64,000 nt of DNA, taken from the NCBI RefSeq assembly GCF_004143485.2, contig NZ_ML974132.1:198920-262919 (forward strand). The letters are read 5' to 3'. This stretch comes from Halorussus amylolyticus. Lineage in GTDB: Archaea; Halobacteriota; Halobacteria; Halobacteriales; Haladaptataceae. The notes beneath the pieces were generated by a model, which was not told where the DNA came from, made no database searches, and saw only the letters and a program-made list of their open reading frames with translations. This document shows positions 1 through 64,000 of this stretch, in pieces; positions within the stretch are counted from its first letter, which is position 1; each line of letters begins with the position of its first letter. The position numbers and the translations under genes are program-made.

Positions 1-2
1 CG

Positions 3-854
3 CGCCCGGCGCTTGGGGGGGGCGGCGCCGGCGCCGGGGCCGCCCGCCACGCGCCCGACCGCGTCACGATTCCCGAGTCGGGCGACCCCTCGTACCGTCG
101 GTGGCTCCCGGCTCCGAGCGCGATGGACTCGTTCGATAGTGACCACTACCGGAGTCGATACCTCGACCTCGCCGCGCTACGGAAACACTCAGACCGGACC
201 ATCTCGACGTTCCACCGCGAGCGAGTCGGCGCTCACCTCGAATTTTTGGGCGTCGGCGACTCCGCCGAAGGGATGGTGAGTCTCTCCGGCGTCGGTTCGA
301 CGGAGGCCTACGTCGTGTTCGGGTCGTACGAAACCGACGCGGTCTTCGAGTCGGTTCGCGAGAGCGACTTCTCGGAGACCGGCACCGACGGGGAGTACCG
401 GTTCCTCCACCGGAACGACCCCTCCCGGACCGTTGCGGTCGGCGAGGATGGGGTCGTGTACGCCCGTGACACCGACTCCGAATCGTTCGTAAAGGCGATT
501 CTCGACGCCGAGCGCGGCGACGAGTTGCGATACCACGAGACCGACGAGGCGTTCGCGTCGATGACCGACGTTATGGGCGCACCGGCGGTCGCGACGGCGG
601 AGACGACCGACCCTACATCTCGCCCGAACCCCGAAACCCTTCGGTTCGAGGGAAGCGTCGGCCACGCGACTGGGCGGTCGCTGGCGGACGGCACGGAGTA
701 CGTTCGACACGCGATTCGATTCGCTGACGCGGCCGACGACCGCACCGAAACCGTCCGCGAGACGGTCGGTGACGACGATTCGTTCGCGGAGGCGTCGGTG
801 TTCGCCGAGGACGAGACGGTGTTTCTGGACGCCGAACTCGAATCCGAGGGCTGA
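3..854 (+). CDS. Surface lipoprotein-like hypothetical protein, 5' end outside the window
   Basis: The reading frame is open from the first bases of the window, well before the ATG at 123. Read from base 3 it gives a Gly/Ala-rich stretch, then a segment containing PSYRRWLPAPS that runs straight into the ATG-initiated part. A Gly-rich spacer followed by an acidic domain is how many haloarchaeal lipoproteins continue after the lipobox cysteine, so the true start, signal peptide and lipobox probably lie upstream; that is inference. About 283 codons are visible. No catalytic motif is recognised and the function is unknown. The run of eight G at 15-22 is a possible site of a sequencing frame error. 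Confidence 0.6.
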   Translation, partial: RPALGGGGAGAGAARHAPDRVTIPESGDPSYRRWLPAPSAMDSFDSDHYRSRYLDLAALRKHSDRTISTFHRERVGAHLEFLGVGDSAEGMVSLSGVGSTEAYVVFGSYETDAVFESVRESDFSETGTDGEYRFLHRNDPSRTVAVGEDGVVYARDTDSESFVKAILDAERGDELRYHETDEAFASMTDVMGAPAVATAETTDPTSRPNPETLRFEGSVGHATGRSLADGTEYVRHAIRFADAADDRTETVRETVGDDDSFAEASVFAEDETVFLDAELESEG

Positions 855-873
855 CGACCGAGCTCGCACCCAG

Positions 874-1326
874 TCAGTACGTGGACCGCCTCGCCCCCGG
901 TTCGCCCCGGACGCGCGCTTTGAGGTAGTCTATCGCGACGATGGAGGCGGGAGCCGAGAGGCAGAACCCGGCCAGCAGGCTCCGGTCGTGGGCCGAGAGT
1001 TCGACGCCGAGCGCGGACATGACGACGACGAACGCCGCGACCGCTCCGGCGACCGCCCCGACCTTCCGGGTCGCTCGCTCGAAGTCGAACCGTTTGGCGG
1101 GCCGGTAGAGCAGATTCTCGGCCGCGACCGCGAGACCGACGCCCTCGGCGACCCCGACGAGGGCGTAGGCTCCGGCGGGGTACTCCGGAAGCGGGTGCGG
1201 GAGCGCGACGACGCCGAGGACGACCGCGATTGCGAGGACGCCCGCCGTGCGCGTGCGGATGGCCCCGAGCAGGCGCGCGAGGTGGGACGACTCCTCGCGG
1301 AACGGGTCAGTTGGCTGAGAGGGCAT
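874..1326 (-). CDS. Small haloarchaeal membrane protein, unknown function
   Basis: The protein has 150 residues with about four hydrophobic segments (near residues 24-43, 54-70, 84-105 and 118-135) separated by short charged loops rich in Arg. The ATG at 1326 is preferred over the in-frame ATG at 1356 because the protein then starts MPSQPTDPF, a typical short cytoplasmic leader. It converges on the lipoprotein-like gene, whose stop is 19 nt away. I do not recognise a family; topology suggests a small integral membrane protein. Confidence 0.6.
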   Translation of the reverse strand: MPSQPTDPFREESSHLARLLGAIRTRTAGVLAIAVVLGVVALPHPLPEYPAGAYALVGVAEGVGLAVAAENLLYRPAKRFDFERATRKVGAVAGAVAAFVVVMSALGVELSAHDRSLLAGFCLSAPASIVAIDYLKARVRGEPGARRSTY

Positions 1327-1540
1327 GGTGTCCAATCGTGCGGTTTGCGTTATCAATCTCTTGGACGCGACGGCGTTCGAAGCAGTTCGCGAACTCGACG
1401 AACGCGAATTCGGTGAGAGCTATCCCAGCGAAAGTCACAGCGACGAACGCGGATTCGGCGAAAATCACAGCAACGCTACCTACTCCCGGTACCTATGAGA
1501 GACCGCACCGCACAGCACCGCGCCCCGTGCCTCCCCGCCT

Positions 1541-1579
1541 GCGCGCTCGGTCGCGCCTACGGTGCGCGACCGAGCGCGC
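1541..1579. repeat. Perfect 16-bp inverted repeat, 7-nt loop
   Basis: The arms GCGCGCTCGGTCGCGC (1541-1556) and its exact reverse complement (1564-1579) flank a 7-nt loop. It lies in the 405-bp gap between the membrane protein and the KaiC-like gene. No T-run follows on either strand, so a classical terminator is not obvious; a structured leader or cruciform are alternatives. Confidence 0.7.
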
Positions 1580-1586
1580 GGCGCAT

Positions 1587-1664
1587 CCCGTGGTCGGTGT
1601 CGTCTTCGAAACCCCGTGGTCGGTCACACCTCCGGACCTCCGTGGTCGGTGTCGCCTCCGAGAC
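1587..1664. repeat. Three imperfect 26-bp tandem repeats upstream of the KaiC-like gene
   Basis: The core CCGTGGTCGG recurs at exact 26-bp spacing, with cores starting at 1588, 1614 and 1640 and related flanks. The array ends about 67 bp before the ATG at 1732. Regular spacing near two and a half helical turns fits a protein-binding array, but this is inference. The rest of the 1327-1731 gap holds only the hairpin at 1541; the in-frame open reading upstream of 1732 has poor codon usage and is not counted as coding. Confidence 0.55.
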
Positions 1665-1731
1665 CGCTCACACCGCGTTTCGCCAGACGAAAGACCCAAG
1701 CACCCCGCACGAGACGCCCAAGACGAAGCGC

Positions 1732-2568
1732 ATGGACCGAATCCCCTTCGGCGTCTCTCGACTCGACTCCATCATCGGCGGCGGCGCGCCGCCCGGAAGC
1801 GTGGTCCTGCTCGTCGGCGAGACCGGAGCAGGTGCCCGCGAGTTCCTGTTCACCAGCGCGACCATCAACGGACTCGCCCGTACCGACGCCGAGCAGTTCG
1901 ACCTCCACTACGGCGACGTGGACGACCGGGCCGCGATTCCCGACGAGATACATTACATTTCGTTCACCCACAGCGCCGACGAACTCGCGCGCGAAATCGC
2001 GTACACCATGGACGAGGAACTGGTCGGGGCGGGCATCGAGGCGGTGACGTTCGAGGACCTCAGTCAGGAGTACTTCCAACTCTCGACGATTCCGCGCGAG
2101 TGGTACACCCGCCGGACCCAGACCATCACCGACCTCGGGGAGGGCGGCGACCGCCGGGACGTGCTGGAGGCGCTCGGCGAGTACTTCAATCGTCACGCCG
2201 CGGGCAATCTCGTCCTGCTCGACTCGCTGACCGACCTCGCGCGCGCCCCGAACGAACACCTCGACTGGAACGACGTGACGCTCCTCGTCAAGGGTCTCCA
2301 GAAGGCCTCCCGCCAGTGGAACGGTCTCGTCCTCGTGTTGGTCAACGGGGACGCTCTGACCGACACCGAACTGGGGAGTCTGATGAGCGCGGCCGACGGC
2401 ACCATCGCGTTCGAGTGGGAGACCGGCGGGAGCGAACGCGACCGGGCGATGTTCGTCCGGAACTTCCGGGGAGTCCTCCCGCGACTCGAAGCCGAGGACA
2501 TCATCCGCTTCGAGACCGAGGTTCACGAGGGCGGGTTCGACATCTCCAACGTCCGGAAGATTCGGTGA
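1732..2568 (+). CDS. KaiC/RadA-like RecA-superfamily protein with degenerate P-loop
   Basis: The 278-residue protein starts MDRIPFGVSRLD and has the KaiC-type lead-in DSIIGGGAPPGSVVLLVGE. The Walker A position (residues 29-37) reads GETGAGARE, so the invariant Lys-Thr/Ser is replaced by Ala-Arg. The Walker B strand NLVLLDS (about residue 157) keeps its Asp. The family includes haloarchaeal 'HTR-like' and GvpD/RAD55-type proteins, usually regulatory ATPases. Loss of the P-loop lysine suggests weak or no ATP hydrolysis, so a scaffold or sensor role is more likely than a motor. The ATG at 1732 is chosen because conservation begins there. Confidence 0.75.
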   Translation: MDRIPFGVSRLDSIIGGGAPPGSVVLLVGETGAGAREFLFTSATINGLARTDAEQFDLHYGDVDDRAAIPDEIHYISFTHSADELAREIAYTMDEELVGAGIEAVTFEDLSQEYFQLSTIPREWYTRRTQTITDLGEGGDRRDVLEALGEYFNRHAAGNLVLLDSLTDLARAPNEHLDWNDVTLLVKGLQKASRQWNGLVLVLVNGDALTDTELGSLMSAADGTIAFEWETGGSERDRAMFVRNFRGVLPRLEAEDIIRFETEVHEGGFDISNVRKIR

Positions 2569-2608
2569 CTGCGGCCGGGTTCCGGCGTCGGGTTCGGCGC
2601 GGGAAAAC

Positions 2609-2616
2609 TACTTAAT
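2609..2616 (+). promoter_or_regulatory. TATA-like box of the LEA14 gene
   Basis: ACTTAATG is centred about 26 nt before the ATG at 2639, the usual spacing for a leaderless haloarchaeal transcript. The first AUG of such a transcript would open a short upstream frame rather than the LEA14 gene itself. Confidence 0.4.
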
Positions 2617-2638
2617 GGTGGTAGCGAAACGCCACCGC

Positions 2639-2674
2639 ATGGCACGCGAACAGCAGGGGCGGGTGAGGCGATGA
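2639..2674 (+). CDS. Candidate 11-codon upstream ORF coupled to the LEA14 gene
   Basis: An ATG at 2639 opens an 11-codon frame (MAREQQGRVRR) whose TGA overlaps the ATG of the LEA14 gene as ATGA at 2671-2674. It sits at the expected start of a leaderless transcript from the TATA-like box at 2609. It may be a translated leader that delivers ribosomes to the LEA14 start, or chance; the peptide resembles nothing I know. Confidence 0.3.
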   Translation: MAREQQGRVRR

Positions 2675-4482
2675 GCGTCCTCGGCGGCACGCTCGGAAAG
2701 GTCGCGGCCGCCTTCGTGGTCGGAACGGTCCTCACGAGCGCGGGTCTCGGTGCGGCGTTCGCGACCGGAACGCTGACCCTCGACCCGCCGACGGTCGAAT
2801 CGATACAGAACGAATGGGGCGAGGTGACCGACGAGACGACAGGCATCGAGACCCGACTTGTGGTGACCAACCCCAACGGGGTCGCCATTCCGGGGGTCGC
2901 TGGCGTCGAGTACGACGTGAACATGAACGACGTGACCGTCGCGTCCGGGTCGAGCGGCGGTATCGGTCTCTCGCCCGGCGAGAACGAGGTCACGCTCCGG
3001 ACCGACATCGACAACGGAAAGATACCCGCGTGGTGGGCGACCCACATCAACAACGGCGAGGAGACCACGATTTCGATTCGGCCGTCGCTCGACGCGCCGC
3101 TTTTCTCCTCGGAGTTGCCCGCCCAGGACCGGACGTTCTCGACCGACCTGCTCTCGTCGTTCGAGAGCGACTCGGGCGAGTCGGTGACCGCTGGCGGTCG
3201 CACCCTCCTGACGGTCGAGTCCACTGACGCGTCGTGGGGCGAGGCGACTGCCGAGGAGACCCCGCTCCAGTTCTCGGGCACCGTGACGAATCCGAACGAC
3301 GAACCCCTCGAATTCGCCGAAATCGGCTACACCGTCTCGATGAACGACGTGACGCTCGCGGAGGGGACCACCGGCGACCGCGTCGAAATCGGGGCGAACG
3401 AGACCGAGACCATCCGCATCGACTCCGCGCTCGACAATCAGCGCCTCGACGAGTGGTGGGTCAGCCACCTGAACCGCGGCGAGAAGACCGACCTCGAAGT
3501 CGAAGCGTTCGCGGAAGTCGAGACCGACGACGGGACCCAGCGCGTTCCCCTCTCGTTCCTCAGCAAGCGCGTCGTCTTCGAGACTGACATCCTCGGCGGC
3601 GGCGCGGCGACAACCCGCGCGGCCGATGGCGACGGTTCGGAATTCGAATCGCCCACGATAGAGTCGGTCGAGCGCGACTGGGCGAGCACGGATTCGGGCA
3701 CCCGATTCGCGACGACCGTCGTCGTCAACAACCCCAATCCGGCGAACGCGACCCCCGGCGAACTCGCGCTCGACGCGACCTACCGCGTCGCGCTCAACGA
3801 CGTGGGCCTCGTCAACGACAGCCAGCGCGCCACCCTGACGGAGGGCCGCAACGAACTCGGATTCGAGAGCGACGTCAGCGACCGAACCATCACGGAGTGG
3901 TGGGTCAGCCACATCGAGCGCGGCGAGCGAACCGACCTGACGACCGAGGCCGACGTGTCCGCGGACCTCGGATTCACGAGCGTCCCGGTCGAGGTCCCCG
4001 ACCAGAGTCGGTCGTTCGAGACCGACGTGCTCTCGGGCTTCGACGACTCCGAGCAGGAAGTCAGCGTGCAGGGGCAGCATCTCGCCACGATGGACGACAT
4101 GACTTCCGAGTGGGGCGACCCCACGATGAACAAGACTCCGATGGTCGTCTCGGGCGAGGTGACCAACGAGCGAACGTTCCCGCTCACCATCGAGCGGTTC
4201 GGCTACGAGGTCCGGATGAACGACGTGGTGCTGGCCGACAATGAGAGTCACGTCGGCACGACGGTCCCCGGACAGTCCACGCGCGACATCGAGACGACCG
4301 GCTACCTCGAAAACGACCGGATTCCCGAGTGGTGGGTCAGCCACCTCGACAACGACGAGCGCTCGGAGCTCTCGGTGTCGTACTACGCGGTCGTGTCGTT
4401 CGGCGGGCAGGAGTACACCGTCGAACTCGATTCGATGAGCTACGAGGACGTCATCGAGACGAACGCTTTCGGCGACGAGTGA
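2671..4482 (+). CDS. LEA14/WHy-type desiccation-related protein with four tandem domains
   Basis: The 603-residue protein has one N-terminal hydrophobic segment (residues 8-32, signal or membrane anchor) followed by four WHy/LEA14 units of about 140 residues. Each unit has an 'xPNxxxxP' strand, a 'YxVxMNDV' or 'YRVALNDV' strand and ends in (E)WWVSHxxxGE(K/R)(T/S)DL. LEA14-type folds are linked to desiccation and osmotic stress in plants and bacteria; archaeal roles are untested. An outward-facing surface protein is likely. Single-domain LEA14 proteins are about 150 residues, so four fused copies are unusual. Translation may be coupled to the 11-codon frame at 2639. Confidence 0.8.
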   Translation: MSVLGGTLGKVAAAFVVGTVLTSAGLGAAFATGTLTLDPPTVESIQNEWGEVTDETTGIETRLVVTNPNGVAIPGVAGVEYDVNMNDVTVASGSSGGIGLSPGENEVTLRTDIDNGKIPAWWATHINNGEETTISIRPSLDAPLFSSELPAQDRTFSTDLLSSFESDSGESVTAGGRTLLTVESTDASWGEATAEETPLQFSGTVTNPNDEPLEFAEIGYTVSMNDVTLAEGTTGDRVEIGANETETIRIDSALDNQRLDEWWVSHLNRGEKTDLEVEAFAEVETDDGTQRVPLSFLSKRVVFETDILGGGAATTRAADGDGSEFESPTIESVERDWASTDSGTRFATTVVVNNPNPANATPGELALDATYRVALNDVGLVNDSQRATLTEGRNELGFESDVSDRTITEWWVSHIERGERTDLTTEADVSADLGFTSVPVEVPDQSRSFETDVLSGFDDSEQEVSVQGQHLATMDDMTSEWGDPTMNKTPMVVSGEVTNERTFPLTIERFGYEVRMNDVVLADNESHVGTTVPGQSTRDIETTGYLENDRIPEWWVSHLDNDERSELSVSYYAVVSFGGQEYTVELDSMSYEDVIETNAFGDE

Positions 4483-4493
4483 GCGAGTCAGTC

Positions 4494-4508
4494 TTTTTGA
4501 TGATTTTT
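4494..4508 (+). terminator. Oligo-T terminator after the LEA14 gene
   Basis: Two runs of five T (4494-4498 and 4504-4508) lie 12-26 nt past the stop codon. Archaeal RNA polymerase terminates at oligo-T without needing a hairpin. Confidence 0.45.
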
Positions 4509-4597
4509 GCGTCGAATCGAGTAACTGAGTGACGCCATTCTTCGAGGGTCGTTGTCCGGTCGGTACGAATCGCAGATGCTTGCAGCAGGAACAGCCA

Positions 4598-4719
4598 GAA
4601 AGCCCCCGCCCGGTCGCGGTCGCTGACCGACATATCCGCGCCTCACCGCAACGCACCGTATCGGCGCGGATAGAGGTCGGTCAGGCGACCAAGCGTTGCG
4701 CGACCGGGCGGCCCCTTTC
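4598..4719. ncRNA. Structured intergenic element, copy A
   Basis: The core is bounded by GAAAG and CTTTC, which pair. Inside are a symmetric CCC/CCC internal loop, a 13-bp stem CCGCCCGGTCGCG/CGCGACCGGGCGG, then GTCGC/GCGAC, a bulged G, helix TGACCGAC/GTCGGTCA, an A versus GAG internal loop, helix TATCCGCGCC/GGCGCGGATA and an apical loop with CACCGCAACG. Copies at 46886 and 56422 keep this architecture with different but still paired inner helices. It lies in the 409-bp gap between the LEA14 and amine-oxidase-like genes. I do not recognise it as a named RNA. Orientation of any transcript is unproven; copy B hints at the minus strand. Confidence 0.6.
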
Positions 4720-4728
4720 AGTCCCACC

Positions 4729-4782
4729 CCGTGATTTGTGTCACCGGGCGAACTACCGTGATTTGTGTCACCGGGCGAATTA
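4729..4782. repeat. Two 27-bp direct repeats beside element copy A
   Basis: Units at 4729-4755 and 4756-4782 differ at one base. Each contains CCGTGATTTGTGTCACCGG, a small imperfect hairpin with loop TTTGTGT. Single related hairpins follow the other element copies at 47024-47039 (TCGG/CCGA arms) and 56602-56617 (CCGAT/ATCGG arms), so this looks like a satellite stem-loop of the element, duplicated here. Confidence 0.6.
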
Positions 4783-4891
4783 CGGTGGACGATTCGCGTA
4801 AATAGCATCTCGCCAACGCGCGAACACGATTCACCAAACTGAGAACGTTCGAGTAACAAGGCATTTGCCGACCCATCCCGAATCGAGTCTC

Positions 4892-6328
4892 ATGATAGGT
4901 GTCGTCGGTGGGGGAATCGCGGGTCTCGCGACCGCCCACCGCCTCCAGCAACACGGCCACGACGTGCAGGTGTTCGAAGCCAGCGACCAAATCGGGGGTC
5001 TCGCCGCGGTGTACGACACCGCGGGCGACCCCGTAGAGAAGTTCTACCACCACCTCTCGGCGTCCGAGGAGACAATCATCGACCTCATAGAGGAGTTAGG
5101 ACTCGGCGACGACCTCGTCTGGCCCATCGGCAAGAACGCCTACTACATGGAGGGAACGGTCCACCCGATGGACAAGCCGTGGGAGATTCTGGCGTTCCCG
5201 TACATGAGCGCGTACGACAAATTCCGGCTCACGATGCTGACCCAAGAAATCGACGTGCGCGGCGGGGTTCCGAAGTTCGACACGTACGAGACCCTCGAAG
5301 ATTTCGAGGACGTTCCCATCGAGGAGTTCCTGCTCGAACACACCTCTCGGGGCGTCTACGAGGGCTTTTTCGAACCCCTTCTCGACGCGAAGTTCGGCTC
5401 CCGGAAGGGCGACGTGAGCGCGGCGTGGCTGTTGGGTCGCATCAAATTCCGGGGCGAGCGCGACCTGCTCCGGGGCGAACCCCTCGGCTACTTGAAGGGC
5501 GGGTTCGGCCAACTCCTCGACGCCTTGGTCGAGTCAGTCGGCCGCGAGAACATCACGACGAACGCCCGCGTCGAGGAAGTCGGCATCGAGAATGGCGCGG
5601 TGGAGAATCTGACGGTCGCGGTCTCGTCGTCGGCGACCGCCGACGACGAGACCGAACGGACAGCGGCCGAAGCCGAGGCCGACGGCGGTCGCGAAGCGTC
5701 CGGCAGTGGTGCCGAGCAGTCCGACGGCGGCGTCACCACCGAGACCCACGACACCGACGGCGTGGTCGTCGCCGCGATGCCCAACGTCCTCGAAGCGCTC
5801 ACGGGCTACGAGTGCGACATCGACTTTCAGGGCGCGGTCTGCGCGCTCGTGACGATGGAGGAGTCGCTGACCGACACCTACTGGCTCAACATCGGCCACG
5901 ACGCGCCCTTCGGCGCGCTCATCGAGCACACCAACTACGTCCCGCCCGAGAACTACGGCGGCGACCACCTGCTCTACGTCGCGAGCTACATCCAGGACTA
6001 CGAGGAGGACCTCTGGCAGATGGACGACGACGAAGTCGAGGACCGCTGGCTCGGCCACATCGAGGAGATGTTCCCCGACTGGGACCGCTCGCAAGTCAAG
6101 CAGTTCCGACTCGCGAAAAATCCCCGCGCCGCACCAATCTACGAACGGGGCTACCTCGACATGGTGGTTCCCTACGACCTCGCCGACGAAGTCGCCGAGG
6201 GCGTCTACTACGCAGGGATGGCGAGCAGGGCGCAGTACCCCGAGCGGAGCCTGAACGGCGGCATCGTCGCGGGCTACGAGTGTGCCGACAGAATCGCGGG
6301 CCGGAAGGAAGTCATCCGACCGGAGTGA
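4892..6328 (+). CDS. NAD(P)/FAD-dependent oxidoreductase, amine-oxidase/protoporphyrinogen-oxidase-like
   Basis: The 478-residue protein opens with a Rossmann dinucleotide motif GVVGGGIAGLATAHRL (residues 3-18) and an acidic residue ending strand 2 (VFEAS), which bind FAD. It carries the amine-oxidase-type GGLAAVYD segment and a C-terminal FAD-closing region (YYAGMAS, SLNGGIVAGYECADRI). The family spans protoporphyrinogen oxidases, phytoene desaturase-like enzymes and UDP-galactopyranose mutase relatives, so the substrate is unknown. An acidic low-complexity insert lies near residues 250-295. The ATG at 4892 starts directly at the Rossmann strand; an in-frame ATG nine codons upstream is less likely. 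Confidence 0.8.
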   Translation: MIGVVGGGIAGLATAHRLQQHGHDVQVFEASDQIGGLAAVYDTAGDPVEKFYHHLSASEETIIDLIEELGLGDDLVWPIGKNAYYMEGTVHPMDKPWEILAFPYMSAYDKFRLTMLTQEIDVRGGVPKFDTYETLEDFEDVPIEEFLLEHTSRGVYEGFFEPLLDAKFGSRKGDVSAAWLLGRIKFRGERDLLRGEPLGYLKGGFGQLLDALVESVGRENITTNARVEEVGIENGAVENLTVAVSSSATADDETERTAAEAEADGGREASGSGAEQSDGGVTTETHDTDGVVVAAMPNVLEALTGYECDIDFQGAVCALVTMEESLTDTYWLNIGHDAPFGALIEHTNYVPPENYGGDHLLYVASYIQDYEEDLWQMDDDEVEDRWLGHIEEMFPDWDRSQVKQFRLAKNPRAAPIYERGYLDMVVPYDLADEVAEGVYYAGMASRAQYPERSLNGGIVAGYECADRIAGRKEVIRPE

Positions 6329-6394
6329 CCCGCCGGACGGCGACCCCGGCCGAGATGCCAAGGGTTTAGTTTTTCGGGCGAGGTACCCCGCATA

Positions 6395-8284
6395 ATGTCC
6401 GACTCCGGCCCAAACTCCGACGCCGGCCCCACCTCCGACTCCGAGTTCGATTCCGGTCGCGAATCCGGCCCCGGACCGAACGCCGACGGCGACCCGAGCG
6501 AATCGGCGGAAGTCGTGCGGGAGGCGGTCGAACGCTCCCGGAGCGGCGCGCCCGCGGTCGGTGCGGTCGTCCGCGACCGTTTCTCGTCCGACGAGGTGTT
6601 CCAGCGAATCGTCGCCGCGGCCGACGAGGAGATAACGTCGGGAAGCCGCGAACTGTTCTTCAGCGCGCTCGCGGGCGGGTTCGCCATCACCATCACGTTC
6701 ATGCTGTACGTCTCGATGACGGCCTCCACCGGGAACGACCCCGTGTTGAGCGCGCTGCTGTATCCGCTCGGATTCATCTACATCATCATCGGCGGCTACC
6801 AACTCTACACCGAGAACACCCTGCCCCCGGTCGCGCTGACGCTCGAACGGGTCGCCAGCATCCCGGCGCTGCTCCGGAACTGGACGGTCGTGCTGGCCGG
6901 AAACTTCACCGGCGGCGCGGCCGGTGCCGCCGCGCTCGCGTTCGGCGGCGTCCTCTCGCCGGAAGCCGCGACGGTGGCCGCCGACCTCGCCGAGAAGGGA
7001 GTCGCGACCGGGTGGTGGCCGCTGTTCTCGAAGGCGGCGTTCGCGGGCCTTATCGTCGCGGGCGTGGTCTGGGTCGAGTACGCCGCACGCGACACGATTT
7101 CCCGAATCGTCGTGGTCTATCTGGCGTTTCTGGCGATTCCGCTCGGCGGCCTGTACCACTCGGTCGTCTCGTTCACCGAGATGTTCTACCTCGTCCTGCT
7201 CGGCGACCTCGCCGTCCTCCCCGGACTGACCGATTTCGTCCTGCCGGTCCTGCTCGGGAACACCATCGGTGGCGTCGTGCTGGTCACGGTCGTCAACTAC
7301 TTCCAGACGACCGAGGAGCGAATCGAGTCCGCGCGGTTCGAGGGTGCCGACCGACAGCTCTCGATGCGCGAGTGGTTCCTCGGCGGTCTGGCGGGCCGGT
7401 CGTACGTCCCGCTCGTCGACACCGCCGAGACGCACGGCGGAAGCGCGGACTTCCGCGTGGTGGTCCCCATCGACAACCCCCGGGCTGAGTCGAGGCTGGT
7501 GGACCTCGCGTGTACGGTCGCCGCCAGACACGACAACGCGAGCGTTCACGCCGTCCACATCGTCCAGACGCCCGCTCGGGCGTCTCGGGGGTACGGCGGT
7601 CGCCGGAACGAGCGCATCGTGGCCGAGTCCGACGAACTACTCGAAAACGTTCGCGAGACCGCCCGCGACTACGACGTGGCGTTCGAAACCTCGACGGTCG
7701 TCTCCCACCGGTCGTTCGAGGAGATTTTCGACATCGCCGAGCGAAAGCGGGCAGACCTCGTGGTGATGGGTTGGGGCGACGACCGAATCTGGTCGGCGGG
7801 TCGGGCCGAGCGCACGCTCGACGACCTCACCAGCGCGCTCCCCGCCGACTTCCTCGTGTTCAAGGACCGCGGACTCGACCCCTCGAAAATCCTCCTACCG
7901 ACCATCGACAGCCCCCACTGCGGACTCAGCGCCGAAGTCGCCGCGGCGTTCCGCGACGCCATCGGGTCGGACATCACGCTCCTCCACGTCGTGGACGACC
8001 CCGAAGAGCGCGACGCGGCCGAGGAGTTTTTCGCCGACTGGGCCGCCGACAACGGACTCGACAACGCCGAAATCGTGGTCCACGACTCGGGCGACGTGGA
8101 GGGTGCAATCGCGAGCGAAGCCGCCGACAGCACGCTGTTGCTCCTCGGTGCGACCGACCGCGGACTGCTCTCGCGCCTCGCGACCGACTCGCTCCACCTC
8201 GACGTCGTCACCGAGGTGGACTGCTCGGTGGTGCTCGCCGAGCGAGCCACCCAGCGGAGCCTCCGGGAGCGTCTGTTCGGGTAG
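6395..8284 (+). CDS. FNT-family channel fused to two universal-stress domains
   Basis: The 629-residue protein has a disordered Ser/Asp-rich N-terminus (1-50), an FNT (formate/nitrite transporter, YfdC-like) membrane domain of about six helices (residues 85-310) and two C-terminal USP domains (about 348-490 and 495-629). The FNT part matches the stand-alone FNT gene at 36440-37396 closely (GFIYIIxGxYQLYTENTLPPVAL; PVLLGNTIGG). The tail ends RSLRERLFG and carries LLLGATDRGLLSRL, shared with the APC permease fusion at 26224. Transport of a small monovalent anion gated by stress or nucleotide signals is inferred. A TATA-like GGTTTAGTT lies about 30 nt upstream of the ATG. Confidence 0.85.
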   Translation: MSDSGPNSDAGPTSDSEFDSGRESGPGPNADGDPSESAEVVREAVERSRSGAPAVGAVVRDRFSSDEVFQRIVAAADEEITSGSRELFFSALAGGFAITITFMLYVSMTASTGNDPVLSALLYPLGFIYIIIGGYQLYTENTLPPVALTLERVASIPALLRNWTVVLAGNFTGGAAGAAALAFGGVLSPEAATVAADLAEKGVATGWWPLFSKAAFAGLIVAGVVWVEYAARDTISRIVVVYLAFLAIPLGGLYHSVVSFTEMFYLVLLGDLAVLPGLTDFVLPVLLGNTIGGVVLVTVVNYFQTTEERIESARFEGADRQLSMREWFLGGLAGRSYVPLVDTAETHGGSADFRVVVPIDNPRAESRLVDLACTVAARHDNASVHAVHIVQTPARASRGYGGRRNERIVAESDELLENVRETARDYDVAFETSTVVSHRSFEEIFDIAERKRADLVVMGWGDDRIWSAGRAERTLDDLTSALPADFLVFKDRGLDPSKILLPTIDSPHCGLSAEVAAAFRDAIGSDITLLHVVDDPEERDAAEEFFADWAADNGLDNAEIVVHDSGDVEGAIASEAADSTLLLLGATDRGLLSRLATDSLHLDVVTEVDCSVVLAERATQRSLRERLFG

Positions 8285-8294
8285 ACCTCTCGAC

Positions 8295-8888
8295 TTACGT
8301 CTCCTCGTCTCGCGCGCCGGGCGCGTGCGAGACATCTACGTCTTCGGGGTCGGGTTCGTCGCGGCCCCCGACGTGGACGTTCCCGTCGGCGTCCTCGACG
8401 TACACGTCGTCGGCGAACCCGCCCTCCGCGTAGGGGTGTTCGGGCTCTTCGAGCTTTTCGGGCGTTGAAGGAGCGTCGGGGATGCCGCCCGCGGGCGCGA
8501 ACTCGCCGAGCGGGTCGTCAATGGAGATACCATGACGCTCGAAGAAGTCGCTGTAGCGGTCGTAGTGGTCGCCGAGTTCGTCGGCCGGGAACTCCATCAT
8601 CTCGGTCCACCCGTGGTTGTAGAAGTCGAAGTTGGCCTGAATGTGGGTGATTTCGCGGGCCTCGGCTTCGGGCGCGCCTTGTTGGAGCGCCACGAGGTAG
8701 GTGTCCATCGTGGCGTCGAAGAAGGCGTCGAGGCGGTCGCGCCGGGCCTCGCGGTGTTCGGCGTCGGCCTTCCCGAGGAAGATGTCGGTGTGCATATCGA
8801 CCAGTTTGTCTTTCACGAGGTCGGAGACGACTGGAAGTTCGAGCGCCTTGCGCGACGCGAAGTGACGGACGTTCTGGCGGATTTTCAT
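8295..8888 (-). CDS. Conserved haloarchaeal protein, DUF6149-like
   Basis: The 197-residue soluble protein starts MKIRQNVRHFASRKALE. It has a helical N-terminal half, a central conserved stretch ITHIQANFDFYNHGWTEMMEFP and an acidic C-terminal tail. It resembles a haloarchaeal family I recall as DUF6149, with no known function. The ATG at 8888 is preferred over 8960 because similarity begins there and an AGCTTTTCA box lies about 25 nt upstream. It is divergent from the flavoprotein gene at 8993 and converges on the FNT-USP gene with a 10-nt gap. Confidence 0.65.
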   Translation of the reverse strand: MKIRQNVRHFASRKALELPVVSDLVKDKLVDMHTDIFLGKADAEHREARRDRLDAFFDATMDTYLVALQQGAPEAEAREITHIQANFDFYNHGWTEMMEFPADELGDHYDRYSDFFERHGISIDDPLGEFAPAGGIPDAPSTPEKLEEPEHPYAEGGFADDVYVEDADGNVHVGGRDEPDPEDVDVSHAPGARDEET

Positions 8889-8963
8889 GTGCGGGGGTTG
8901 GGGACGAACCGTGAAAAGCTCGTTCGTTCGTGAACCGCTAACACGATTGCGAGATAGCAATCC

Positions 8964-8971
8964 ACTTTAAC
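8964..8971 (+). promoter_or_regulatory. TATA box of the flavoprotein gene at 8993
   Basis: ACTTTAAC is centred about 26 nt before the ATG at 8993, consistent with a leaderless mRNA. Confidence 0.55.
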
Positions 8972-8992
8972 CCCGACGCAGAAGATTCGGTT

Positions 8993-10243
8993 ATGAGCGA
9001 GTCGTACGTGATAATCGGTGACGGAATCGCGGGGAGTTCGGCGGCCGAAACCCTCCGCGAGGAGGCTCCGGACGCCGACGTAACCGTCATCACAGACGAA
9101 GGTGAGGCCCTCTATAACCGCATCCTCATCAAGGAGTTCGCCAAAGGCAAACTCCCGGAAGCACCGATTTCCATCCACGAACCCGAGTGGTACGACGACC
9201 GAGACATCGACCTCGAACTCAACACGTTCGTCACCGGCGTCGACCCCGATGCCCACGAGGTCCACACCCACGACAGCGGCACCTACGAGTACGATAAACT
9301 CCTCGTGGCGACCGGCGGCACGCCGACCAGTCTGTCGAGTTTCGGCATCGAGAACGCCGACGCCGAGGGCGTCCACCACTTCTGGACGTTCCAAGACGCC
9401 CGCAAGATTCAGGAAAACGCGAGCGAGGCCGACACCGGCGTCGTCGTCGGTGCGGGCCTCCTCGGTATCGACCTCGCGGCGGTCTGTGCCGCCCAGGAGG
9501 TCGACGCCAAGTACATCATGCGCGGCAACCGCTGGTGGCGCTACGGTCTGAGCCTCGACGGCGCGGAAATCATCCACGACGCGCTCGAAGAGAAGGGCGT
9601 CGAGTGCGTCTTCGAGAGCGGCGTGGACCACTTCGAGACCGACGCCGACGGGCGAGTCGTCTCGACCGTGGACGCCAACGGCGACGAGTTCGACAGCGAG
9701 TTCGTGGGCGTCGCGGTCGGCCTGAACTTCAACACCGAGTTCCTGCAGGGCGCGGACGTCGAGGAGGACAACGGCATCGTGGTGGACCAGTACATGCAGA
9801 CGAGTACCGAGGACATCTACGCCGCGGGCGACATCACCCGGTACTACGACGTGATTCTCGACGAGTACGCCCAAAATGGCTCGTGGGGGTCCGCGAAAGA
9901 GCAGGGTCAAATCGCCGCCGAGAACATGGTCGCCGACGGCGAGGAGTCTGAGTTCCGGTGGGTGTCGTCGTACTCCATCACCCACTTCGACTTCCCGTTC
10001 CTCAGTTTCGGCTTCCCGACGCTGGGCGACGACGAATGCGAGGCCAAGTACAGCGACACCGAGTGGCGTCGGCTCTCGTTCAAGGACGGCAAATTGGTCG
10101 GCGGCGTCCTCATCGGTGACATCGCGCCGCAGGGCAACTACAAGGACCTCATCCGACGCGAAGTCGAGGTCGCCGACCAGAAGGACGTGCTGTTGGAAAA
10201 GCAGTTCGACCCCGAGGAACTCGCGATTCCCCAGGAGCAGTAG
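8993..10243 (+). CDS. FAD-dependent pyridine nucleotide-disulphide oxidoreductase family protein
   Basis: The 416-residue protein starts with FAD motif YVIIGDGIAGSSAAETL (residues 5-21). It has a second dinucleotide motif VVVGAGLLGIDLAAV (about 147-161) for NAD(P)H and the closing FAD motif EDIYAAGDI (about 276-284). No CxxxxC redox pair follows the first motif, so it belongs with the rubredoxin/ferredoxin reductase and NirB-like branch rather than disulphide reductases. Electron acceptor and substrate are unknown. It is divergent from the DUF6149-like gene. Confidence 0.8.
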   Translation: MSESYVIIGDGIAGSSAAETLREEAPDADVTVITDEGEALYNRILIKEFAKGKLPEAPISIHEPEWYDDRDIDLELNTFVTGVDPDAHEVHTHDSGTYEYDKLLVATGGTPTSLSSFGIENADAEGVHHFWTFQDARKIQENASEADTGVVVGAGLLGIDLAAVCAAQEVDAKYIMRGNRWWRYGLSLDGAEIIHDALEEKGVECVFESGVDHFETDADGRVVSTVDANGDEFDSEFVGVAVGLNFNTEFLQGADVEEDNGIVVDQYMQTSTEDIYAAGDITRYYDVILDEYAQNGSWGSAKEQGQIAAENMVADGEESEFRWVSSYSITHFDFPFLSFGFPTLGDDECEAKYSDTEWRRLSFKDGKLVGGVLIGDIAPQGNYKDLIRREVEVADQKDVLLEKQFDPEELAIPQEQ

Positions 10244-10330
10244 CGTCCGCAAATCGGCGTCGAGTATTCTCTGAGAATCGTTCTCCGCTGAGAGTTACGG
10301 TTGTCCGGAATCTTCGGTCTATTTGGAGCT

Positions 10331-10343
10331 GTATTTTAAATAC
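10331..10343. promoter_or_regulatory. AT-rich palindrome upstream of the nhaC locus
   Basis: GTATTT and AAATAC arms flank one T. It is the centre of an AT-rich stretch (10315-10400) in the 311-bp gap before nhaC. A transcription-factor site is plausible but unproven. Confidence 0.35.
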
Positions 10344-10390
10344 ATAGGGTAGAAATATGAATACTTACCAGTATGTGGAGTTTCGGTAGG

Positions 10391-10400
10391 TTTATTTATT
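10391..10400 (+). promoter_or_regulatory. TATA-like box for the small ORF-nhaC transcript
   Basis: TTTATTTATT would place transcription start near 10420, about 22 nt before the small ORF at 10443 and about 135 nt before nhaC. Confidence 0.45.
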
Positions 10401-10442
10401 ACACCCGTAGATGACAGTTTGTAGCACGGCACAGGTGCACAC

Positions 10443-10565
10443 ATGTCATACGAATGCACGACAGACGGCGACTTCGAGACCGAAGACCGACCGATGCACA
10501 CCCCGACTTCGGCCGGGTCCGGCATCGAATCGAACGCGGAGACGGAGGGTACCGATGGCTGCTGA
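10443..10565 (+). CDS. Candidate 40-residue upstream protein overlapping nhaC
   Basis: An ATG at 10443 opens a 40-codon frame starting MSYECTTDGDFE and ending GTDGC. Its composition is acidic and Thr-rich and third positions are mostly G/C, as in real genes here. It ends with TGA at 10563-10565, eleven bases inside nhaC, so translation could be coupled. It follows the TATA-like box at 10391. I know no homologue; it could be a small regulator of the antiporter, a leader peptide, or chance. Confidence 0.4.
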   Translation: MSYECTTDGDFETEDRPMHTPTSAGSGIESNAETEGTDGC

Positions 10566-12213
10566 GACGTTCGGCTTGATTTCGCTCGTGCCGCCGTTTC
10601 TCGCGATTGTCCTCGCGATAGTTACCCGCAAGCCCATTCTCTCGCTGTTCCTCGGAATCTGGTCGGGGGCGGTGATATTCACGGGCGGCCACGGCGTCGT
10701 TCAGACGCTCGAATGGGTCGCGGGGTCCATCGGGGACGAGAGCCTGTTCAATCCGAAGATAATGATGATTGTGCTGTTCCTCGGTGCGGGAGTCGCGCTC
10801 ATTTGGCGACTCGGCGGCGCGGCCGCCATCGCGAACGCCGCGACATCGCGACTCGACACCCAGCGCAAGGTCGGACTCGGAACGTGGATATTCGGCATGC
10901 TGTGGTTCTTCGGCGACTACTCCAACACCGCCATCGTCGGAACCACGATGCGGGAAATCGCCGACGAGATGCGAATCTCGCGCGAAAAGCTCTCGTACAT
11001 CATCGACTCGACCGCCGCGCCGGTCGCGACGTTCGGGATTTCGAGTTGGGTGGTCTACCAACTGAGTATGATACGCGAGGGGTACGACGCCGCCGGAATC
11101 GAGGCCGGGACCGACGCCCCCGCCGCGTTCGCGCTCTTCATCCAGAGCGTGCCGTTCAACATGTACTGCATCTTCGCGGTCGTGATGGTCGGCATCATCG
11201 TCATCACCCAGCGTGACTTCGGCGAGATGCTCGACGCAGAACACCGGTCGTGGAAGGAGGGGAAGGTCCTCCGGGACAACGCGGTCCCGATGCAGAGCGC
11301 CGAGGAGAGCCTTGGCGAGATGCTGACCGACTCGCCCCAGCTCCGGTACTTCCTCGTGCCGGTCGGGTCGCTCATCGTCGTCGTGTTCTCGGGTGCGATT
11401 TACACCGGGCTTCAAGCCGCTGAATCTAATGTATCTTTACTGGATGTCAACAGTATCTCCGGCTTCTTCAGTATGCTTTTAGATGTGGTGGGTAACGCCG
11501 ACTTCGTCAGCGCGCTCCTCTGGGGCACGTTCACGATGGTCTCGGTCGGAATCGCGATGGGCGTCCTCGGTGGCCTCGCGGACCTCGACGAGGCGATGGA
11601 CACCGTCATCGACGGCTTCAGCATGATGCTGACCGCGCTCTCGATTCTGGTGATGGCGTGGACCATCGGCACCGTCACGACCGAACTCGGGACGGGTGTC
11701 TTCGTCACGAACGTCGCCGAGCAGTTCGTGACTCCGCTACTCCTTCCGGTCGTCGTCTTGCTGGCATCGGCGCTCATCGCGTTCTCGACCGGCACTTCGT
11801 GGGGGACGATGGCAATCGTCACGCCCATCGCGGTGCCGCTGGCGTGGAGCGTCGCCGGTGGGACTCCCGAACTCCTGCCCGCCGCAATCGGTACGGTGTT
11901 CAGCGGAGCCATCTTCGGCGACCACTGTTCGCCCATCTCGGACACCACTATTCTGTCCTCGACGTTCACGGGGGCGGACCACATCGACCACGTCCGGACC
12001 CAGATGTACTACGCGGTGACGGTCCTGACCGTCGCCATAACGATGCTTCTGGTGTGGGGTGCGACCAGCGTCACACCGCTGGTGTTGCTCCCGGTCGGCG
12101 TCGTCGCGCTCTACGGACTGGTCTACGTCCTCTCGGAGTGGGACGCCAACCGCAAGGACGTGGTCCCGCAGGCCGCGCGCGCACCGCGCGAAGCGTCGGC
12201 GTCGGACGACTGA
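10555..12213 (+). CDS. nhaC: Na+/H+ antiporter, NhaC family
   Basis: The 552-residue membrane protein has about twelve hydrophobic segments, starting LISLVPPFLAIVLAIVTRKPILSLFLGI, and NhaC-family signatures such as SSWVVYQ, FSTGTSWGTMAIVTPIA and FGDHCSPISDTTILSSTF. It should exchange cytoplasmic Na+ (or related ions or solutes) for external H+. The ATG at 10555 follows GGAGGGT and begins the conserved region; the longer in-frame extension to 10411 is Arg/Thr-rich and unlike the family. It is followed by a run of ten T. Confidence 0.85.
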   Translation: MAAETFGLISLVPPFLAIVLAIVTRKPILSLFLGIWSGAVIFTGGHGVVQTLEWVAGSIGDESLFNPKIMMIVLFLGAGVALIWRLGGAAAIANAATSRLDTQRKVGLGTWIFGMLWFFGDYSNTAIVGTTMREIADEMRISREKLSYIIDSTAAPVATFGISSWVVYQLSMIREGYDAAGIEAGTDAPAAFALFIQSVPFNMYCIFAVVMVGIIVITQRDFGEMLDAEHRSWKEGKVLRDNAVPMQSAEESLGEMLTDSPQLRYFLVPVGSLIVVVFSGAIYTGLQAAESNVSLLDVNSISGFFSMLLDVVGNADFVSALLWGTFTMVSVGIAMGVLGGLADLDEAMDTVIDGFSMMLTALSILVMAWTIGTVTTELGTGVFVTNVAEQFVTPLLLPVVVLLASALIAFSTGTSWGTMAIVTPIAVPLAWSVAGGTPELLPAAIGTVFSGAIFGDHCSPISDTTILSSTFTGADHIDHVRTQMYYAVTVLTVAITMLLVWGATSVTPLVLLPVGVVALYGLVYVLSEWDANRKDVVPQAARAPREASASDD

Positions 12214-12230
12214 GCGATTTCGGCGAGTAA

Positions 12231-12240
12231 TTTTTTTTTT
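12231..12240 (+). terminator. T10 terminator after nhaC
   Basis: Ten consecutive T lie 18-27 nt past the nhaC stop, an unusually long T-run for this GC-rich sequence and a strong archaeal termination signal on the plus strand. Confidence 0.7.
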
Positions 12241-12276
12241 GCGGCGTGACACTCGATTGCGGCCGGTGACTCGAAG

Positions 12277-12627
12277 CTACGAGTCCGCTCTCTCGCGCTC
12301 GAACGCGGCCCCGGCGACGAACCCGAACATGGCCAGGCCCCATCCGAGCGTCGCCACCGCGACGTTCGACCCGGATTCGATGCCCGAGAGGAGCGCGAAT
12401 CCACTGAAGGTGAGAACGCCGACGAAGACCGCATTCATCCAGTTCGATTCGTCGGGTCCCCAGAACAGTTCGGGAACGTGAAATGCGATGGCGGTCCCGA
12501 AGCCGTACACCTGCGCGATTCCGACCAGTAGAGGGAGTACGCGCGAAACGGGCGAGACGAGCGCGACCCCGACAGTCACCGCGACACCGACGAGGGAGGC
12601 GACTGCGTAGCGGGCGAATCGGTTCAT
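12277..12627 (-). CDS. Small four-helix membrane protein, unknown function
   Basis: The 116-residue protein has four hydrophobic segments (residues 6-24, 30-50, 65-82 and 88-108) and a charged C-terminus (ERERADS). No family is recognised. It converges on nhaC and is divergent from dnaG; the 243-bp gap to dnaG holds TATATATATG near 12725 and TTTTAAG near 12793, candidate promoter elements. Confidence 0.55.
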   Translation of the reverse strand: MNRFARYAVASLVGVAVTVGVALVSPVSRVLPLLVGIAQVYGFGTAIAFHVPELFWGPDESNWMNAVFVGVLTFSGFALLSGIESGSNVAVATLGWGLAMFGFVAGAAFERERADS

Positions 12628-12870
12628 GGGCGACGTGTCTCGTGTCGGATAAAAAATCGTTCGTCACAGCTGACCGTCGTGTTTCGCGATGGACCGTCTC
12701 GCCGAGCGCGACATCTCCGAACGCAGATATATATGCCACCACCGTCCCGCGAGTCCCACTGGTGACGACAGGTATTTCAGTCGTGCTGTGTCATTTTAAG
12801 ACATCCATGCCCGCGTTCACGCACATGGACACATCACCATCCAGCCCCTCACACGGGCAGTTCACCACAC

Positions 12871-14462
12871 ATGGACGATACAGCCAAATACGTCATCCAC
12901 GCCGACATCACCGCGGACGGGGTGGTAGAGCGGAGTGACGTCGTCGGAGCGGTCTTCGGCCAGACCGAAGGCCTGCTCGGCGACGACCTCGACCTCCGCG
13001 ACCTCCAACAGTCCTCGAAACTCGGTCGCATCGACGTGGATGTAGACAGTCAGAACGGACAGTCGTTCGGCACGATTACCATCGCGTCGAGTCTCGACAA
13101 AGTAGAGACCTCCATCCTCGCGGCCGCGCTCGAAACCATCAGCAGGGTCGGGCCGTGTCGCGCCAGCGTCTCCATCGCTGGCATCGAGGACGTGCGGGCC
13201 GCCAAGCGCCGGACGGTCGTGGACCGCGCGAAGGAACTCCTCTCCGATTCGTTCGACGAGGACGTGATGACCTCCCGCGAGATTCTCGAAGAGGTCAGAC
13301 AGAGCGTTCGCGTCGAGGACATCGCGGAGTTCGAGGGCCTGCCCGCTGGGCCGCGCGTCGACGATAGCGACGCCATCATCGTGGTCGAAGGCCGGTCGGA
13401 CGTGCTGAACCTCCTGCGCTACGGCGTCAAGAACGCCGTCGCGGTCGAGGGCACCAACGTCCCCGATTCGGTCGCCGAACTCACCCAGAACCGAACCGTC
13501 ACGGCCTTTCTCGACGACGACCGGGGCGGCGACCTCATCCGGAAGGAACTCTCGCAGGTCGGCGACATCGACTACGTCGCGTTCGCGCCCGGCGGAAAGT
13601 CGGTCGAGGACCTCGCACGCCACGAGGTCATGTCGGCGCTCCGGAGCAAGCGCCCCTTCGAGGCGTCGATGGTCGAGGGCGAAGCCGACGCCGAGGACGA
13701 CTCCGATTCGGACGCCGAACCGGCGTCTCGCTCGAACACCGGAACGGCGGCGGGGGGACCCCCGGGGGGGTGGGCCCCCCCCGGCCCCGCGTTAGAACCC
13801 CGCGAACCCCCCGGAGGGGGGGGGGGGCCCCGCGGGGGGCCCCCCCCCCCCCCCCCGACGCGACTTTCGACGCCGACGACGCCGGAGTCGAGGAGTCGGC
13901 GGGACCCGCCGCGACGGACGGGAGCGCCCATCCCGCGCCCGAGACCGACGACTCGGCGAGTCCCGAGACGCCCGAGACGCCCGAAACGCCCGACGACGTG
14001 GCCGAATCGCCCGACGCCGGTCCCGCGACCCCCGACCTCGAATCCGCGGTGAGAGCCGAGTCGGGCGTCGAATCGACCACCGCCGAAGCCGAGTCGCTGG
14101 CGTCGAACGCCGGTTCGGAGACCGCTTCGGAATCGGCGGACTCGGCCGCGTTCGCGGCCGAGTCCGCCGAGCCGACGACCCTTCGCGAACACGTCGAGCA
14201 CATCGTGGACGCCAAAACCGGGGCCGCCCGACTCCTCGACGAGTCGCTCGGCGTACTCGCGGAGGTGTCCGCCGAGGAGACCTTCGACGCGGTCGAATCC
14301 GCCGACGAGGTGCCCTACGCGGTGGTCCTCGACGGCACGCTCGACCAGCGCGTCCTCGACGTGGCGGCCCAGCGCGGCGTGAGTCAGGTCGTGGCCGCCG
14401 AGTTCGGCGACTTCGTCAAACAGCCCGCGAGCGTCCGGATTCGGACCGCCGACCAGTTTTAA
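12871..14462 (+). CDS. dnaG: Archaeal DNA primase DnaG, frame broken in the linker
   Basis: The N-terminal part matches archaeal Dna[24 protein letters not shown] opening written here only by its first residues [12 protein letters not shown], then a TOPRIM domain with Glu173 (VVEGRSDV) and DDD at 215-217 (FLDDDRGG). After about residue 290 the sequence enters a G/C homopolymer patch (13749-13856) and continues in another frame from 13857, through an acidic Pro/Glu linker to the conserved C-terminus ([17 protein letters not shown] to 14462). Archaeal DnaG is a bacterial-type primase homologue that also associates with the exosome in some archaea. Both halves look intact and the break is in a low-complexity linker, so an assembly error is more likely than a pseudogene. 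Confidence 0.85.
13749..13856. other. G/C homopolymer patch, probable assembly artefact
   Basis: About 108 bp consist almost only of G and C runs (up to 12 G and 18 C) with mirror-like blocks. Nothing else in the window resembles it. It coincides exactly with the dnaG frame change, so base calls here should not be trusted. Confidence 0.75.
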
Positions 14463-14504
14463 TCCGCCGAGCGTCTCGGGCGCTGTTTTCGGGATACTCC
14501 GTTT

Positions 14505-14957
14505 TCAGGATACTCCGTTTTCGAGGTCCCGGTTCAGCACGCGGGCCTCGCTCCCGTCGGCGTAGAAATCTTCTTCGCGTCCGACTTCCTCGAAGCCCAT
14601 CGACTCGTAGAGCCGTCTCGCGGCGTCGTTTTCGGGGTGGACGGTGAGCCGAGCGCGAGAACAGCCCTCGGCGCGGAGGCGGTCGAACGCCGCCGCGAGG
14701 AGTCGCCGCGCCCTCCCCTCGCGTCTGTAAGCGGGCGCGACCACGATTTCCGCGACGTAGGCGGTCTCGCCGTCGTGGAACGCCGTGAGGTAGCCAGCGA
14801 GGCCGTCGTTCGTCCCGGAGTCGTCGCTCGTCGTGGAAACGAGCAGGAGCGGCGGTCCCTCGACTGCGTAGTCGAGGAGCGGCGGATTCGGCTCGCGGAG
14901 ATGGGCCTGAATCTCGCGGAGTCGGTCGCGGTCGTCGGGCGTTCCGTCGCGAATCAC
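14505..14957 (-). CDS. GNAT-family N-acetyltransferase
   Basis: The 150-residue protein starts at GTG 14957 (VIRDGTPDD) and has a complete GNAT core: strand VAEIVVAPAYRREGRARRLL (acetyl-CoA pyrophosphate loop, RxxGxA) and NDAARRLYESMGFEEVG. Its start overlaps the stop of the DUF92 gene as GTGA, implying translational coupling; the pair form one transcript. The substrate is unknown. A longer frame on the same strand extends to 15947, but upstream of the GTG it is Arg/Gly-rich shadow of the DUF92 gene. Confidence 0.75.
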   Translation of the reverse strand: MIRDGTPDDRDRLREIQAHLREPNPPLLDYAVEGPPLLLVSTTSDDSGTNDGLAGYLTAFHDGETAYVAEIVVAPAYRREGRARRLLAAAFDRLRAEGCSRARLTVHPENDAARRLYESMGFEEVGREEDFYADGSEARVLNRDLENGVS

Positions 14958-16264
14958 GGCAGGACGACCACCGCGAGTCCGGCACCCACGAGCGCGCCGG
15001 TCAGCGTGGCGAGGAAGTTGACCGCCTGATTCCCGAGTCGGTCGCCTTCGAGCGTCGCGCCGAGCAGGCTGTCGGCGGTCATGCCGCCCACGCCAGCGAG
15101 GACGACGACGACCCCGCCAAGCAGGGTCACGTCCTCGAACAGCACGACTGCGATGGCCGCCACGACCGCCGCACCCGCGATTCCGGCGAGCTCGCCCTGC
15201 CACGTCACCGCGCCGTCGGTGCCGGGTTCGACGCGTTCGAGCGTGGTGATGAGCCGCGGATTGTCGAACACGCCGCCGATTTCCGACGAGAGGGTGTCGC
15301 TCATCGCGGTCGCCATGCTCCCGGCGAACGCGAACAGGAACAGCGACTCTCCGACCGGAAGCTTCCCGTGGGCGGCGTACCCGAGGACGGCCGCCAACGC
15401 GACCGCGGCGTTCCCGAGGACGTTGCCGCTCCCGCGCGCGCCGTCGTTGTCCTCGGCGACCCCGCGGGCCGCCTTCTGCTCGTACCGGAACTTGGTCGAG
15501 AGGCTTCCGATGCCGAAGAACGCGATGAGGACCGCGAACCACGCGTACCCGCCCAAGACGATGGTGAGCATCGCGAGGAGTTCGCCCGTCAGCATGCCCG
15601 GAATCGAGGCGGCGTCGAGTGCCCACGAGATGTAGCCGAACAGCGCGGTCACCGCGATTGCGACCACGATGCTCTCGACGGTGACGACGACCGCGAGGTC
15701 GGCGAACAGCCACAGCAGGAACGCGACCGACAGCATCACCAGCGGGTCGTCGCGCGCGAAGAGGACCGACCGGAGGAGTCCCGCGGCGAGCGCGCCGCTC
15801 GCCGCGAGAAACACGATTTCGGGCAGGACCGGCGCGACCGCCTGTCCCTCGATTTCGAGCGCGACCGCCTGACCCGCGACGGCCGCGAGGAGTGCCCCGG
15901 CGACGAACGCGCCGGTCCGGAGTATCGGTTCGGCGTCGAATCGCCACGCGACCTGCTGGGCGAGGTTTCCGTAACCGACCACGAGAACTGTCGCCACGAA
16001 CACCCGCGTCGGCAGGCCGAGCAGCGACGACAGCAGGGCGACCCCGGTCGCCGCGAACCCGAAGGCCGCAAGCCCGTAGAGGCGGCCTTCCTGGCGGTCC
16101 GCGGGTCTGGCGAACACCTCGAACGCCGGCCCGCTGGTGGTCGCCAGCCCCGCCACCGCGATGGCCGCGAACGCGACGGCGGTCGCCACCCCGAACACCG
16201 GGGCCGCGAGCGACACCGTCGCAATCGCGGCGTAGGCCGCCGCGCGCCCAACTCTCGTAGTCAC
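14954..16264 (-). CDS. DUF92 family membrane protein
   Basis: The 436-residue, strongly hydrophobic protein has about twelve membrane segments. The DUF92 signature is clear: FGIGSLSTKFRYEQK followed by AEDNDGARGSGNVLGNA, then MATAMSDTLSSEIGG and MTADSLLGATLE. The family includes plant VTE6, a phytyl-phosphate kinase, and archaeal members of unknown role; an isoprenoid-phosphate kinase function is possible. It overlaps the downstream acetyltransferase by 4 nt. The C-terminal 200 residues carry the family core, the N-terminal 200 are an extra hydrophobic region. Confidence 0.8.
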   Translation of the reverse strand: MTTRVGRAAAYAAIATVSLAAPVFGVATAVAFAAIAVAGLATTSGPAFEVFARPADRQEGRLYGLAAFGFAATGVALLSSLLGLPTRVFVATVLVVGYGNLAQQVAWRFDAEPILRTGAFVAGALLAAVAGQAVALEIEGQAVAPVLPEIVFLAASGALAAGLLRSVLFARDDPLVMLSVAFLLWLFADLAVVVTVESIVVAIAVTALFGYISWALDAASIPGMLTGELLAMLTIVLGGYAWFAVLIAFFGIGSLSTKFRYEQKAARGVAEDNDGARGSGNVLGNAAVALAAVLGYAAHGKLPVGESLFLFAFAGSMATAMSDTLSSEIGGVFDNPRLITTLERVEPGTDGAVTWQGELAGIAGAAVVAAIAVVLFEDVTLLGGVVVVLAGVGGMTADSLLGATLEGDRLGNQAVNFLATLTGALVGAGLAVVVLP

Positions 16265-16379
16265 GTTATCCCCCGTTTTCCCCGACGCCTACTTAATCTT
16301 CCCGAACCCGCGGGAAAAGGCGGCCTCCGCGTCAGACACGCGGCTGACGGCGTTGATTGAATCCACTGGACCCTCGAAG

Positions 16380-16850
16380 CTACTCCCGGGGGTCGCGGTC
16401 CGGTCCCGGATACTCGCCGCCTTCGACCGCCTCGTAGAGACTCGCGGCGTCGAACATACCGACGAACCCCTCCGGCGTCTTCACGCTCACGTTCAGCCGC
16501 GAGCCGAGCGCCGCCCCGGCCTTCGCGTTTCGCAGACTCTCGTCGTAGCTCAGCAGGTGGGCCGCCCCGCCGCGGTACGCGCTCGCCAGCGCCGGGTGGT
16601 CGCCCGCCGGATGCTCGACTTCGACTCGCAGGTCCTCGATTCGCTCGCGCCACGCGCTCGCGAGGTCGGGGTCGGCGAGGTCCGCAATCACGGCCTCCGC
16701 GTCGTCGAGCAGGTGGTCGCTGGCGACCAGTTCGACCCACGAGTGGGCGCGAACCGCATCGAGGGCGTCGCGGGCCGCCCCGGCCGCGAGGAGGTCGGCC
16801 GCCAGCACGTCGGCGTCCGCGACGATTCGGGCGGGGCTACTCTCAGTCAT
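16380..16850 (-). CDS. PIN-like domain protein
   Basis: The 156-residue protein begins with strand RIVADADVLAADLL, keeping Asp residues at the first PIN acidic position. It has a middle acidic stretch (LLDDAEAVI) and GGAAHLLSYDESL near residue 100, which carries the later catalytic Asp. This fits a VapC-like RNase fold. It starts 8 nt inside the preceding 39-codon gene, an arrangement like antitoxin-toxin pairs, but the pair may equally be a chromosomal housekeeping unit. It is divergent from thrB. Moderate confidence in fold, low in activity. Confidence 0.65.
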   Translation of the reverse strand: MTESSPARIVADADVLAADLLAAGAARDALDAVRAHSWVELVASDHLLDDAEAVIADLADPDLASAWRERIEDLRVEVEHPAGDHPALASAYRGGAAHLLSYDESLRNAKAGAALGSRLNVSVKTPEGFVGMFDAASLYEAVEGGEYPGPDRDPRE

Positions 16851-16962
16851 CGTCGCCCTCCGATTCGCTCGCGTCTTTCCGGCGTTCGGCCAGCGCCGCG
16901 CGTATCGCCCCCACGTCTGTTTCGTGCGCGTCGGCTCGCTCGAAGAGGTCCGCCCAGTTCAT
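16843..16962 (-). CDS. 39-residue protein preceding the PIN-like gene
   Basis: Starting at ATG 16962 the frame gives MNWADLFERADAHETD and ends in an acidic tail SESEGDDD. It overlaps the PIN-like gene by 8 nt and precedes it in the same transcript. A short helical, acidic protein in this position could be a partner or antitoxin of the PIN protein; no DNA-binding motif is seen. The upstream extension to 17082 looks non-coding. Confidence 0.55.
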   Translation of the reverse strand: MNWADLFERADAHETDVGAIRAALAERRKDASESEGDDD

Positions 16963-17093
16963 ACCGACGTTCGGAGGCGGACACCCAAAAGGACTCCTCC
17001 CGAGGGTCGGGGTTCCGGAGCGAGTCGTAAATCGAGAGACAGTTTCGGGCGCTCCCCGGCAGATTTTTGCGGGGGCCTTCACTACCCTCTTGC

Positions 17094-17972
17094 ATGCTAA
17101 CGGTGCGGGCTCCGGCGACGAGTGCGAATCTGGGGAGCGGTTTCGACGTGTTCGGCGTGGCGTTGGCCCGACCGGCCGACGTGGTGCGGGTCGAGCGCGC
17201 GCGCGAGACGAGTATCGAAGTCACGGGCGCGGGCGCGGACTTCATCCCCACTGACCCCGCGAAGAACACCGCGGGCGTGGTCGCGCGCGAACTCGACGCC
17301 CCGGCTCGAATTCAAATCGACAAAGGGGTCCGGCCCTCGTCGGGGCTGGGGTCGTCGGCCGCGAGCGCGGCGGGAGCCGCGGTCGCGCTGAACGAACTCT
17401 ACGACCTCGGCCTCTCGGGCGAGGACTTGGTGTGGGCCGCCGCCGAGGGCGAGGCCGCGGTGTCGGGCGACGCCCACGCCGACAACGTCGCGCCCTCGAT
17501 TCTCGGCGGGTTCACCATCGTCACCGACCACGGAATCACGCGAATCGACGCCGACCTTCCGGTAGTCGCCTGCCTGCCCGAGACCATCGTCTCGACCCGC
17601 GAAGCTCGGGGTGCAGTCCCCGACTCGGCGACGGTCGAGCAGATGGTCGAGACGGTTGGCAACGCCGCCACGCTGGTCGCCGGAATGTGCAGGGACGACC
17701 CCGAACTCGTGGGTCGCGGGATGGACGACCCGGTGGTGACGCCCGCCCGAACCCCGCTCATCGACGGCTACGACGCGGTCGCCGGTCGCGCCCGCGACGC
17801 GGGCGCGACCGGCGTCACGGTGTCGGGCGCGGGTCCCGCGGTGCTGGCGGTGTGTCGGCCCGGAACCCGGCGCGAGGTTGCGAACGCGATGGTCAGCGGC
17901 TTCGCGGACGCTGGCGTCGAGGCGCGGGCGTACCAGACCGAAATCGGGCGCGGTGCGGAACTCTGTCGGTGA
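17094..17972 (+). CDS. thrB: Homoserine kinase
   Basis: The 292-residue GHMP-kinase family protein starts MLTVRAPATSANLGSGFDVFG, with ATP-binding motif GVRPSSGLGSSAASAAGAAV (about residues 83-102) and C-terminal TGVTVSGAGPAVLAV. It phosphorylates L-homoserine with ATP on the way to threonine. The ATG at 17094 is chosen because the conserved strand starts at residue 2; the in-frame ATG nine codons upstream adds non-conserved residues. It is divergent from the PIN pair and converges on pdxS. TATA-like GATTTTTGCG lies about 30 nt upstream. Confidence 0.93.
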   Translation: MLTVRAPATSANLGSGFDVFGVALARPADVVRVERARETSIEVTGAGADFIPTDPAKNTAGVVARELDAPARIQIDKGVRPSSGLGSSAASAAGAAVALNELYDLGLSGEDLVWAAAEGEAAVSGDAHADNVAPSILGGFTIVTDHGITRIDADLPVVACLPETIVSTREARGAVPDSATVEQMVETVGNAATLVAGMCRDDPELVGRGMDDPVVTPARTPLIDGYDAVAGRARDAGATGVTVSGAGPAVLAVCRPGTRREVANAMVSGFADAGVEARAYQTEIGRGAELCR

Positions 17973-18017
17973 GAACGAAAACGGTTCGCTGAAAGAACGA
18001 AAAGAGTCGTTCGGAAC

Positions 18018-18926
18018 TCAGTTCCCGCGGCCCTGAAGCTTCTCGTCTTCTGGCAGGTCCACGTTCGCTTCGCCCTTCATGCCCGAGCCGATGTTCTTGC
18101 TGATTTCGGCGAGTCGGTCGGGGTCGTCCCAGTTGTTGGTCGCTTCGACGATGGCGTTACCCATCTTGACCGGGTCCTCCGCGCCGAAGATGCCCGACCC
18201 GACGAAGATGCCGTCACAGCCGTGGTGCATCATGAGAGCGGCGTCCGCGGGGGTGGCGATGCCGCCCGCCGCGAAGTTGACGACCGGGAGGCGTCCGGCC
18301 TCGGCGGCCTCGTGGACGAGCGGCGCGGGGGCCTCGATATCGCGAGCGAACTCCTCGCGCTCCTCGTGGGTCATGCCCTCGATTTCTCGAATCGCACCCC
18401 GGATGGTTCGCTGGTGGTGGACCGCTTGATTCACGTCGCCCGTGCCCGCTTCGCCCTTGGTTCGAATCATCGCCGCGCCCTCCTCGACTCGGCGGAGGGC
18501 TTCGCCGAGGTTGCGCGCGCCGCAGACGAACGGCGCGGTGAAATCGCGCTTGTCGATGTGGAAGCGGTCGTCGGCGGGCGTGAGGACTTCCGATTCGTCA
18601 ATCATGTCCACGCCGATGGATTCGAGGATTTGGGCCTCAGTCGAGTGACCGATTCGGGCCTTCCCCATCACCGGGATGGACACCTCGTCGATTATCTCCT
18701 CGACGTCCGCCGGGTCGGCCATTCGTGCGACGCCGCCGCGCTTTCGGATGTCGGCGGGGACGGCTTCGAGCGCCATCACCGCGACCGCGCCCGCGTCTTC
18801 GGCGATGCGGGCCTGCTCGGGGTTCACGACGTCCATGATGACGCCGCCTTTCTGCATCTGGGCAAATCCGCGCTTGACGAGTTCGCTACCGCGCTTGAGT
18901 TCCTCGATGTCGGTTGGCTCGGCCAT
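18018..18926 (-). CDS. pdxS: Pyridoxal 5'-phosphate synthase lyase subunit PdxS
   Basis: The 302-residue protein is a full-length Pdx1: [20 protein letters not shown] near the N-terminus, [50 protein letters not shown] and [17 protein letters not shown]. It builds pyridoxal phosphate from ribose 5-phosphate, glyceraldehyde 3-phosphate and ammonia from PdxT. No pdxT is next to it. TTAACC about 27 nt before the ATG supports a leaderless start at 18926. Confidence 0.95.
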
Positions 18927-19053
18927 GCGAGATGGTAGCGACGCGAGGGGTTAATGCGTACCGATAGGCAACGGGATTGCCGAGGGGAGTCGGTCGGATT
19001 GGCGCTCGACTCGCGTTAGACTGCCGATGGGAGCCTCGTTACCGAGACGCGGA

Positions 19054-19061
19054 CTTTTAAG
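19054..19061 (+). promoter_or_regulatory. TATA box of the dgcN-dgcA operon
   Basis: CTTTTAAG is centred about 28 nt before the dgcN ATG, predicting a leaderless dicistronic mRNA. Confidence 0.65.
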
Positions 19062-19085
19062 CCCCACTGTCGCCACGACTCAGGT

Positions 19086-20099
19086 ATGAACGTGGCCGTA
19101 CTCGCACACGAGAAGTTCCCAAACGCCGCGAAGACAGCAGTCGGCCTGCTTCGATACTCCGACTACGAGGTCGAGGCCGTACTCGACCGCGACAACGCCG
19201 GAAAGCGCGTCTCGGACTTCCTCCCGGACGTACAGGACGCGCCAATCGTCGCCGGGATGGACGACGTACCCGAGGTAGACGCGCTGGTAATCGGCATCGC
19301 GCCCATCGGCGGCGGATTCGACGAGTCGTGGCGCTCGGACGTGCGGACCGCGCTCGAACGCGGCACCGACCTGATTTCGGGGCTTCACTACTTCCTCGAA
19401 GATGACGAGGAGTTCGCGGCGCTTGCGGCCGAGAACGACTGTGACATCTGGGACGTGCGCAACCCCAGCGACGACCTCACGGTCGCACAGGGGGTCGCCG
19501 ACCAGGTGGACGCGGAGGTCGTTCTCACCGTCGGCACCGACTGCTCGGTCGGGAAGATGACCGTGACGTGCGAACTCCTCGAAGCAGCAGAGGAGCGGGG
19601 CGTAGACGCCGGATTCATCCCCACGGGCCAGACCGGAATCATGATAGACGGATGGGGCAACCCCATCGACCGCGTGATTTCTGACTTCACCGCGGGCGCG
19701 GTCGAGGAGATGATTCTCGAACGCGGCGACGACTACGACTACCTCTTCGTGGAGGGCCAGGGGAGCATCGTCCACCCCGCCTACTCCGCGGTGACGTGTG
19801 GCATCCTCCACGGGTCGATGGCCGACAGCCTCGTGCTGTGTCACGCCGCCGACCGCGAGGCCATCCACGGCTACGAGCGCGTCGAGATTCCGCCCCTTCA
19901 GGAGTACGTGGACCTCTACGAGAACCTCGCCCGCCCGGTCCACGAGACCGAGGTGGTCGCGGGGGCGCTCAACACTCACTCCATCGACGACGACGCCGCG
20001 GCCCGCGATGCGGTCGCCGAGTTCGGCGACGAACTCGGCGTGCCTGCGACCGACCTCGTTCGATTCGACGCCGACGACGTGCTGGAGGCGATTCTATGA
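19086..20099 (+). CDS. dgcN: D-glutamate N-acetyltransferase DgcN (DUF1611 family)
   Basis: The 337-residue protein has the DUF1611 layout: an N-terminal Rossmann-like domain (MNVAVLAHEKFPNAAKTAVGL region), then a P-loop domain with LTVGTDCSVGKMTVTCELL (about residues 145-163), FIPTGQTGIMIDG and LFVEGQGSIVHPAYS. DUF1611 proteins of this type are described as DgcN, which acetylates D-glutamate for catabolism by DgcA. The dgcA gene overlaps its stop codon as ATGA. Assignment rests on family recall plus pairing. Confidence 0.8.
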   Translation: MNVAVLAHEKFPNAAKTAVGLLRYSDYEVEAVLDRDNAGKRVSDFLPDVQDAPIVAGMDDVPEVDALVIGIAPIGGGFDESWRSDVRTALERGTDLISGLHYFLEDDEEFAALAAENDCDIWDVRNPSDDLTVAQGVADQVDAEVVLTVGTDCSVGKMTVTCELLEAAEERGVDAGFIPTGQTGIMIDGWGNPIDRVISDFTAGAVEEMILERGDDYDYLFVEGQGSIVHPAYSAVTCGILHGSMADSLVLCHAADREAIHGYERVEIPPLQEYVDLYENLARPVHETEVVAGALNTHSIDDDAAARDAVAEFGDELGVPATDLVRFDADDVLEAIL

Positions 20100-21136
20100 A
20101 CCTCGAAACCGAGTTCGAGCGAGTCTCGCTCCCGCTCGAAGACGCCTTCACCATCTCGCGAAGCACCCAAGAGATGTCCGAAAACGTCGTCGTCCGGATT
20201 TCGGACGGCGGAGGCAACGAGGGCGTCGGGTCGGCCGCGCCCGCCAGCCACTACGGCGAGACGGCTGACACCGTGGAGGCCGTCCTTCCGGGCCTGCTCG
20301 ACGTGGTCGAGGAAGTCGGCGACCCCCACCAGCTCGAACGCATTGAGGAGCGGATGACCGAGGTAGTCGAGCGAAACGCGGCCGCCAGATGCGCGGTCAG
20401 CATCGCGCTTCACGATTTGGTCTGCAAGCGCCTCGACGTGCCCCTCTACCGCTACTGGGGACTCGACCCCGAGGAGACGCTCGAAACGTCCTACACCATC
20501 GGCATCGACACCGTCGAGAAGATGGCCGAGAAGACCGAGCGCGCGGTCGAGCGCGGCTACTCCACGCTCAAGGTGAAGGTCGGCACCGACCGCGACGAGG
20601 AAATCATCGACGCGATTCGGGGGGCCGCGCCGGACGCCACGATTCGGGTGGACGCGAATCAGGCGTGGTCGGCCCGCGAAGCGGTCCGGAAAATCGAGGT
20701 GCTCGACGACTACGGCATCGAGTTCGTCGAACAGCCGATTCCGGCCGAGGACCCCGAAGGCCTCAAATTCGTCCGCGACCGGTCGGCGCTCCCCATCGCG
20801 GCCGACGAGTCGTGCATCACGCTCGAAGACATTCCCCGAATCGCGGACAAGGCCGACATCGCCAACCTCAAACTCATGAAGTGCGGCGGCCTCCGCGAGG
20901 CGATGCGGATGGTTCACGCCGCCCGCGCCCACGGACTCGAACTCATGCTCGGATGCATGATAGAGTCGAACGCCTCCATCGCGGCCGCGGCCCACTTTGC
21001 GCCCCTGCTCGACTACGCCGACCTCGACGGGTCGCTACTGCTGGCCGACGACCCCTACGTTGGCGTCGAGATGCCCGACGGCGAGATAGATTTGGCGGGG
21101 TCCGACCGGGCCGGGACCGGCGCGCGCCGAGAGTAG
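20096..21136 (+). CDS. dgcA: Enolase-superfamily epimerase, N-acetyl-D-glutamate racemase DgcA-like
   Basis: The 346-residue enolase-superfamily protein has the muconate-cycloisomerase-type active site: KVKVG lysine pair near residue 160, metal ligands in IRVDANQAW, EFVEQPIP and AADESCITL, and the second catalytic lysine in NLKLMKCGG. Such proteins are dipeptide epimerases or, when next to dgcN, racemases of N-acetyl-D-glutamate. The ATG overlaps the dgcN stop, so both are made together. Substrate choice over Ala-Glu epimerisation is inferred from the neighbour. Confidence 0.8.
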   Translation: MNLETEFERVSLPLEDAFTISRSTQEMSENVVVRISDGGGNEGVGSAAPASHYGETADTVEAVLPGLLDVVEEVGDPHQLERIEERMTEVVERNAAARCAVSIALHDLVCKRLDVPLYRYWGLDPEETLETSYTIGIDTVEKMAEKTERAVERGYSTLKVKVGTDRDEEIIDAIRGAAPDATIRVDANQAWSAREAVRKIEVLDDYGIEFVEQPIPAEDPEGLKFVRDRSALPIAADESCITLEDIPRIADKADIANLKLMKCGGLREAMRMVHAARAHGLELMLGCMIESNASIAAAAHFAPLLDYADLDGSLLLADDPYVGVEMPDGEIDLAGSDRAGTGARRE

Positions 21137-21180
21137 CCACCCGACTCTCACACCTCCGAGTGCCGACTCTCGGAGGACGA

Positions 21181-21675
21181 TTACGAATCGTGGTCCGCAA
21201 CTGCGCTCTTCGCGTCCGTGGCTCGTTCGGGGTCGTCTCGCCCAATCGGAACCGTAATCTGGAGTTCGTCGAATCGAACGACGGGTCGTTTGGCTCGGCC
21301 CTCCTCGGCGAGTTCGACCACTCCCATCGCCGCTAATTCCTGTAGATTCCGGTGGACCTCCTTGTGGTCGCGCTCGACTATCTGTTCGACTTCGCGCATA
21401 CTCCTCGGTTCGTGGTCGGCGATTGCGCGAAGCAGTTCCAAATTCGTCTGACTCACGAGGCGCGCGAGGTCGGCTTCGTCCTCGAAATTGAGGACGTGGC
21501 GTGCGTCGAGGTCGTCGCCGCGTTCTGCGGCCGCGATTCGCTCGCGCGCTTCGCGGCGGGTCCGCTCGGCGTCACCGACGCGCACGGTGAGGGTTCGGGT
21601 CGGCGCGTCGGTTGGGGTGTTTCGGTCGTCCTCGGTAGCGTTCGGGTTGGTGTCAGGGTTGGAGTCTGGGCACAT
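21181..21675 (-). CDS. HVO_A0114-type HTH protein, probable antitoxin/regulator
   Basis: The 164-residue protein has a charged N-terminus (1-60) and a winged-helix domain: LVSQTNLELLRAIADHEP, SMREVEQIVERDHKEVHRNLQELAAMGVVEL, and a terminal strand segment. It matches haloarchaeal HVO_A0114-like DNA-binding proteins that accompany TumE-type toxins. It starts 3 nt after the TumE-like gene on the same strand. Binding to the promoter at 22027 is expected but not shown. Confidence 0.75.
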   Translation of the reverse strand: MCPDSNPDTNPNATEDDRNTPTDAPTRTLTVRVGDAERTRREARERIAAAERGDDLDARHVLNFEDEADLARLVSQTNLELLRAIADHEPRSMREVEQIVERDHKEVHRNLQELAAMGVVELAEEGRAKRPVVRFDELQITVPIGRDDPERATDAKSAVADHDS

Positions 21676-21678
21676 GCG

Positions 21679-21999
21679 TTATCGAACCTCCGGGTCGCTG
21701 GTGGCAGTGTGGCCGTCGCGGTAGGTCACGACCTCTCGTTGGAAACGGGCGAGCAGTTCGAACATCCCCGGAAACCCGATTTCCTCGACTCCGTCGGCGG
21801 TGTGGCGCTCGTGGCCTTTCGTCCGTTCGTGAGTGTTGTCGTAGCGCACGAGTAGGTCACCTTCGACGGAACCGAAGTGGAGCGAGTAGTCCCACCCGCA
21901 CGGATACTTGGGGTCGTCCGTCTTCCGGACCGTGACCGACTCGACGAGGGTTCCGGAGTAGTAGTTCGTGTACTCCTCGACTTCCGTGTAGCCTGCCAT
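21679..21999 (-). CDS. TumE-family toxin-like protein (DUF6516)
   Basis: The 106-residue protein starts MAGYTEVEEYTNYYSG and has family features: TLVESVTVRKTDDPKYPCGWDYSLHFG, a central LLVRYDNTHERTKGHERH and a C-terminal helix FPGMFELLARFQREV. TumE-type proteins are toxins of a type II system neutralised by an HTH partner, found here directly downstream. The ATG at 21999 is preferred over 22056 because an AT-rich TATA-like box sits about 30 nt upstream of it. Toxin activity is inferred from the family. Confidence 0.75.
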   Translation of the reverse strand: MAGYTEVEEYTNYYSGTLVESVTVRKTDDPKYPCGWDYSLHFGSVEGDLLVRYDNTHERTKGHERHTADGVEEIGFPGMFELLARFQREVVTYRDGHTATSDPEVR

Positions 22000-22026
22000 C
22001 CGCAGAAGTTGGTTCCGTCTCCACTC

Positions 22027-22036
22027 AAATAAATAT
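22027..22036 (-). promoter_or_regulatory. TATA box of the toxin-antitoxin pair
   Basis: On the minus strand ATATTTATTT lies about 32 nt upstream of the TumE-like ATG at 21999. It decides between the two possible starts of that gene. Confidence 0.55.
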
Positions 22037-22089
22037 GGTGGGGCGAATACCACCAATCGGGGCGGTGCGGGTCACTCCGCCGACAGGAG

Positions 22090-23541
22090 TCAGTCGTCCG
22101 CGGGTGCGGCCGTCCGCGACTCATCAGTATCCTTCTTCGTGATTCCCCACCCGGTCAGCCCCATCGCGAACAGCACCGCGGGCGAGAGAAAGGCGAAGAA
22201 GTAGTACGGCGCGTACTCCAGCGTGGCGACGCCGAACACCGACGCCATGTAGACCCCGCCCGCGTGCCACGGCACGAGCGCACCCGTGGGCGTGCCCGCG
22301 GCCTCGACCGCTCGCGAGAGATTTTCGCTGTCGAGGTCGTACTCGTCGTAGAGATTCCTGAGAGAGAAGCCCGGAATCACGATTGCCATGTACTGCTGAG
22401 CAGAGAGAAGGTTCACTGCGAACGCCGAAACGCCGGTACTCACGACGAGTCCGCCCGCGCTCGTGACGCCGCGCGCGAGGTGGTGAGCGAGTACCGCGAG
22501 GATTCCCGTGCCTTCGAGCAGGCCGCCGAGCGCGAGCGCGGCGACCACGACCGAGACGGTCCACGCCGACCCCGAGAGACCGTCGCTCGCCAGCAGGTCG
22601 TTCACGAGCGCGGTGCCGGTCTCGGGTGCGGTGCCTTCGAGGAAGACGGTCCACGCCGCCGTGAACGGGACTCCCTGCACGAGTATCGTGGTGAAGACGC
22701 CCGCGAACACCCCGGCGACGAGGGTGGGAAGCGCGGGGAAGCCGTACAGCGCGAGACCGAACGTGACGACCAGCGGGAGGACGACGAGCGCCGAGAGGTC
22801 GTAGGTGCCCGCGAGCGCGCCCTGAATCTCGGCGACTCGGCCCGCCGGGATGGCACCGGCGGCGCGCAGGCCGAGCGCGGCGTAGAGACCGACCGAGAGA
22901 CCGAGCGCGAGCAGGGTCCCCCAGCGCATCGCCCGGATGTGGTCGTAGAGGTCGGTGCCCGTGACCGCCGCGGCGAGGTTCGTGGTGTCCGAGAGCGGCG
23001 ATTGCTTGTCGCCCGCGTACGCCCCGGTCAGAATCGCCCCGGCGGTCATCGGCGCGGGGATACCGAGTCCTTCGCCGATGCCGACGAACGCGACCCCGAG
23101 CGTTCCGGCGGTGGTCCACGACGACCCGATGGCGAACGCGACGACCGCGGCGAGGAGCGCCGCGGCCGGGAGGAACACCTCCGGGGTCAGCACCGACAGG
23201 CCGTAGTACATCAGCCCCGGAATCGTCCCGGCGCTGACCCACGTCGCGATGACCGCGTAGATTGTGAACAGGATGAGAATCGCCTGCAGGCCCATCAGCA
23301 GGCTCTCGGCGATGCCGTCGTAGAGGTCGTCCCACGACAGCCCCATCCAGTACCGACCGACCAGTCCCGTCAGGACGACGCTCCAGAGGAGTGGGCCGTG
23401 CGGGTCGAGTTTGAGGTAGCCCGACCCGACGCCGAGAAAGACGACGACGCCGAGGACGGGCACGAGCGCCTGTGCGAGCGAGGGACGGCGCTCGGGCGAT
23501 AGCTCCGCGTAGCTGAGCGGTTCGTAGTCGAGTGACGGCAT
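22090..23541 (-). CDS. nhaC: Na+/H+ antiporter, NhaC family (second paralogue)
   Basis: The 483-residue protein has about twelve membrane segments and NhaC signatures: FAIGSSWTTAGTLGVAFVGI, GAYAGDKQSPLSDTTNLAAAV and a C-terminal NLLSAQQYMAIVIPG. It is distinct from the paralogue at 10555 (different length and loop sequences). It probably exchanges Na+ or a coupled organic ion for protons. The gene ends 33 nt before the toxin promoter and is preceded by an AT-rich segment (TATTAAAATT) about 20 nt upstream of the ATG. Confidence 0.85.
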   Translation of the reverse strand: MPSLDYEPLSYAELSPERRPSLAQALVPVLGVVVFLGVGSGYLKLDPHGPLLWSVVLTGLVGRYWMGLSWDDLYDGIAESLLMGLQAILILFTIYAVIATWVSAGTIPGLMYYGLSVLTPEVFLPAAALLAAVVAFAIGSSWTTAGTLGVAFVGIGEGLGIPAPMTAGAILTGAYAGDKQSPLSDTTNLAAAVTGTDLYDHIRAMRWGTLLALGLSVGLYAALGLRAAGAIPAGRVAEIQGALAGTYDLSALVVLPLVVTFGLALYGFPALPTLVAGVFAGVFTTILVQGVPFTAAWTVFLEGTAPETGTALVNDLLASDGLSGSAWTVSVVVAALALGGLLEGTGILAVLAHHLARGVTSAGGLVVSTGVSAFAVNLLSAQQYMAIVIPGFSLRNLYDEYDLDSENLSRAVEAAGTPTGALVPWHAGGVYMASVFGVATLEYAPYYFFAFLSPAVLFAMGLTGWGITKKDTDESRTAAPADD

Positions 23542-23664
23542 TCTCGTCGCGTCGTAATTCCCGAGAGTATTAAAATTCGGCGTTTTTATTCGTATAAGGA
23601 ATATTCAAAATGCGCCCCGTTACCGCGAACCACGAGTCGGTTACCGCTGTCGGGCGGTTTTTCG

Positions 23665-23699
23665 AACCGACGGCGCTCGCGGAGCGAGCGCCGTCGGTT
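23665..23699. repeat. Perfect 16-bp inverted repeat, 3-nt loop, between thrS and nhaC
   Basis: AACCGACGGCGCTCGC at 23665-23680 pairs with 23684-23699 around loop GGA. It lies downstream of thrS (stop at 23771). No T-run follows it on the thrS strand. Between it and thrS lie short imperfect direct repeats with core CCCGGTCGC. Confidence 0.65.
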
Positions 23700-23770
23700 G
23701 CCGTCGTGGTCGGGGTACCGGTCGCAGTCGCGGTTACAGTCCCGGTCGCAGCCACAGTCCCGGTCGCGAT

Positions 23771-25630
23771 TTATCGCCCGGTGAAGTTCGGGTGCCGACT
23801 CACGCGCCGGGGGAGATACCGGCGCGTCTTCGGCAGGTCGCCCACGTCGTCGAGAACCGTCTCCTCCAACTCCGCGAGCTTCATCTCGCGCTCGTCGTCC
23901 TCGGCCCGGACGTTCACGCCGAGTCGGTCGTCGTCGGCTTCGAGTTCGCGGTCGCCGACCACCGCGTAGTACGGTACCCAGTCGGTTTCCGCCTCGGCGA
24001 TTCGCTTGCCGACCGTCTCGTCGCGGTCGTCCACGTCGGCCCGAATTTCGGCGGCTTCGAGGTCTGCGGCGAGCGACTCGCAGTACTCGACGTGTCCGTC
24101 CGCGACTGGGACGAATCGGACCTGCGTGGGGGAGAGCCACGTCGGGAGTCGCGGGGTCTCCTGAGACGCGGCTTTTTCGAGCAACGCGGCGACCACGCGC
24201 TCGATGCCGCCCGACGGCGAGAAGTGGAGGATGGGCGGGTGGTGACTTTGCTCGCCGTCGGTGTACTCGATGTCGAACCGCTCGGCGCTCTCGACGTCGA
24301 TTTGGACCGTGGGGTTCTCGATGGGCCTGCCGAGGCTGTCGATGGCCGCGAAGTCCACCTTCGCCGACCAGTAGTGGTGGCGCTCGGGCAGGATTTCGAG
24401 GAGGGCGGGCGAATCGAACTCCGCCGCGAGGTTTTCGACCCACGCCTCGTTGTCGTCGTAGAACGCTCGGGTCACGCGAATCGTCGGGACGTAGTTCAGG
24501 CCGAGGTCGCCTGCGGTCTGTAGGGCGAGTTTCGCCTGCGCGCGAAGTTCCTCGCGGGCGCTGTCTATGTCCTCCGTCGCCGTGTGCATGTCGGGCATCG
24601 TGAACGCGCGCTGGCGTTTCAGCCCCATCACCTCGCCGCGCTGTTCGCGCCGGAACGAGTAGGTCGATAGCTCGTAGAGCCTGAGCGGCAAGTCGCGTTC
24701 GGCGATGTGCATGTCGCGCATGATGGAGAACTGGCCGAAACACGCCGCGAAGCGAAGCATCATCCGGCGGTCGCCCGACTCGAACCGATACTGGCGCTCG
24801 CCGAACTTCTCGGAGTGCTCGCGAATCGCGCGCACCCCGAGGTCGTACATCACGGGCGTCTCGACCGGCATCCCGCCGTACTCGACCGCGAGGTCGGTGA
24901 CGTACGCCATCAGCGAGTCCCGTATCAGCTTTCCCCGGGGGTACCATCGGAGATTTCCAACGTCGCTGAGTTCGTCGTAGTCCGCAATCGCCTTCTCGCG
25001 CATGAGCTCGACGTGCGGGGGTTGCTCGCCCTTCCTCGCGGTTTCGCCCTCGACTTCGGCCTCGATGAAGGCGCGCATGTCGTCGCTCACGTCGCGGTTC
25101 GCACACTCGGCGTCCGTCGCCTCGCGGGGGTCGCGGGCCTCGCCGTCGGGAAAGAGGAGTTTCCACTCGCTCGGCGCGCGCTCGGTGGCCTCCTCGTCGC
25201 CTCCGCGCTCGGGCGTGACGTGCCGGGAGAGCTCCGAGAGCGGGTGACCCTTGCACGAGATTTCGAACGCCTTGTACCACCCGAAGGGTGCGCGCAGGAC
25301 CTCGAAATCGGCTTCGAGCGCGGCTTCGAGCTTTCGGAGGACGGTCTTCGCGCTCTCGGGACCCGCGAGGTCGTCGCTCAGGTGGGCGTAGGGGTAGAGA
25401 ACTACCTTTCGGGTGTTTAGCTGGCCCGCCACGTCGCGGAGTTCGTCGGCGGCGTTCGCGACCACCGCGTCGAGGTCGGTCTCGTCTTCGCTCTCGACGG
25501 TCACGAACGCGGTCACGCAGTCCTCCATTCGGCCTTCCATCGGGACGCCGTCGGTCTCGCCGAGACCGTCACCCGCTTCGGTCGTGGTCTCGAATTCGAG
25601 GTGGTCGGAGTGGACGAACAGCAGTCGCAT
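23771..25630 (-). CDS. thrS: Threonyl-tRNA synthetase, archaeal type
   Basis: The 619-residue protein has the archaeal N-terminal D-aminoacyl-deacylase-like editing domain (MRLLFVHSDHLEFETTTEAG, residues 1-140), then a class II core with motif 2 (YELSTYSFRREQRGEVMGLKR... arginine), the zinc-site region MMLRFAACFGQFSIM and motif 3 ending HFSPSGGIERVVAALLE, followed by an anticodon-binding domain. It charges tRNA-Thr and edits mischarged serine. The ATG at 25630 starts the editing domain; the in-frame extension to 26101 is the antisense shadow of the gene at 25770. Confidence 0.95.
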   Translation of the reverse strand: MRLLFVHSDHLEFETTTEAGDGLGETDGVPMEGRMEDCVTAFVTVESEDETDLDAVVANAADELRDVAGQLNTRKVVLYPYAHLSDDLAGPESAKTVLRKLEAALEADFEVLRAPFGWYKAFEISCKGHPLSELSRHVTPERGGDEEATERAPSEWKLLFPDGEARDPREATDAECANRDVSDDMRAFIEAEVEGETARKGEQPPHVELMREKAIADYDELSDVGNLRWYPRGKLIRDSLMAYVTDLAVEYGGMPVETPVMYDLGVRAIREHSEKFGERQYRFESGDRRMMLRFAACFGQFSIMRDMHIAERDLPLRLYELSTYSFRREQRGEVMGLKRQRAFTMPDMHTATEDIDSAREELRAQAKLALQTAGDLGLNYVPTIRVTRAFYDDNEAWVENLAAEFDSPALLEILPERHHYWSAKVDFAAIDSLGRPIENPTVQIDVESAERFDIEYTDGEQSHHPPILHFSPSGGIERVVAALLEKAASQETPRLPTWLSPTQVRFVPVADGHVEYCESLAADLEAAEIRADVDDRDETVGKRIAEAETDWVPYYAVVGDRELEADDDRLGVNVRAEDDEREMKLAELEETVLDDVGDLPKTRRYLPRRVSRHPNFTGR

Positions 25631-25769
25631 TGTCGGACCCACCCCTCGCGGCGTAAAAAGCGTGCCGGGGGCGTGGGAGTCGGTGCCAGCGTCGAGCGCG
25701 AATCGCGTCCGAATCGCGCTCGAACTCGGCCCGGTGGCCTTTTTCAGGCCCGCCTCCCTACGGACGCCC

Positions 25770-26210
25770 ATGACTCGATTCGACGCCGCGACTCCCGAGG
25801 AGCGCCGGAAACTGTTCGCCGACGCCATCGTCGCCCACCGCGAACGGGCGAGCGCGTTCTGCACCCTCGAAGCCGACGCCGACCCGTCCGCGACAACCAA
25901 TCGAGACGGCGGCGAGAGCGAGGACGCCGAGACCGACGCGCCCACCGAGGCCCCGCCGTGGGTCCAGTTCGGCGACGGGACGCTCAACCTCGACTGCACC
26001 GACGCCGAACTCGACCGACTCAAGGACCTGCTCGCGGAGTTCCCGGCGTTCAAAATCGACACTCTCACCCGGCCCGAGGAGGCCGACGGCGTCAACGTCA
26101 AAGTGTCGGCGCTCGCCGACCCGAATCGGGTGGCTCAGTGTATCGACCGAATCTTTCGGGACGTGTACGACCGGCCCGAGGCGTTCCGGGCGTGGGTCAC
26201 CGCGATTTGA
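25770..26210 (+). CDS. Conserved haloarchaeal protein, unknown function
   Basis: The 146-residue acidic protein starts MTRFDAATPEERRKLFADAI. It has a low-complexity Asp/Glu/Thr insert (residues 36-62), a conserved-looking middle (PPWVQFGDGTLNLDC, LKDLLAEFPAFKIDTLTRPE) and an alpha/beta C-terminus. No catalytic motif is recognised. It is divergent from thrS and ends 13 nt before the end of the APC-USP gene. Confidence 0.6.
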   Translation: MTRFDAATPEERRKLFADAIVAHRERASAFCTLEADADPSATTNRDGGESEDAETDAPTEAPPWVQFGDGTLNLDCTDAELDRLKDLLAEFPAFKIDTLTRPEEADGVNVKVSALADPNRVAQCIDRIFRDVYDRPEAFRAWVTAI

Positions 26211-26223
26211 GACGACCTCCGCC

Positions 26224-28509
26224 TCAGCGACGACCGAACAACCGGTCACGGAGAGACCGCGAGGACGGCCGCTCGGTCAACAGCGTCGGCGTGTCGAGGT
26301 CGTGGATGACGTCGAACACCAGCGAGCCGCGAACGATACGCGACAGCAGTCCCTGCTCCGTCGCTCCGATTATCACCAAGCTGTAGTCGTTGCCGATGCG
26401 TTTGAGTACCGCCTCAACGTCGCCCGTCTCGACGTGTACGTCCGCGTTCGTCAGTTGGTGGTCCGCCGCCCACTCGCGCATGAACTCGCGGCCGGACTCC
26501 TCTTCGCCCGCATCGACCACGTGAAGCAACGACACGTCTACGCCGACCGTTTCCTGTAGCGCGCGCGCCACTTCCGCGGAGAGGTCGGACGAGAACCCGC
26601 CAGCGGTCGGGAGAAGCACGTCCGACAGTTCGAGGGCTTGACCGTCCAGCACGAGGAAATCGCACGGGAGGTCGTACGTCAGTTCGTCCAAGGTGCCCTC
26701 GGCACGGCCGCCCGCCAACTGCGTGCCGCCGTAGCCCATCACGACGGTGTCGGCGTCGTTCGTCTCCGCCGCGTCGAACACCTCTTCGAGGCCCCGGTGG
26801 GAGAGAATCGTCTTCGTCTCGATGGGGACATCGAACGTCTCGGCGTCGCTTTTCGCGGCCGCGAGCAGTTCCTCCGAGGAGGCGTCGATTCGATTCCGCT
26901 GCTCGGCGGCGGTACTGAGCGACGTCTGGTCCGGCACGGTGACGATGTGAGTCGCGAGCACTCGACCGCCTTTGTGCTGGGCGAGCGCACCCGCGAGCGT
27001 TATCAGCGCACTTTCGGTTCGCGGGTTCGCCAACGCGACCATAATCGTCGGTCCCTCGGTTTCGGTCGGCGGCCCCCCCGCTCCGGTCGGCGCGACTGCA
27101 TCGGCAGCATCGACGACCTGGTCCGGTAGTTCCTCTTCACGGCTCTGAATGTAGTTGGAGAGAACGCCCTCTTGTGAGGTGTTGGTCCGGGCGTAGATGA
27201 AGTACCACAGCAGCGCGGCGGCGACGAACGCCCCCGAGAGCGCGATTTCCTGTTGGTCCATAAACGCGACGAGTCCCAGCGACAGTATCGCGCCGAGTAT
27301 CGGCGTGACGGGGTAGAGCGGAACCGTGAAATCCGGGTCGTACTCCGGAACGTCCGCCTCGCGAAAGACGATTAGCGCGACGTTCATGAGCGCGTACACG
27401 ATGAGGTGGAGCACGCTGGCGGCTTTCGCGAGCACCTCGATTTCTCGGCCCAGAAGCGCGATGAAGACGATGATGAGTCCGCCCGTAACGAGAATCGACC
27501 GGTAGGGCGTCGCGTAGTTGGGGTGAATCTCGTTGAGCCAGTTGGTGACGATTTTGTCACGCCCCATCGCGAAGTTGATTCGCGCCGAGGCCAGAATCGA
27601 CGCGTTCGCGGAGGACGCCGTCGCCAGAAGCGCGCCCGCGGTCATCACCGCCGCCGCCGCCGCGGCGACGCCACCGAGCGGACCGATGGAGGTGGGGAAC
27701 GAAACCTCCGCGGCCTGTGCGACCGGCGCGTCTTGGCTCAGTTCGGGCCACGGGACCACCCCGAGCATCGTCGTCACGAGGACGGCGTAGATGACCGTGA
27801 CGATAGCGACGCTCCCGATGATGGCGATGGGGAGATTCCGACCGGGGTCCTTGAGTTCCTCCGCCACGGTCGCGATTTTCGCGTATCCGAGGAACGAGAC
27901 GAACACGAGCGCGGTCGCCGGGAGGATTTCGCCAGCACCGTACGGCGCGAGACCGCCGTCACCGACGAGCGTCGCGTAGTCGAACGACGCGAAGCCTGCG
28001 ATAGCGAACACCGTGAGAATCGAGAGCAGAAGGAACACGATGACCGTCTGGATGCCGCCGGTCTCCTTGGCTCCGATGTAGTTGATAGCGACGAAGAGCA
28101 CTCCCGCGACGAGCGCGCCGACCTGAACGGGATTGAGAAATGCGATTGTCGGCAGTCCGACGAAGACGGCCAAGTACTGACCGAATCCGATACAGTAGAA
28201 CGCGGACGCGAAGGCCAGTCCCATCCAGTCGCCCATCCCGGCAATCGAGCCGAACATCGGCCCGAGCGACTTGTTGATGTAGTAGTATCCGCCACCGGCT
28301 TTCGGCATCGCCGTCCCGAGTTCGGAGACCGACAGCGCGTTCACCATCGCAATCAAGCCGCCGACGACGAACGAGACGACGACGATTGGCCCGGCCGCGT
28401 TCGCGGCGACTCCGGGGAGGACGAAAATCCCGGCGCCTATCATCGTCCCGATACCGATGGTCATCGCCGAGACGAGGCCCAGGTCCTTGGCGAGTTCTTC
28501 GTCGCTCAT
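26224..28509 (-). CDS. APC-superfamily amino-acid permease fused to two universal-stress domains
   Basis: The 761-residue protein has a twelve-helix APC permease (residues 1-445) with the substrate motif GTMIGAGIFVLPG near the N-terminus and YYYINKSLGPMFG, then two USP domains (about 488-625 and 630-755). The tail carries VIIGATEQGLLSRI and ends RSLRDRLFGRR, matching the FNT fusion at 6395. The start overlaps the stop of the upstream USP gene as ATGA. Uptake of an amino acid or amine controlled by USP binding of nucleotide is inferred. Confidence 0.88.
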   Translation of the reverse strand: MSDEELAKDLGLVSAMTIGIGTMIGAGIFVLPGVAANAAGPIVVVSFVVGGLIAMVNALSVSELGTAMPKAGGGYYYINKSLGPMFGSIAGMGDWMGLAFASAFYCIGFGQYLAVFVGLPTIAFLNPVQVGALVAGVLFVAINYIGAKETGGIQTVIVFLLLSILTVFAIAGFASFDYATLVGDGGLAPYGAGEILPATALVFVSFLGYAKIATVAEELKDPGRNLPIAIIGSVAIVTVIYAVLVTTMLGVVPWPELSQDAPVAQAAEVSFPTSIGPLGGVAAAAAAVMTAGALLATASSANASILASARINFAMGRDKIVTNWLNEIHPNYATPYRSILVTGGLIIVFIALLGREIEVLAKAASVLHLIVYALMNVALIVFREADVPEYDPDFTVPLYPVTPILGAILSLGLVAFMDQQEIALSGAFVAAALLWYFIYARTNTSQEGVLSNYIQSREEELPDQVVDAADAVAPTGAGGPPTETEGPTIMVALANPRTESALITLAGALAQHKGGRVLATHIVTVPDQTSLSTAAEQRNRIDASSEELLAAAKSDAETFDVPIETKTILSHRGLEEVFDAAETNDADTVVMGYGGTQLAGGRAEGTLDELTYDLPCDFLVLDGQALELSDVLLPTAGGFSSDLSAEVARALQETVGVDVSLLHVVDAGEEESGREFMREWAADHQLTNADVHVETGDVEAVLKRIGNDYSLVIIGATEQGLLSRIVRGSLVFDVIHDLDTPTLLTERPSSRSLRDRLFGRR

Positions 28510-28940
28510 TTGTCGGAGTCCGTCCGGGGAAGCGCGATAACGGGACGGTTCGCATCAGTGACTAGCTGTAGAGAGATGTCGCCCGAGAGGAACTTCATAA
28601 TCCGATTGCCGCCGCGAGACCGGTACGCGATGGCGCTCGCTCCGACTTCGTCGGCGGCGTCGAAAATCGCGTCGGCGACGTCTCGGGCGTACGCGGTGTG
28701 CTCGTCGGCGTCGGGGAACACCGAGCGGACGGCGGCGTACGATTCTGCCGCCATCTCCTCGGACTGTTCGACGGGCGTTTTGTCCGGAACGCCCTCGCCC
28801 TTCTCGACGACGTGGAGCGCCGTGACGTGTTTCGGCTGGTACGGTTCCAGCGCGGTCGCCGTGGCCTGTGCATCCTCCTCGTTGGCGACCGGTAAAAGAA
28901 CGTGAGCAAGCAAATCGCGGTCGTCTGAGTCACTGTTCAT
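28506..28940 (-). CDS. Universal-stress-like protein coupled to the APC permease
   Basis: The 144-residue USP-fold protein (LAHVLLPVANEEDAQATA, VTALHVVEKGEG, ASAIAYRSRGGNRIMKFLSGD) lacks the clean GxxGx9G(S/T) ATP loop of canonical UspA. The ATG at 28940 is chosen over 28958 because the TATA box CTTAAG is 27 nt upstream. It overlaps the permease start by 4 nt, so it is probably a stoichiometric regulatory subunit. Confidence 0.75.
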   Translation of the reverse strand: MNSDSDDRDLLAHVLLPVANEEDAQATATALEPYQPKHVTALHVVEKGEGVPDKTPVEQSEEMAAESYAAVRSVFPDADEHTAYARDVADAIFDAADEVGASAIAYRSRGGNRIMKFLSGDISLQLVTDANRPVIALPRTDSDK

Positions 28941-28963
28941 ACTGGCCACTAAGCGCACTGTCC

Positions 28964-28969
28964 CTTAAG
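28964..28969 (-). promoter_or_regulatory. TATA box of the USP-APC operon
   Basis: CTTAAG lies about 27 nt upstream of the ATG at 28940. The adjacent alternating stretch GTGTGTATATATAC (28971-28984) may add an AT-rich bendable segment. The 219-bp gap to 29160 contains no other supported gene. Confidence 0.5.
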
Positions 28970-29159
28970 CGTGTGTATATATACTGGTCTCCGTTGTCAT
29001 GGAGAAACGTTCCCAGCAGACGGGTAGAAACCCGGCGAAATACGGGGAGCCGAATCCCCCGCCGTTCTTCTATAATTTTTACATGTGGTTGCGAAAGGCG
29101 ATGGACAGAGTCGGTAAAACGGCCGCTCGGCCCGGACGCTTCACGTACCATCGAGAGCG

Positions 29160-29390
29160 TCAGTCCAACTGGACGTACGTCCGCGTCGTCCCCACACTGT
29201 CGATGTCGTGGATGCCCTCGGTCACTATCTTCTGGAGGTCCCGGACCGTCTCGCCCTCGATTTCCGCGACGACGTCGAAGTCCCCGGCGACGACGTGCGC
29301 CTCGGTGACGCCCGTCAAGTCCCGAACCGTGCCGACCGCGTCTTCGGACGCTCCCGACCCCGTGATGACCGCGACGTAGGCACGAACCAT
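29160..29390 (-). CDS. Stand-alone Lrp/AsnC ligand-binding (RAM) domain protein
   Basis: The 76-residue protein consists only of the RAM fold: MVRAYVAVITGSGASEDAV, VTEAHVVAGDFDVVAEIEG, LQKIVTEGIHDIDSVGTTRTYV. It lacks the HTH of full Lrp proteins, so it probably forms mixed oligomers or binds a metabolite as a small sensor. It follows trkA on the same strand with a 64-nt gap, an arrangement that suggests a link to potassium uptake control. Confidence 0.85.
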   Translation of the reverse strand: MVRAYVAVITGSGASEDAVGTVRDLTGVTEAHVVAGDFDVVAEIEGETVRDLQKIVTEGIHDIDSVGTTRTYVQLD

Positions 29391-29454
29391 GCGGCGAGTA
29401 CGACCGAATCCGTCAAAGGCGTTGTGCCGGGAGTTCGCCGAAAAATCGGTCCGC

Positions 29455-30792
29455 TCAGATTTTCGCGCTCACTTCGTCGAGGACCTCGGTGTCCACGAAC
29501 ACCACGACGTGGTCGCCGGGTTCGATGATAGTGTCACCCCTCGGGACGACGTACTCGCCGTCGCGAGTGATGGCCCCGACCACGAACCCGTCCGGGAGGT
29601 CGGCGACCGCCTCGTGAATCGGTCTGCCGACGAGCGCGCTTTCTGCATCGACCTCGATTTCGAGGACTTCCGCCCGGTCGTTCTCGATGAGCGCGATGTT
29701 CTCGGTGTGGGTCTCGCGGGTGAATCGAGTAATCTCCTCAGCCGTGACTTCGCGGGGATTGATGGCCACGTCGATGCCCACCGTCTCGAAGATGCCGACG
29801 TACTCGGTGCTCTCGACTATCGCGACGGTTCGCTTCACGCCGAGCTGTTTGGCGAGAATCGAGACGAGGAGATTCTTCTCGTCGTTTTCGAGCGCAGCGA
29901 CCACCGCGTCGGCCTCGTCGATGTGTTCGCGCGCGAGGAAGTCGGCGTCGGTCGCGTCGTTTTTCATCACGACCGAGTTCGGGAGTCGCTCTGCGAGTTC
30001 GCGGGCCCGGTCGGGGTCGCGCTCGATGAGTCGCGGCCTGAGTCCCCGGTCTTCGAGCAGGCGAGCGGTGTGGTAGCCGATTTCGCTCCCGCCGATTATC
30101 ACGAGGTCCTCGTTTCCGGAGGGGGTCTCGCCGGGCGCGATTTCGGCGGCGAACCCCTGGACGCTCTCGGGGCTTCCGATGACGACCACCTTGTCGCCCG
30201 CTCGGATGACGGTGTCACCGCGCGGAATCTCCACGTCGCCGTTCCGGAGAGTCGCGGCGAAGGTGAGCGAGTCGAAGCGGTCTGCCTCCCGCACGGTCTG
30301 GTCCACGACCGGACTGTCGGCGGCGACTTCGAACTCCGCCATCTGGACCGCGCCGCCCGCGAACGGGTCGACGTCGCGGGCCGCGGGAAGCCCGATGACC
30401 CGGACGATGTCCTCGGCTGTCAGGAGGTTCGTACACACCATGAAGTCCACGCCGAACGCGCGCTCGGTCTGCTCCCACGTTTCGAGATAGTCGGTGCTCT
30501 TGACCCGAGCGATGGTGAACGGGTCGTCGACAGTCTTGGCGGTGCCACACGCCACCAGATTCGTCTCGTCGTCGTCCGTGCTGGCGATGAGCATGTCGGC
30601 GTCGTCGATACCTGCGTTTCGAAGCGTCGAGAGCGACGTCCCGTCGCCTTGAATAGCGAGCACGTCGTGTGAGTAGGTCATCGACTCCACTCGTTCGCCG
30701 TCGATGTCCACGACGACGACGTCGTGGGCGCTCGCGAGACTCGCCGCGATGGACGACCCGACCTCACCTGCACCGACGATGACGACGCGCAT
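29455..30792 (-). CDS. trkA: Trk potassium uptake system NAD-binding protein TrkA
   Basis: The 445-residue protein has two RCK modules: MRVVIVGAGEVGSSIAASL (residues 1-19) with a C-domain to about 220, and LVIIGGSEIGYHTARLLEDRG (about 231-251) with a second C-domain to the end (VPRGDTIIEPGDHVVVF). It binds NAD(H) or nucleotides and gates TrkH-type K+ channels, essential for salt-in haloarchaea. No trkH is in the window. An SD-like GGAGG precedes the ATG by about 10 nt. A USP gene lies upstream. Confidence 0.93.
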   Translation of the reverse strand: MRVVIVGAGEVGSSIAASLASAHDVVVVDIDGERVESMTYSHDVLAIQGDGTSLSTLRNAGIDDADMLIASTDDDETNLVACGTAKTVDDPFTIARVKSTDYLETWEQTERAFGVDFMVCTNLLTAEDIVRVIGLPAARDVDPFAGGAVQMAEFEVAADSPVVDQTVREADRFDSLTFAATLRNGDVEIPRGDTVIRAGDKVVVIGSPESVQGFAAEIAPGETPSGNEDLVIIGGSEIGYHTARLLEDRGLRPRLIERDPDRARELAERLPNSVVMKNDATDADFLAREHIDEADAVVAALENDEKNLLVSILAKQLGVKRTVAIVESTEYVGIFETVGIDVAINPREVTAEEITRFTRETHTENIALIENDRAEVLEIEVDAESALVGRPIHEAVADLPDGFVVGAITRDGEYVVPRGDTIIEPGDHVVVFVDTEVLDEVSAKI

Positions 30793-30894
30793 CAGAACCC
30801 TCCGTAATCATTCCTGTGAGCGTAACAAGCCCGTCGGTAAGGGTATTTCCCTTCAGAGCGACCCGTTCGGTCGCGGGTTCGGCGGACCGAACAC

Positions 30895-31446
30895 TTACTC
30901 GACCGGGACGTTACCGGTGTCCGACGCGACCTCCTCGCCGGACGGCGAGGAGGTCGCGTCGGCCGAGGATTCGATGTCCGAGGCCGCGATGTCGTCGGCG
31001 TCCGATTCGGCGTCGTCGCCGACTCGAACCGTCAGCACCGGGACCGAGCACGCCCGGACGACGCCCTCCGCCACGCTGCCGAGGAGCAGGCGGTCGATAC
31101 CCCCTCGGCCGTGGGTTCCCATCACTACGAGGTCACACCCCTCCGACTCGGCGTACTCCACGATGCGCCTGCTCGGCGACCCCTCCACGAGTCGGGTCGT
31201 GACTGCCACGCCGTGTTCGGCCGCGATGTCCTCGACCCGCTCCAGCGCGGTCTCGCCCTCCTCGCGGAGCACGTCGTCGATGCCCTCCCACGAAGTTTCC
31301 ATCGGAAGGCCCGCGAACGTCGCGGAGTTGACGACGTACACCGCGTGTAGCTCCGCGCCGTGGGCCGCCGCGAGTTCGACCGCGTGCGCGACCGCGCGCT
31401 CGGTGTCGGTCGAACCGTCAGTCGGCACGAGTATCCGCTCGTACAT
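30895..31446 (-). CDS. Universal stress protein, UspA family with acidic tail
   Basis: The 183-residue protein is a canonical USP: MYERILVPTDGSTDTERAV, HAVYVVN, and the ATP loop GTHGRGGIDRLLLGSVAEGV (about 113-132). Residues 142-183 form an Asp/Ser-rich tail not found in the core family. The tail is encoded across a perfect 19-bp inverted repeat (30921-30962). It precedes trkA on the same strand (102-nt gap). A TATA-like AGTTAAGG lies about 35 nt upstream of the ATG. Confidence 0.9.
   Translation of the reverse strand: MYERILVPTDGSTDTERAVAHAVELAAAHGAELHAVYVVNSATFAGLPMETSWEGIDDVLREEGETALERVEDIAAEHGVAVTTRLVEGSPSRRIVEYAESEGCDLVVMGTHGRGGIDRLLLGSVAEGVVRACSVPVLTVRVGDDAESDADDIAASDIESSADATSSPSGEEVASDTGNVPVE
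30921..30962. repeat. Perfect 19-bp inverted repeat inside the USP gene
   Basis: The arms 30921-30939 and 30944-30962 are exact reverse complements around a 4-nt loop GGAC. They encode part of the acidic C-terminal tail of the USP gene. An mRNA hairpin of this strength near the 3' end could affect stability or read-through into trkA. Confidence 0.75.
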
Positions 31447-31494
31447 CTCTTGTGAGGTGATAGCACACGACGCGCCTTAACTGTTTCCAGCGTG

Positions 31495-32508
31495 CTACAG
31501 AATCACGTCCGCCACGTCGCTCGCTCCGGCCCGGCGAACGACCGCGCGAACGGGGTCCTGCGCTCCGGCGAGGTTGTCGGAGTCGCCGTCGAGCACGAGG
31601 AGCTTGCCGGGTCGTCCCTCCTCGACGAGACCGCAGTCGAGACCCGCGATTTCCGCGCCGTTCCGGGTCGCCATCCGCAGGACTTCGCGGGCGCTCACGT
31701 CGGCGAGTTTCGCGGCGAACTCCATCTCGCGGAACATCGACGGACTGTTGAGCATCACGTTGTCGGTGCCGAGCGCGACGGTCGTCCTGTCGAGGAGGTC
31801 CCGAATCGGCGGCACGCCGACCTTGGTGACGAGGTTCGACCGCGGGCAGACCACCACGGGCATCTCGCTGTCGCCGATTCTATCGAGGTGGAGGCGCTCG
31901 GGATGGACCACGTGGACGAGGAAGTCGGGGTCCAAATCGAGCGCGGGGTTGATGTCCGAGGGGTCGCGCTCGCCCGCGTGGATGCCGAACAGTTTCTCCT
32001 CGCGCGCGGTCGCGGCGCGCTCGCGCGAGAACTCGGCGTCGCGCGCCCCGCTCGCGCCGAACCCGTCGGCGGCCTCCATCGCTTCGACGGTCTCGCGCCC
32101 GAGAATCACCGGTTCCGCGTCGAGTCCGGCGACGGCCTCCCGGAGCGCGTAGACGCCCTCGACGCCGCCCTCCCGAAATTCGAGGAACGACGCGGTCCCG
32201 GTCTCCTGCATGAACCGAACCGACCGTTTCATCGCCGCGACCTTCTCCTCGCGGGAGGCCGCCCGGAGGAGTCGGTGTTTCAGGCCGTCCGGCGGCGCGA
32301 CGAGTTCGTCGAGGCTCAGTCCGCCCCCGGCCTCCTTCGCGATGGAGTCGCCGATGTGGGTGTGGGCGTTGACGAACGCCGGGAGGACGACGTTCGAAGA
32401 GTCGACCGGTTCCTCCTCGATGGCCGTTATCTCGCCGTCGTTCACTACGACTCGACCTTCGACCGGTTCGAACTCGGGCCCGCGAAGGACGGTCCCCTCC
32501 ACTATCAT
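31495..32508 (-). CDS. Amidohydrolase-family protein
   Basis: The 337-residue protein starts at ATG 32508 (MIVEGTVLRG) and has the metal-dependent amidohydrolase pattern: VLPAFVNAHTHIGDS (HxH), FGIHAGE (His), FLVHVVHPERL (His) and TVALGTDNVMLNSPS (Asp). It resembles chlorohydrolase/cytosine-deaminase relatives acting on cyclic C-N bonds; the substrate is unknown. The extension to 32646 is Arg/Gly-rich and lacks similarity. Confidence 0.8.
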   Translation of the reverse strand: MIVEGTVLRGPEFEPVEGRVVVNDGEITAIEEEPVDSSNVVLPAFVNAHTHIGDSIAKEAGGGLSLDELVAPPDGLKHRLLRAASREEKVAAMKRSVRFMQETGTASFLEFREGGVEGVYALREAVAGLDAEPVILGRETVEAMEAADGFGASGARDAEFSRERAATAREEKLFGIHAGERDPSDINPALDLDPDFLVHVVHPERLHLDRIGDSEMPVVVCPRSNLVTKVGVPPIRDLLDRTTVALGTDNVMLNSPSMFREMEFAAKLADVSAREVLRMATRNGAEIAGLDCGLVEEGRPGKLLVLDGDSDNLAGAQDPVRAVVRRAGASDVADVIL

Positions 32509-32644
32509 GTGTGTGAAACTCTCGGGGAGCCTCTTGAATGGACCTTTTTCGAGCGAGTGGTGTCCCCGCTCGCTCACACCGTTCGCTCGCGGGACGACTT
32601 CTCGTACAGTTCGGCTACCGCACCGCGAAAACCGCACCGACAGC

Positions 32645-32684
32645 AAAAATCGCGCTCCGAGGCGCTGTGCGCCTCGGAGCGCGA
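32645..32684 (-). terminator. Hairpin plus T5 terminator of the malic enzyme gene
   Basis: A perfect 16-bp stem (arms 32650-32665 and 32669-32684, loop TGT) starts 7 nt past the malic enzyme stop. On the minus strand it is followed directly by TTTTT (32645-32649). This looks like an intrinsic terminator of bacterial style. Confidence 0.75.
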
Positions 32685-32690
32685 ACGAAT

Positions 32691-34949
<2,259 letters not shown>

Positions 34950-34967
34950 GGCGCGACAAATCGCGCC
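34950..34967. promoter_or_regulatory. Operator-like palindrome at the malic enzyme transcription start
   Basis: GGCGCGA and TCGCGCC arms flank CAAA, filling the space between the TATA-like box and the ATG. A repressor bound here would block initiation. Regulation by a specific factor is inference. Confidence 0.45.
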
Positions 34968-34971
34968 CGCC

Positions 34972-34980
34972 CTTAAAAAA
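34972..34980 (-). promoter_or_regulatory. TATA box of the malic enzyme gene
   Basis: On the minus strand TTTTTTAAG lies about 26 nt before the ATG at 34949, consistent with a leaderless mRNA. Confidence 0.6.
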
Positions 34981-35031
34981 CTAACCGAACCCGTCGAATC
35001 TGACTTCGACAGGTGTCGAAAGAAAACGGGA

Positions 35032-36138
35032 TTACGTCTCTTTCACGAACACGTCGGGCCGCGCGAGTTCGACATCGTACTCGTCGCTCGCCACGGTCGT
35101 CGTCGGCCACCGCCCGGTCTCGGTCAGCACCTCGAATCCCGAATCCTCGACCAGCACCGTGTCCTCGCTCTTCGCGCCCTGTACCGTCGGATTCCACGCG
35201 TAAGCCATCGGCGTCGTCACCGGGTCGTCGGCAGTCGGTGTCGCTATCCACTCCCGGCCCGCGAACCCGGCCGCACCGCCCTGATGATGCAGTTTCCATT
35301 CGTTGGGGTAGCCTTCGTCCTCGTACGCGTCCTGAATCGCGCCAAATACGTCACCCGCCTCACCGCCGCGCTCTGCCACGTCGCGCGTCGCACCGACCGC
35401 CGCCACCTCGACGCGCCGGGCCGCGTCGTGACGCTCGCGGAGTCGCTTCAGCGACTCCGCACCAATTTCGGAATCGAACGCCACCGTCCGGGTCGCGCTG
35501 GCGTGGAGACCGCCGCGCTGGGCCGTGACCGACACCAGCGCGTACCCGCCCAGCGCCTCCTCCGTGGGCGTGTAGTGGCGGTACGTCCCGGCGCGCTCGG
35601 CCCCGCCGACGAGCGCGACCGGGACCTCGATGCCCCGCGCCGACAGCGCGACCCGGAGCGCCGACGCCACTTCGCGCTCGGAGTCGCCGGGTTCGAGTTC
35701 GCGACAGACCGCTTCGAGCGCGGCGCCGGTCTCGCGGCCGAGGTCCCGATAGCTCTCGATGTCGTCGTCAGTGAGCGGGTGGCGGAGCGGCGAGGCGTCT
35801 ACCGATTCGAACCCCGGCACGTCGAAGTCGGCCGCTGCGGGTTCGGGCGCGCGCTCTGCGACCGCGCCCGCGAGCGACTTCTCGTACCAGTCGAACTCGG
35901 CGACGTCCGCGCGGACGTCGCCGAGTTCCTCCTCGCGGACCCGGTCGGCTTCGATGTTGTCGGTCACGACTTCGAGGCTCTCGCCGTCGTAGCCCACCGC
36001 GGCCACACCCTCGTCGGTTTCGCGGTCCACGACGTTGTTCCCGCCGGTCAGCCACGCGAAGGCGTTCGGGCGCGCGAACCACACCGATTCGAGGTCGCGG
36101 TCGGCGAGATAGGCGTCGAGGCGTTCCTGCTTAGTCAT
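35032..36138 (-). CDS. M24-family (Xaa-Pro peptidase-like) homologue lacking metal ligands
   Basis: The 368-residue protein starts MTKQERLDAYLADRD and follows the creatinase/prolidase layout: an N-terminal domain (1-150) and a C-terminal pita-bread domain. In the latter, the usual YxSDxTRT is LHASATRTV and the upstream DxG is TAQRGG, so both metal-bridging Asp are missing. The HHQGGAAG and NPTVQGAKSEDTVLVED segments remain. It is therefore probably not a metalloaminopeptidase; a binding or other hydrolytic role is possible. The ATG at 36138 is chosen because similarity begins there. Confidence 0.75.
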   Translation of the reverse strand: MTKQERLDAYLADRDLESVWFARPNAFAWLTGGNNVVDRETDEGVAAVGYDGESLEVVTDNIEADRVREEELGDVRADVAEFDWYEKSLAGAVAERAPEPAAADFDVPGFESVDASPLRHPLTDDDIESYRDLGRETGAALEAVCRELEPGDSEREVASALRVALSARGIEVPVALVGGAERAGTYRHYTPTEEALGGYALVSVTAQRGGLHASATRTVAFDSEIGAESLKRLRERHDAARRVEVAAVGATRDVAERGGEAGDVFGAIQDAYEDEGYPNEWKLHHQGGAAGFAGREWIATPTADDPVTTPMAYAWNPTVQGAKSEDTVLVEDSGFEVLTETGRWPTTTVASDEYDVELARPDVFVKET

Positions 36139-36439
36139 GTGTGGTGGGTGGGAACCGACGGCCTTGAAAGGGGCGACTTCGGCGAGTCTTCCGCGCTCTC
36201 GGAAAGTCCATGGTTTCGTGAACTCTCGCAGACGACGCAATTTGTAAGCGTTACAGCCTGTGGAAGACATCGGAAGGCAGTTTCCAGGAGTGCTTATTCT
36301 GAGAAGCACGTCTCACTTGCTGGGAGTTTCAATATAGCCAGTCAGATGTGAGATGAGGCGGCTCATCACGTCGTATGCGGCGTCGTCCCGAAGGCTTGCC
36401 GGTTTTCAGTGGGCTTCTGTCATCGAATGAGTGGTTCCT
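36139..36439. other. 301-bp intergenic region without a supported gene
   Basis: This gap between the M24 homologue and the stand-alone FNT gene has lower GC than its surroundings in parts (for example TTTCAATATAGCC near 36330). I see no frame with haloarchaeal codon usage, no tRNA and no insertion-sequence ends. Remnants of a lost gene are possible. Confidence 0.4.
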
Positions 36440-37396
36440 TCATTCGTCCTCAGAGTTGGTGGTGTCTGACGCCAGTGACGGAGACGGTGTTTCTACCCCA
36501 CCCTGCCAACTGAGCAGCACCTCGCGGAGCGTGAGTTCCCGAATGGCGGGATAGCGTGACTGTTCAGTCTGCGCGTAGTTCACCAGGGTGAGCAGAATCA
36601 CCCCGCCAATAGTGTTGCCCAACAACACCGGAAGCCAGTACTCGAGGACGACGGCGAACGTCCCGGAATCGGTGATAATCAGGAAATAGAACACTTCGCA
36701 CGCAGCCGTTATGACGTGGTAGAGGTCGGTTGCGGCGATCAGGTAAAAGGAGATATAGATGATGACCAGCCTGGAAATCGTATCTCTTGCCGCGTGATCG
36801 AGCCACACCACCCCGGCGACTAACCACCCGGCTACCAGCGCCCGGTTGAAGACGGCCCACCATCCGTGGTCGAGTCCGCCACTGACGAATGTTGTACCGG
36901 CCTGGAATGCTTCTGGGGAAAGTATGCTCCCGCGTGCCAGAAGGTATGCACCGAGTCCCGCTCCGACCACGTTGCCGACCAGTACGATACCCCAGACGCG
37001 AAGTAGCAACGGAATGCTGGCGAGCCGAGAAAGTACTAACGCAACAGGCGGTAGCGTGTTTTCGGTGTACAGTTGATAGTGACCGAGAATAATATAGATG
37101 AATCCAATCGGATACAGAATCGCGCCCAGAAACCGATTGTCGGGAAACATCTCTGTGCCGACAGTGTGTCCGAGGAAGGTGAGGACGATGGCGAATCCGG
37201 CCGCCAAGCCGCTGAAAAAGAGGCGCTGTTTGCTGGCCGCGATTTCTTCGGTTGCACTTGCCAGGATGCGTTCGTAGATTTCGTTCGCCGAGAAGCGGTC
37301 CCGAACGGCCCACCCGGCCGCCGGTGCGCCGGACGCGGCACGGTCGAGGGAATCACGAATCCCGTCGCCTGAATCCTCGTCCTCACGGTCACTCAT
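36440..37396 (-). CDS. FNT-family (formate/nitrite transporter, YfdC-like) channel
   Basis: The 318-residue protein has about six membrane helices with GFIYIILGHYQLYTENTLPP, DHAARDTISRLVIIYISFY and WLPVLLGNTIGGVILLTLVN, closely matching residues 50-310 of the FNT-USP fusion at 6395 but with no USP tail. It should pass small anions such as formate, nitrite or related weak acids. The ATG at 37396 is preferred over TTG 37423. Codon usage is visibly less GC-rich than neighbours (many AT-ending codons), hinting at separate ancestry or transfer. Confidence 0.85.
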   Translation of the reverse strand: MSDREDEDSGDGIRDSLDRAASGAPAAGWAVRDRFSANEIYERILASATEEIAASKQRLFFSGLAAGFAIVLTFLGHTVGTEMFPDNRFLGAILYPIGFIYIILGHYQLYTENTLPPVALVLSRLASIPLLLRVWGIVLVGNVVGAGLGAYLLARGSILSPEAFQAGTTFVSGGLDHGWWAVFNRALVAGWLVAGVVWLDHAARDTISRLVIIYISFYLIAATDLYHVITAACEVFYFLIITDSGTFAVVLEYWLPVLLGNTIGGVILLTLVNYAQTEQSRYPAIRELTLREVLLSWQGGVETPSPSLASDTTNSEDE

Positions 37397-37740
37397 CACT
37401 GGTACCTGCGCTTCGGAGGACAATCGTATTTACGCCCGCTGACGTCCACCGGATTCCATAATTGTTTATGCGGTAACCACGATATGCGCACACTTGCCTG
37501 ACGGCTATCTCACCGTTGACATGGTGATATGAAGGACGGCCCGCTGCGGACTACAAGCTCTACATTCAGCACACGGTTCTCATCAGTTGACGAAGGCTTC
37601 AACAGAGTCAGATAAGTGGACATCAACCCCTCCCCACAATCGCAGTCGGACACACCTAAGTACGACCGGCCGAAATCTCGAACGAGGGGAGTTCCAACCG
37701 TGTACACCCACACATCCGAACCGAACGGAGGCTCGCGCTG
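37397..37740. other. 344-bp divergent promoter region
   Basis: It separates the FNT gene and ctaA. TAAATA on the minus strand near 37430 could serve the FNT gene. CACCTAAGTACG near 37653 and GGAGG just before the ATG at 37741 could serve ctaA. No gene is supported within it. Confidence 0.4.
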
Positions 37741-38214
37741 ATGGTCCGGTTCCGCCACCTCGCGGCCGTCACCACCGGCTTGACCTTCTCGCTCATCCTG
37801 CTCGGGGTCTACACCGCCGCGGTCGGCGCGGGGCTGTCGTGTTCGGCCCAGTGGCCGTTCTGCGACGGCGGCCTGATTCCGCAGTCGTTCCCGAGTTTCG
37901 TGGAGTGGTTCCACCGCCTCGTCGCGATGATTACCGGCTTCTTCATCATCGGCACGACGGTCGGCGCGTGGAAGTACCGCTCCGAGCGCCGGATTCGCGG
38001 CGCGGCCACGCTCGCGCTCGCGGTCACGCCGGTCCAGATGGTGCTCGGCGGCGCGACCGTCTTCGTCTACACGCCAGTCGTGCAGGTCGCCCACCACGCC
38101 GCCGCGCTGATAATCTTCGGCTCGCTGCTGGCGACGACGCTGTGGACCTTCGAGAATCCCGCGACCGACGCGGCCGAAACGGAGTCGGCGGCAGGATACC
38201 CGAGCGACGACTGA
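37741..38214 (+). CDS. ctaA: Heme A synthase CtaA, short archaeal form
   Basis: The 157-residue protein has four hydrophobic helices, an extracellular loop LSCSAQWPFCDGG with the paired cysteines of CtaA/COX15, and heme-ligand histidines FHRLVA and VAHHAAAL. Bacterial CtaA has eight helices; the half-size form is known in archaea and probably dimerises. It oxidises heme O to heme A for terminal oxidases. An SD-like GGAGG is about 10 nt upstream of the ATG. No ctaB or oxidase genes are adjacent. Confidence 0.85.
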   Translation: MVRFRHLAAVTTGLTFSLILLGVYTAAVGAGLSCSAQWPFCDGGLIPQSFPSFVEWFHRLVAMITGFFIIGTTVGAWKYRSERRIRGAATLALAVTPVQMVLGGATVFVYTPVVQVAHHAAALIIFGSLLATTLWTFENPATDAAETESAAGYPSDD

Positions 38215-38341
38215 TACTGTCGGCCGTACTTTTTCGAACGGGAGCGACACACAAGGCGAGAGAGCCGACCGGGATTTGAACGCCGGCAGAACGGGACAAA
38301 CACACATCCGAACGCCGACGGACCCTGATTTTAGGCGCTCT

Positions 38342-38361
38342 ACCGTCCGAATCTGGACGGT
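38342..38361. promoter_or_regulatory. 7-bp inverted repeat just upstream of the ABC-transporter promoter
   Basis: ACCGTCC and GGACGGT arms flank GAATCT. It ends about 12 nt before the TATA-like ATTATATA at 38373, where an activator or a factor contacting TFB would bind. Confidence 0.5.
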
Positions 38362-38372
38362 TCCCGACAACG

Positions 38373-38380
38373 ATTATATA
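38373..38380 (+). promoter_or_regulatory. TATA box of the amino-acid ABC transporter operon
   Basis: ATTATATA predicts transcription start near 38403, about 11 nt before the ATG at 38414, leaving room for the GGGGG leader stretch. Confidence 0.6.
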
Positions 38381-38413
38381 CTTTCATCTTGCAGTAGTAG
38401 CGGGGGAAATCGC

Positions 38414-39331
38414 ATGGACATCGACAGGCGGACGTTCGTCAAGGGGAGCGCAGGAATCGCGGGCGGTCTCGCGCTCGGGGGCATCGCGGCCGGGCAGGAC
38501 GACGAAGTGGTTCGCATCGGGTCGGACATCCCGTACAAGCCGTTCGAGTACCGGACCGAGGAAGGCGACCTCGTCGGATTCGACGTAGACGTGGCCGAGG
38601 CCGTCTTCGCCGAGGAACTGGACCGCGAGTACGAGTTCGTCCAGACCGGGTTCGACACCATCATCCCGAGCCTCAACAACGGAAACTTCCGAATCATCAT
38701 GTCGGCGATGACCATCACCGACGACCGGGCCGACCAAGTGGACTTCTCCGAGCCGTACTTCGTCGCGTACCAGACGGTGGCGATTTTGGAGGGGAGCGAC
38801 GTGGGAAGCGTCGAGGACCTCCGCGGCCAGACCGTCGCGGTCCAGAAGGGGACGACCGGCGAGGCCGCGGCCCAGGAGCTACAGGAGGAGTTCGACGGCG
38901 AACTCACCATCGACAGCTACGACCAGATTCCGGGCGCGTTCAACGCCCTGCTCAACGGGCAAGCGGTCGCGGTAATCAACGACAACGCGGTCAACCTCCA
39001 GTACACCGCGGACAACGACGACATCGCGATGCTCGAAGGCGAGGGCGAGGCCGCCGAGGAGTTCGAGAGCGCCCCGCCGTACCTCACCCTCACGGTCGAG
39101 CAGTACGGTATCGCGTTCCGACAGGACGACGACGAGTTCCGTGAGGAGGTCAATCAGGCGCTCACGGCGGTCATCGAGGGCGGGCGCTACGACGAGATTT
39201 ACGCCGAGTACTTCCCCGGCGAACCGCCGACCGACATCCTGCTCGACGCGCGGGCGGCCGAGGGAACCGCGACCACCGAAACTGACACCGAATCCGAAAC
39301 CACGACCGGCGCAGAAACTACTACCGGGTAG
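38414..39331 (+). CDS. Polar amino-acid ABC transporter substrate-binding protein (Tat-exported)
   Basis: The 305-residue protein has a Tat signal ([18 protein letters not shown], Arg5-Arg6) and a family 3 solute-binding domain ([59 protein letters not shown]). The C-terminal Thr/Glu-rich tail (about 280-305) is typical of surface attachment or O-glycosylation regions. No lipobox follows the Tat motif, so release or another anchor is likely. It heads the three-gene operon with the permease and ATPase. Confidence 0.9.
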
Positions 39332-39337
39332 CCCGCG

Positions 39338-40165
39338 ATGGGCGAGACCGACACCCGAAAGCGGGGCGGCGAAGCCGCGGCGCGGGACGGACTGGTGACC
39401 GACGAGCGCGTCAAGTGGGCGGGCGTGGCGGTGTCGGTGGCGTTCACCCTCGCAATCGTCGGCTTCATCGCGCTCGTCCTGCTGGAGTACGTCGATTACG
39501 GCCTGCTGTTCGCGGTGGTGCCGCGATTCGTCGAGGCGTTCGTCCGGGTGCTCAGGGTCGTCGTCATCTCCAGCGTGCTGGCGGTCACCGCGGGCGTGTT
39601 CGTGGGTCTCGGGCGCGTCTCGCGAACCTCGGTGACCCACGCGATAGCAACCGCGTACGTCCAGTTCTTCCGGGGAACGCCGCTCTTGTTCCAGTTGTTC
39701 ATCATCTACCTCGGGATTCCATCGCTGTGGCCGCCGGGAGAGTTCCCCGTCGGGAACTGGAGTTTCGCCACCGCGGTCATCGCGCTCACGCTGAACCACG
39801 CGGCGTACGTCGGCGAAGCGGTGAAGGGCGGCATCAACGCGGTTCCGGCGGGCCAAATGGAGGCCGCCCGGTCGCTCGGGATGTCGTACGTCGATTCGAT
39901 GCGCGAGATAATCCTTCCCCAAGCGTGGCGCAACGCGCTAGCGGCCATCGGCAACGACCAGGTGATTCTGGTGAAAGACACCTCGCTCCTGACGGTCATC
40001 GCGTTCCCAGAGATTCTCACCGTGTTCCGCGAGATAAACTCGAATCAGTTCGACCCGTGGACGCCCATCGTGCTCGTCGCCATCACGTACCTCGCCATCA
40101 CGCTCCCGCTGATGCGACTCGTCCAGTACCTCGAAGACAGAGCCGAGTGGGGGACGCAAGGATGA
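39338..40165 (+). CDS. Polar amino-acid ABC transporter permease (HisM/GlnP type)
   Basis: The 275-residue protein has five to six membrane helices with the HEQ-family features [19 protein letters not shown] and the EAA loop [29 protein letters not shown], which docks on the ATPase. It starts 6 nt after the binding-protein stop and overlaps the ATPase start by 4 nt. Confidence 0.9.
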
Positions 40166-40926
40166 GCGACGGCGACGTGCAGGAGACTCGCACCGACACG
40201 CCCGAAGTCGAATTCGAGAAGGTGAACAAGTACTTCGGCGAAACCCACGTCCTCAAGGACATCGACCTCGCGGTCGAGAACCGCGAGGTCGTGGTGGTCA
40301 TCGGCCCGAGCGGGTCGGGCAAGTCCACGCTCCTGCGGTGTGTGAACCGACTGGAGGAGATACAGTCGGGCGAGATTCGAATCGCGGGCGAGTCCATCAC
40401 CGACCCCGAGGTGGACGTGAACCGCCTCCGCCAGCGCGTCGGCATGGTGTTCCAGCACTTCAATCTGTTCCCGCACAAGACCGCGCTGGAGAACGTCACG
40501 CTCGCGCCGGTTCGGGTCCGGGGGGTTCCGAAGAACGAGGCCGAGCAGAAGGCCGAGGACCTCCTCGCGGAGGTCGGCCTCGGCGACCAAGCCGACTCGT
40601 ACCCCGCCGAACTCTCGGGCGGCCAGCAACAGCGGGTCGCCATCGCTCGCGCGCTCGCGATGGACCCGAGCGTGATGCTGTTCGACGAGGTGACCTCGGC
40701 GCTCGACCCCGAACTCGTCGGCGAGGTGCTCGGCGTGATGCGAAATCTCGCCGAGGAGGGGATGACGATGCTCGTCGTGACTCACGAGATGGGGTTCGCC
40801 CGCGAGGTGGGCGACCGGGTGGTGCTGATGTCGGAGGGCCGAATCGTGGAGACCGGTCCGCCCGCCGACCTGTTCGACAGTCCGAAGACCGACCGCGCCA
40901 AGCAGTTTCTCACGCGGGTCAAGTAG
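40162..40926 (+). CDS. glnQ: Polar amino-acid ABC transporter ATP-binding protein (GlnQ type)
   Basis: The 254-residue ATPase has Walker [10 protein letters not shown]-loop [11 protein letters not shown], signature LSGGQQQR, Walker [12 protein letters not shown] and switch His (VVTHEMGF). It energises uptake of polar amino acids such as glutamine, with the two upstream genes. It overlaps the permease stop as ATGA and converges on the secreted protein gene with a 10-nt gap. Confidence 0.92.
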
Positions 40927-40936
40927 AACTCTCGAT

Positions 40937-41593
40937 TCAGCTATCGGGGGCGTTCTCCCCGGCTATCGGAATCTCGGCGTCGTCGCTCCCGTCTTCGAGC
41001 GTCTCGTTCGCGACTTCCTGACCTACCTCGTCCTCGAACTGATACAGGTCGTGGGCGCGCTCCGAGAGCAGTTCGGCGCGAGTCGCATCGACGCCGTACT
41101 CCTCGCGCACTTCGGGCGAAAGGTCTTCGGCCGCGCTCGCGGTCCTGTTCGCCCGGCGTTCCACGAGGTGCGCCCGGACGACGAACCCGGACAGCGACGT
41201 TCGGTACTCGCCCTCCGAAATCTCCTCGCGCTCCCACGCGGTCGTGATGTTCTCCCGAGTGTCTTCGAGCGCCTCGACGTACGCTTCGATGGTGTCTAGC
41301 TCGTCGGCGACGACTTCCGCGCGCTCCTCGTCGGTGGTCGCGTCGTCGAGTCGGTCAGACAGGGTCCGATTCCAGAGTTCGCCCTCGACGGTCGCGCTCT
41401 GAGCGTCGAGCGCGCCCGCGAGCTGTTGGCCCGGCGAGACGGTGCTGTTGTTTTCGGTCGTGGTCTCCTCGCTCTGCCACGGGGGGTGTTGCGTTCCGGT
41501 CGAATCGGCCGCGGCCGCAACCGGGGCGGTCGCGGCCAGCGCGAACACGCCCGTCAGCGCGAACACGCCCACCAGCACGACTCCGAGTTTCAT
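40937..41593 (-). CDS. Secreted helical protein paired with a membrane wHTH protein
   Basis: The 218-residue protein starts MKLGVVLVGVFALTGVFALA with a Sec signal peptide cut near ALAA..AAAA (about residue 27). The mature part is acidic and predicted helical (ELWNRTLSDRLDDATTDEERAE, YVEALEDTRENITTAW) with NxT sequons. The ATG at 41593 gives the signal peptide. It lies 80 nt downstream of the membrane-tethered wHTH gene on the same strand, suggesting a sensor partnership. No named family is recognised. Confidence 0.65.
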   Translation of the reverse strand: MKLGVVLVGVFALTGVFALAATAPVAAAADSTGTQHPPWQSEETTTENNSTVSPGQQLAGALDAQSATVEGELWNRTLSDRLDDATTDEERAEVVADELDTIEAYVEALEDTRENITTAWEREEISEGEYRTSLSGFVVRAHLVERRANRTASAAEDLSPEVREEYGVDATRAELLSERAHDLYQFEDEVGQEVANETLEDGSDDAEIPIAGENAPDS

Positions 41594-41673
41594 GGCTCGT
41601 TTCCACGACTTCCGTCGGCAATAAGCCGCCGTTACTGAACGCGAATCAATCCGAATTAACCCGATTTCACGTC

Positions 41674-42711
41674 TCATGGCTCGTCCTGCGGGAGCGCGAG
41701 GACGTTCTCGCGCCCGAGCCGAAAGCTCTCAATCTTCCCCTGTTCGCGGAGGCTCCCGACGACTTGGCTCGTCTTCGCCTCGGTCCATCCGAGTTCGTTC
41801 ACGATTGCTCGCTGCTTGACCCGACCGCCCTGGTGTTCGAGGAGTCGAAGCACGCGCTCCTCGTTGCTCAGTAAGTCCTCGGGGAGTTCGTCTCCACTCT
41901 CGGTCGCCTCCGGCCGGTCCCGTCGTCGGAACAGCCACCACCCGCCGCCGAGTCCCGCGGCGAGGACGCCGAGCAGTCCGACCGCGGCGGCGACCGTCGG
42001 CCACGGAATTGCGGGTCCGCCCGCTGGCGGCGCGAGGACGACTCTGGGTTCGTTGCTCGCGAACTCCATCGGGCCGGTCCAAACCGCGGTTCCGTTGCGC
42101 TCCTCGTCGGGCGGCGGGCGCACCGTGGTCGCGTCGTACCCCTCGGGCCACGACACGAGCAGTTGGGTCTTGTCGTTGAGCGGAAGTCCCGAGAGTGCGT
42201 CACCCGCCCGAATCTCGCCGTCCGAGACCTCGGCGAAGTTCGTCCACTCGAACGAGTAGGTCACCACGCCGTACCGCTGTGGGAACGGCCGAATCTCGGC
42301 GTCCACGCCGAAGTCTTCGCCCGACATGTTTCGGCCGGTCGCTCGCTCGGCGCTCCCGATGGTGGCCTCCATCCGTCGGGTGAACTGGTCGGTGTACTCC
42401 GTGTCGTTCCGCTCGATGTCGTTTCGAAGCCCCCGGAAGGCCTCGCTCGTCTCGGCGTCGTCGAGTCGGGTGCGATACGCGACCTCCCACGAGGCGGTCC
42501 CGTTCTCGTGGACATCGACCCGCATCACGATGGTGTCGGGCGTGACGTTCTGTAACTGGGTCTGTGCCGTCCTCTCGTCGGCCGTAGGCGGGTCGGTCGC
42601 CGCGCTCTCGGCGGTCGCACTACCGCTCGCGCCGACCGCCGCCGACGCGCAGAGAACCGCCGACACGCAGAGGACCACCGCGAGGACCGCTCCGAGCTGT
42701 CGCGCCCCCAT
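41674..42711 (-). CDS. Membrane-tethered winged-helix protein with large extracellular domain
   Basis: The 345-residue protein has a signal peptide (1-27), an extracellular domain (about 30-225) with NxT/NxS sequons, one transmembrane helix (AIPWPTVAAAVGLLGVLAAG, about 231-255) and a cytoplasmic winged helix (LLSNEERVLRLLEHQGG, QRAIVNELGWTEAKTSQVVG, GKIESFRLGRENVLAL). It resembles haloarchaeal DUF7345/DUF7343 proteins. Such a one-protein design could pass an outside signal directly to DNA. It is divergent from the HalOD1 gene. Confidence 0.75.
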   Translation of the reverse strand: MGARQLGAVLAVVLCVSAVLCASAAVGASGSATAESAATDPPTADERTAQTQLQNVTPDTIVMRVDVHENGTASWEVAYRTRLDDAETSEAFRGLRNDIERNDTEYTDQFTRRMEATIGSAERATGRNMSGEDFGVDAEIRPFPQRYGVVTYSFEWTNFAEVSDGEIRAGDALSGLPLNDKTQLLVSWPEGYDATTVRPPPDEERNGTAVWTGPMEFASNEPRVVLAPPAGGPAIPWPTVAAAVGLLGVLAAGLGGGWWLFRRRDRPEATESGDELPEDLLSNEERVLRLLEHQGGRVKQRAIVNELGWTEAKTSQVVGSLREQGKIESFRLGRENVLALPQDEP

Positions 42712-42974
42712 TCGTCGGATGCTCCGACGCCCAGCAAAAAATGGGTTGCGCCGTTTTGGGTCGTCCTATCCGATTGCTGTGAGTTCCACGTCGCGTTTCC
42801 GTGCGGTATCGGCTCGTTTCTCGCGCGTATCGCGTCGTTTCCGCGATTATCGCCGGGCTACGTCGCTGAACTCGGATTAAATCGGGTGCAAGCCGCCCCG
42901 AAGGCCGCCAATCGGGTTTCAGGGTTTCGGGGGTTGAAACGCCTGTCCGTGGAAGCCGAAATCGGCGAGACACC

Positions 42975-43346
42975 ATGTCGAAGACCGAAACGCACACGCC
43001 GAACGCGACGACGTACGAACCCGAGAACGACGACGCACGCGCGAGCAACGACGCACACGAGCGCGACGAGAACCCTCCGAACGACGAGACTCCCTTGCGG
43101 GTCCAGGCCGACTGGTCGGGAACCGAGACGCTCGATTCCGCCATCACCTGCGCGATTTCGCGGGCCACCGGGGCCGCCGTGACCGACCTCGCGCCCCTCT
43201 ACGAGTACATGGACCCCGACGCGCTCCACGAGTTCGTCGAGTCGATGCGCGACAGCGGGGCCGAGACGACCATCACCTTCGAGTACGAGGGCCACGACGT
43301 GAGCGTGCGCGCCGACGGCGAGATTCTGGTCTGGCCGTCGAGCTAA
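42975..43346 (+). CDS. HalOD1 output-domain protein
   Basis: The 123-residue protein has an acidic, Asn-rich N-terminus (1-42) and a C-terminal HalOD1 domain (DSAITCAISRATGAAVTDLAPLY, LHEFVESMRDSG, ITFEYEGHDVSVRADGEILVW). HalOD1 is a haloarchaeal domain predicted as an output module in signalling proteins; its mechanism is unknown. The 263-bp gap upstream holds no other gene. It converges on rfcL. Confidence 0.8.
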   Translation: MSKTETHTPNATTYEPENDDARASNDAHERDENPPNDETPLRVQADWSGTETLDSAITCAISRATGAAVTDLAPLYEYMDPDALHEFVESMRDSGAETTITFEYEGHDVSVRADGEILVWPSS

Positions 43347-43365
43347 AAGAGGCCGTCGAGGCTAT

Positions 43366-44856
43366 TTAGAAGAAGTCCTGGAGGCCCGCCTGGTCGTCCG
43401 ACGACTCCTCGGCGTCGGCTTTGCCGTCCTTGCTGGCGTCGGCCTCCGAATCCTCGGCCTGCTCGGCTTTGTCGGTCGGTTCGTCGGCGTCATCCTCCCC
43501 GACTCCGCTGGCGTCGTCCGCCGACTCCCGAACCGCACCCTCGAACGCGCTCCCCGAGTGCTCGACCGCCTCTTTCTCCCGAAGCTCTTCGGCGTCCGCC
43601 ACGACGCTCTGGACTTTGTTGGTGTCCTTCCCGCTTCCGGTCACGAACGAGACGTGGTCGGCTTCGAGGTCGTACTTGGCCGTCATCGCGACCGTTAGCT
43701 CGCGGTTCTTGCAGTGGTGGGTCATCGTCGCGAGGAACGGGAGAATGTCCCGGCGCGCGGTGGACATGCTCACGCCGTCGCTCTCGGCGATTTTCCGGGC
43801 GATGTAGTCGCGCTTCTTTCGGTTCGCCTTCGAACTCCCGAGCTTTCGCCAGTAACTCGGCGGGCCGTACCGGGTCCACCCGCCCTTCTTCTCGGTTCGG
43901 GCCGCCGCGACCCCGGCCGCGATGTTGTCGCCCGCGTAGCGCCAGTAGGAGTAGTTCTGTGACGCCCGGACGCGACCGAGCCACTTGTCGGCGTTCGAGA
44001 GGAAGTCGTAGGCGGTCGCGAGTTCCGCGCCCTCGTAGTCCTTCGGGACGTTGTCCTCGACCCAGTTCAGCATGTCGTCGGGCGTCTCGTCCACGTCGTA
44101 GGACTCCTGAAGCGCGCCCTGTGCGTCTTTCTCCTTGAACAGCGCGTCGAGGAAGTCGAAGATGCCGCTGGTGTTGTCCCGGTCGCCCGTGACCTCCACG
44201 TCGGCGGCGGTGAGGCGCTCGCTCGTCTCGGCGACGGCTTGGAGGTCGTTGACCGCCGAGCGCAGGTCGCCGGAGTTCTTGTCGGCGATGGCCTTCAGCG
44301 CGTCGTCGTCGTACTCGACGCCCTCCTGTCGGCAGATGTCCCGGAGCACCGGCACGATAGACCGGGCAGACACGTCCCGGAACTCGATGGTCTCACACGC
44401 GTTCCGGAGGGTGTTCGACATGTCGTAGAACTCGTTCGCGATGAGGACCATCGGCTGTCCGGCGTCCTTGACGATTCGGGTGATGGCGCTCGACCCACCC
44501 CTATCGACGTTGCCGTGGAGGTTGTCGGCCTCGTCCATGATGACGAGTCGGCGACCGATTTCGCCCTCCTTCTGCTGTGTCAGCGTCCCGCTCTTGGCGG
44601 CCTCGCCCGCGATTCGGTCCACCACGTCCGCGGTCCGGGTGTCGCTCGCGTTGAGTTCGATGGTCGGCCACCCCAAGTCGCTCGCCAGCGCGTGGGCCGC
44701 CGAGGTCTTGCCGACGCCGGGGCTTCCGTGGACGATGGCGGCGTCCCGGTGGTCCTCCCACGTCTCCGCCCATTTCTTGAGTTTCCCGCGGGCCTTGTCG
44801 TTGCCGCGGACCTCCGAGAGGGTACTCGGGCGGTACTTTTCCGTCCAGTCGCTCAT
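43366..44856 (-). CDS. rfcL: Replication factor C large subunit
   Basis: The 496-residue AAA+ protein starts MSDWTEKYRPSTLSEVRGN, with Walker A GSPGVGKT (44-51), Walker B LVIMDEADN and the sensor region TLRNACETIEFRD. The middle is the clamp-loader collar, then an acidic linker, and the last eight residues QAGLQDFF form a PCNA-binding PIP box. It loads the PCNA clamp with RfcS. CACTAAACG about 25 nt before the ATG gives it its own promoter despite the upstream AbrB gene. The extension to 44988 is not similar. Confidence 0.95.
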   Translation of the reverse strand: MSDWTEKYRPSTLSEVRGNDKARGKLKKWAETWEDHRDAAIVHGSPGVGKTSAAHALASDLGWPTIELNASDTRTADVVDRIAGEAAKSGTLTQQKEGEIGRRLVIMDEADNLHGNVDRGGSSAITRIVKDAGQPMVLIANEFYDMSNTLRNACETIEFRDVSARSIVPVLRDICRQEGVEYDDDALKAIADKNSGDLRSAVNDLQAVAETSERLTAADVEVTGDRDNTSGIFDFLDALFKEKDAQGALQESYDVDETPDDMLNWVEDNVPKDYEGAELATAYDFLSNADKWLGRVRASQNYSYWRYAGDNIAAGVAAARTEKKGGWTRYGPPSYWRKLGSSKANRKKRDYIARKIAESDGVSMSTARRDILPFLATMTHHCKNRELTVAMTAKYDLEADHVSFVTGSGKDTNKVQSVVADAEELREKEAVEHSGSAFEGAVRESADDASGVGEDDADEPTDKAEQAEDSEADASKDGKADAEESSDDQAGLQDFF

Positions 44857-44899
44857 TGGGAGTGGGTAGGGACGAACGGCGTTTAGTGGTTGCGGAGCG

Positions 44900-45124
44900 T
44901 CACGCGTCGTCCAATATCGATTCGCGCAGGCCCTTGCGAAGTCCGGTCGCCGTCTTCTCGACGCCTTCGAACTCGTCCCGGAGTGCATTGAGGGAGTCCT
45001 CCGCGACCGGAATCAATTTGATTCCGTCACGTACTTCGACGACTCGATAGTGGTCGCCGTACCGCTCTCGCATCTCCTTCGGGAGCGTCAGGCGACCGCG
45101 GTCGTCCACTCTCGCGTCAAGCAT
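44900..45124 (-). CDS. AbrB/MazE/SpoVT-type DNA-binding protein
   Basis: The 74-residue protein has a swapped-hairpin domain MLDARVDDRGRLTLPKEMRE with RVVEVRDGIKLIPV, then a helical tail. Such proteins are transition-state regulators or antitoxins. No toxin gene is next to it (the next gene on the strand is rfcL), so a solitary regulator is likely. A TATA-like GATTATAGC lies about 27 nt upstream of the ATG. Confidence 0.8.
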   Translation of the reverse strand: MLDARVDDRGRLTLPKEMRERYGDHYRVVEVRDGIKLIPVAEDSLNALRDEFEGVEKTATGLRKGLRESILDDA

Positions 45125-45280
45125 ATCGGTACGTGTGACGGGGAGGAGCTATAATCTGCCTCACGAACCGTATTTTACCCATTGAAGGGTCGCTATCCGA
45201 ATATAACTCGCTTCGCTCGGCTTGCCACCGAGTCCCACGGTCGGACAACGCTTTTCTCCCGAGACTTCGACACTTCGAGC

Positions 45281-45877
45281 ATGTTCCCCGAGCGAATCGA
45301 GACCGAACGCCTCGTCTTCGAACCCCTCACGACCGAAAACGTGGACGTGCTAGAGTTCTACGAGTTCTGCTCGCACCACAATCCAAACATCGGGGAGATT
45401 ACCGAATATCTCTCGTGGGACCCCCACGAGACGCCCAAGGAGACCGAGGAGTTCCTCGAATTGTGCGAGGAAGCGTGGAACGAGACCGAGGGCGCGAGCT
45501 ACCTCGTCCGACCGAAAGAGGGCGAGGACGGCGCGGGCGAAATCGCAGGTGCGACCGGTCTCGACGTGAACTGGGACCGACGGACCGGCGTTCTGGGCGC
45601 GTGGCTCCGCAAGCCATTCTGGGGTCGGGGGTACTCGGGCGAGCGCGCCGCCGCGCTGATGGAGGTCGCGTTCGACCGCCTCGATTTGGAGGTCGTGGCG
45701 GTGACCCATCACGACGGCAACGACAAATCGCGGCGGGCCATCGAGAAGTACGTCGAGCGATTCGGCGGTCGCCACGAGGGCTTGCTCCGGAATTTCCACG
45801 CAGGGGAGGCCGACCCGGACCCCGTGGACGCCCATCGGTATACCGTCTCGCGCGAAGAGTGGGAACGAAACAGATGA
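45281..45877 (+). CDS. GNAT-family acetyltransferase, RimJ/RimL-like
   Basis: The 198-residue protein starts MFPERIETERLVFEPLTTEN, with GAWLRKPFWGRGYSGERAAAL (RGxGYxGE acetyl-CoA loop) and NDKSRRAIEKYVERFGGRHEG. It resembles N-terminal acetyltransferases of the RimL group. The ATG overlaps nothing upstream; the stop overlaps the next gene as ATGA, implying co-translation. Confidence 0.85.
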   Translation: MFPERIETERLVFEPLTTENVDVLEFYEFCSHHNPNIGEITEYLSWDPHETPKETEEFLELCEEAWNETEGASYLVRPKEGEDGAGEIAGATGLDVNWDRRTGVLGAWLRKPFWGRGYSGERAAALMEVAFDRLDLEVVAVTHHDGNDKSRRAIEKYVERFGGRHEGLLRNFHAGEADPDPVDAHRYTVSREEWERNR

Positions 45878-46104
45878 CCGACGACGGATTCGACGTTCAC
45901 GAGGTGCGCCACGGGTTGAAACTCCACCGGGACACGGGCGACACGAAGCTGTTCGAGAATCGCAAGGAGGTGGCGTGTCCGGCCTGCGAGAAGCCCTTCT
46001 CGGACCTGCTCATCTCCGAGAAGCGACACAACAGCTTCAATCCGCCCGAGGGTCGGTTCTGCGTGGTTCGAGAGTCGGACCGGATTCTGGTGTTCACGCA
46101 CTGA
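45874..46104 (+). CDS. Small CxxC protein of the haloarchaeal 'flagella cluster protein' type
   Basis: The 76-residue protein has one CPAC zinc-knuckle-like pair (VACPACEKPFSDLL) and ends RFCVVRESDRILVFTH. It resembles a haloarchaeal family often labelled flagella cluster protein; no archaellum genes are near, so the label is not evidence of function. It is coupled to the upstream acetyltransferase by ATGA. Confidence 0.7.
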   Translation: MTDDGFDVHEVRHGLKLHRDTGDTKLFENRKEVACPACEKPFSDLLISEKRHNSFNPPEGRFCVVRESDRILVFTH

Positions 46105-46171
46105 CGAGTCCTGCGACGACGGACGACTGCCCGGCCACAAGGTATTCCCCACCGCGGTTGGACACCCGACC

Positions 46172-46771
46172 ATGTCTGTCTCCGAAGACCACTCGACCGC
46201 CCGAAGCGGTGCGGTCACGTCCGTCGGGAGCCTCGCGCGCGGCGCGGTCGCGGGGGCCGCGACGTGGCTCCTCGGCTATCTGCTCGCGTACGTCTGGAAG
46301 GCAAGCGAAGTGTCGGAGGCGCTCGGCGGAATCGGATTCGTCTCCCAGCTGCTCGGCGGCGAGAGCGTCCCGGTCTGGAAGGGCGTCGGCTGGCTGTTTC
46401 TCAACGCCCACTTCGTGGACACCCAAATCCCGACCATCGCGGGCGGCACTCGCATGCTCAACTTCGTGACCGCCGACGAAAGCGGCGCGCTCGCGCTCGT
46501 CGTCGTCCCGCCGCTCGTCCTGTTCATCGTCGGATTGGCCGTCGCCTACGGTCGCCGAACGAACCCCCTCGAACGGGCGACGGCCGGGGCCACCGTCGCG
46601 CTCGGCTACCTCCCGCTGTCGGTCGGCGCGGCGGTCCTGACCGCCCACGCCGTCGGCGACACCGACGCCGCAATCGCGCCCGACCTCGTGACCGCGGTGT
46701 TGCTCGCGGGACTTCTCTATCCCCTCGTCTTCGGCGCGCTCGGTGGACTGGCGAGTCGCGCGTTGGAATAG
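46172..46771 (+). CDS. Haloarchaeal membrane protein, unknown function
   Basis: The 199-residue protein has about five hydrophobic segments (residues 24-42, 65-80, 106-130, 142-160 and 168-190). No catalytic motif is recognised. It is followed by the 294-bp gap that contains structured element copy B. Confidence 0.6.
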   Translation: MSVSEDHSTARSGAVTSVGSLARGAVAGAATWLLGYLLAYVWKASEVSEALGGIGFVSQLLGGESVPVWKGVGWLFLNAHFVDTQIPTIAGGTRMLNFVTADESGALALVVVPPLVLFIVGLAVAYGRRTNPLERATAGATVALGYLPLSVGAAVLTAHAVGDTDAAIAPDLVTAVLLAGLLYPLVFGALGGLASRALE

Positions 46772-46885
46772 CTGGCCGATTGTTTCTGTTGGCTGATTTT
46801 CCAGCGGCGGATGCGGTTGCGGTGCGGTTCTCATAGGTACCGGGAGTAGCTAGCGTCTCGCTGTCGGGTGGATAGTGACTTTCTC

Positions 46886-47009
46886 GAAAGCCCCCGCCCG
46901 GTCGCGGTCGTTGCGCGGCATATCCTCGGTCTCTCCGCACCGCCTGACCTCGGATAGGGGCCGCGCAAGCGACCACGGGCCTACGGCCCGCGACCGAGCG
47001 GCCCCTTTC
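46886..47009. ncRNA. Structured intergenic element, copy B
   Basis: It keeps GAAAG/CTTTC ends, the CCC/CCC loop and the 13-bp stem (one C-A mismatch on this strand, which is G-U on the minus strand). Helix 2 is TTGCGCGGC/GCCGCGCAA with the bulged G after it, and helix 3 is TATCC..GGT/ACC..GGATA with a TC/TC mismatch (tandem G-A on the minus strand). The apical loop keeps CTCCGCACCG. A short extra hairpin GGGCC/GGCCC fills the linker. The satellite hairpin is at 47024-47039. It lies 3' of the minus-strand acetyltransferase gene. Confidence 0.6.
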
Positions 47010-47065
47010 AGTCCCACCCTCCGTCGGTTGTTCATCCGAGCGTCCGTCGTCGAACCCCAATCGCT

Positions 47066-47650
47066 CTACTCCAGTTTCCGAGCCACCATCTCGCCCCAGT
47101 GGTCGAAGCCGTGGCGGTCGTAGAACACCTTCGCGCGGTCGTTCTCGCGGTCCACGTCCAGCACCAATCTGTCGAGCGGAAGGTCCTGGTCGTCCGCGAG
47201 TTCGACCGCGGCGTCCATCAGGTCGTCGGCGACTCCTGTGCCTCGGAACTCGGGCCGGACGAAGAGTTCGTTTAGGACTGCTGCGTCCCAAATCATCGCC
47301 AACTGCTGGGGCAGGACGAACACGTAGCCCGCGAGGTTCGGGTCCGAATCGGCGCCGTCCGCGTCGGTGTCTTCATCCGCGACGTGGGTCCCTCCGCTCT
47401 CGGCGACCGTCAGACACCGCGGGTCGTGTTTCGTACACCAGAACACCCAGTCGAGGTATCGCTCGGCGTACTCGTCGGTGAGCTTCCCCTCGTATTTGCT
47501 CTGCTTGTCGTCGCCGCCCGTCCCGGACCCGAGTCCGAGTTCGAAGGCTCGCTTGAGGTCCCAGAGCGCTTCGGGGTCAGTCTTCGGGTCGTAGGGTCGA
47601 ACCTCGATTTCCGCTTCGGCGTCCGCGTCGGTCTGCGTGTCGTCGGCCAT
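47066..47650 (-). CDS. GNAT-family acetyltransferase
   Basis: The 194-residue protein has an acidic leader (1-15) and GNAT core: LAGYVFVLPQQ, LNELFVRPEFRGTGVADDLM (RGxGxA-type loop) and NDRAKVFYDRHGFDHWGE. Substrate unknown. It ends 25 nt before the next gene start on the same strand (47675 stop side), so the two may be co-transcribed. Element copy B lies just past its 3' end. Confidence 0.8.
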   Translation of the reverse strand: MADDTQTDADAEAEIEVRPYDPKTDPEALWDLKRAFELGLGSGTGGDDKQSKYEGKLTDEYAERYLDWVFWCTKHDPRCLTVAESGGTHVADEDTDADGADSDPNLAGYVFVLPQQLAMIWDAAVLNELFVRPEFRGTGVADDLMDAAVELADDQDLPLDRLVLDVDRENDRAKVFYDRHGFDHWGEMVARKLE

Positions 47651-47674
47651 ACTCGGGCTTGGCGGGGCGAGGTG

Positions 47675-48337
47675 TTAGCTCCGGCGTTCCTGCCAGAGTC
47701 GGATGCCGACCACTGTGTAGCCGGTGAGCGCGAGCAGGAGTCGCTCGCCCGACATCGCGACGGGGAAGATTCGCTCGACGTTCTCGGTCTCTCGGCCCCT
47801 GCTCGGGTCCACGCCGGTCCGGTAGTGAGTGTTCTCGGTCGTCCGGACGGTCTCACCTTGGCCTCCGCTCGCGACCTCCTCGGTCAGGAAGTCGAACTCC
47901 ACGAACGTCTGGACCAGCCCTCGCTGATTCGAGTAGAGGAGTTCGCCCGAGACGGTGTAAAAGCGGTCGTAAACCGGGTAGAAGAGGTTCACGCCGTTGA
48001 AAAACAGGTCGAGACCGATGCCCGCGAACGTCACGGCGACGAGGGTGACCCACCCGACTCGGACGCCGCGCCCGCCCCACCGTGCTCGCACTCGCGACCG
48101 CTCGGACCCGCGAACGCGAACGTCCCACGCCAGAATCGCACCGAGCGCGACCGGCAGTAGAAGGGTGTGAAACGCCGCGCGATGGGTGCCCGGTATTACG
48201 AGACCGACGAACACGTCGAGGTCGAGAAACGCAGTCGCCGCCATCACGACCAGAATAGACCGTCCGTCGAAGTCGTCCGCGAGCAGCGCGGTCCCGACGA
48301 GCCCCGCGAGCGCGACGTGGACCACCGTCGATGGCAT
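47675..48337 (-). CDS. DUF457/YdjM-like membrane-bound metal-dependent hydrolase family
   Basis: The 220-residue protein starts MPSTVVHVALAGLVGTALL with a His in the first helix (VVHVAL), FLDLDVFVG and THRAAFHTLLLP, the DxD/HR..H pattern of the YdjM/DUF457 family. About four to five helices are predicted, with an extracytoplasmic segment (about 120-190). The ATG at 48337 starts at this motif. Function unknown; annotated hydrolase activity is weakly supported in the family. Confidence 0.75.
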   Translation of the reverse strand: MPSTVVHVALAGLVGTALLADDFDGRSILVVMAATAFLDLDVFVGLVIPGTHRAAFHTLLLPVALGAILAWDVRVRGSERSRVRARWGGRGVRVGWVTLVAVTFAGIGLDLFFNGVNLFYPVYDRFYTVSGELLYSNQRGLVQTFVEFDFLTEEVASGGQGETVRTTENTHYRTGVDPSRGRETENVERIFPVAMSGERLLLALTGYTVVGIRLWQERRS

Positions 48338-48443
48338 GTGCGTGCATTGGAAGCCTATCGCATTATCTGTTTCCCGACGGATTCGACGTTTGCCGAACCC
48401 GGATTTCGATACGCTTTTCCGAATCAGTCGCACAGTCGGGACC

Positions 48444-49157
48444 ATGACCGACCCCGACGACCCCCGCGGCCACCTCGCCGAGCGCATCGCGGGCGAGATA
48501 ACCCTGAGTGACGACCCGGGCGCGACGCTTCGAAAGTGGCGGACCGACTTCGGCGTCTCCCAGACCGACCTCGCCGCCCACCTCGACGTGTCGTCGTCGG
48601 TCGTCAGCGACTACGAGAGCGGCCGCCGCCAGAGTCCCGGCATCGGCGTCGTCGCGCGCATCGTCTCGGGCCTGCTCGACATCGACGAGCGCCGGGGCGG
48701 CGACCGCATCCGCCAGTACGCTCGGGTCCTCTCGGCCGGGTTCGAGAGCGACATCGTGAACGACCTCCGGGAGTACCCGACCACGGTCCCGCTCTCGAAG
48801 TTCTACGACGCCGTGGGCGCGACTCAACTCTCGGGCGGCGACCACGACCACGTCACCGGCCACACCGTCATCGACAGCATCGAAGCCATCACCCGCCTCT
48901 CCAGCGAGGAGTTCTACCGCCTCTACGGCCAGTCCACGAGCAGGGCGCTCATGTTCACCAACGTCACGCGCGGCGAGTCGCCGCTGGTCGCGATGCGCGT
49001 CGTGAACCCGACGCCGAACGCCGTTGTTCTGCACGGTCTGGACCGCGATGATTTGTGGGAACACGCGCCGAAGTTGGCGCAGTTGGACGGCTTCGCGTTG
49101 GCGGTGACGAACGTGCCGATAGACGACGTGCTGGAGGCGTTGCGGGAGTTTCGGTGA
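48444..49157 (+). CDS. XRE/HTH-domain transcriptional regulator with C-terminal ligand domain
   Basis: The 237-residue protein has an N-terminal HTH_3 domain (TLRKWRTDFGVSQTDLAAHLDVSSSVVSDYESGR, written here in parts: GVSQTDLAAHLDV and SSVVSDYESGR) and a C-terminal alpha/beta domain (120-237) with TRALMFTNVTRGES-like and ALAVTNVPIDDVLEAL segments. It fits the archaeal putative transcription regulator group. The ATG at 48444 follows the divergent DUF457 gene. Confidence 0.85.
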   Translation: MTDPDDPRGHLAERIAGEITLSDDPGATLRKWRTDFGVSQTDLAAHLDVSSSVVSDYESGRRQSPGIGVVARIVSGLLDIDERRGGDRIRQYARVLSAGFESDIVNDLREYPTTVPLSKFYDAVGATQLSGGDHDHVTGHTVIDSIEAITRLSSEEFYRLYGQSTSRALMFTNVTRGESPLVAMRVVNPTPNAVVLHGLDRDDLWEHAPKLAQLDGFALAVTNVPIDDVLEALREFR

Positions 49158-49203
49158 GTCTGTCGCAAGAAAGCTTATCACGTACTATTCACCACGATGG
49201 GAT

Positions 49204-49590
49204 GTGCAGACAAAGCAGTCCCGGCGTGCCATTATTACAACTGTAGCACTCACCGTACTACCAACAACGGGGTGTCTGTTCGGTAGTACGCACCCCAAGG
49301 AGGCAGAGAATCTCTCCATCGAGGTCGCGAACGAAACAACCACAGACCAGACTGTAACAGTTCAACTCCGTACCTCAGATGAGTCGGTCAATTTCGAACA
49401 AACAGAGGAGATTTCACCCAAGGACGCGGCCGATTTTCAGCTAGAAAATCCAGCGACCGAATATACACTCACTACGGACGTAGAGTCCGGACCGTCAAAA
49501 TCCGAGGGGTGGGAAGTCAACAGTTGCACAAGTGCGATAAATGTCGAAATTTACTCCGATAGAGTTGACTATATATACAGTGCATGCTGA
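49204..49590 (+). CDS. Small secreted lipoprotein, low-GC region
   Basis: The 128-residue protein has a signal peptide with lipobox LPTTGC (Cys24), preceded by KQSRRAII, so a Tat or Sec lipoprotein. The mature part is a Thr/Glu-rich beta domain (LSIEVANETTTDQTVTVQL, TEYTLTTDVESG) ending in Cys (YSAC) with a second Cys at NSCTS. Codon usage is AT-richer than neighbours and the gene opens the low-GC patch, suggesting acquisition. Confidence 0.7.
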   Translation: MQTKQSRRAIITTVALTVLPTTGCLFGSTHPKEAENLSIEVANETTTDQTVTVQLRTSDESVNFEQTEEISPKDAADFQLENPATEYTLTTDVESGPSKSEGWEVNSCTSAINVEIYSDRVDYIYSAC

Positions 49591-50089
49591 CGATATCTTT
49601 CAAATTGAAATATTAAGCGGTGACTTGCGACGGTCAATATCCGGCTTCCCCTCAATTATAAGTATACACTTTTCTTTGAAGACACGCATGTAACGTGGTC
49701 TTCAATTGCCGTTCGCTCATTTGTTTTAGGCACGCTTGGGAGATTTGAGTACACGGAAGTGACGTAGCCGTCTAACTCACCAACAGGATCGTCGCAGTGG
49801 TTGGCATAGTACCATTGACTCCATATCACATCATTGAAGTATATTTAATTATAATATATTTATATAAAGCCACTTACTTAGTCTCCTATTTCATCTCCTA
49901 TGGATAATTTCTCCACTTCCAGTCTGCCATGGTTCTTTATATGAATGTTTGGGACTGCTTTGACAGAGAGACGAACTTCCTTTTTTGGTGGTGATTGGAT
50001 ACGGCCTCACTTGTTCTACGCCTTCATTTTTATATCCAGTAAATGTCACGTTTTTGCTGGTAAACTGATGGTTATGGACCATAAGCTCT
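49591..50089. other. Low-GC region without a supported gene
   Basis: About 500 bp are AT-rich (for example ATATTTAATTATAATATATT near 49841), unlike the rest of the window. Short frames exist (49891-50082 minus; 49945-50142 plus) but have no haloarchaeal codon bias. No transposase, tRNA or attachment repeat is visible. It is probably debris of a past insertion. Confidence 0.5.
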
Positions 50090-50126
50090 CGAACGCTCGC
50101 GGTCGCTCTGCGACCGCGAGCGTTCG
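50090..50126. repeat. Perfect 17-bp inverted repeat, 3-nt loop
   Basis: CGAACGCTCGCGGTCGC (50090-50106) pairs with 50110-50126 around TCT. It sits 42 nt past the hmgB stop and marks the sharp edge of the low-GC patch. It may act as a 3' barrier or terminator for hmgB, although no T-run follows. Confidence 0.65.
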
Positions 50127-50167
50127 ATGCCAGCGTCGATAGAAGGAAAGAGGACTTTCGAACCGCG

Positions 50168-51505
50168 TTAGGCCACGTAGTCGTAGATTCGCTCGTTCAT
50201 CCGACCGCGGCCGGTGAAGACGAACTCGCCGTTCGGCACGGTGAAGTCCTCCATCTCGATGGTCTTGTCGTGGTTGTGGCGGTCGTGGACGTTCTCGTAC
50301 TCGGCGAACGAGAGGTCGTAGCGGTTCGCGATTTGCTCGTCCACGTTGAGCTGTTCGATTTCGTCCTTCCAGCCGTCGGCGACCGTCTCGGCGTGGATTT
50401 CGGCCTGCGCGCCCGAGCCGTACGAGCCGACGCCGAGCACCTCGCCCGCGAGGTCGCGACCCTCCTCGGCGGCGCGCTTGAGCGCGGCGGCCCGCGCGAT
50501 GTGGACCGACCCGGTGTACCAGTTGCCGACTTCACGCGAGATGTCGAGCGTCGGCTCGATGACCTCGTCGTACCACTCGCGGTACGCGTCGGTGGCCTTG
50601 AGTTCGTCCATGTGGTCGCGGATGGCCTCCTCGTAGGCTTCGCGGTCCTCGAAGTCGTCCTCGCGCGGTTGGAATCCGATGTCCTCGGCGAGCGCCTCCT
50701 CGATGGGCGTGTCCCGAATCATGTGGCGGTAGGCCAGCACGGCGGCCTTCCGGACCATCCCGGGGAACGGCGTGTGGAACGGGACGTACGCGAAGTCGTC
50801 GGGGTGGGAGTCGCCCGCGACCGACTCGTAGTCTTCGAGCGCCTCGCGCATCCGGGCGAGGTACACCTGCATCGAGCGCTTGCCGTCCACGCTCGGGAAC
50901 TGCTGATTCGGCTTGAGGAAGTCGGTTTCGTCGGCGCTCCCGTAGCCCTGCTCGGTCGAGAGTTCGACGAGGTCGGGGTCCTCGGTGATGAGCATCGCGA
51001 CCGCGCCCGCGCCCTGCGTGGCCTCGCCGGGGTCGCCGCGAGCGTAGAGGGCGGTGTCGGTCGCCACGACGAGTGCCGCTCGGCCGCGATTCCGCCCGGC
51101 CTTAATCCAGTTGTAGGCGTCGTCTAAGCTCTGGGTTCCCGCGATGCACGCGAACTTTCGCTCGCCCTTGTTGGCGTGGTGGAAGTCCCCGTCGTACACC
51201 TGTTCGAGACAGCCCGCGATGTACGTCGAGACGGGCTTGGAGTTGTCGAACGACGACTCGGTCGCCACGTCGATGCGCCCGATGTCGTCGGGACGCAGGC
51301 CCTTGCGGTCCATCAGGCGGTGGGCGGCGTTCGCGCCCATCGTGACGATGTCTTCGTGTGCGTCGGGGAACGAACTGGCGTGCAGTCCGAGTCCCTTCGT
51401 GTACTTCTCGGGGTCCTCGCCCTTCTCGGGCGCGAACGTCTCCGCGAGGTCGAGTTTGAGCTTCCCCGTCCAGATTTCGATGGCGTCGATACCGACGGCT
51501 GTCAT
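50168..51505 (-). CDS. hmgB: Hydroxymethylglutaryl-CoA synthase
   Basis: The 445-residue protein has the HMG-CoA synthase active site: Glu83 (ATESSFDNS), catalytic Cys120 (GERKFACIAGTQSL) and His in FVPFHTPFPGM-like YVPFHTPFPG. It condenses acetyl-CoA and acetoacetyl-CoA in the mevalonate pathway to isoprenoid lipids. A TATA-like CTTATAGC lies 25 nt before the ATG and a 24-bp palindrome (51547-51570) lies upstream of that. Confidence 0.95.
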   Translation of the reverse strand: MTAVGIDAIEIWTGKLKLDLAETFAPEKGEDPEKYTKGLGLHASSFPDAHEDIVTMGANAAHRLMDRKGLRPDDIGRIDVATESSFDNSKPVSTYIAGCLEQVYDGDFHHANKGERKFACIAGTQSLDDAYNWIKAGRNRGRAALVVATDTALYARGDPGEATQGAGAVAMLITEDPDLVELSTEQGYGSADETDFLKPNQQFPSVDGKRSMQVYLARMREALEDYESVAGDSHPDDFAYVPFHTPFPGMVRKAAVLAYRHMIRDTPIEEALAEDIGFQPREDDFEDREAYEEAIRDHMDELKATDAYREWYDEVIEPTLDISREVGNWYTGSVHIARAAALKRAAEEGRDLAGEVLGVGSYGSGAQAEIHAETVADGWKDEIEQLNVDEQIANRYDLSFAEYENVHDRHNHDKTIEMEDFTVPNGEFVFTGRGRMNERIYDYVA

Positions 51506-51525
51506 GTACGGGGATGCGGCGAGGA

Positions 51526-51533
51526 GCTATAAG
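51526..51533 (-). promoter_or_regulatory. TATA box of hmgB
   Basis: On the minus strand CTTATAGC is about 25 nt upstream of the hmgB ATG, predicting a leaderless mRNA. Confidence 0.6.
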
Positions 51534-51546
51534 ATTTTGTCGATGA

Positions 51547-51570
51547 GGAGTTCGACGCGCGTCGAACTCC
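51547..51570. promoter_or_regulatory. Perfect 24-bp palindrome upstream of hmgB
   Basis: GGAGTTCGACGC joins GCGTCGAACTCC with no loop. It covers about -42 to -65 relative to the predicted hmgB start and lies 28 nt past the stop of the upstream surface-protein gene. It could be an operator for hmgB or part of the upstream terminator. Confidence 0.6.
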
Positions 51571-51597
51571 GGCTCCCGGGTGTCGCGGCGACCCCGC

Positions 51598-54500
51598 CTA
51601 CTGCTGTTGGAAATAGAACTCCTGTTGGGTGCCGTCCGCCAGCGTGAGCGTCACGGTCACGTCGGCGTTCGCCGCCGAACTCGCGAACTGGAGCGTTCCG
51701 AGGTCGTCGGTGAATCCTCGGAAGTCGATTTCCGCGTCGTCGTCGTCCGAGGCGAGGACGGCCTCCGACCCGCCGTTGTTGCTGTCGCCGACCAGGTTGT
51801 ACGAGGTTCCGTCCGCCTCGAACCGACCGTTCGACCCGCCGCCGCCCCGATTTGCCGCGCCGACTTGGGTCGCCCGGAGAATCGCGAGTTCGTCGCTGTC
51901 GCCGTTGTTTATCCGGACGTTGTTGGCGACGCCGGACGCATCGACCGCGAAGTCCGTGACGGTCACGGTTTCGCTCCCGGCGTTTTCGACGGTGAACGTG
52001 AGTTGCGTCCCGCTGTTCACGCCGTCTGACTCGACCGCCTGTATCGCCTGTCCCGACGAACCGCCGTCTCCGCCGCCGTCGTTCGTCCCGTCGCCGGTCT
52101 CGGTCACGCGTTCGATGTCCACGATGGTTCCCGATTCGTCGTACACCCGGACCGTGATTTCGAACTCGTCGCCGTTGTCCTGATAGGTGTCGAGTTGGTC
52201 CTGTCCGCTCGTCGTCTGGAGCGTGTTCGTCTCGACGGTTTCGCCCGTGTCGAGGTTCTTGTACTCGACCTCGACAGACCCGAACGTCCCGGACGGGTCG
52301 GACACGTCGTAATCAACCTCGAAGTCCGAGTTCCACGGCTCGCTCACGTCGGTCACATCGACGTTGGTGAGGGTCGGACTCGTCGCGTTCGCCAGGAGTT
52401 CGTTTCCGGTAGGCTCGTCGCCGTCCGCGACATCGGTGACGGTCACGTCGTCCACTTTCAGCCCGTCGTTGTCGTACACCCGGTAGATGATTTCGTAGTC
52501 CTGACCGTTTCCGTAGCCGGGTTCGTACGACGCGCGCCCTCGGGATTGGTTGAGTGTCTCGGTCCGGGTCGCCGAGTCGTCGTCGAGGTTCCGGAACTCG
52601 ACCTCGACGCGCCCGAGCGCGTCGCGGTTCGTCACGTTGTACGAGGCGTCGTACACCGCGCCGTCCTCTTGGTCGCTCGCGTCGGTTATCCACCGACCCG
52701 CGAGTTCGGGGTCGGTCGGCGAGCCGAGGTCGTCGTCGTCGCCGGGGTCCACGCTGTCGGCCTCGTCGCGGAGCGAGCGCTCCGCGAGGACGCTCCCGTT
52801 CTCCGCTAGCGCGCGAATCGTGATGTCGTACGTGTCGCCCTCGCCGTATCCGGCGTCGTAGTTGACGGTTCCAACGGTCCCGTTGCTCGGTATCGTCTCG
52901 GTGAGTTCGGTGCTGTTGAGGTTCTCGAACTCGACTTCGACGCCGTCGTACGACGACCACGCGTTCGAAATCTCGTACGAGACGCTGTACTGGGGTTCGT
53001 TCCCGCTCACGTCGGTGTTGTCGGTCACCGACCAGTTCAGTCGGGGGTCGGGACTCGGACCGGGACCGGTCGGCGGGACCACCACATCGACCGTGAGGTT
53101 GTCGGCGTCACCGCCGCTCGCGACGTAGGCGGTGACGGTGCCGTTCCGCTCGGGCACGTCGAGTCTGGTGGTGTTCTCGCCGTCGTCCGTGACGCCGGCC
53201 GTCGGGGATAGCTCCCCGAAGGTGCTGTTGTTCAGTGCGTAATCGGCGGTCGCGCCGGTGAGCGGGTCGCCGTTCTCGGTCACGCTCGCGGTCAGGTTCG
53301 CGGTCGTTCCCTGACTCGCGTTCAGCGTACACCGCGTGAGTTCGAGGTCGCAGTCGAGTCCGTCTCCGGTCGCGTCGGCCCAGTTCACGTCGTACGCGCC
53401 GCCGCCTCCGCCGCCTCCCCCGTCCGTCCCGCTCCCGTCGGTGTTCACCACCGTCAGATTGAAACTCATGTTCTCGCGCGCGCCGGGCGAGAACGTCGCG
53501 CCGTCGGGCACGTCGTCGATGCTGACGTTCACCCGGACGTCCTCGTTCGGGCCGTCGATGTCGGTCGGGCCGTCGTAGCGAATCGTCGCCCGACCCTCGC
53601 CGTCGGTCGCGAGGTTCGTGAGGCCCCGTTGGCTTTCGGACCCCTGCGATGCGATGGTGTCGCCGGTGAGATTCCGGTTCGGACTCGCGAGCGTCGCGTT
53701 CAAGCGCGCGTCCGACACCGGATTGTTGTACCGGTCGCGCACCTCCACGACGAGCGACTGCCCGCTGTTCTCGGCCACGCTCTCGTCGTCGCCCGACGCG
53801 TCGGTGACGTAGTGGGCGCGCTCGCCGGTCACGTCCGACCCCACGCCCACCTTCGCGAGTTCGAGTTCGTAGCGTCCGGGTTCGAGGACGAGTCGGACCG
53901 CGTCTTCCCCGGTCACGTTCTCGACCGCTTGGACGCGGGCGTCGGGGTCCGTCCGGTCGGGGTCGAGTTCGCCGTCGAGGAGTTCCTCCCACTCTCCGGC
54001 GTGGCGACTCGTCGGAATCACGAGCGTCACGTTCTCGTCGGTCTCGTTTTCGACCGTGACGGTTCGCGTCGCGGCGCTCACCGCGCGCACGTCTACGCTC
54101 GCGGCGGCGTTCGACGTCCGCGAATAGCTTCCGTTCACTGCCACGAGCGAGATTCGGTTGCCGTCCACGAGTCGCTGGCCCGCGAGCGTCACGTTCGCGC
54201 TCGCGAACCGATTGTAGAGGACGCTGTTGTCGTAGACGGTCTCCGGTGCGTCCTGATAGCCGTTGTACCGCGGGTCGAAGGTCAGCCCGCGGGTCGAGAA
54301 CCCCCGGGGGTCGCCGGTCCAGTAGTCGCCGACCTCGCCGCTCGCGACCGCGTTGTCCACGGTGAAGTTCGCGGCGGACGTGGTTTCGAGTCTGCCCGCG
54401 GTCGGCGGCGGATTCACGAAGAACGCGCGCTCGGGGTACCGGGTGCTGAGCGACACCACGGCCGACCCGTCGCTTCCGGTCGCCGCGGTCCCGAGGAGTT

Positions 54501-54678
54501 CGTCGCGCAGGTCCTGGAGTTCGCCCTGGACCTGCTGGTGGTGGTTGAACTCCACCTGCTCGTTCTGCTGTGGGACGACCGTGGCCTGGTAGGTCGAGAG
54601 GAGTACTATCAGGACCGCGAACAGTAACACTGTTCCGATCTGGACCGTCACCCCGCGGTCGTCCGTACGGAATCGCAC
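51598..54678 (-). CDS. Large surface protein with pilin-like N-terminus and repeated Ig-like domains
   Basis: The 1026-residue protein starts MRFRTDDRGVTVQIGTVLLF, a class III (type IV pilin-like) signal with cleavage expected near DRG|VTV. The body has NxT/NxS sequons, an invasin-like unit (LVVEVRDRYNNPVSDARLNAT, about 310-400), a Gly-rich linker (about 425) and three repeats of about 110 residues (from about 550) with 'VEVEFxNLxS' and 'GYGxGxxYxI' strands, then a Gly/Ser linker and a C-terminal beta domain. A cell-surface or pilus-associated adhesin is inferred. No prepilin peptidase is near. Confidence 0.75.
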   Translation of the reverse strand: MRFRTDDRGVTVQIGTVLLFAVLIVLLSTYQATVVPQQNEQVEFNHHQQVQGELQDLRDELLGTAATGSDGSAVVSLSTRYPERAFFVNPPPTAGRLETTSAANFTVDNAVASGEVGDYWTGDPRGFSTRGLTFDPRYNGYQDAPETVYDNSVLYNRFASANVTLAGQRLVDGNRISLVAVNGSYSRTSNAAASVDVRAVSAATRTVTVENETDENVTLVIPTSRHAGEWEELLDGELDPDRTDPDARVQAVENVTGEDAVRLVLEPGRYELELAKVGVGSDVTGERAHYVTDASGDDESVAENSGQSLVVEVRDRYNNPVSDARLNATLASPNRNLTGDTIASQGSESQRGLTNLATDGEGRATIRYDGPTDIDGPNEDVRVNVSIDDVPDGATFSPGARENMSFNLTVVNTDGSGTDGGGGGGGGAYDVNWADATGDGLDCDLELTRCTLNASQGTTANLTASVTENGDPLTGATADYALNNSTFGELSPTAGVTDDGENTTRLDVPERNGTVTAYVASGGDADNLTVDVVVPPTGPGPSPDPRLNWSVTDNTDVSGNEPQYSVSYEISNAWSSYDGVEVEFENLNSTELTETIPSNGTVGTVNYDAGYGEGDTYDITIRALAENGSVLAERSLRDEADSVDPGDDDDLGSPTDPELAGRWITDASDQEDGAVYDASYNVTNRDALGRVEVEFRNLDDDSATRTETLNQSRGRASYEPGYGNGQDYEIIYRVYDNDGLKVDDVTVTDVADGDEPTGNELLANATSPTLTNVDVTDVSEPWNSDFEVDYDVSDPSGTFGSVEVEYKNLDTGETVETNTLQTTSGQDQLDTYQDNGDEFEITVRVYDESGTIVDIERVTETGDGTNDGGGDGGSSGQAIQAVESDGVNSGTQLTFTVENAGSETVTVTDFAVDASGVANNVRINNGDSDELAILRATQVGAANRGGGGSNGRFEADGTSYNLVGDSNNGGSEAVLASDDDDAEIDFRGFTDDLGTLQFASSAANADVTVTLTLADGTQQEFYFQQQ

Positions 54679-54739
54679 TACCCGTTCGTTTCAGGGCAGA
54701 CAGTTAAAAATAGCGTCTACTCGGCGTCGTGCCCTCGGT

Positions 54740-55321
54740 TCAGTCCTCGTCTTCCTCGACCACTTCGGGGTCGCTCATCGCGCTCTGGAGGCTGTCGAGA
54801 CCGTTTACCCACTCGGTGACGAGTCCGTATTCGAGCTCTTCTGTCACCGCCATGTCGAGTTCGTCGCCGTCGATGATGCGCGTCCCGGCGGCCGCGACCA
54901 ACCCGAGCGCGGAGTCGAGGTCCTCGGCCTCCTCGGCCCGGCCCGCTTCCACGACGTACTCCTCGACGGTCGCCTCGTCGGCGGGACCGTTCGCGACGTA
55001 CTCCTCGGCGGCGTAGAAGACGCAGACGAGACTCGTCTGGACGCCGTCGATGAGCATCGCCTTCTCGTCGCTCTCGAACTCGACCTCCGAGAGGACGACC
55101 TCCCGGATGTCGGCGAGTTCGCCGAGCGCCTCCTCGTCGTCCACGTCGCCGTCGTCGAACGCGGTGACGATTTTAGCGACGGCGATAGCCACGTCGTCCT
55201 GTAGATTGAGCAGGAGACGGGCCGAGTCCTCGTTCTCCGGGTCGATGTCCTCCTCGCGGATGCGGTCGAGCCAGTTTTGCCAGCGTTCGTCGGAGTAGAA
55301 CTCCTCCGGGGGCGCGCTCAT
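54740..55321 (-). CDS. DUF2150 family archaeal protein
   Basis: The 193-residue acidic, helical protein starts MSAPPEEFYSDERWQNWLDRI and has LLLNLQDDVAIAVAKIVTAFDDG, typical of DUF2150. Function unknown. The ATG at 55321 is preferred over 55348 because a TTTAT box then falls about 27-30 nt upstream. The gene lies downstream of the TatD-like gene on the same strand. Confidence 0.75.
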   Translation of the reverse strand: MSAPPEEFYSDERWQNWLDRIREEDIDPENEDSARLLLNLQDDVAIAVAKIVTAFDDGDVDDEEALGELADIREVVLSEVEFESDEKAMLIDGVQTSLVCVFYAAEEYVANGPADEATVEEYVVEAGRAEEAEDLDSALGLVAAAGTRIIDGDELDMAVTEELEYGLVTEWVNGLDSLQSAMSDPEVVEEDED

Positions 55322-55418
55322 ATCATCTTCGAACGTTGCGCGACTCATAAATCCTGCGAGGCTGAGTTCGCCGTGTGAAACTGTCGCTTTGTGATATTCG
55401 GCCGTGTTCGGCGCTCTG

Positions 55419-56291
55419 CTACCGTTCCAGCGTCGATTCGGACCGGTTCAGTGTCGATTCGGTGTCGATGTCGTACACGCGCGCTGGCGTCTCGACGTGG
55501 GCGGTTCGAATCGCGTCGTCGTACCCTTCTTCGCGGAGCCACCGGACCCGACGGGGCACCGTCTTGGGCCCCATAACCGCACCGGGGCGGTCGGGGTCGT
55601 CCACGAAGTCGGTCTCCATCAGGAAGGGGTCGCCGCCCTCGGCGGCGACTTCGAGGCGGTCCCTTTCGCTCATCACGCTCGGGGTCGGTCCGGCGAGTCG
55701 CCCCCCGGCGTAGTGCTTGACGACCTTCTCGCGCGCGAGTCCCGCGTCGGCGGCCCAGTCGGCGATTTCGGTCAGGTCCTCGCTCGCCTCGGTGTGGAGT
55801 TGGACCGCACAGTCGTTCGCCGCGCCGAGCGCGAGGCCGTGCCGGAGGACCGCGTTCGACGCCTCCCACACCGACTCCGAGACTTCGTAGTGCGGGCGAC
55901 CGGTCTTGAGCGCGAGTGCGTCACCCGCGGCAACGTACTCGGCCGCGCGGTCGAGTCCGGCCGCCATCAGGTCGCGGGCCTCGTCGGGCGCGAACCCCCG
56001 GTCGTCCACCAACTTCGAGACGAGACCGGGGTGGACGCCCAGCACGGGCCACGCTCGACCGTCTAAGATTTTGTTCGCGCGTGCGACCACGTCGAGCGTC
56101 GTCTCGAAGACCGGCCGGAAGTCGGCTCCCTCGTCGGGTTCGACGCCGAGAAGCCACGAGGGCTTGTTCACCACGAGCAGGTGGGTGCCGCCGCTCCGCG
56201 CGAAGTCCTTCACGGCCTCGACTCCCCGGCCGTGGTCGGGGTCGAGGTGGAGGTGATTGTCGAGGACGGGCGTTCCGAGGTCGTCGTTCAT
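55419..56291 (-). CDS. TatD-family metal-dependent hydrolase
   Basis: The 290-residue TIM-barrel protein has VLDNHLHLDPDHG (HxH), GVHPGLV, ALKTGRPHYEV, VQLHTEAS (His), VKHYAGGRLAG and FLMETDFVDDP (Asp), the full TatD metal-ligand set. The family are divalent-metal nucleases or esterases; the substrate here is unknown. It is divergent from the gene at 56706 across the gap with element copy C. Confidence 0.8.
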   Translation of the reverse strand: MNDDLGTPVLDNHLHLDPDHGRGVEAVKDFARSGGTHLLVVNKPSWLLGVEPDEGADFRPVFETTLDVVARANKILDGRAWPVLGVHPGLVSKLVDDRGFAPDEARDLMAAGLDRAAEYVAAGDALALKTGRPHYEVSESVWEASNAVLRHGLALGAANDCAVQLHTEASEDLTEIADWAADAGLAREKVVKHYAGGRLAGPTPSVMSERDRLEVAAEGGDPFLMETDFVDDPDRPGAVMGPKTVPRRVRWLREEGYDDAIRTAHVETPARVYDIDTESTLNRSESTLER

Positions 56292-56421
56292 GCGCGTGGA
56301 TTCGGGGTCGAAGGTGGAAAATTCGGTGGTTTCGATGTGGCGGTTCGCACGCCAATTGTAGATTCTCTTGCGAAAATTCGTGGTGAGTACGCACCGAAGA
56401 CGGCGGAATTACCAACAGCCA

Positions 56422-56590
56422 GAAAGCCCCCGCCCGGTCGCGGTCGCTGTGCAGGATATTTGCGCCTCTCCGCACCGGAAGACAAACAACGTCTTCCGAG
56501 GTCACCCTCGCTTCGCTCGCGTGACCACCGCCCGGCGCAAATAGTGGCCTGCACAGGCGACTACATAAACGCGACCGGGCGGCCCCTTTC
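56422..56590. ncRNA. Structured intergenic element, copy C
   Basis: It has the same ends, 13-bp outer stem and CCC/CCC loop. Helix 2 is TGTGCAGG/CCTGCACA with the bulged G, and helix 3 is TATTTGCGCC/GGCGCAAATA. The apical loop keeps CTCCGCACCG but is expanded by two extra hairpins (GGAAGAC/GTCTTCC and GGTCAC/GTGACC), making this copy 45 bp longer. The satellite hairpin CCGAT/ATCGG is at 56602-56617. It fills most of the 414-bp gap between tatD-like and the gene at 56706. Confidence 0.6.
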
Positions 56591-56705
56591 ATTCCTCCCC
56601 ACCGATTGTGTCATCGGCCGTTTCCGGCAGCCGTGTCACCGAGCGAAGTCGTCTGCAAATGCGACCAACGAGGCGCTCAAGAGCCTCGGGCACACAGATT
56701 CACGC

Positions 56706-57134
56706 ATGGACTTCGAGGACACTGACCCCCGCCGGATTCGGTCGCTCGCGGTCACGACCGACGACGTGGTGGCGGCCTACGAGGCGCGCCAGCGGAGCGC
56801 GCGCCGGACGGTCCTCCGGGCGAATCCGCCGCTCTCGGGTCGGATGCGCGCCCGACTACACGTCGCGGACGCCGAGGTCGAGGAAACCGACGCCATCCAC
56901 CTCGACCCGGCGCGCCTCGTCAGCTCGGACGTTCCGGCGTACCCCTCGCCCGACGACACCGAGGACGCGCTCCGGGCCGACCCCGACGCTGAGTTCTCTG
57001 TCGAGCGCCACCGCGAGCGCCACGTCGCAGCGGTCGAGGCGTGGCGCGAAGCGGTCGCGTCGTCGGTCGTCGAGTCGGTCGAACTCCGGGTCGGCGACGA
57101 GACCCACGCGGTCGAAATCAAGACGCTCGGGTGA
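56706..57134 (+). CDS. Haloarchaeal hypothetical protein
   Basis: The 142-residue protein starts MDFEDTDPRRIRSLAVTTDDV. Conserved-looking parts are VVAAYEARQRSARRTVLRANPP and RHVAAVEAWREAV; it is helical with an acidic middle. No family is recognised. Its stop abuts the stop of the NYN gene (57134/57135) with no gap. Confidence 0.6.
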   Translation: MDFEDTDPRRIRSLAVTTDDVVAAYEARQRSARRTVLRANPPLSGRMRARLHVADAEVEETDAIHLDPARLVSSDVPAYPSPDDTEDALRADPDAEFSVERHRERHVAAVEAWREAVASSVVESVELRVGDETHAVEIKTLG

Positions 57135-57578
57135 CTACTCCTCCAGCACGTACGCTTCGTGGGCCGCGTTCCTGAGAGCGTCCGACCGGCCGTGTTCGCC
57201 CGGCGCGATTGCGACCGTCTCGACGCCGTTCCGGGCCGCCTTTTCGAGGACCGGCTTGAAGTCGGTGTCGCGCGAGGCGATTGCGAGCACGTCGAGGCCG
57301 TCGGTGAGCGCGAACTCGGTGGCGTCCACCGCGAGCTTCACGTCCACGTCGCCGCTGGTCACGACGACTTCGAAGCCGCGGGCTTCGGCGGCCTGAATCA
57401 GTCCGGGGGTCGCGTGTTCGTCCACGTAGAGTCGCGTCACCGCCAATCGGCCGAGTTCCTCGGCCGCGGTGCGCACGTCGTCCAAATCCACGTCGAACTC
57501 CTCCCGGAGGACGTTCGGGCCGTCCACGAACAGCGCGACGGTCGTCTTCTCGGAGAAGAGCGAGCCCAACGGTTGCAT
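57135..57578 (-). CDS. NYN-domain protein, TIGR00288 type
   Basis: The 147-residue protein has the NYN/PIN-like fold: VALFVDGPNVLREEFDVD (first Asp), VVVTSGDVDVKLAVDATEFAL (second acidic site) and LDVLAIASRDTDFKPVLEKA (third), so a metal-dependent ribonuclease is likely. The ATG at 57578 starts the conserved part. It is divergent from the halolysin gene and converges on the hypothetical gene. Confidence 0.85.
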   Translation of the reverse strand: MQPLGSLFSEKTTVALFVDGPNVLREEFDVDLDDVRTAAEELGRLAVTRLYVDEHATPGLIQAAEARGFEVVVTSGDVDVKLAVDATEFALTDGLDVLAIASRDTDFKPVLEKAARNGVETVAIAPGEHGRSDALRNAAHEAYVLEE

Positions 57579-57729
57579 GCGCGGACGTAGCGGGCGTTCG
57601 GCTATAGCCGTGGCGGTCCGCACTCGTCGTCGGTGTCGCACTCCGGTTCCCCGTTCTTGATTTTATGCCAACATATTTAAAATCAGTAAATTAGTATTGA
57701 AATAACATTTTATTTCGCAATAGATAAGA

Positions 57730-57737
57730 TTTAAATA
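57730..57737 (+). promoter_or_regulatory. TATA box of the halolysin gene
   Basis: TTTAAATA lies about 32 nt before the ATG at 57765, inside an AT-rich stretch (57660-57740). Confidence 0.6.
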
Positions 57738-57764
57738 ACTACGGTTGCATTCGTAGGATGTAGT

Positions 57765-59402
57765 ATGTCAGACGACAGCACACAGCGGTTCAATCGCCGT
57801 AGTTTCCTGAAAGCGACGGGTGTGGCCGGTGCGGCTGCCGCACTCGGTGGCGTCACGGCAGCGACTCCCGGCCGAGACCCCGGCCCGAAAGAGAACGAGA
57901 TTCTCGTGGGTGTTTCGGCTGGCGCAGGCGACATCGAGGGAAAAGTCACCTCGCACGTCCCCGGCAACGCCGAAGTCGTTCACAAGAACGAGAAGCTTCG
58001 GTACGTCGCCGTGAAGTTCCCCGAGCAGGCCCCCGAGACGGCCCAGGAGAACTTCATCGAGGCCATCACGAAGAAGGACGGCATCAAGTACGCGGAGGTC
58101 AACGAGACTCTCGAGGCCCAGTACACCCCGAGCGACCCCGACTTCGGTGACCAGTACGCGCCCCAGCAGGTCGGCTCCGACCAGGCGTGGGACACCACGC
58201 TCGGTGACTCGGACGTCACCATCGCGGTCGTGGACACCGGCGCGCAGTACGACCACCCGGACCTCGAAGCCAACTTCAAGTCCAACCCCGGTCAGGACTT
58301 CGCCGACGGCGACGACGACCCGTACCCGGACGCGCCCAACGACGAGTACCACGGTACGCACGTCGCTGGCTGTGCGGCCGCAGTCGTGGACAACGACACC
58401 GGCGTCGCTGGGCAGGGTAACTCCTCGCTCATCAACGGCCGCGCGCTCGACGAGTCCGGCGGCGGTTCGACCGCCGACATCGCGGACGCCGTCGAGTGGG
58501 CCGCAGACCAGGGCGCGGACATCATCAACCTCTCGCTCGGTGGCGGCGGCTACACCGACACGATGAAAAACGCCGTGTCGTATGCGACCGACAACGGCGC
58601 GCTCGTCATGGCCGCGGCGGGCAACAGCGGTTCGCAGGGCGTCAGCTACCCCGCGGCGTACGAGGAGTGTGTCGCGGTTTCGGCGGTGGACGACAGCGAG
58701 AACCTCGCGTCGTTCTCCCAGTACGGTTCGAGCGTCGAACTCACCGCACCGGGCGTGGACGTGCTCTCGACCACGACCGAGGAGCGCGGTTCCTACGAGA
58801 CGCTGTCGGGCACCTCGATGGCGACTCCGGTCGCGTCCGGAGTCGCCGGTCTGACGCTCGCCCAGTGGGACCTCTCGAACGCCGACCTCCGCGCCCACCT
58901 CAAGGACACTGCGAAGGATATCGGACTGTCGGACGACGAGCAGGGTAGCGGTCAAGTCGATGCCTACGCCGCGGTCACCACTGAACCCGGCAGCGGCGGC
59001 GACGACCCGGACGACCCCGATGACCCGGACGACCCGGACGACCCCGATGACCCGGACGACCCGGACGACCCCGATGACGGCGACGAGACGAGCGAGACGC
59101 TCAGTGACTCGCTGTCGAGCTACTACGACTACGACGACTACACGTGGTCGTGGGAGTACAGCAGCCCGAGCCGAATCGAAGTCGTGCTCGACGGTCCGAG
59201 CGACGCCGACTTCGACCTCTACGTCAACGAGGGCACCACGCAGAACGCCTCGCCCGACAACTACGACTACCGCTCCATCAGCACGAACAGCCAGGAGACC
59301 ATCACCATCGAGAACCCCGACACCTCGACGGAACTCCAGATCAACGTGGACTCCTACAGCGGGTCGGGTAGCTACGACGTGACCATCACCGAGACCAACT
59401 AA
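57765..59402 (+). CDS. Tat-exported subtilisin-like protease (halolysin type)
   Basis: The 545-residue protein has a Tat signal (FNRRSFLKATG, Arg11-Arg12), an inhibitor-like propeptide (about 36-120), an S8 catalytic domain with Asp157 (AVVDTGAQYDHPD), His196 (YHGTHVAG), Asn287 (AAAGNSG) and Ser351 (LSGTSMATP), an Asp-Asp-Pro repeat linker and a C-terminal PPC-like beta domain (about 440-545). It is expected to be secreted folded and active in high salt. A T6 run at 59432 ends the transcript. Confidence 0.93.
   Translation: MSDDSTQRFNRRSFLKATGVAGAAAALGGVTAATPGRDPGPKENEILVGVSAGAGDIEGKVTSHVPGNAEVVHKNEKLRYVAVKFPEQAPETAQENFIEAITKKDGIKYAEVNETLEAQYTPSDPDFGDQYAPQQVGSDQAWDTTLGDSDVTIAVVDTGAQYDHPDLEANFKSNPGQDFADGDDDPYPDAPNDEYHGTHVAGCAAAVVDNDTGVAGQGNSSLINGRALDESGGGSTADIADAVEWAADQGADIINLSLGGGGYTDTMKNAVSYATDNGALVMAAAGNSGSQGVSYPAAYEECVAVSAVDDSENLASFSQYGSSVELTAPGVDVLSTTTEERGSYETLSGTSMATPVASGVAGLTLAQWDLSNADLRAHLKDTAKDIGLSDDEQGSGQVDAYAAVTTEPGSGGDDPDDPDDPDDPDDPDDPDDPDDPDDGDETSETLSDSLSSYYDYDDYTWSWEYSSPSRIEVVLDGPSDADFDLYVNEGTTQNASPDNYDYRSISTNSQETITIENPDTSTELQINVDSYSGSGSYDVTITETN
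59004..59075 (+). repeat. 27-bp minisatellite encoding the DDP linker
   Basis: One partial and two complete identical 27-bp units encode DPDDPDDPD blocks between the protease and PPC domains. Copy number probably varies between strains by slippage, changing linker length. Confidence 0.75.
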
Positions 59403-59431
59403 TCGGGTTTCGGTTCGCGACGGTTCCCCAC

Positions 59432-59437
59432 TTTTTT
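59432..59437 (+). terminator. T6 terminator after the halolysin gene
   Basis: Six T occur 30-35 nt past the halolysin stop. Confidence 0.45.
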
Positions 59438-59571
59438 GCGGACTGAGTCGAGTCGTTCGAGCGGTATCGCCAAGCCCGGGTTCCACATCGGTGCCGTCCC
59501 AACGTTCAAGTACGAAACCGACCCCAACTCGGAGCGACCGGCGCGTAGAACGCACCTGCCGGTCCGATACC

Positions 59572-59829
59572 ATGACGAACTGTCACAACTGCGGTCACGC
59601 CGGTCCGTTCGTACTGCTCGCCGAATTCGCGCTCGCGGTCCCGAGCGACCCGTCTGACATCGAAGCGTCGGTTCGCGCGCCCCCGAACGGCGGGGACGCC
59701 GCGCTCGCCGACCTCCGGAGTCGCGGCGACTGCTCGCTCGCGGTCCAGTGTCCGACCTGCGACAGCACCGCGGTGGGCGTCTCGGCGACCGAACTGCTCG
59801 CGCGCTACGGGTCGAGCACTACGTCGTAG
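59572..59829 (+). CDS. Small zinc-ribbon-like protein
   Basis: The 85-residue protein has two CxxC pairs, MTNCHNCGHAGPF at the N-terminus and LAVQCPTCDSTAV near residue 62, the pattern of a zinc ribbon or CPxCG-type finger with a long acidic insert. The ATG at 59572 starts at the first pair. It overlaps the 3' end of the convergent gene by 25 nt. Nucleic-acid or protein binding is inferred. Confidence 0.7.
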   Translation: MTNCHNCGHAGPFVLLAEFALAVPSDPSDIEASVRAPPNGGDAALADLRSRGDCSLAVQCPTCDSTAVGVSATELLARYGSSTTS

Positions 59830-60239
59830 CGGTCGGCGACCGCCCCACCACTCTCGTTGGTCCAGACCACCAGCGGCGCGTCCGCCTCGCGAGCGACTTC
59901 CGTGAGGCGGCGTTCGAGGCGGTCGGCGACCTCCTCGGCCCACCACGACGCGATTTGGTCGCGGTCGCAGAGCCACACCGTCGTCGGGTCGCGCTCGTGG
60001 GCCAACTCCGCCACGCAGTCGGCGGCACGACGGACATCTGCGCCGTCGTATCGCCGCACCGTCCGGCCGCTCGGAACCTCGGCGGTCACGTACAGCGGCG
60101 CGCGTCGCCGGGTCGCGCCGAGCGACGCGGCGACGCCCGGCGCGACCGTGACTGTGTTCGGCGGCCGGGGCGGCGCCGAACCCCGGACGAGCGCGGTTTG
60201 CCCGCCGCTTTCGTACAGCACACGCCTGAGTTGTTTCAT
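59805..60239 (-). CDS. Haloarchaeal hypothetical protein
   Basis: The 144-residue protein starts MKQLRRVLYESGGQTALVRG. It has mixed alpha/beta composition with ERDPTTVWLCDRDQIASWWAEEVADRLERRL near the C-terminus; no motif is recognised. The ATG at 60239 is preferred over 60260. Its end overlaps the zinc-ribbon gene on the opposite strand. Confidence 0.6.
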   Translation of the reverse strand: MKQLRRVLYESGGQTALVRGSAPPRPPNTVTVAPGVAASLGATRRRAPLYVTAEVPSGRTVRRYDGADVRRAADCVAELAHERDPTTVWLCDRDQIASWWAEEVADRLERRLTEVAREADAPLVVWTNESGGAVADRYDVVLDP

Positions 60240-60267
60240 AGTCTTTCCCGTCATTATCAACTATCTC

Positions 60268-60299
60268 GTCGGAATAGCTAAGAATCCATAACAGTACCG
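60268..60299 (+). promoter_or_regulatory. Conserved upstream block of AbrB-like gene 1
   Basis: Thirty of 32 bases match the block at 60551-60582, with core AATAGCTAAGAATCCATAA. It ends exactly 19 nt before the ATG, as in the second copy. It probably contains the promoter (TATA/BRE) and perhaps the target of the AbrB-like protein itself. Confidence 0.6.
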
Positions 60300-60318
60300 A
60301 TTTCGAAATTATTCGTGA

Positions 60319-60507
60319 ATGAGTTCCGACGAATCAACCCACTCCGACGACGAAATACTCGGCGTGACGACGATTTCGGACCGCTGGCGAATCAGCCTCA
60401 TCAAAGACGTTCGAAACGCGTTCGCGGAGTCGGACGTCGAGGTAGAGGAAGGTGACAAGCTCGTGTACAGACTCAAAGACGGGCAAATCGTCATCGAATC
60501 CGCGTAA
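60319..60507 (+). CDS. AbrB-like mini-protein 1
   Basis: The 62-residue protein has the swapped-hairpin pattern ILGVTTISDRWRISLIKDVR then EEGDKLVYRLKDGQIVIE, as in AbrB/MazE domains, with SLIK in place of the usual TIPK. An acidic leader (MSSDESTHSDDE) precedes it. A near-identical paralogue follows 94 nt downstream with the same upstream block. A homo- or hetero-oligomeric DNA-binding regulator is likely. Confidence 0.75.
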   Translation: MSSDESTHSDDEILGVTTISDRWRISLIKDVRNAFAESDVEVEEGDKLVYRLKDGQIVIESA

Positions 60508-60550
60508 ACTCCGTGAAACTGTCGGCGAACTGCCGACCGTAGTCTTGATA

Positions 60551-60582
60551 GTCGAAATAGCTAAGAATCCATAATAGTACCG
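60551..60582 (+). promoter_or_regulatory. Conserved upstream block of AbrB-like gene 2
   Basis: Same block as 60268-60299 with two substitutions and the same 19-nt distance to the ATG. Conservation of non-coding sequence beyond a simple TATA box suggests a bound factor or a recent duplication. Confidence 0.6.
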
Positions 60583-60601
60583 CGGCCGAAGCTACTGGTA
60601 G

Positions 60602-60781
60602 ATGTCCGACGACGAATCCGAAGAAAAGATACTCGGCACGACGACAGTGACCCAGCGGTGGCGAATCAGCCTTATCAAAGCGGTCCGCGAGGAGTTCGCC
60701 GAGAACGACGACCCCGTCGAAGAGGGTGACCGACTGGTGTACAAGCTTCGCGACGGCGAAATCGTAGTCGAACCCGCCTGA
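60602..60781 (+). CDS. AbrB-like mini-protein 2
   Basis: The 59-residue paralogue of the preceding gene keeps RWRISLIKAVRE and EEGDRLVYKLRDGEIVVE; most differences are in the acidic N-terminus and conservative core changes (D/E, K/R, I/V). It lies 73 nt before gcvT on the same strand, so it could regulate or simply neighbour the glycine cleavage operon. Confidence 0.75.
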   Translation: MSDDESEEKILGTTTVTQRWRISLIKAVREEFAENDDPVEEGDRLVYKLRDGEIVVEPA

Positions 60782-60854
60782 GCGGTCGGCTCACTTCTCC
60801 GTTCGACCACCCGGAAGACAAACCATTACGTGCCGGGCGTCCGAAGGTCGCCCC

Positions 60855-61949
60855 ATGAGCCTTCGGAAGCCGCCACTCAGCGACGTACACGACGCGCGCG
60901 GCGCGTCGTTCACCGGATTCGGCGGGTGGGAGATGCCCGTCGAGTTCGACTCGATACAGGACGAACACCGCGCGGTCCGCGAGGAGGCGGGCATCTTCGA
61001 CGTGTCCCACATGGGTGAGATAGAGGTGTCGGGGCCGGACGCCGAGCAATTGATGCAGAAGCTCACGACCAACGACGTGACCGCCCTCGACGCCGGTGAC
61101 TCCCAGTACGCGATGATTACCGACGAGGACGGCGTGATTCTGGACGACACCGTGGTTTACCGGCTTCCCGAGGCCGAGGACGCCGAGTTCCTGTTCGTCC
61201 CCAACGCGGGCCACGACGAGGAGATGGAAGCCCGGTGGACCGACCACCGCGACGAGTGGGGCCTCGACGCCGAGGTGTCGAACGTGACCCACGACTACGC
61301 CATGTTCGCGGTCCAAGGTCCCGACGCGGTGGCCCTCGTGGGCGACGCGACCGCCGAGACGGTTCGGGACCTCTCGAAGTTCGAGGCCAAGTACGCCTCG
61401 GTCGCGGGCGTCCGATGCTGGGTCGCCCGAACGGGATACACCGGCGAGGACGGCTTCGAACTCCTCATGCCCGCGGCGGACGCCGAAACGGTCTGGTCGG
61501 CGCTCGACTGCCAGCCCTGCGGTCTCGGCGCGCGCGACACCCTCCGGATGGAGATGGGCTTTCTGCTCTCCGGGCAGGACTTCGACCCCGACGAGAATCC
61601 GCGAACCCCCTACGAGGCCCGGGTCGGCTTCACCGTGAAACTCGACACCGAGTTCGTGGGACGGGACGCGCTCGAACGCGTCAAAGAGGAGGGCGTCGAG
61701 GAGAAGTTCGTGGGCATCAAACTCGTGGACCGCGGCATCGCGCGCCACGGCTACGACGTGACCGACGCCGACGGCGAGGTCATCGGCGAAGTCACCAGCG
61801 GCACGATGAGTCCGACGCTGAACGAACCCATCGCGCTCGGCTACGTCCCGACCGAGTACGCCGACGCCGACACTAACGTCGGCGTCGTGGTTCGCGGCCA
61901 GTCCAAAAAGGCAAAGATAGCGAACACACCATTCATAGGTGAGAACTGA
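60855..61949 (+). CDS. gcvT: Glycine cleavage system T protein (aminomethyltransferase)
   Basis: The 364-residue protein starts [20 protein letters not shown], with [37 protein letters not shown] and a C-terminal barrel ([18 protein letters not shown]). It transfers the aminomethyl carbon from lipoyl-GcvH to tetrahydrofolate (or the archaeal equivalent), releasing ammonia. Its stop overlaps the gcvH ATG (TGATG), so the genes are co-translated. Confidence 0.95.
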
Positions 61950-62332
61950 TGAGCTTCGACGTACCCGACGACCGGAAATATCTAGAATCGCACGAGTGGG
62001 TCGCCGTGACCGACGGAACCGCAAAACTCGGAATCACCGACTTCGCGCAGGACGAACTCGGCGACGTGGTGTTCGTGGAACTCCCCGGGGAGGGCGACGA
62101 CCTCACCGCGGGCGAGGAGTTCGGCGTGGTCGAGTCCATCAAGGCGGTGTCTGACCTCTACTCCCCGGTGAGCGGCACCGTCGTCGGCGTCAACGACGCG
62201 CTCGCCGACCAGCCCGAGCTCGTCAACGAGGACCCGTTCGGCGACGGGTGGATGGTCGAACTCGAACTCGACGACGAAGGCGAACTCGACGACCTCCTGA
62301 GCGCCGACGAGTACGGCGACCAGATCGCGTAG
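61949..62332 (+). CDS. gcvH: Glycine cleavage system H protein
   Basis: The 127-residue protein has the lipoyl-lysine hairpin [19 protein letters not shown] with Lys65 as the lipoylation site, and the usual C-terminal GWMVELEL strand. It shuttles the aminomethyl group between GcvP, GcvT and dihydrolipoamide dehydrogenase. It overlaps gcvT by one base. Confidence 0.95.
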
Positions 62333-62442
62333 TCGGGCCGCACTCGCGGGGGCGTTCGCCTGCCGAACTCGACTGAGAGCGAGTCGGTCCGAGCGATGGC
62401 CGCCGACACCTCTCGCGGCAAGCCGCGACGAATTCCTCGCAT

Positions 62443-62450
62443 GTTAAAAG
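62443..62450 (+). promoter_or_regulatory. TATA-like box of gcvPA
   Basis: GTTAAAAG lies about 28 nt before the gcvPA ATG in the 142-bp gap after gcvH, so gcvPA-gcvPB can start their own leaderless mRNA. Confidence 0.55.
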
Positions 62451-62474
62451 GGTTCACTCCTTAGCTTCGGCCAC

Positions 62475-63809
62475 ATGAGCGGACGAAACGAGCGGGGAAG
62501 TCCGTACGCCCCCCACACTGCCGCCGAGACCGACGCGATGCTCTCGGCGGTCGGGGTCGAGGGCGTCGGCGACCTCTTCGACATCCCCGAGCAGGTCGCG
62601 TTCGACGGGGAGTTCGGCATCGAATCGAGAAGCGAGCGCGAGGCCGAGCGTCACGTCGCGGGCCTGCTCGCGCGCAACGACGACCTGACGGAGTTCCTCG
62701 GGCGCGGCCACTACGAACACTACGTGCCGTCGCTGGTGGACCACATCTCGGCGCGCTCGGAGTTTCTGACCTCCTACACCCAGTACCAGCCCGAGATTAC
62801 GCAGGGGTTCCTCCAGGCGCTGTTCGAGTACCAGTCGATGCTCGTGGAACTGACGGGCCTCGAAATCGTGAACGCCTCGATGTACGACCACGCGACCGCG
62901 CTCGCGGAGGCCGCCCTCCTCGCGGCGCGCGTCCGTCAGACCTCCGGCGACCGCGTGCTGGTGCCCGAGTACCTGCTCGACGCCCGCCGGGACGTTCTCG
63001 AAAACTACACTGACGGCGCGGGTCTCTCGGTCGAGACCTACGCCACCGACGACGGAAACGTGGACCCCGACGCGCTCGCCGAGACCATCGACGACGACGC
63101 GGTGCTGGTGTACGCCGAGAATCCGACTGCGCTCGGTACCGTCGAGGAGAACCTCGACGCGGTCGGACGACTGGCCGACAACCACGACGCGCTGTTCTGT
63201 CTCGGGTCGGACCCCGTGGCGCTCTCGGTGCTTCAGGAACCCGAATCGGTCGGCGCCGACGTGGTTGTCGGTGACGCCGCCGCGCTCGGTCTCCCCACGG
63301 CGTACGGCATGGGACTCGGCCTGTTCGCCTGCCGCGACGACTTCGTCCGGCAGGTGCCCGGTCGGTTGGTCGGCGCGAGCGAAGACGACGCCGACCGCCG
63401 AGCGTACACCCTCACGCTCCAGACTCGCGAACAGCACATCCGCCGCGAGCGCGCCACCAGCAACATCTGCACGAATCAGGCGTGGGTCGCGCTCCGGACC
63501 GCCATCCACGCGGCGTACCTCGGACCCGGCGGTCTCGTGGACCTCGCGAACGACTGCGTGACTCTCGCGGCCGACCTCGCCGACCGTCTCGACGCAGTCA
63601 AGGGGGTTCAGGCCCCGGTCCACGACCGCCACCACTTCCGGGAGTTCGTGGCTCACACCGACCAGCCAGCCGTCGCAATCGCCGAAGACCTCGAAGCCGA
63701 GGGGTTCGCGGTCCACGCGGTCGGCGAACACCACGTGCAGGTCTGCATCACGGACGCGAACGAACACGCCGCCGACGCCCTCGTCGCGGCGTTCGAGGAG
63801 GTAGCATGA
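62475..63809 (+). CDS. gcvPA: Glycine dehydrogenase (decarboxylating) subunit 1
   Basis: The 444-residue protein is the N-terminal half of a split P protein: [59 protein letters not shown] and [13 protein letters not shown]. With GcvPB it decarboxylates glycine using PLP carried on the other subunit. It overlaps gcvPB as ATGA. Confidence 0.95.
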
Positions 63810-64000
63810 ACTACGACCAAGCCCGGTGGACCCACGACGCGAACGGCGAATCGACCGCCGACCAGTACGAACCCCTGCTCTCGGAGAAGAACACCGAGGA
63901 AGTCGCGGTGGACTCGCCCCTGCCCGACGACCTCACGCGCGACAGCCTCGAACTACCGGACCTCTCGGAACCCGAACTCGCGCGCCACTACACCCGACTC
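63806..64000 (+). CDS. gcvPB: Glycine dehydrogenase (decarboxylating) subunit 2, 3' end outside the window
   Basis: The first 65 codons are visible: [48 protein letters not shown]. This matches the N-terminus of GcvPB, the PLP-binding half of the split glycine dehydrogenase; the PLP lysine lies beyond the window. The ATG overlaps the gcvPA stop. Confidence 0.9.

Follow-up and report, generated by a model that had tools for sequence, protein, structure and literature searches.

The intergenic regions of Halorussus amylolyticus raise the question of what kind of element a recurrent, structured palindrome represents. Three such copies had been described in the 64,000-nucleotide stretch of DNA analyzed here (hereafter, the window), for which the original prediction offered a new ncRNA class or a mobile element as the main readings. 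The element keeps its fold by compensatory changes, is dispersed and broadly distributed, and bears a strand bias. On balance, we lean towards a non-autonomous, dispersing intergenic palindrome in which one strand maintains the fold, most likely in the form of RNA within read-through transcripts.

Anatomy of the hairpin and its surroundings

The three copies were confirmed at positions 4598-4719 (copy 1), 46886-47009 (copy 2), and 56422-56590 (copy 3), where a covariance model scored them on the minus strand with 120.2, 103.9, and 105.4 bits, respectively. The exact 22-base head matched three times in the window, as compared with 0.02 times per shuffled window, and all copies folded far better than shuffled sequences (z of -7.7, -5.4, and -8.4 for copies 1, 2, and 3).

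Copy 1 is built from a GAAAG/CTTTC foot, a 3x3 internal loop, a 13-bp helix, and a junction strand, followed by an inner part in which an asymmetric internal loop separates a bulged helix 2 from helix 3, itself capped by an apical loop. This is also the usual form among 78 GAAAG...CTTTC units extracted from the H. amylolyticus genome, which are usually 105-128 bases long (about 115) and have a 5-bp foot, a one-base bulge in helix 2, a helix 3 starting with TAT/ATA, an apical loop that often reads CTCTCCGCACCG, and a junction strand that takes one of two forms, a short AAGATAAA-like stretch or a small side hairpin (GGGCCTTCGGCCC), the latter occurring in copy 2 as GGGCC/GGCCC. The foot is kept in all aligned copies except one, and nearly all of them also keep the bulge, the asymmetric loop, and the CCC/CCC mismatch of the 3x3 internal loop; in some copies (L029 and L072) the inner stem is wholly missing. 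Two details of the earlier description did not hold across copies. The bulge, given as a G, is A in 39, G in 20, C in one, and absent in four of the 64 units parsed for it, and the apical sequence, reported as conserved, is variable, with some copies having AAACC-type loops only.

Directly 3' of the CTTTC foot, a spacer of the form A(G/T)TCCC(A/G)CCC is conserved, and conservation drops past it. In copy 1 this spacer reads AGTCCCACCC (4720-4729, plus strand; conserved position by position among copies of the same genome), or GGGTGGGACT preceding GAAAGGGG on the strand that we argue below to be the sense strand; copy 2 has the same AGTCCCACCC at 47010-47019 and copy 3 a diverged ATTCCTCCCC at 56591-56600 (both plus strand), after which GTGTCATCGG/GTGTCACCGAGCG repeats extend as far as about 56645. 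A 27-bp repeat in 2.2 copies, CCGTGATTTGTGTCACCGGGCGAACTA, occupies positions 4729-4787 (plus strand) and is one form of the GTGTCACCGG repeat, which is found beyond the spacer in most Halorussus copies. On the other side of the hairpin, many copies carry one to four tandem units measuring about 54 bp, or 72 bp in Haladaptatus. In these units the 20 bases that open the hairpin recur, and the 54-bp form begins with GAAAGCCCCCGCCCGGTCGC; 5' of copy 1, a putative and degenerate 54-bp unit ending in AACAGCCA is weakly recognizable at 4545-4597 (plus strand).

A piece of a second repeat seen beside several hairpin copies, TCTCATAGGTACCGGGAGTAGCTAGCGT, lies at 46829-46856 (plus strand) and matches positions 1473-1500, inverted, in 27 of 28 bases. 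The region 1473-1665 is apparently a degenerate composite of the same repeat types without a hairpin, made up of the inverted GGTACCGGGAGTAG repeat (1473-1500), a CCTCCCCGCC...GCGCGCGG palindrome, and three 26-bp repeats (1587-1665). A separate 27-bp tandem repeat, of type GACGACCCGGACGACCCCGATGACCCG, occurs at 59000-59086, apparently in a coding region.

The extra length of copy 3 corresponds to an inserted two-hairpin module, CGGAAGACAAACAACGTCTTCCG-AGGTCACCCTCGCTTCGCTCGCGTGACCAC, located in its apical loop at 56476-56528 (plus strand). A whole-genome search recovered 11 copies of this module (CGGAAGACAAACCGCGTCTTCCGAGGTCAC...GTGACC), 10 of them in hairpins and one in a larger composite; its sites are the apical loop, the outer helix region, or the junction strand, and it is inserted in either orientation, leaving the surrounding helices intact. 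A further module of about 45 bp was found within the AGTCCC spacer. In one Haladaptatus-type genome, nine pairs of heads lie 375-766 bp apart, all convergent (+ - order in 9/9), and thereby form large nested palindromes whose interior includes motifs such as CCTCCCCAACCGATT...AATCGGTTGGGGAGG. Nested palindromes with the inner motifs CCTCCCCAACCGATT and CATCCCTCGCGCG were seen between convergent hairpins in Haladaptatus (L035-L043) and H. amylolyticus (L074 and L077), and probably represent the full-length composite.

Covariation and the strand that probably folds

The claim of compensatory change within a fixed architecture was strongly upheld. The alignment comprised 105 distinct copies, about half of them from H. 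amylolyticus and the remainder from other genomes; both partners have changed in 22 of its 34 base pairs. Double-change cells number 492 against 149 in shuffles, and paired cells reach 97.6%, as compared with 83% in shuffled alignments and 35-44% with a slid partner; the slid controls preserve the relatedness of copies, which the shuffles do not, and the effect is large. Neither of the two outcomes that had been set against the original prediction, absence of covariation and an Rfam match, was found. Covariation alone is no proof of RNA, because REPINs are mobile DNA and compensatory changes are common in them (PMC3116915).

Long, near-perfect arms, nested palindromes, and a pair of copies with common inner blocks and different outer arms (L062 and L073) are also what would be seen if template switching or hairpin repair kept the arms of a functionless palindrome complementary. 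Such passive arm-copying is, nevertheless, highly improbable, since repair would erase the unpaired positions (the CCC/CCC mismatch of the 3x3 loop, the bulge, and the asymmetric loop), yet nearly all copies keep them, and defined mismatches persist across about 100 copies and in distant genera. Moreover, it predicts equal numbers of G.T and A.C mismatches, which are expected to be equally common in any symmetric DNA palindrome. On the strand originally chosen, with G.T and A.C scored alike, unique contexts comprised 37 A.C and 9 G.T mismatches (p = 4e-5), and the excess was present in both data sets (14:2 in H. amylolyticus and 27:7 elsewhere). In the alignment oriented along the complementary strand, 58 contexts of G.U contrast with 11 of A.C, at 24 and 10 pair positions, respectively; distant copies go in the same direction with 3 to 0, numbers too few to count. 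Folding energy was lower on this complementary strand in 72/72 copies of the genome, and the covariance model gave the window copies 104-120 bits on the minus strand versus 21-31 on the plus strand, a comparison that alone is not independent, as the model was built in the minus orientation.

Genes were called with a simple codon-based caller trained on the window, according to which no copy lies inside a predicted gene. Between tandem genes, the sense strand is co-directional with its neighbors in 64 cases and opposed to them in 21 (p = 3e-6), a bias that rests on our own gene calls and that the loss of harmful insertions could also produce; in the loci outside H. amylolyticus alone, co-orientation gave p = 0.0014. 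This co-orientation supports transcription as the relevant context. Copy 1 goes against the pattern, its sense strand opposing both of its plus-strand neighbors, which encode an amine-oxidase-type flavoprotein and an LEA_2 (PF03168) repeat protein of 603 amino acids (window positions 2671-4482); the DNA of the latter contains four repeats about 430 bp apart. The genes flanking copy 2 are convergent, with a GNAT acetyltransferase encoded on the minus strand, and those flanking copy 3 are divergent and include one for a TatD-type DNase.

The fold-bearing strand is probably GAAAGGGGCC...GGGGGCTTTC (minus in the window), opposite to the GAAAGCCCCC strand; the original choice of strand was thus probably wrong, as both the G.U excess and the gene co-orientation fall on its complement. 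Selection for a G.U-tolerant fold, in RNA or single-stranded DNA, is a possible cause of the excess, and so are more frequent C-to-T changes on this strand, as occur on the transcribed non-template strand; either cause singles out the same strand. Two points would weigh against an RNA, namely that a strand-biased C-to-T rate also yields a G.U excess on that strand and that folded single-stranded DNA also tolerates G.T. Taken together, G.U mismatches and co-orientation argue for a fold that would act as a single strand, most simply and most likely as RNA carried in intergenic read-through transcripts. There its very stable stem may protect or mark off stretches of mRNA, the role proposed for ERIC and REP hairpins.

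Integron attC sites are folded recombination sites with an outer stem, an unpaired spacer, and extrahelical bases, in which one strand is used and the unpaired bases are conserved. The present hairpin is similarly folded, with an outer stem, an unpaired spacer, extrahelical bases, and one strand favored, and its unpaired bases are conserved too. A DNA element moved by a non-HUH recombinase, with the structure kept for cruciform recognition in the manner of attC-like sites, would also accommodate the nested inverted pairs of Haladaptatus (palindromes of 375-770 bp in + - order in 9/9). We regard it as quite unlikely: a double-strand cruciform explains neither the strand bias of mismatches nor the orientation bias relative to genes, and no cassette array or integrase association was seen; instead, the copies are dispersed and single, with a different architecture and diverse genes beside them.

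Distribution, dispersal, and the search for a mobilizer

In the H. amylolyticus genome (3.78 Mb, 20 contigs), the head matched 49 times on the forward and 44 times on the reverse strand with up to two mismatches (reversed control, 0), and 70 and 68 times with up to three (control, 2 and 2), the latter counts including tandem outer units. The common orientation noted earlier is therefore a property of the window, whereas genome-wide both strands are used equally (70 and 68). A chromosome-polarity motif was rejected given the mixed orientation along contigs. Within Halorussus, copies per genome range from 0 (G009) to 114, and the covariance model matched in 118 of 391 genomes of the class, covering 45 of 86 genera; a phylum-wide sample gave no covariance-model matches beyond the same order. 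A scan of named genomes gave matches mainly in Halorussus species, with some in Haladaptatus, one in a MAG, and one in Haloarcula salina. A hairpin head on a contig labelled as a Planctomycetia MAG (L173) probably reflects a haloarchaeal contig binned wrongly. At six loci (L222, L223, L225, L226, L229, and L233) from several genomes of one other genus, near-identical hairpins share the same long palindromic interior and adjoin a related predicted protein of about 335 amino acids, which suggests one conserved or recently spread locus.

No copies were found in IMG/VR, searched with an exact pattern, or in a phage collection, and matches in plasmid records had no underlying annotation. Comparison with Rfam 15 gave no match above the gathering cut-off, nor any with E <= 1 under lax filters. 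A literature search found no paper naming the repeat, and searching by sequence text returned unrelated papers only.

Hairpin pairs of the H. amylolyticus genome with 92-98% identity have flanks at the similarity of random pairs; in L056 and L065, for instance, identity is 0.98 in the hairpin and 0.60 in the 50 bases upstream. Since identity stops at the hairpin ends, the hairpin, perhaps together with the spacer, is the copied unit. The sites of copies 2 and 3 have no hairpin in most of up to 17 other Halorussus species. Where an orthologous site does have one (L179, L186, and L202, and in diverged form L196), it is in the opposite orientation, and the inner helices of those examined are unrelated. 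No filled/empty junction at base resolution was found between species, because intergenic flanks are too diverged. No target duplication was visible by eye around the hairpins and no matching transposon was identified under MITE criteria. Gene conversion could explain part of the sharing of hairpins.

The very stable, strongly covarying one-strand fold and its wide haloarchaeal range would also suit a stand-alone regulatory ncRNA gene in many copies, which we consider very unlikely. Information content is near zero at about 10 bases past the CTTTC foot and low on the other side, which leaves no sign of a conserved promoter; species differ in the sites occupied, and some copies have internal insertions or have lost the inner stem entirely. 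Each of the two readings first offered is half right: the copies behave as a dispersing element, and the fold also looks selected on one strand, probably as RNA, whereas a stand-alone ncRNA gene is not supported because promoter-like sequence beside the hairpin is not conserved and contexts are variable.

A Y1 HUH transposase (RAYT or IS200/IS605 TnpA) might recognize the hairpin as single-stranded DNA and cut near the GAAAG/CTTTC foot, as in REPIN/REP or PATE-type elements, with covariation then reflecting recognition of a DNA fold. The short foot tag, bulged hairpin, intergenic dispersal, compensatory changes, and lack of visible target duplication match REPINs (PMC3116915), Haloquadratum is rich in PATEs that bear palindromes near their termini (PMC3119063), and single-stranded DNA tolerates G.T as well. 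We nonetheless find this explanation unlikely. Recognition of single-stranded DNA alone predicts no co-orientation with genes. Y1_Tnp (PF01797) was not found in the H. amylolyticus genome (about 93 copies), with controls matching, and five further Halorussus genomes that carry 17-97 copies also lack it; 15 Y1 loci of Halorussus had no hairpin by the model. Y1_Tnp is present in some copy-poor Halorussus relatives. A Y1 transposase was rejected as the partner, being absent here and uncorrelated with copies in the genus.

GAAAG-like heads at four Y1 loci turned out to be coding sequence or inexact matches, and GAAAGTCCCCG-like matches at Y1 loci fall, by reading, in tnpB. The H. amylolyticus genome has four TnpB-type loci (L031-L034) though no detectable Y1 TnpA; these four lack the hairpin, and a TnpB/omega-RNA end was rejected on that account. 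IS605-type elements of Halorussus (L250, L252, L254, and L258) carry, upstream of tnpA, a short hairpin of the type CCCACCCCTT(C/T)AGGGGTGGGATGAAGC, which faintly recalls the GGGTGGGATTGAAAG beside the present hairpin and may do so by chance.

No RVT_1 reverse transcriptase was found in the H. amylolyticus genome; an IS91-type Y2_Tnp gave no match, but neither did its controls. No gene family was convincingly associated with the copies in the manner of RAYTs; neighboring genes are diverse, and the few recurrent ones look like ordinary genes or positions shared by related species. New copies possibly arise by enzymatic replication or by gene conversion between copies. We favor an enzyme that would act in trans and recognize the folded strand, and it would be neither a Y1 (IS200/IS605 or RAYT-type) transposase nor an RVT_1 enzyme detectable in this genome. 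A haloarchaea-wide mobile element that spreads through a folded RNA or single-stranded DNA strand with a non-Y1 enzyme that is no recognized reverse transcriptase, and that has hairpin parasites of its own inserting into its loops, is conceivable, though we advance it only tentatively.

Relation to known repeats and implications

ERIC sequences of enterobacteria are 127-bp, intergenic, dispersed, transposase-free repeats with internal insertions. By architecture, the haloarchaeal hairpin resembles them and other intergenic repeat units, as an imperfect palindrome of about 100-130 bp that is intergenic, dispersed, and transposase-free; it differs in belonging to another domain of life, with no recognized sequence similarity. 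Beyond ERIC, it has a tested strand asymmetry, a 54/72-bp outer array, and inverted pairs that enclose a long, structured interior.

Like REP/REPIN sequences, it is dispersed, forms inverted doublets, and combines a conserved outer tag with an inner stem that varies and shows compensatory changes (PMC3116915). REPs are, however, 20-40 bp long and tagged with GTAG or CGTC (PMC3733652), the GTAG ones accompanying Y1 RAYTs, whereas here the tag is GAAAG/CTTTC, the hairpin measures about 115 bp, and the genome has no Y1 gene. The PATEs of Haloquadratum walsbyi are transposase-free, palindromic, and without target duplication, with ends in common with IS605-type transposons, and small mobile repeats (SMR-A) insert into their palindromes (PMC3119063). 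The present element is likewise haloarchaeal, transposase-free, and palindromic, and its two-hairpin module inserts as SMR-A do into PATEs; unlike PATEs, which were compared by description, it is absent from the 15 Y1 loci of Halorussus and the four TnpB loci of H. amylolyticus. We do not file it as a REPIN or a PATE because the Y1 association that defines them was looked for and not found.

Transposase-free palindromic repeats as such are already known. Noteworthy in this one are its range across the haloarchaea, the apparently strand-specific fold, the parasites nested within it, and the fact that no mobilizer was found. Counting G.U against A.C by strand offers a general test to distinguish strand-specific folds from symmetric DNA palindromes, and separates what covariation alone cannot. 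The structured element described here reaches up to about 100 copies per genome and occurs in about half of the sampled haloarchaeal genera, without annotation wherever this was checked. If it is transcribed as the sense strand, many haloarchaeal mRNAs would be shaped by this hairpin; and if it is mobile without a Y1 transposase or a reverse transcriptase, it would point to a new mobilizing enzyme.
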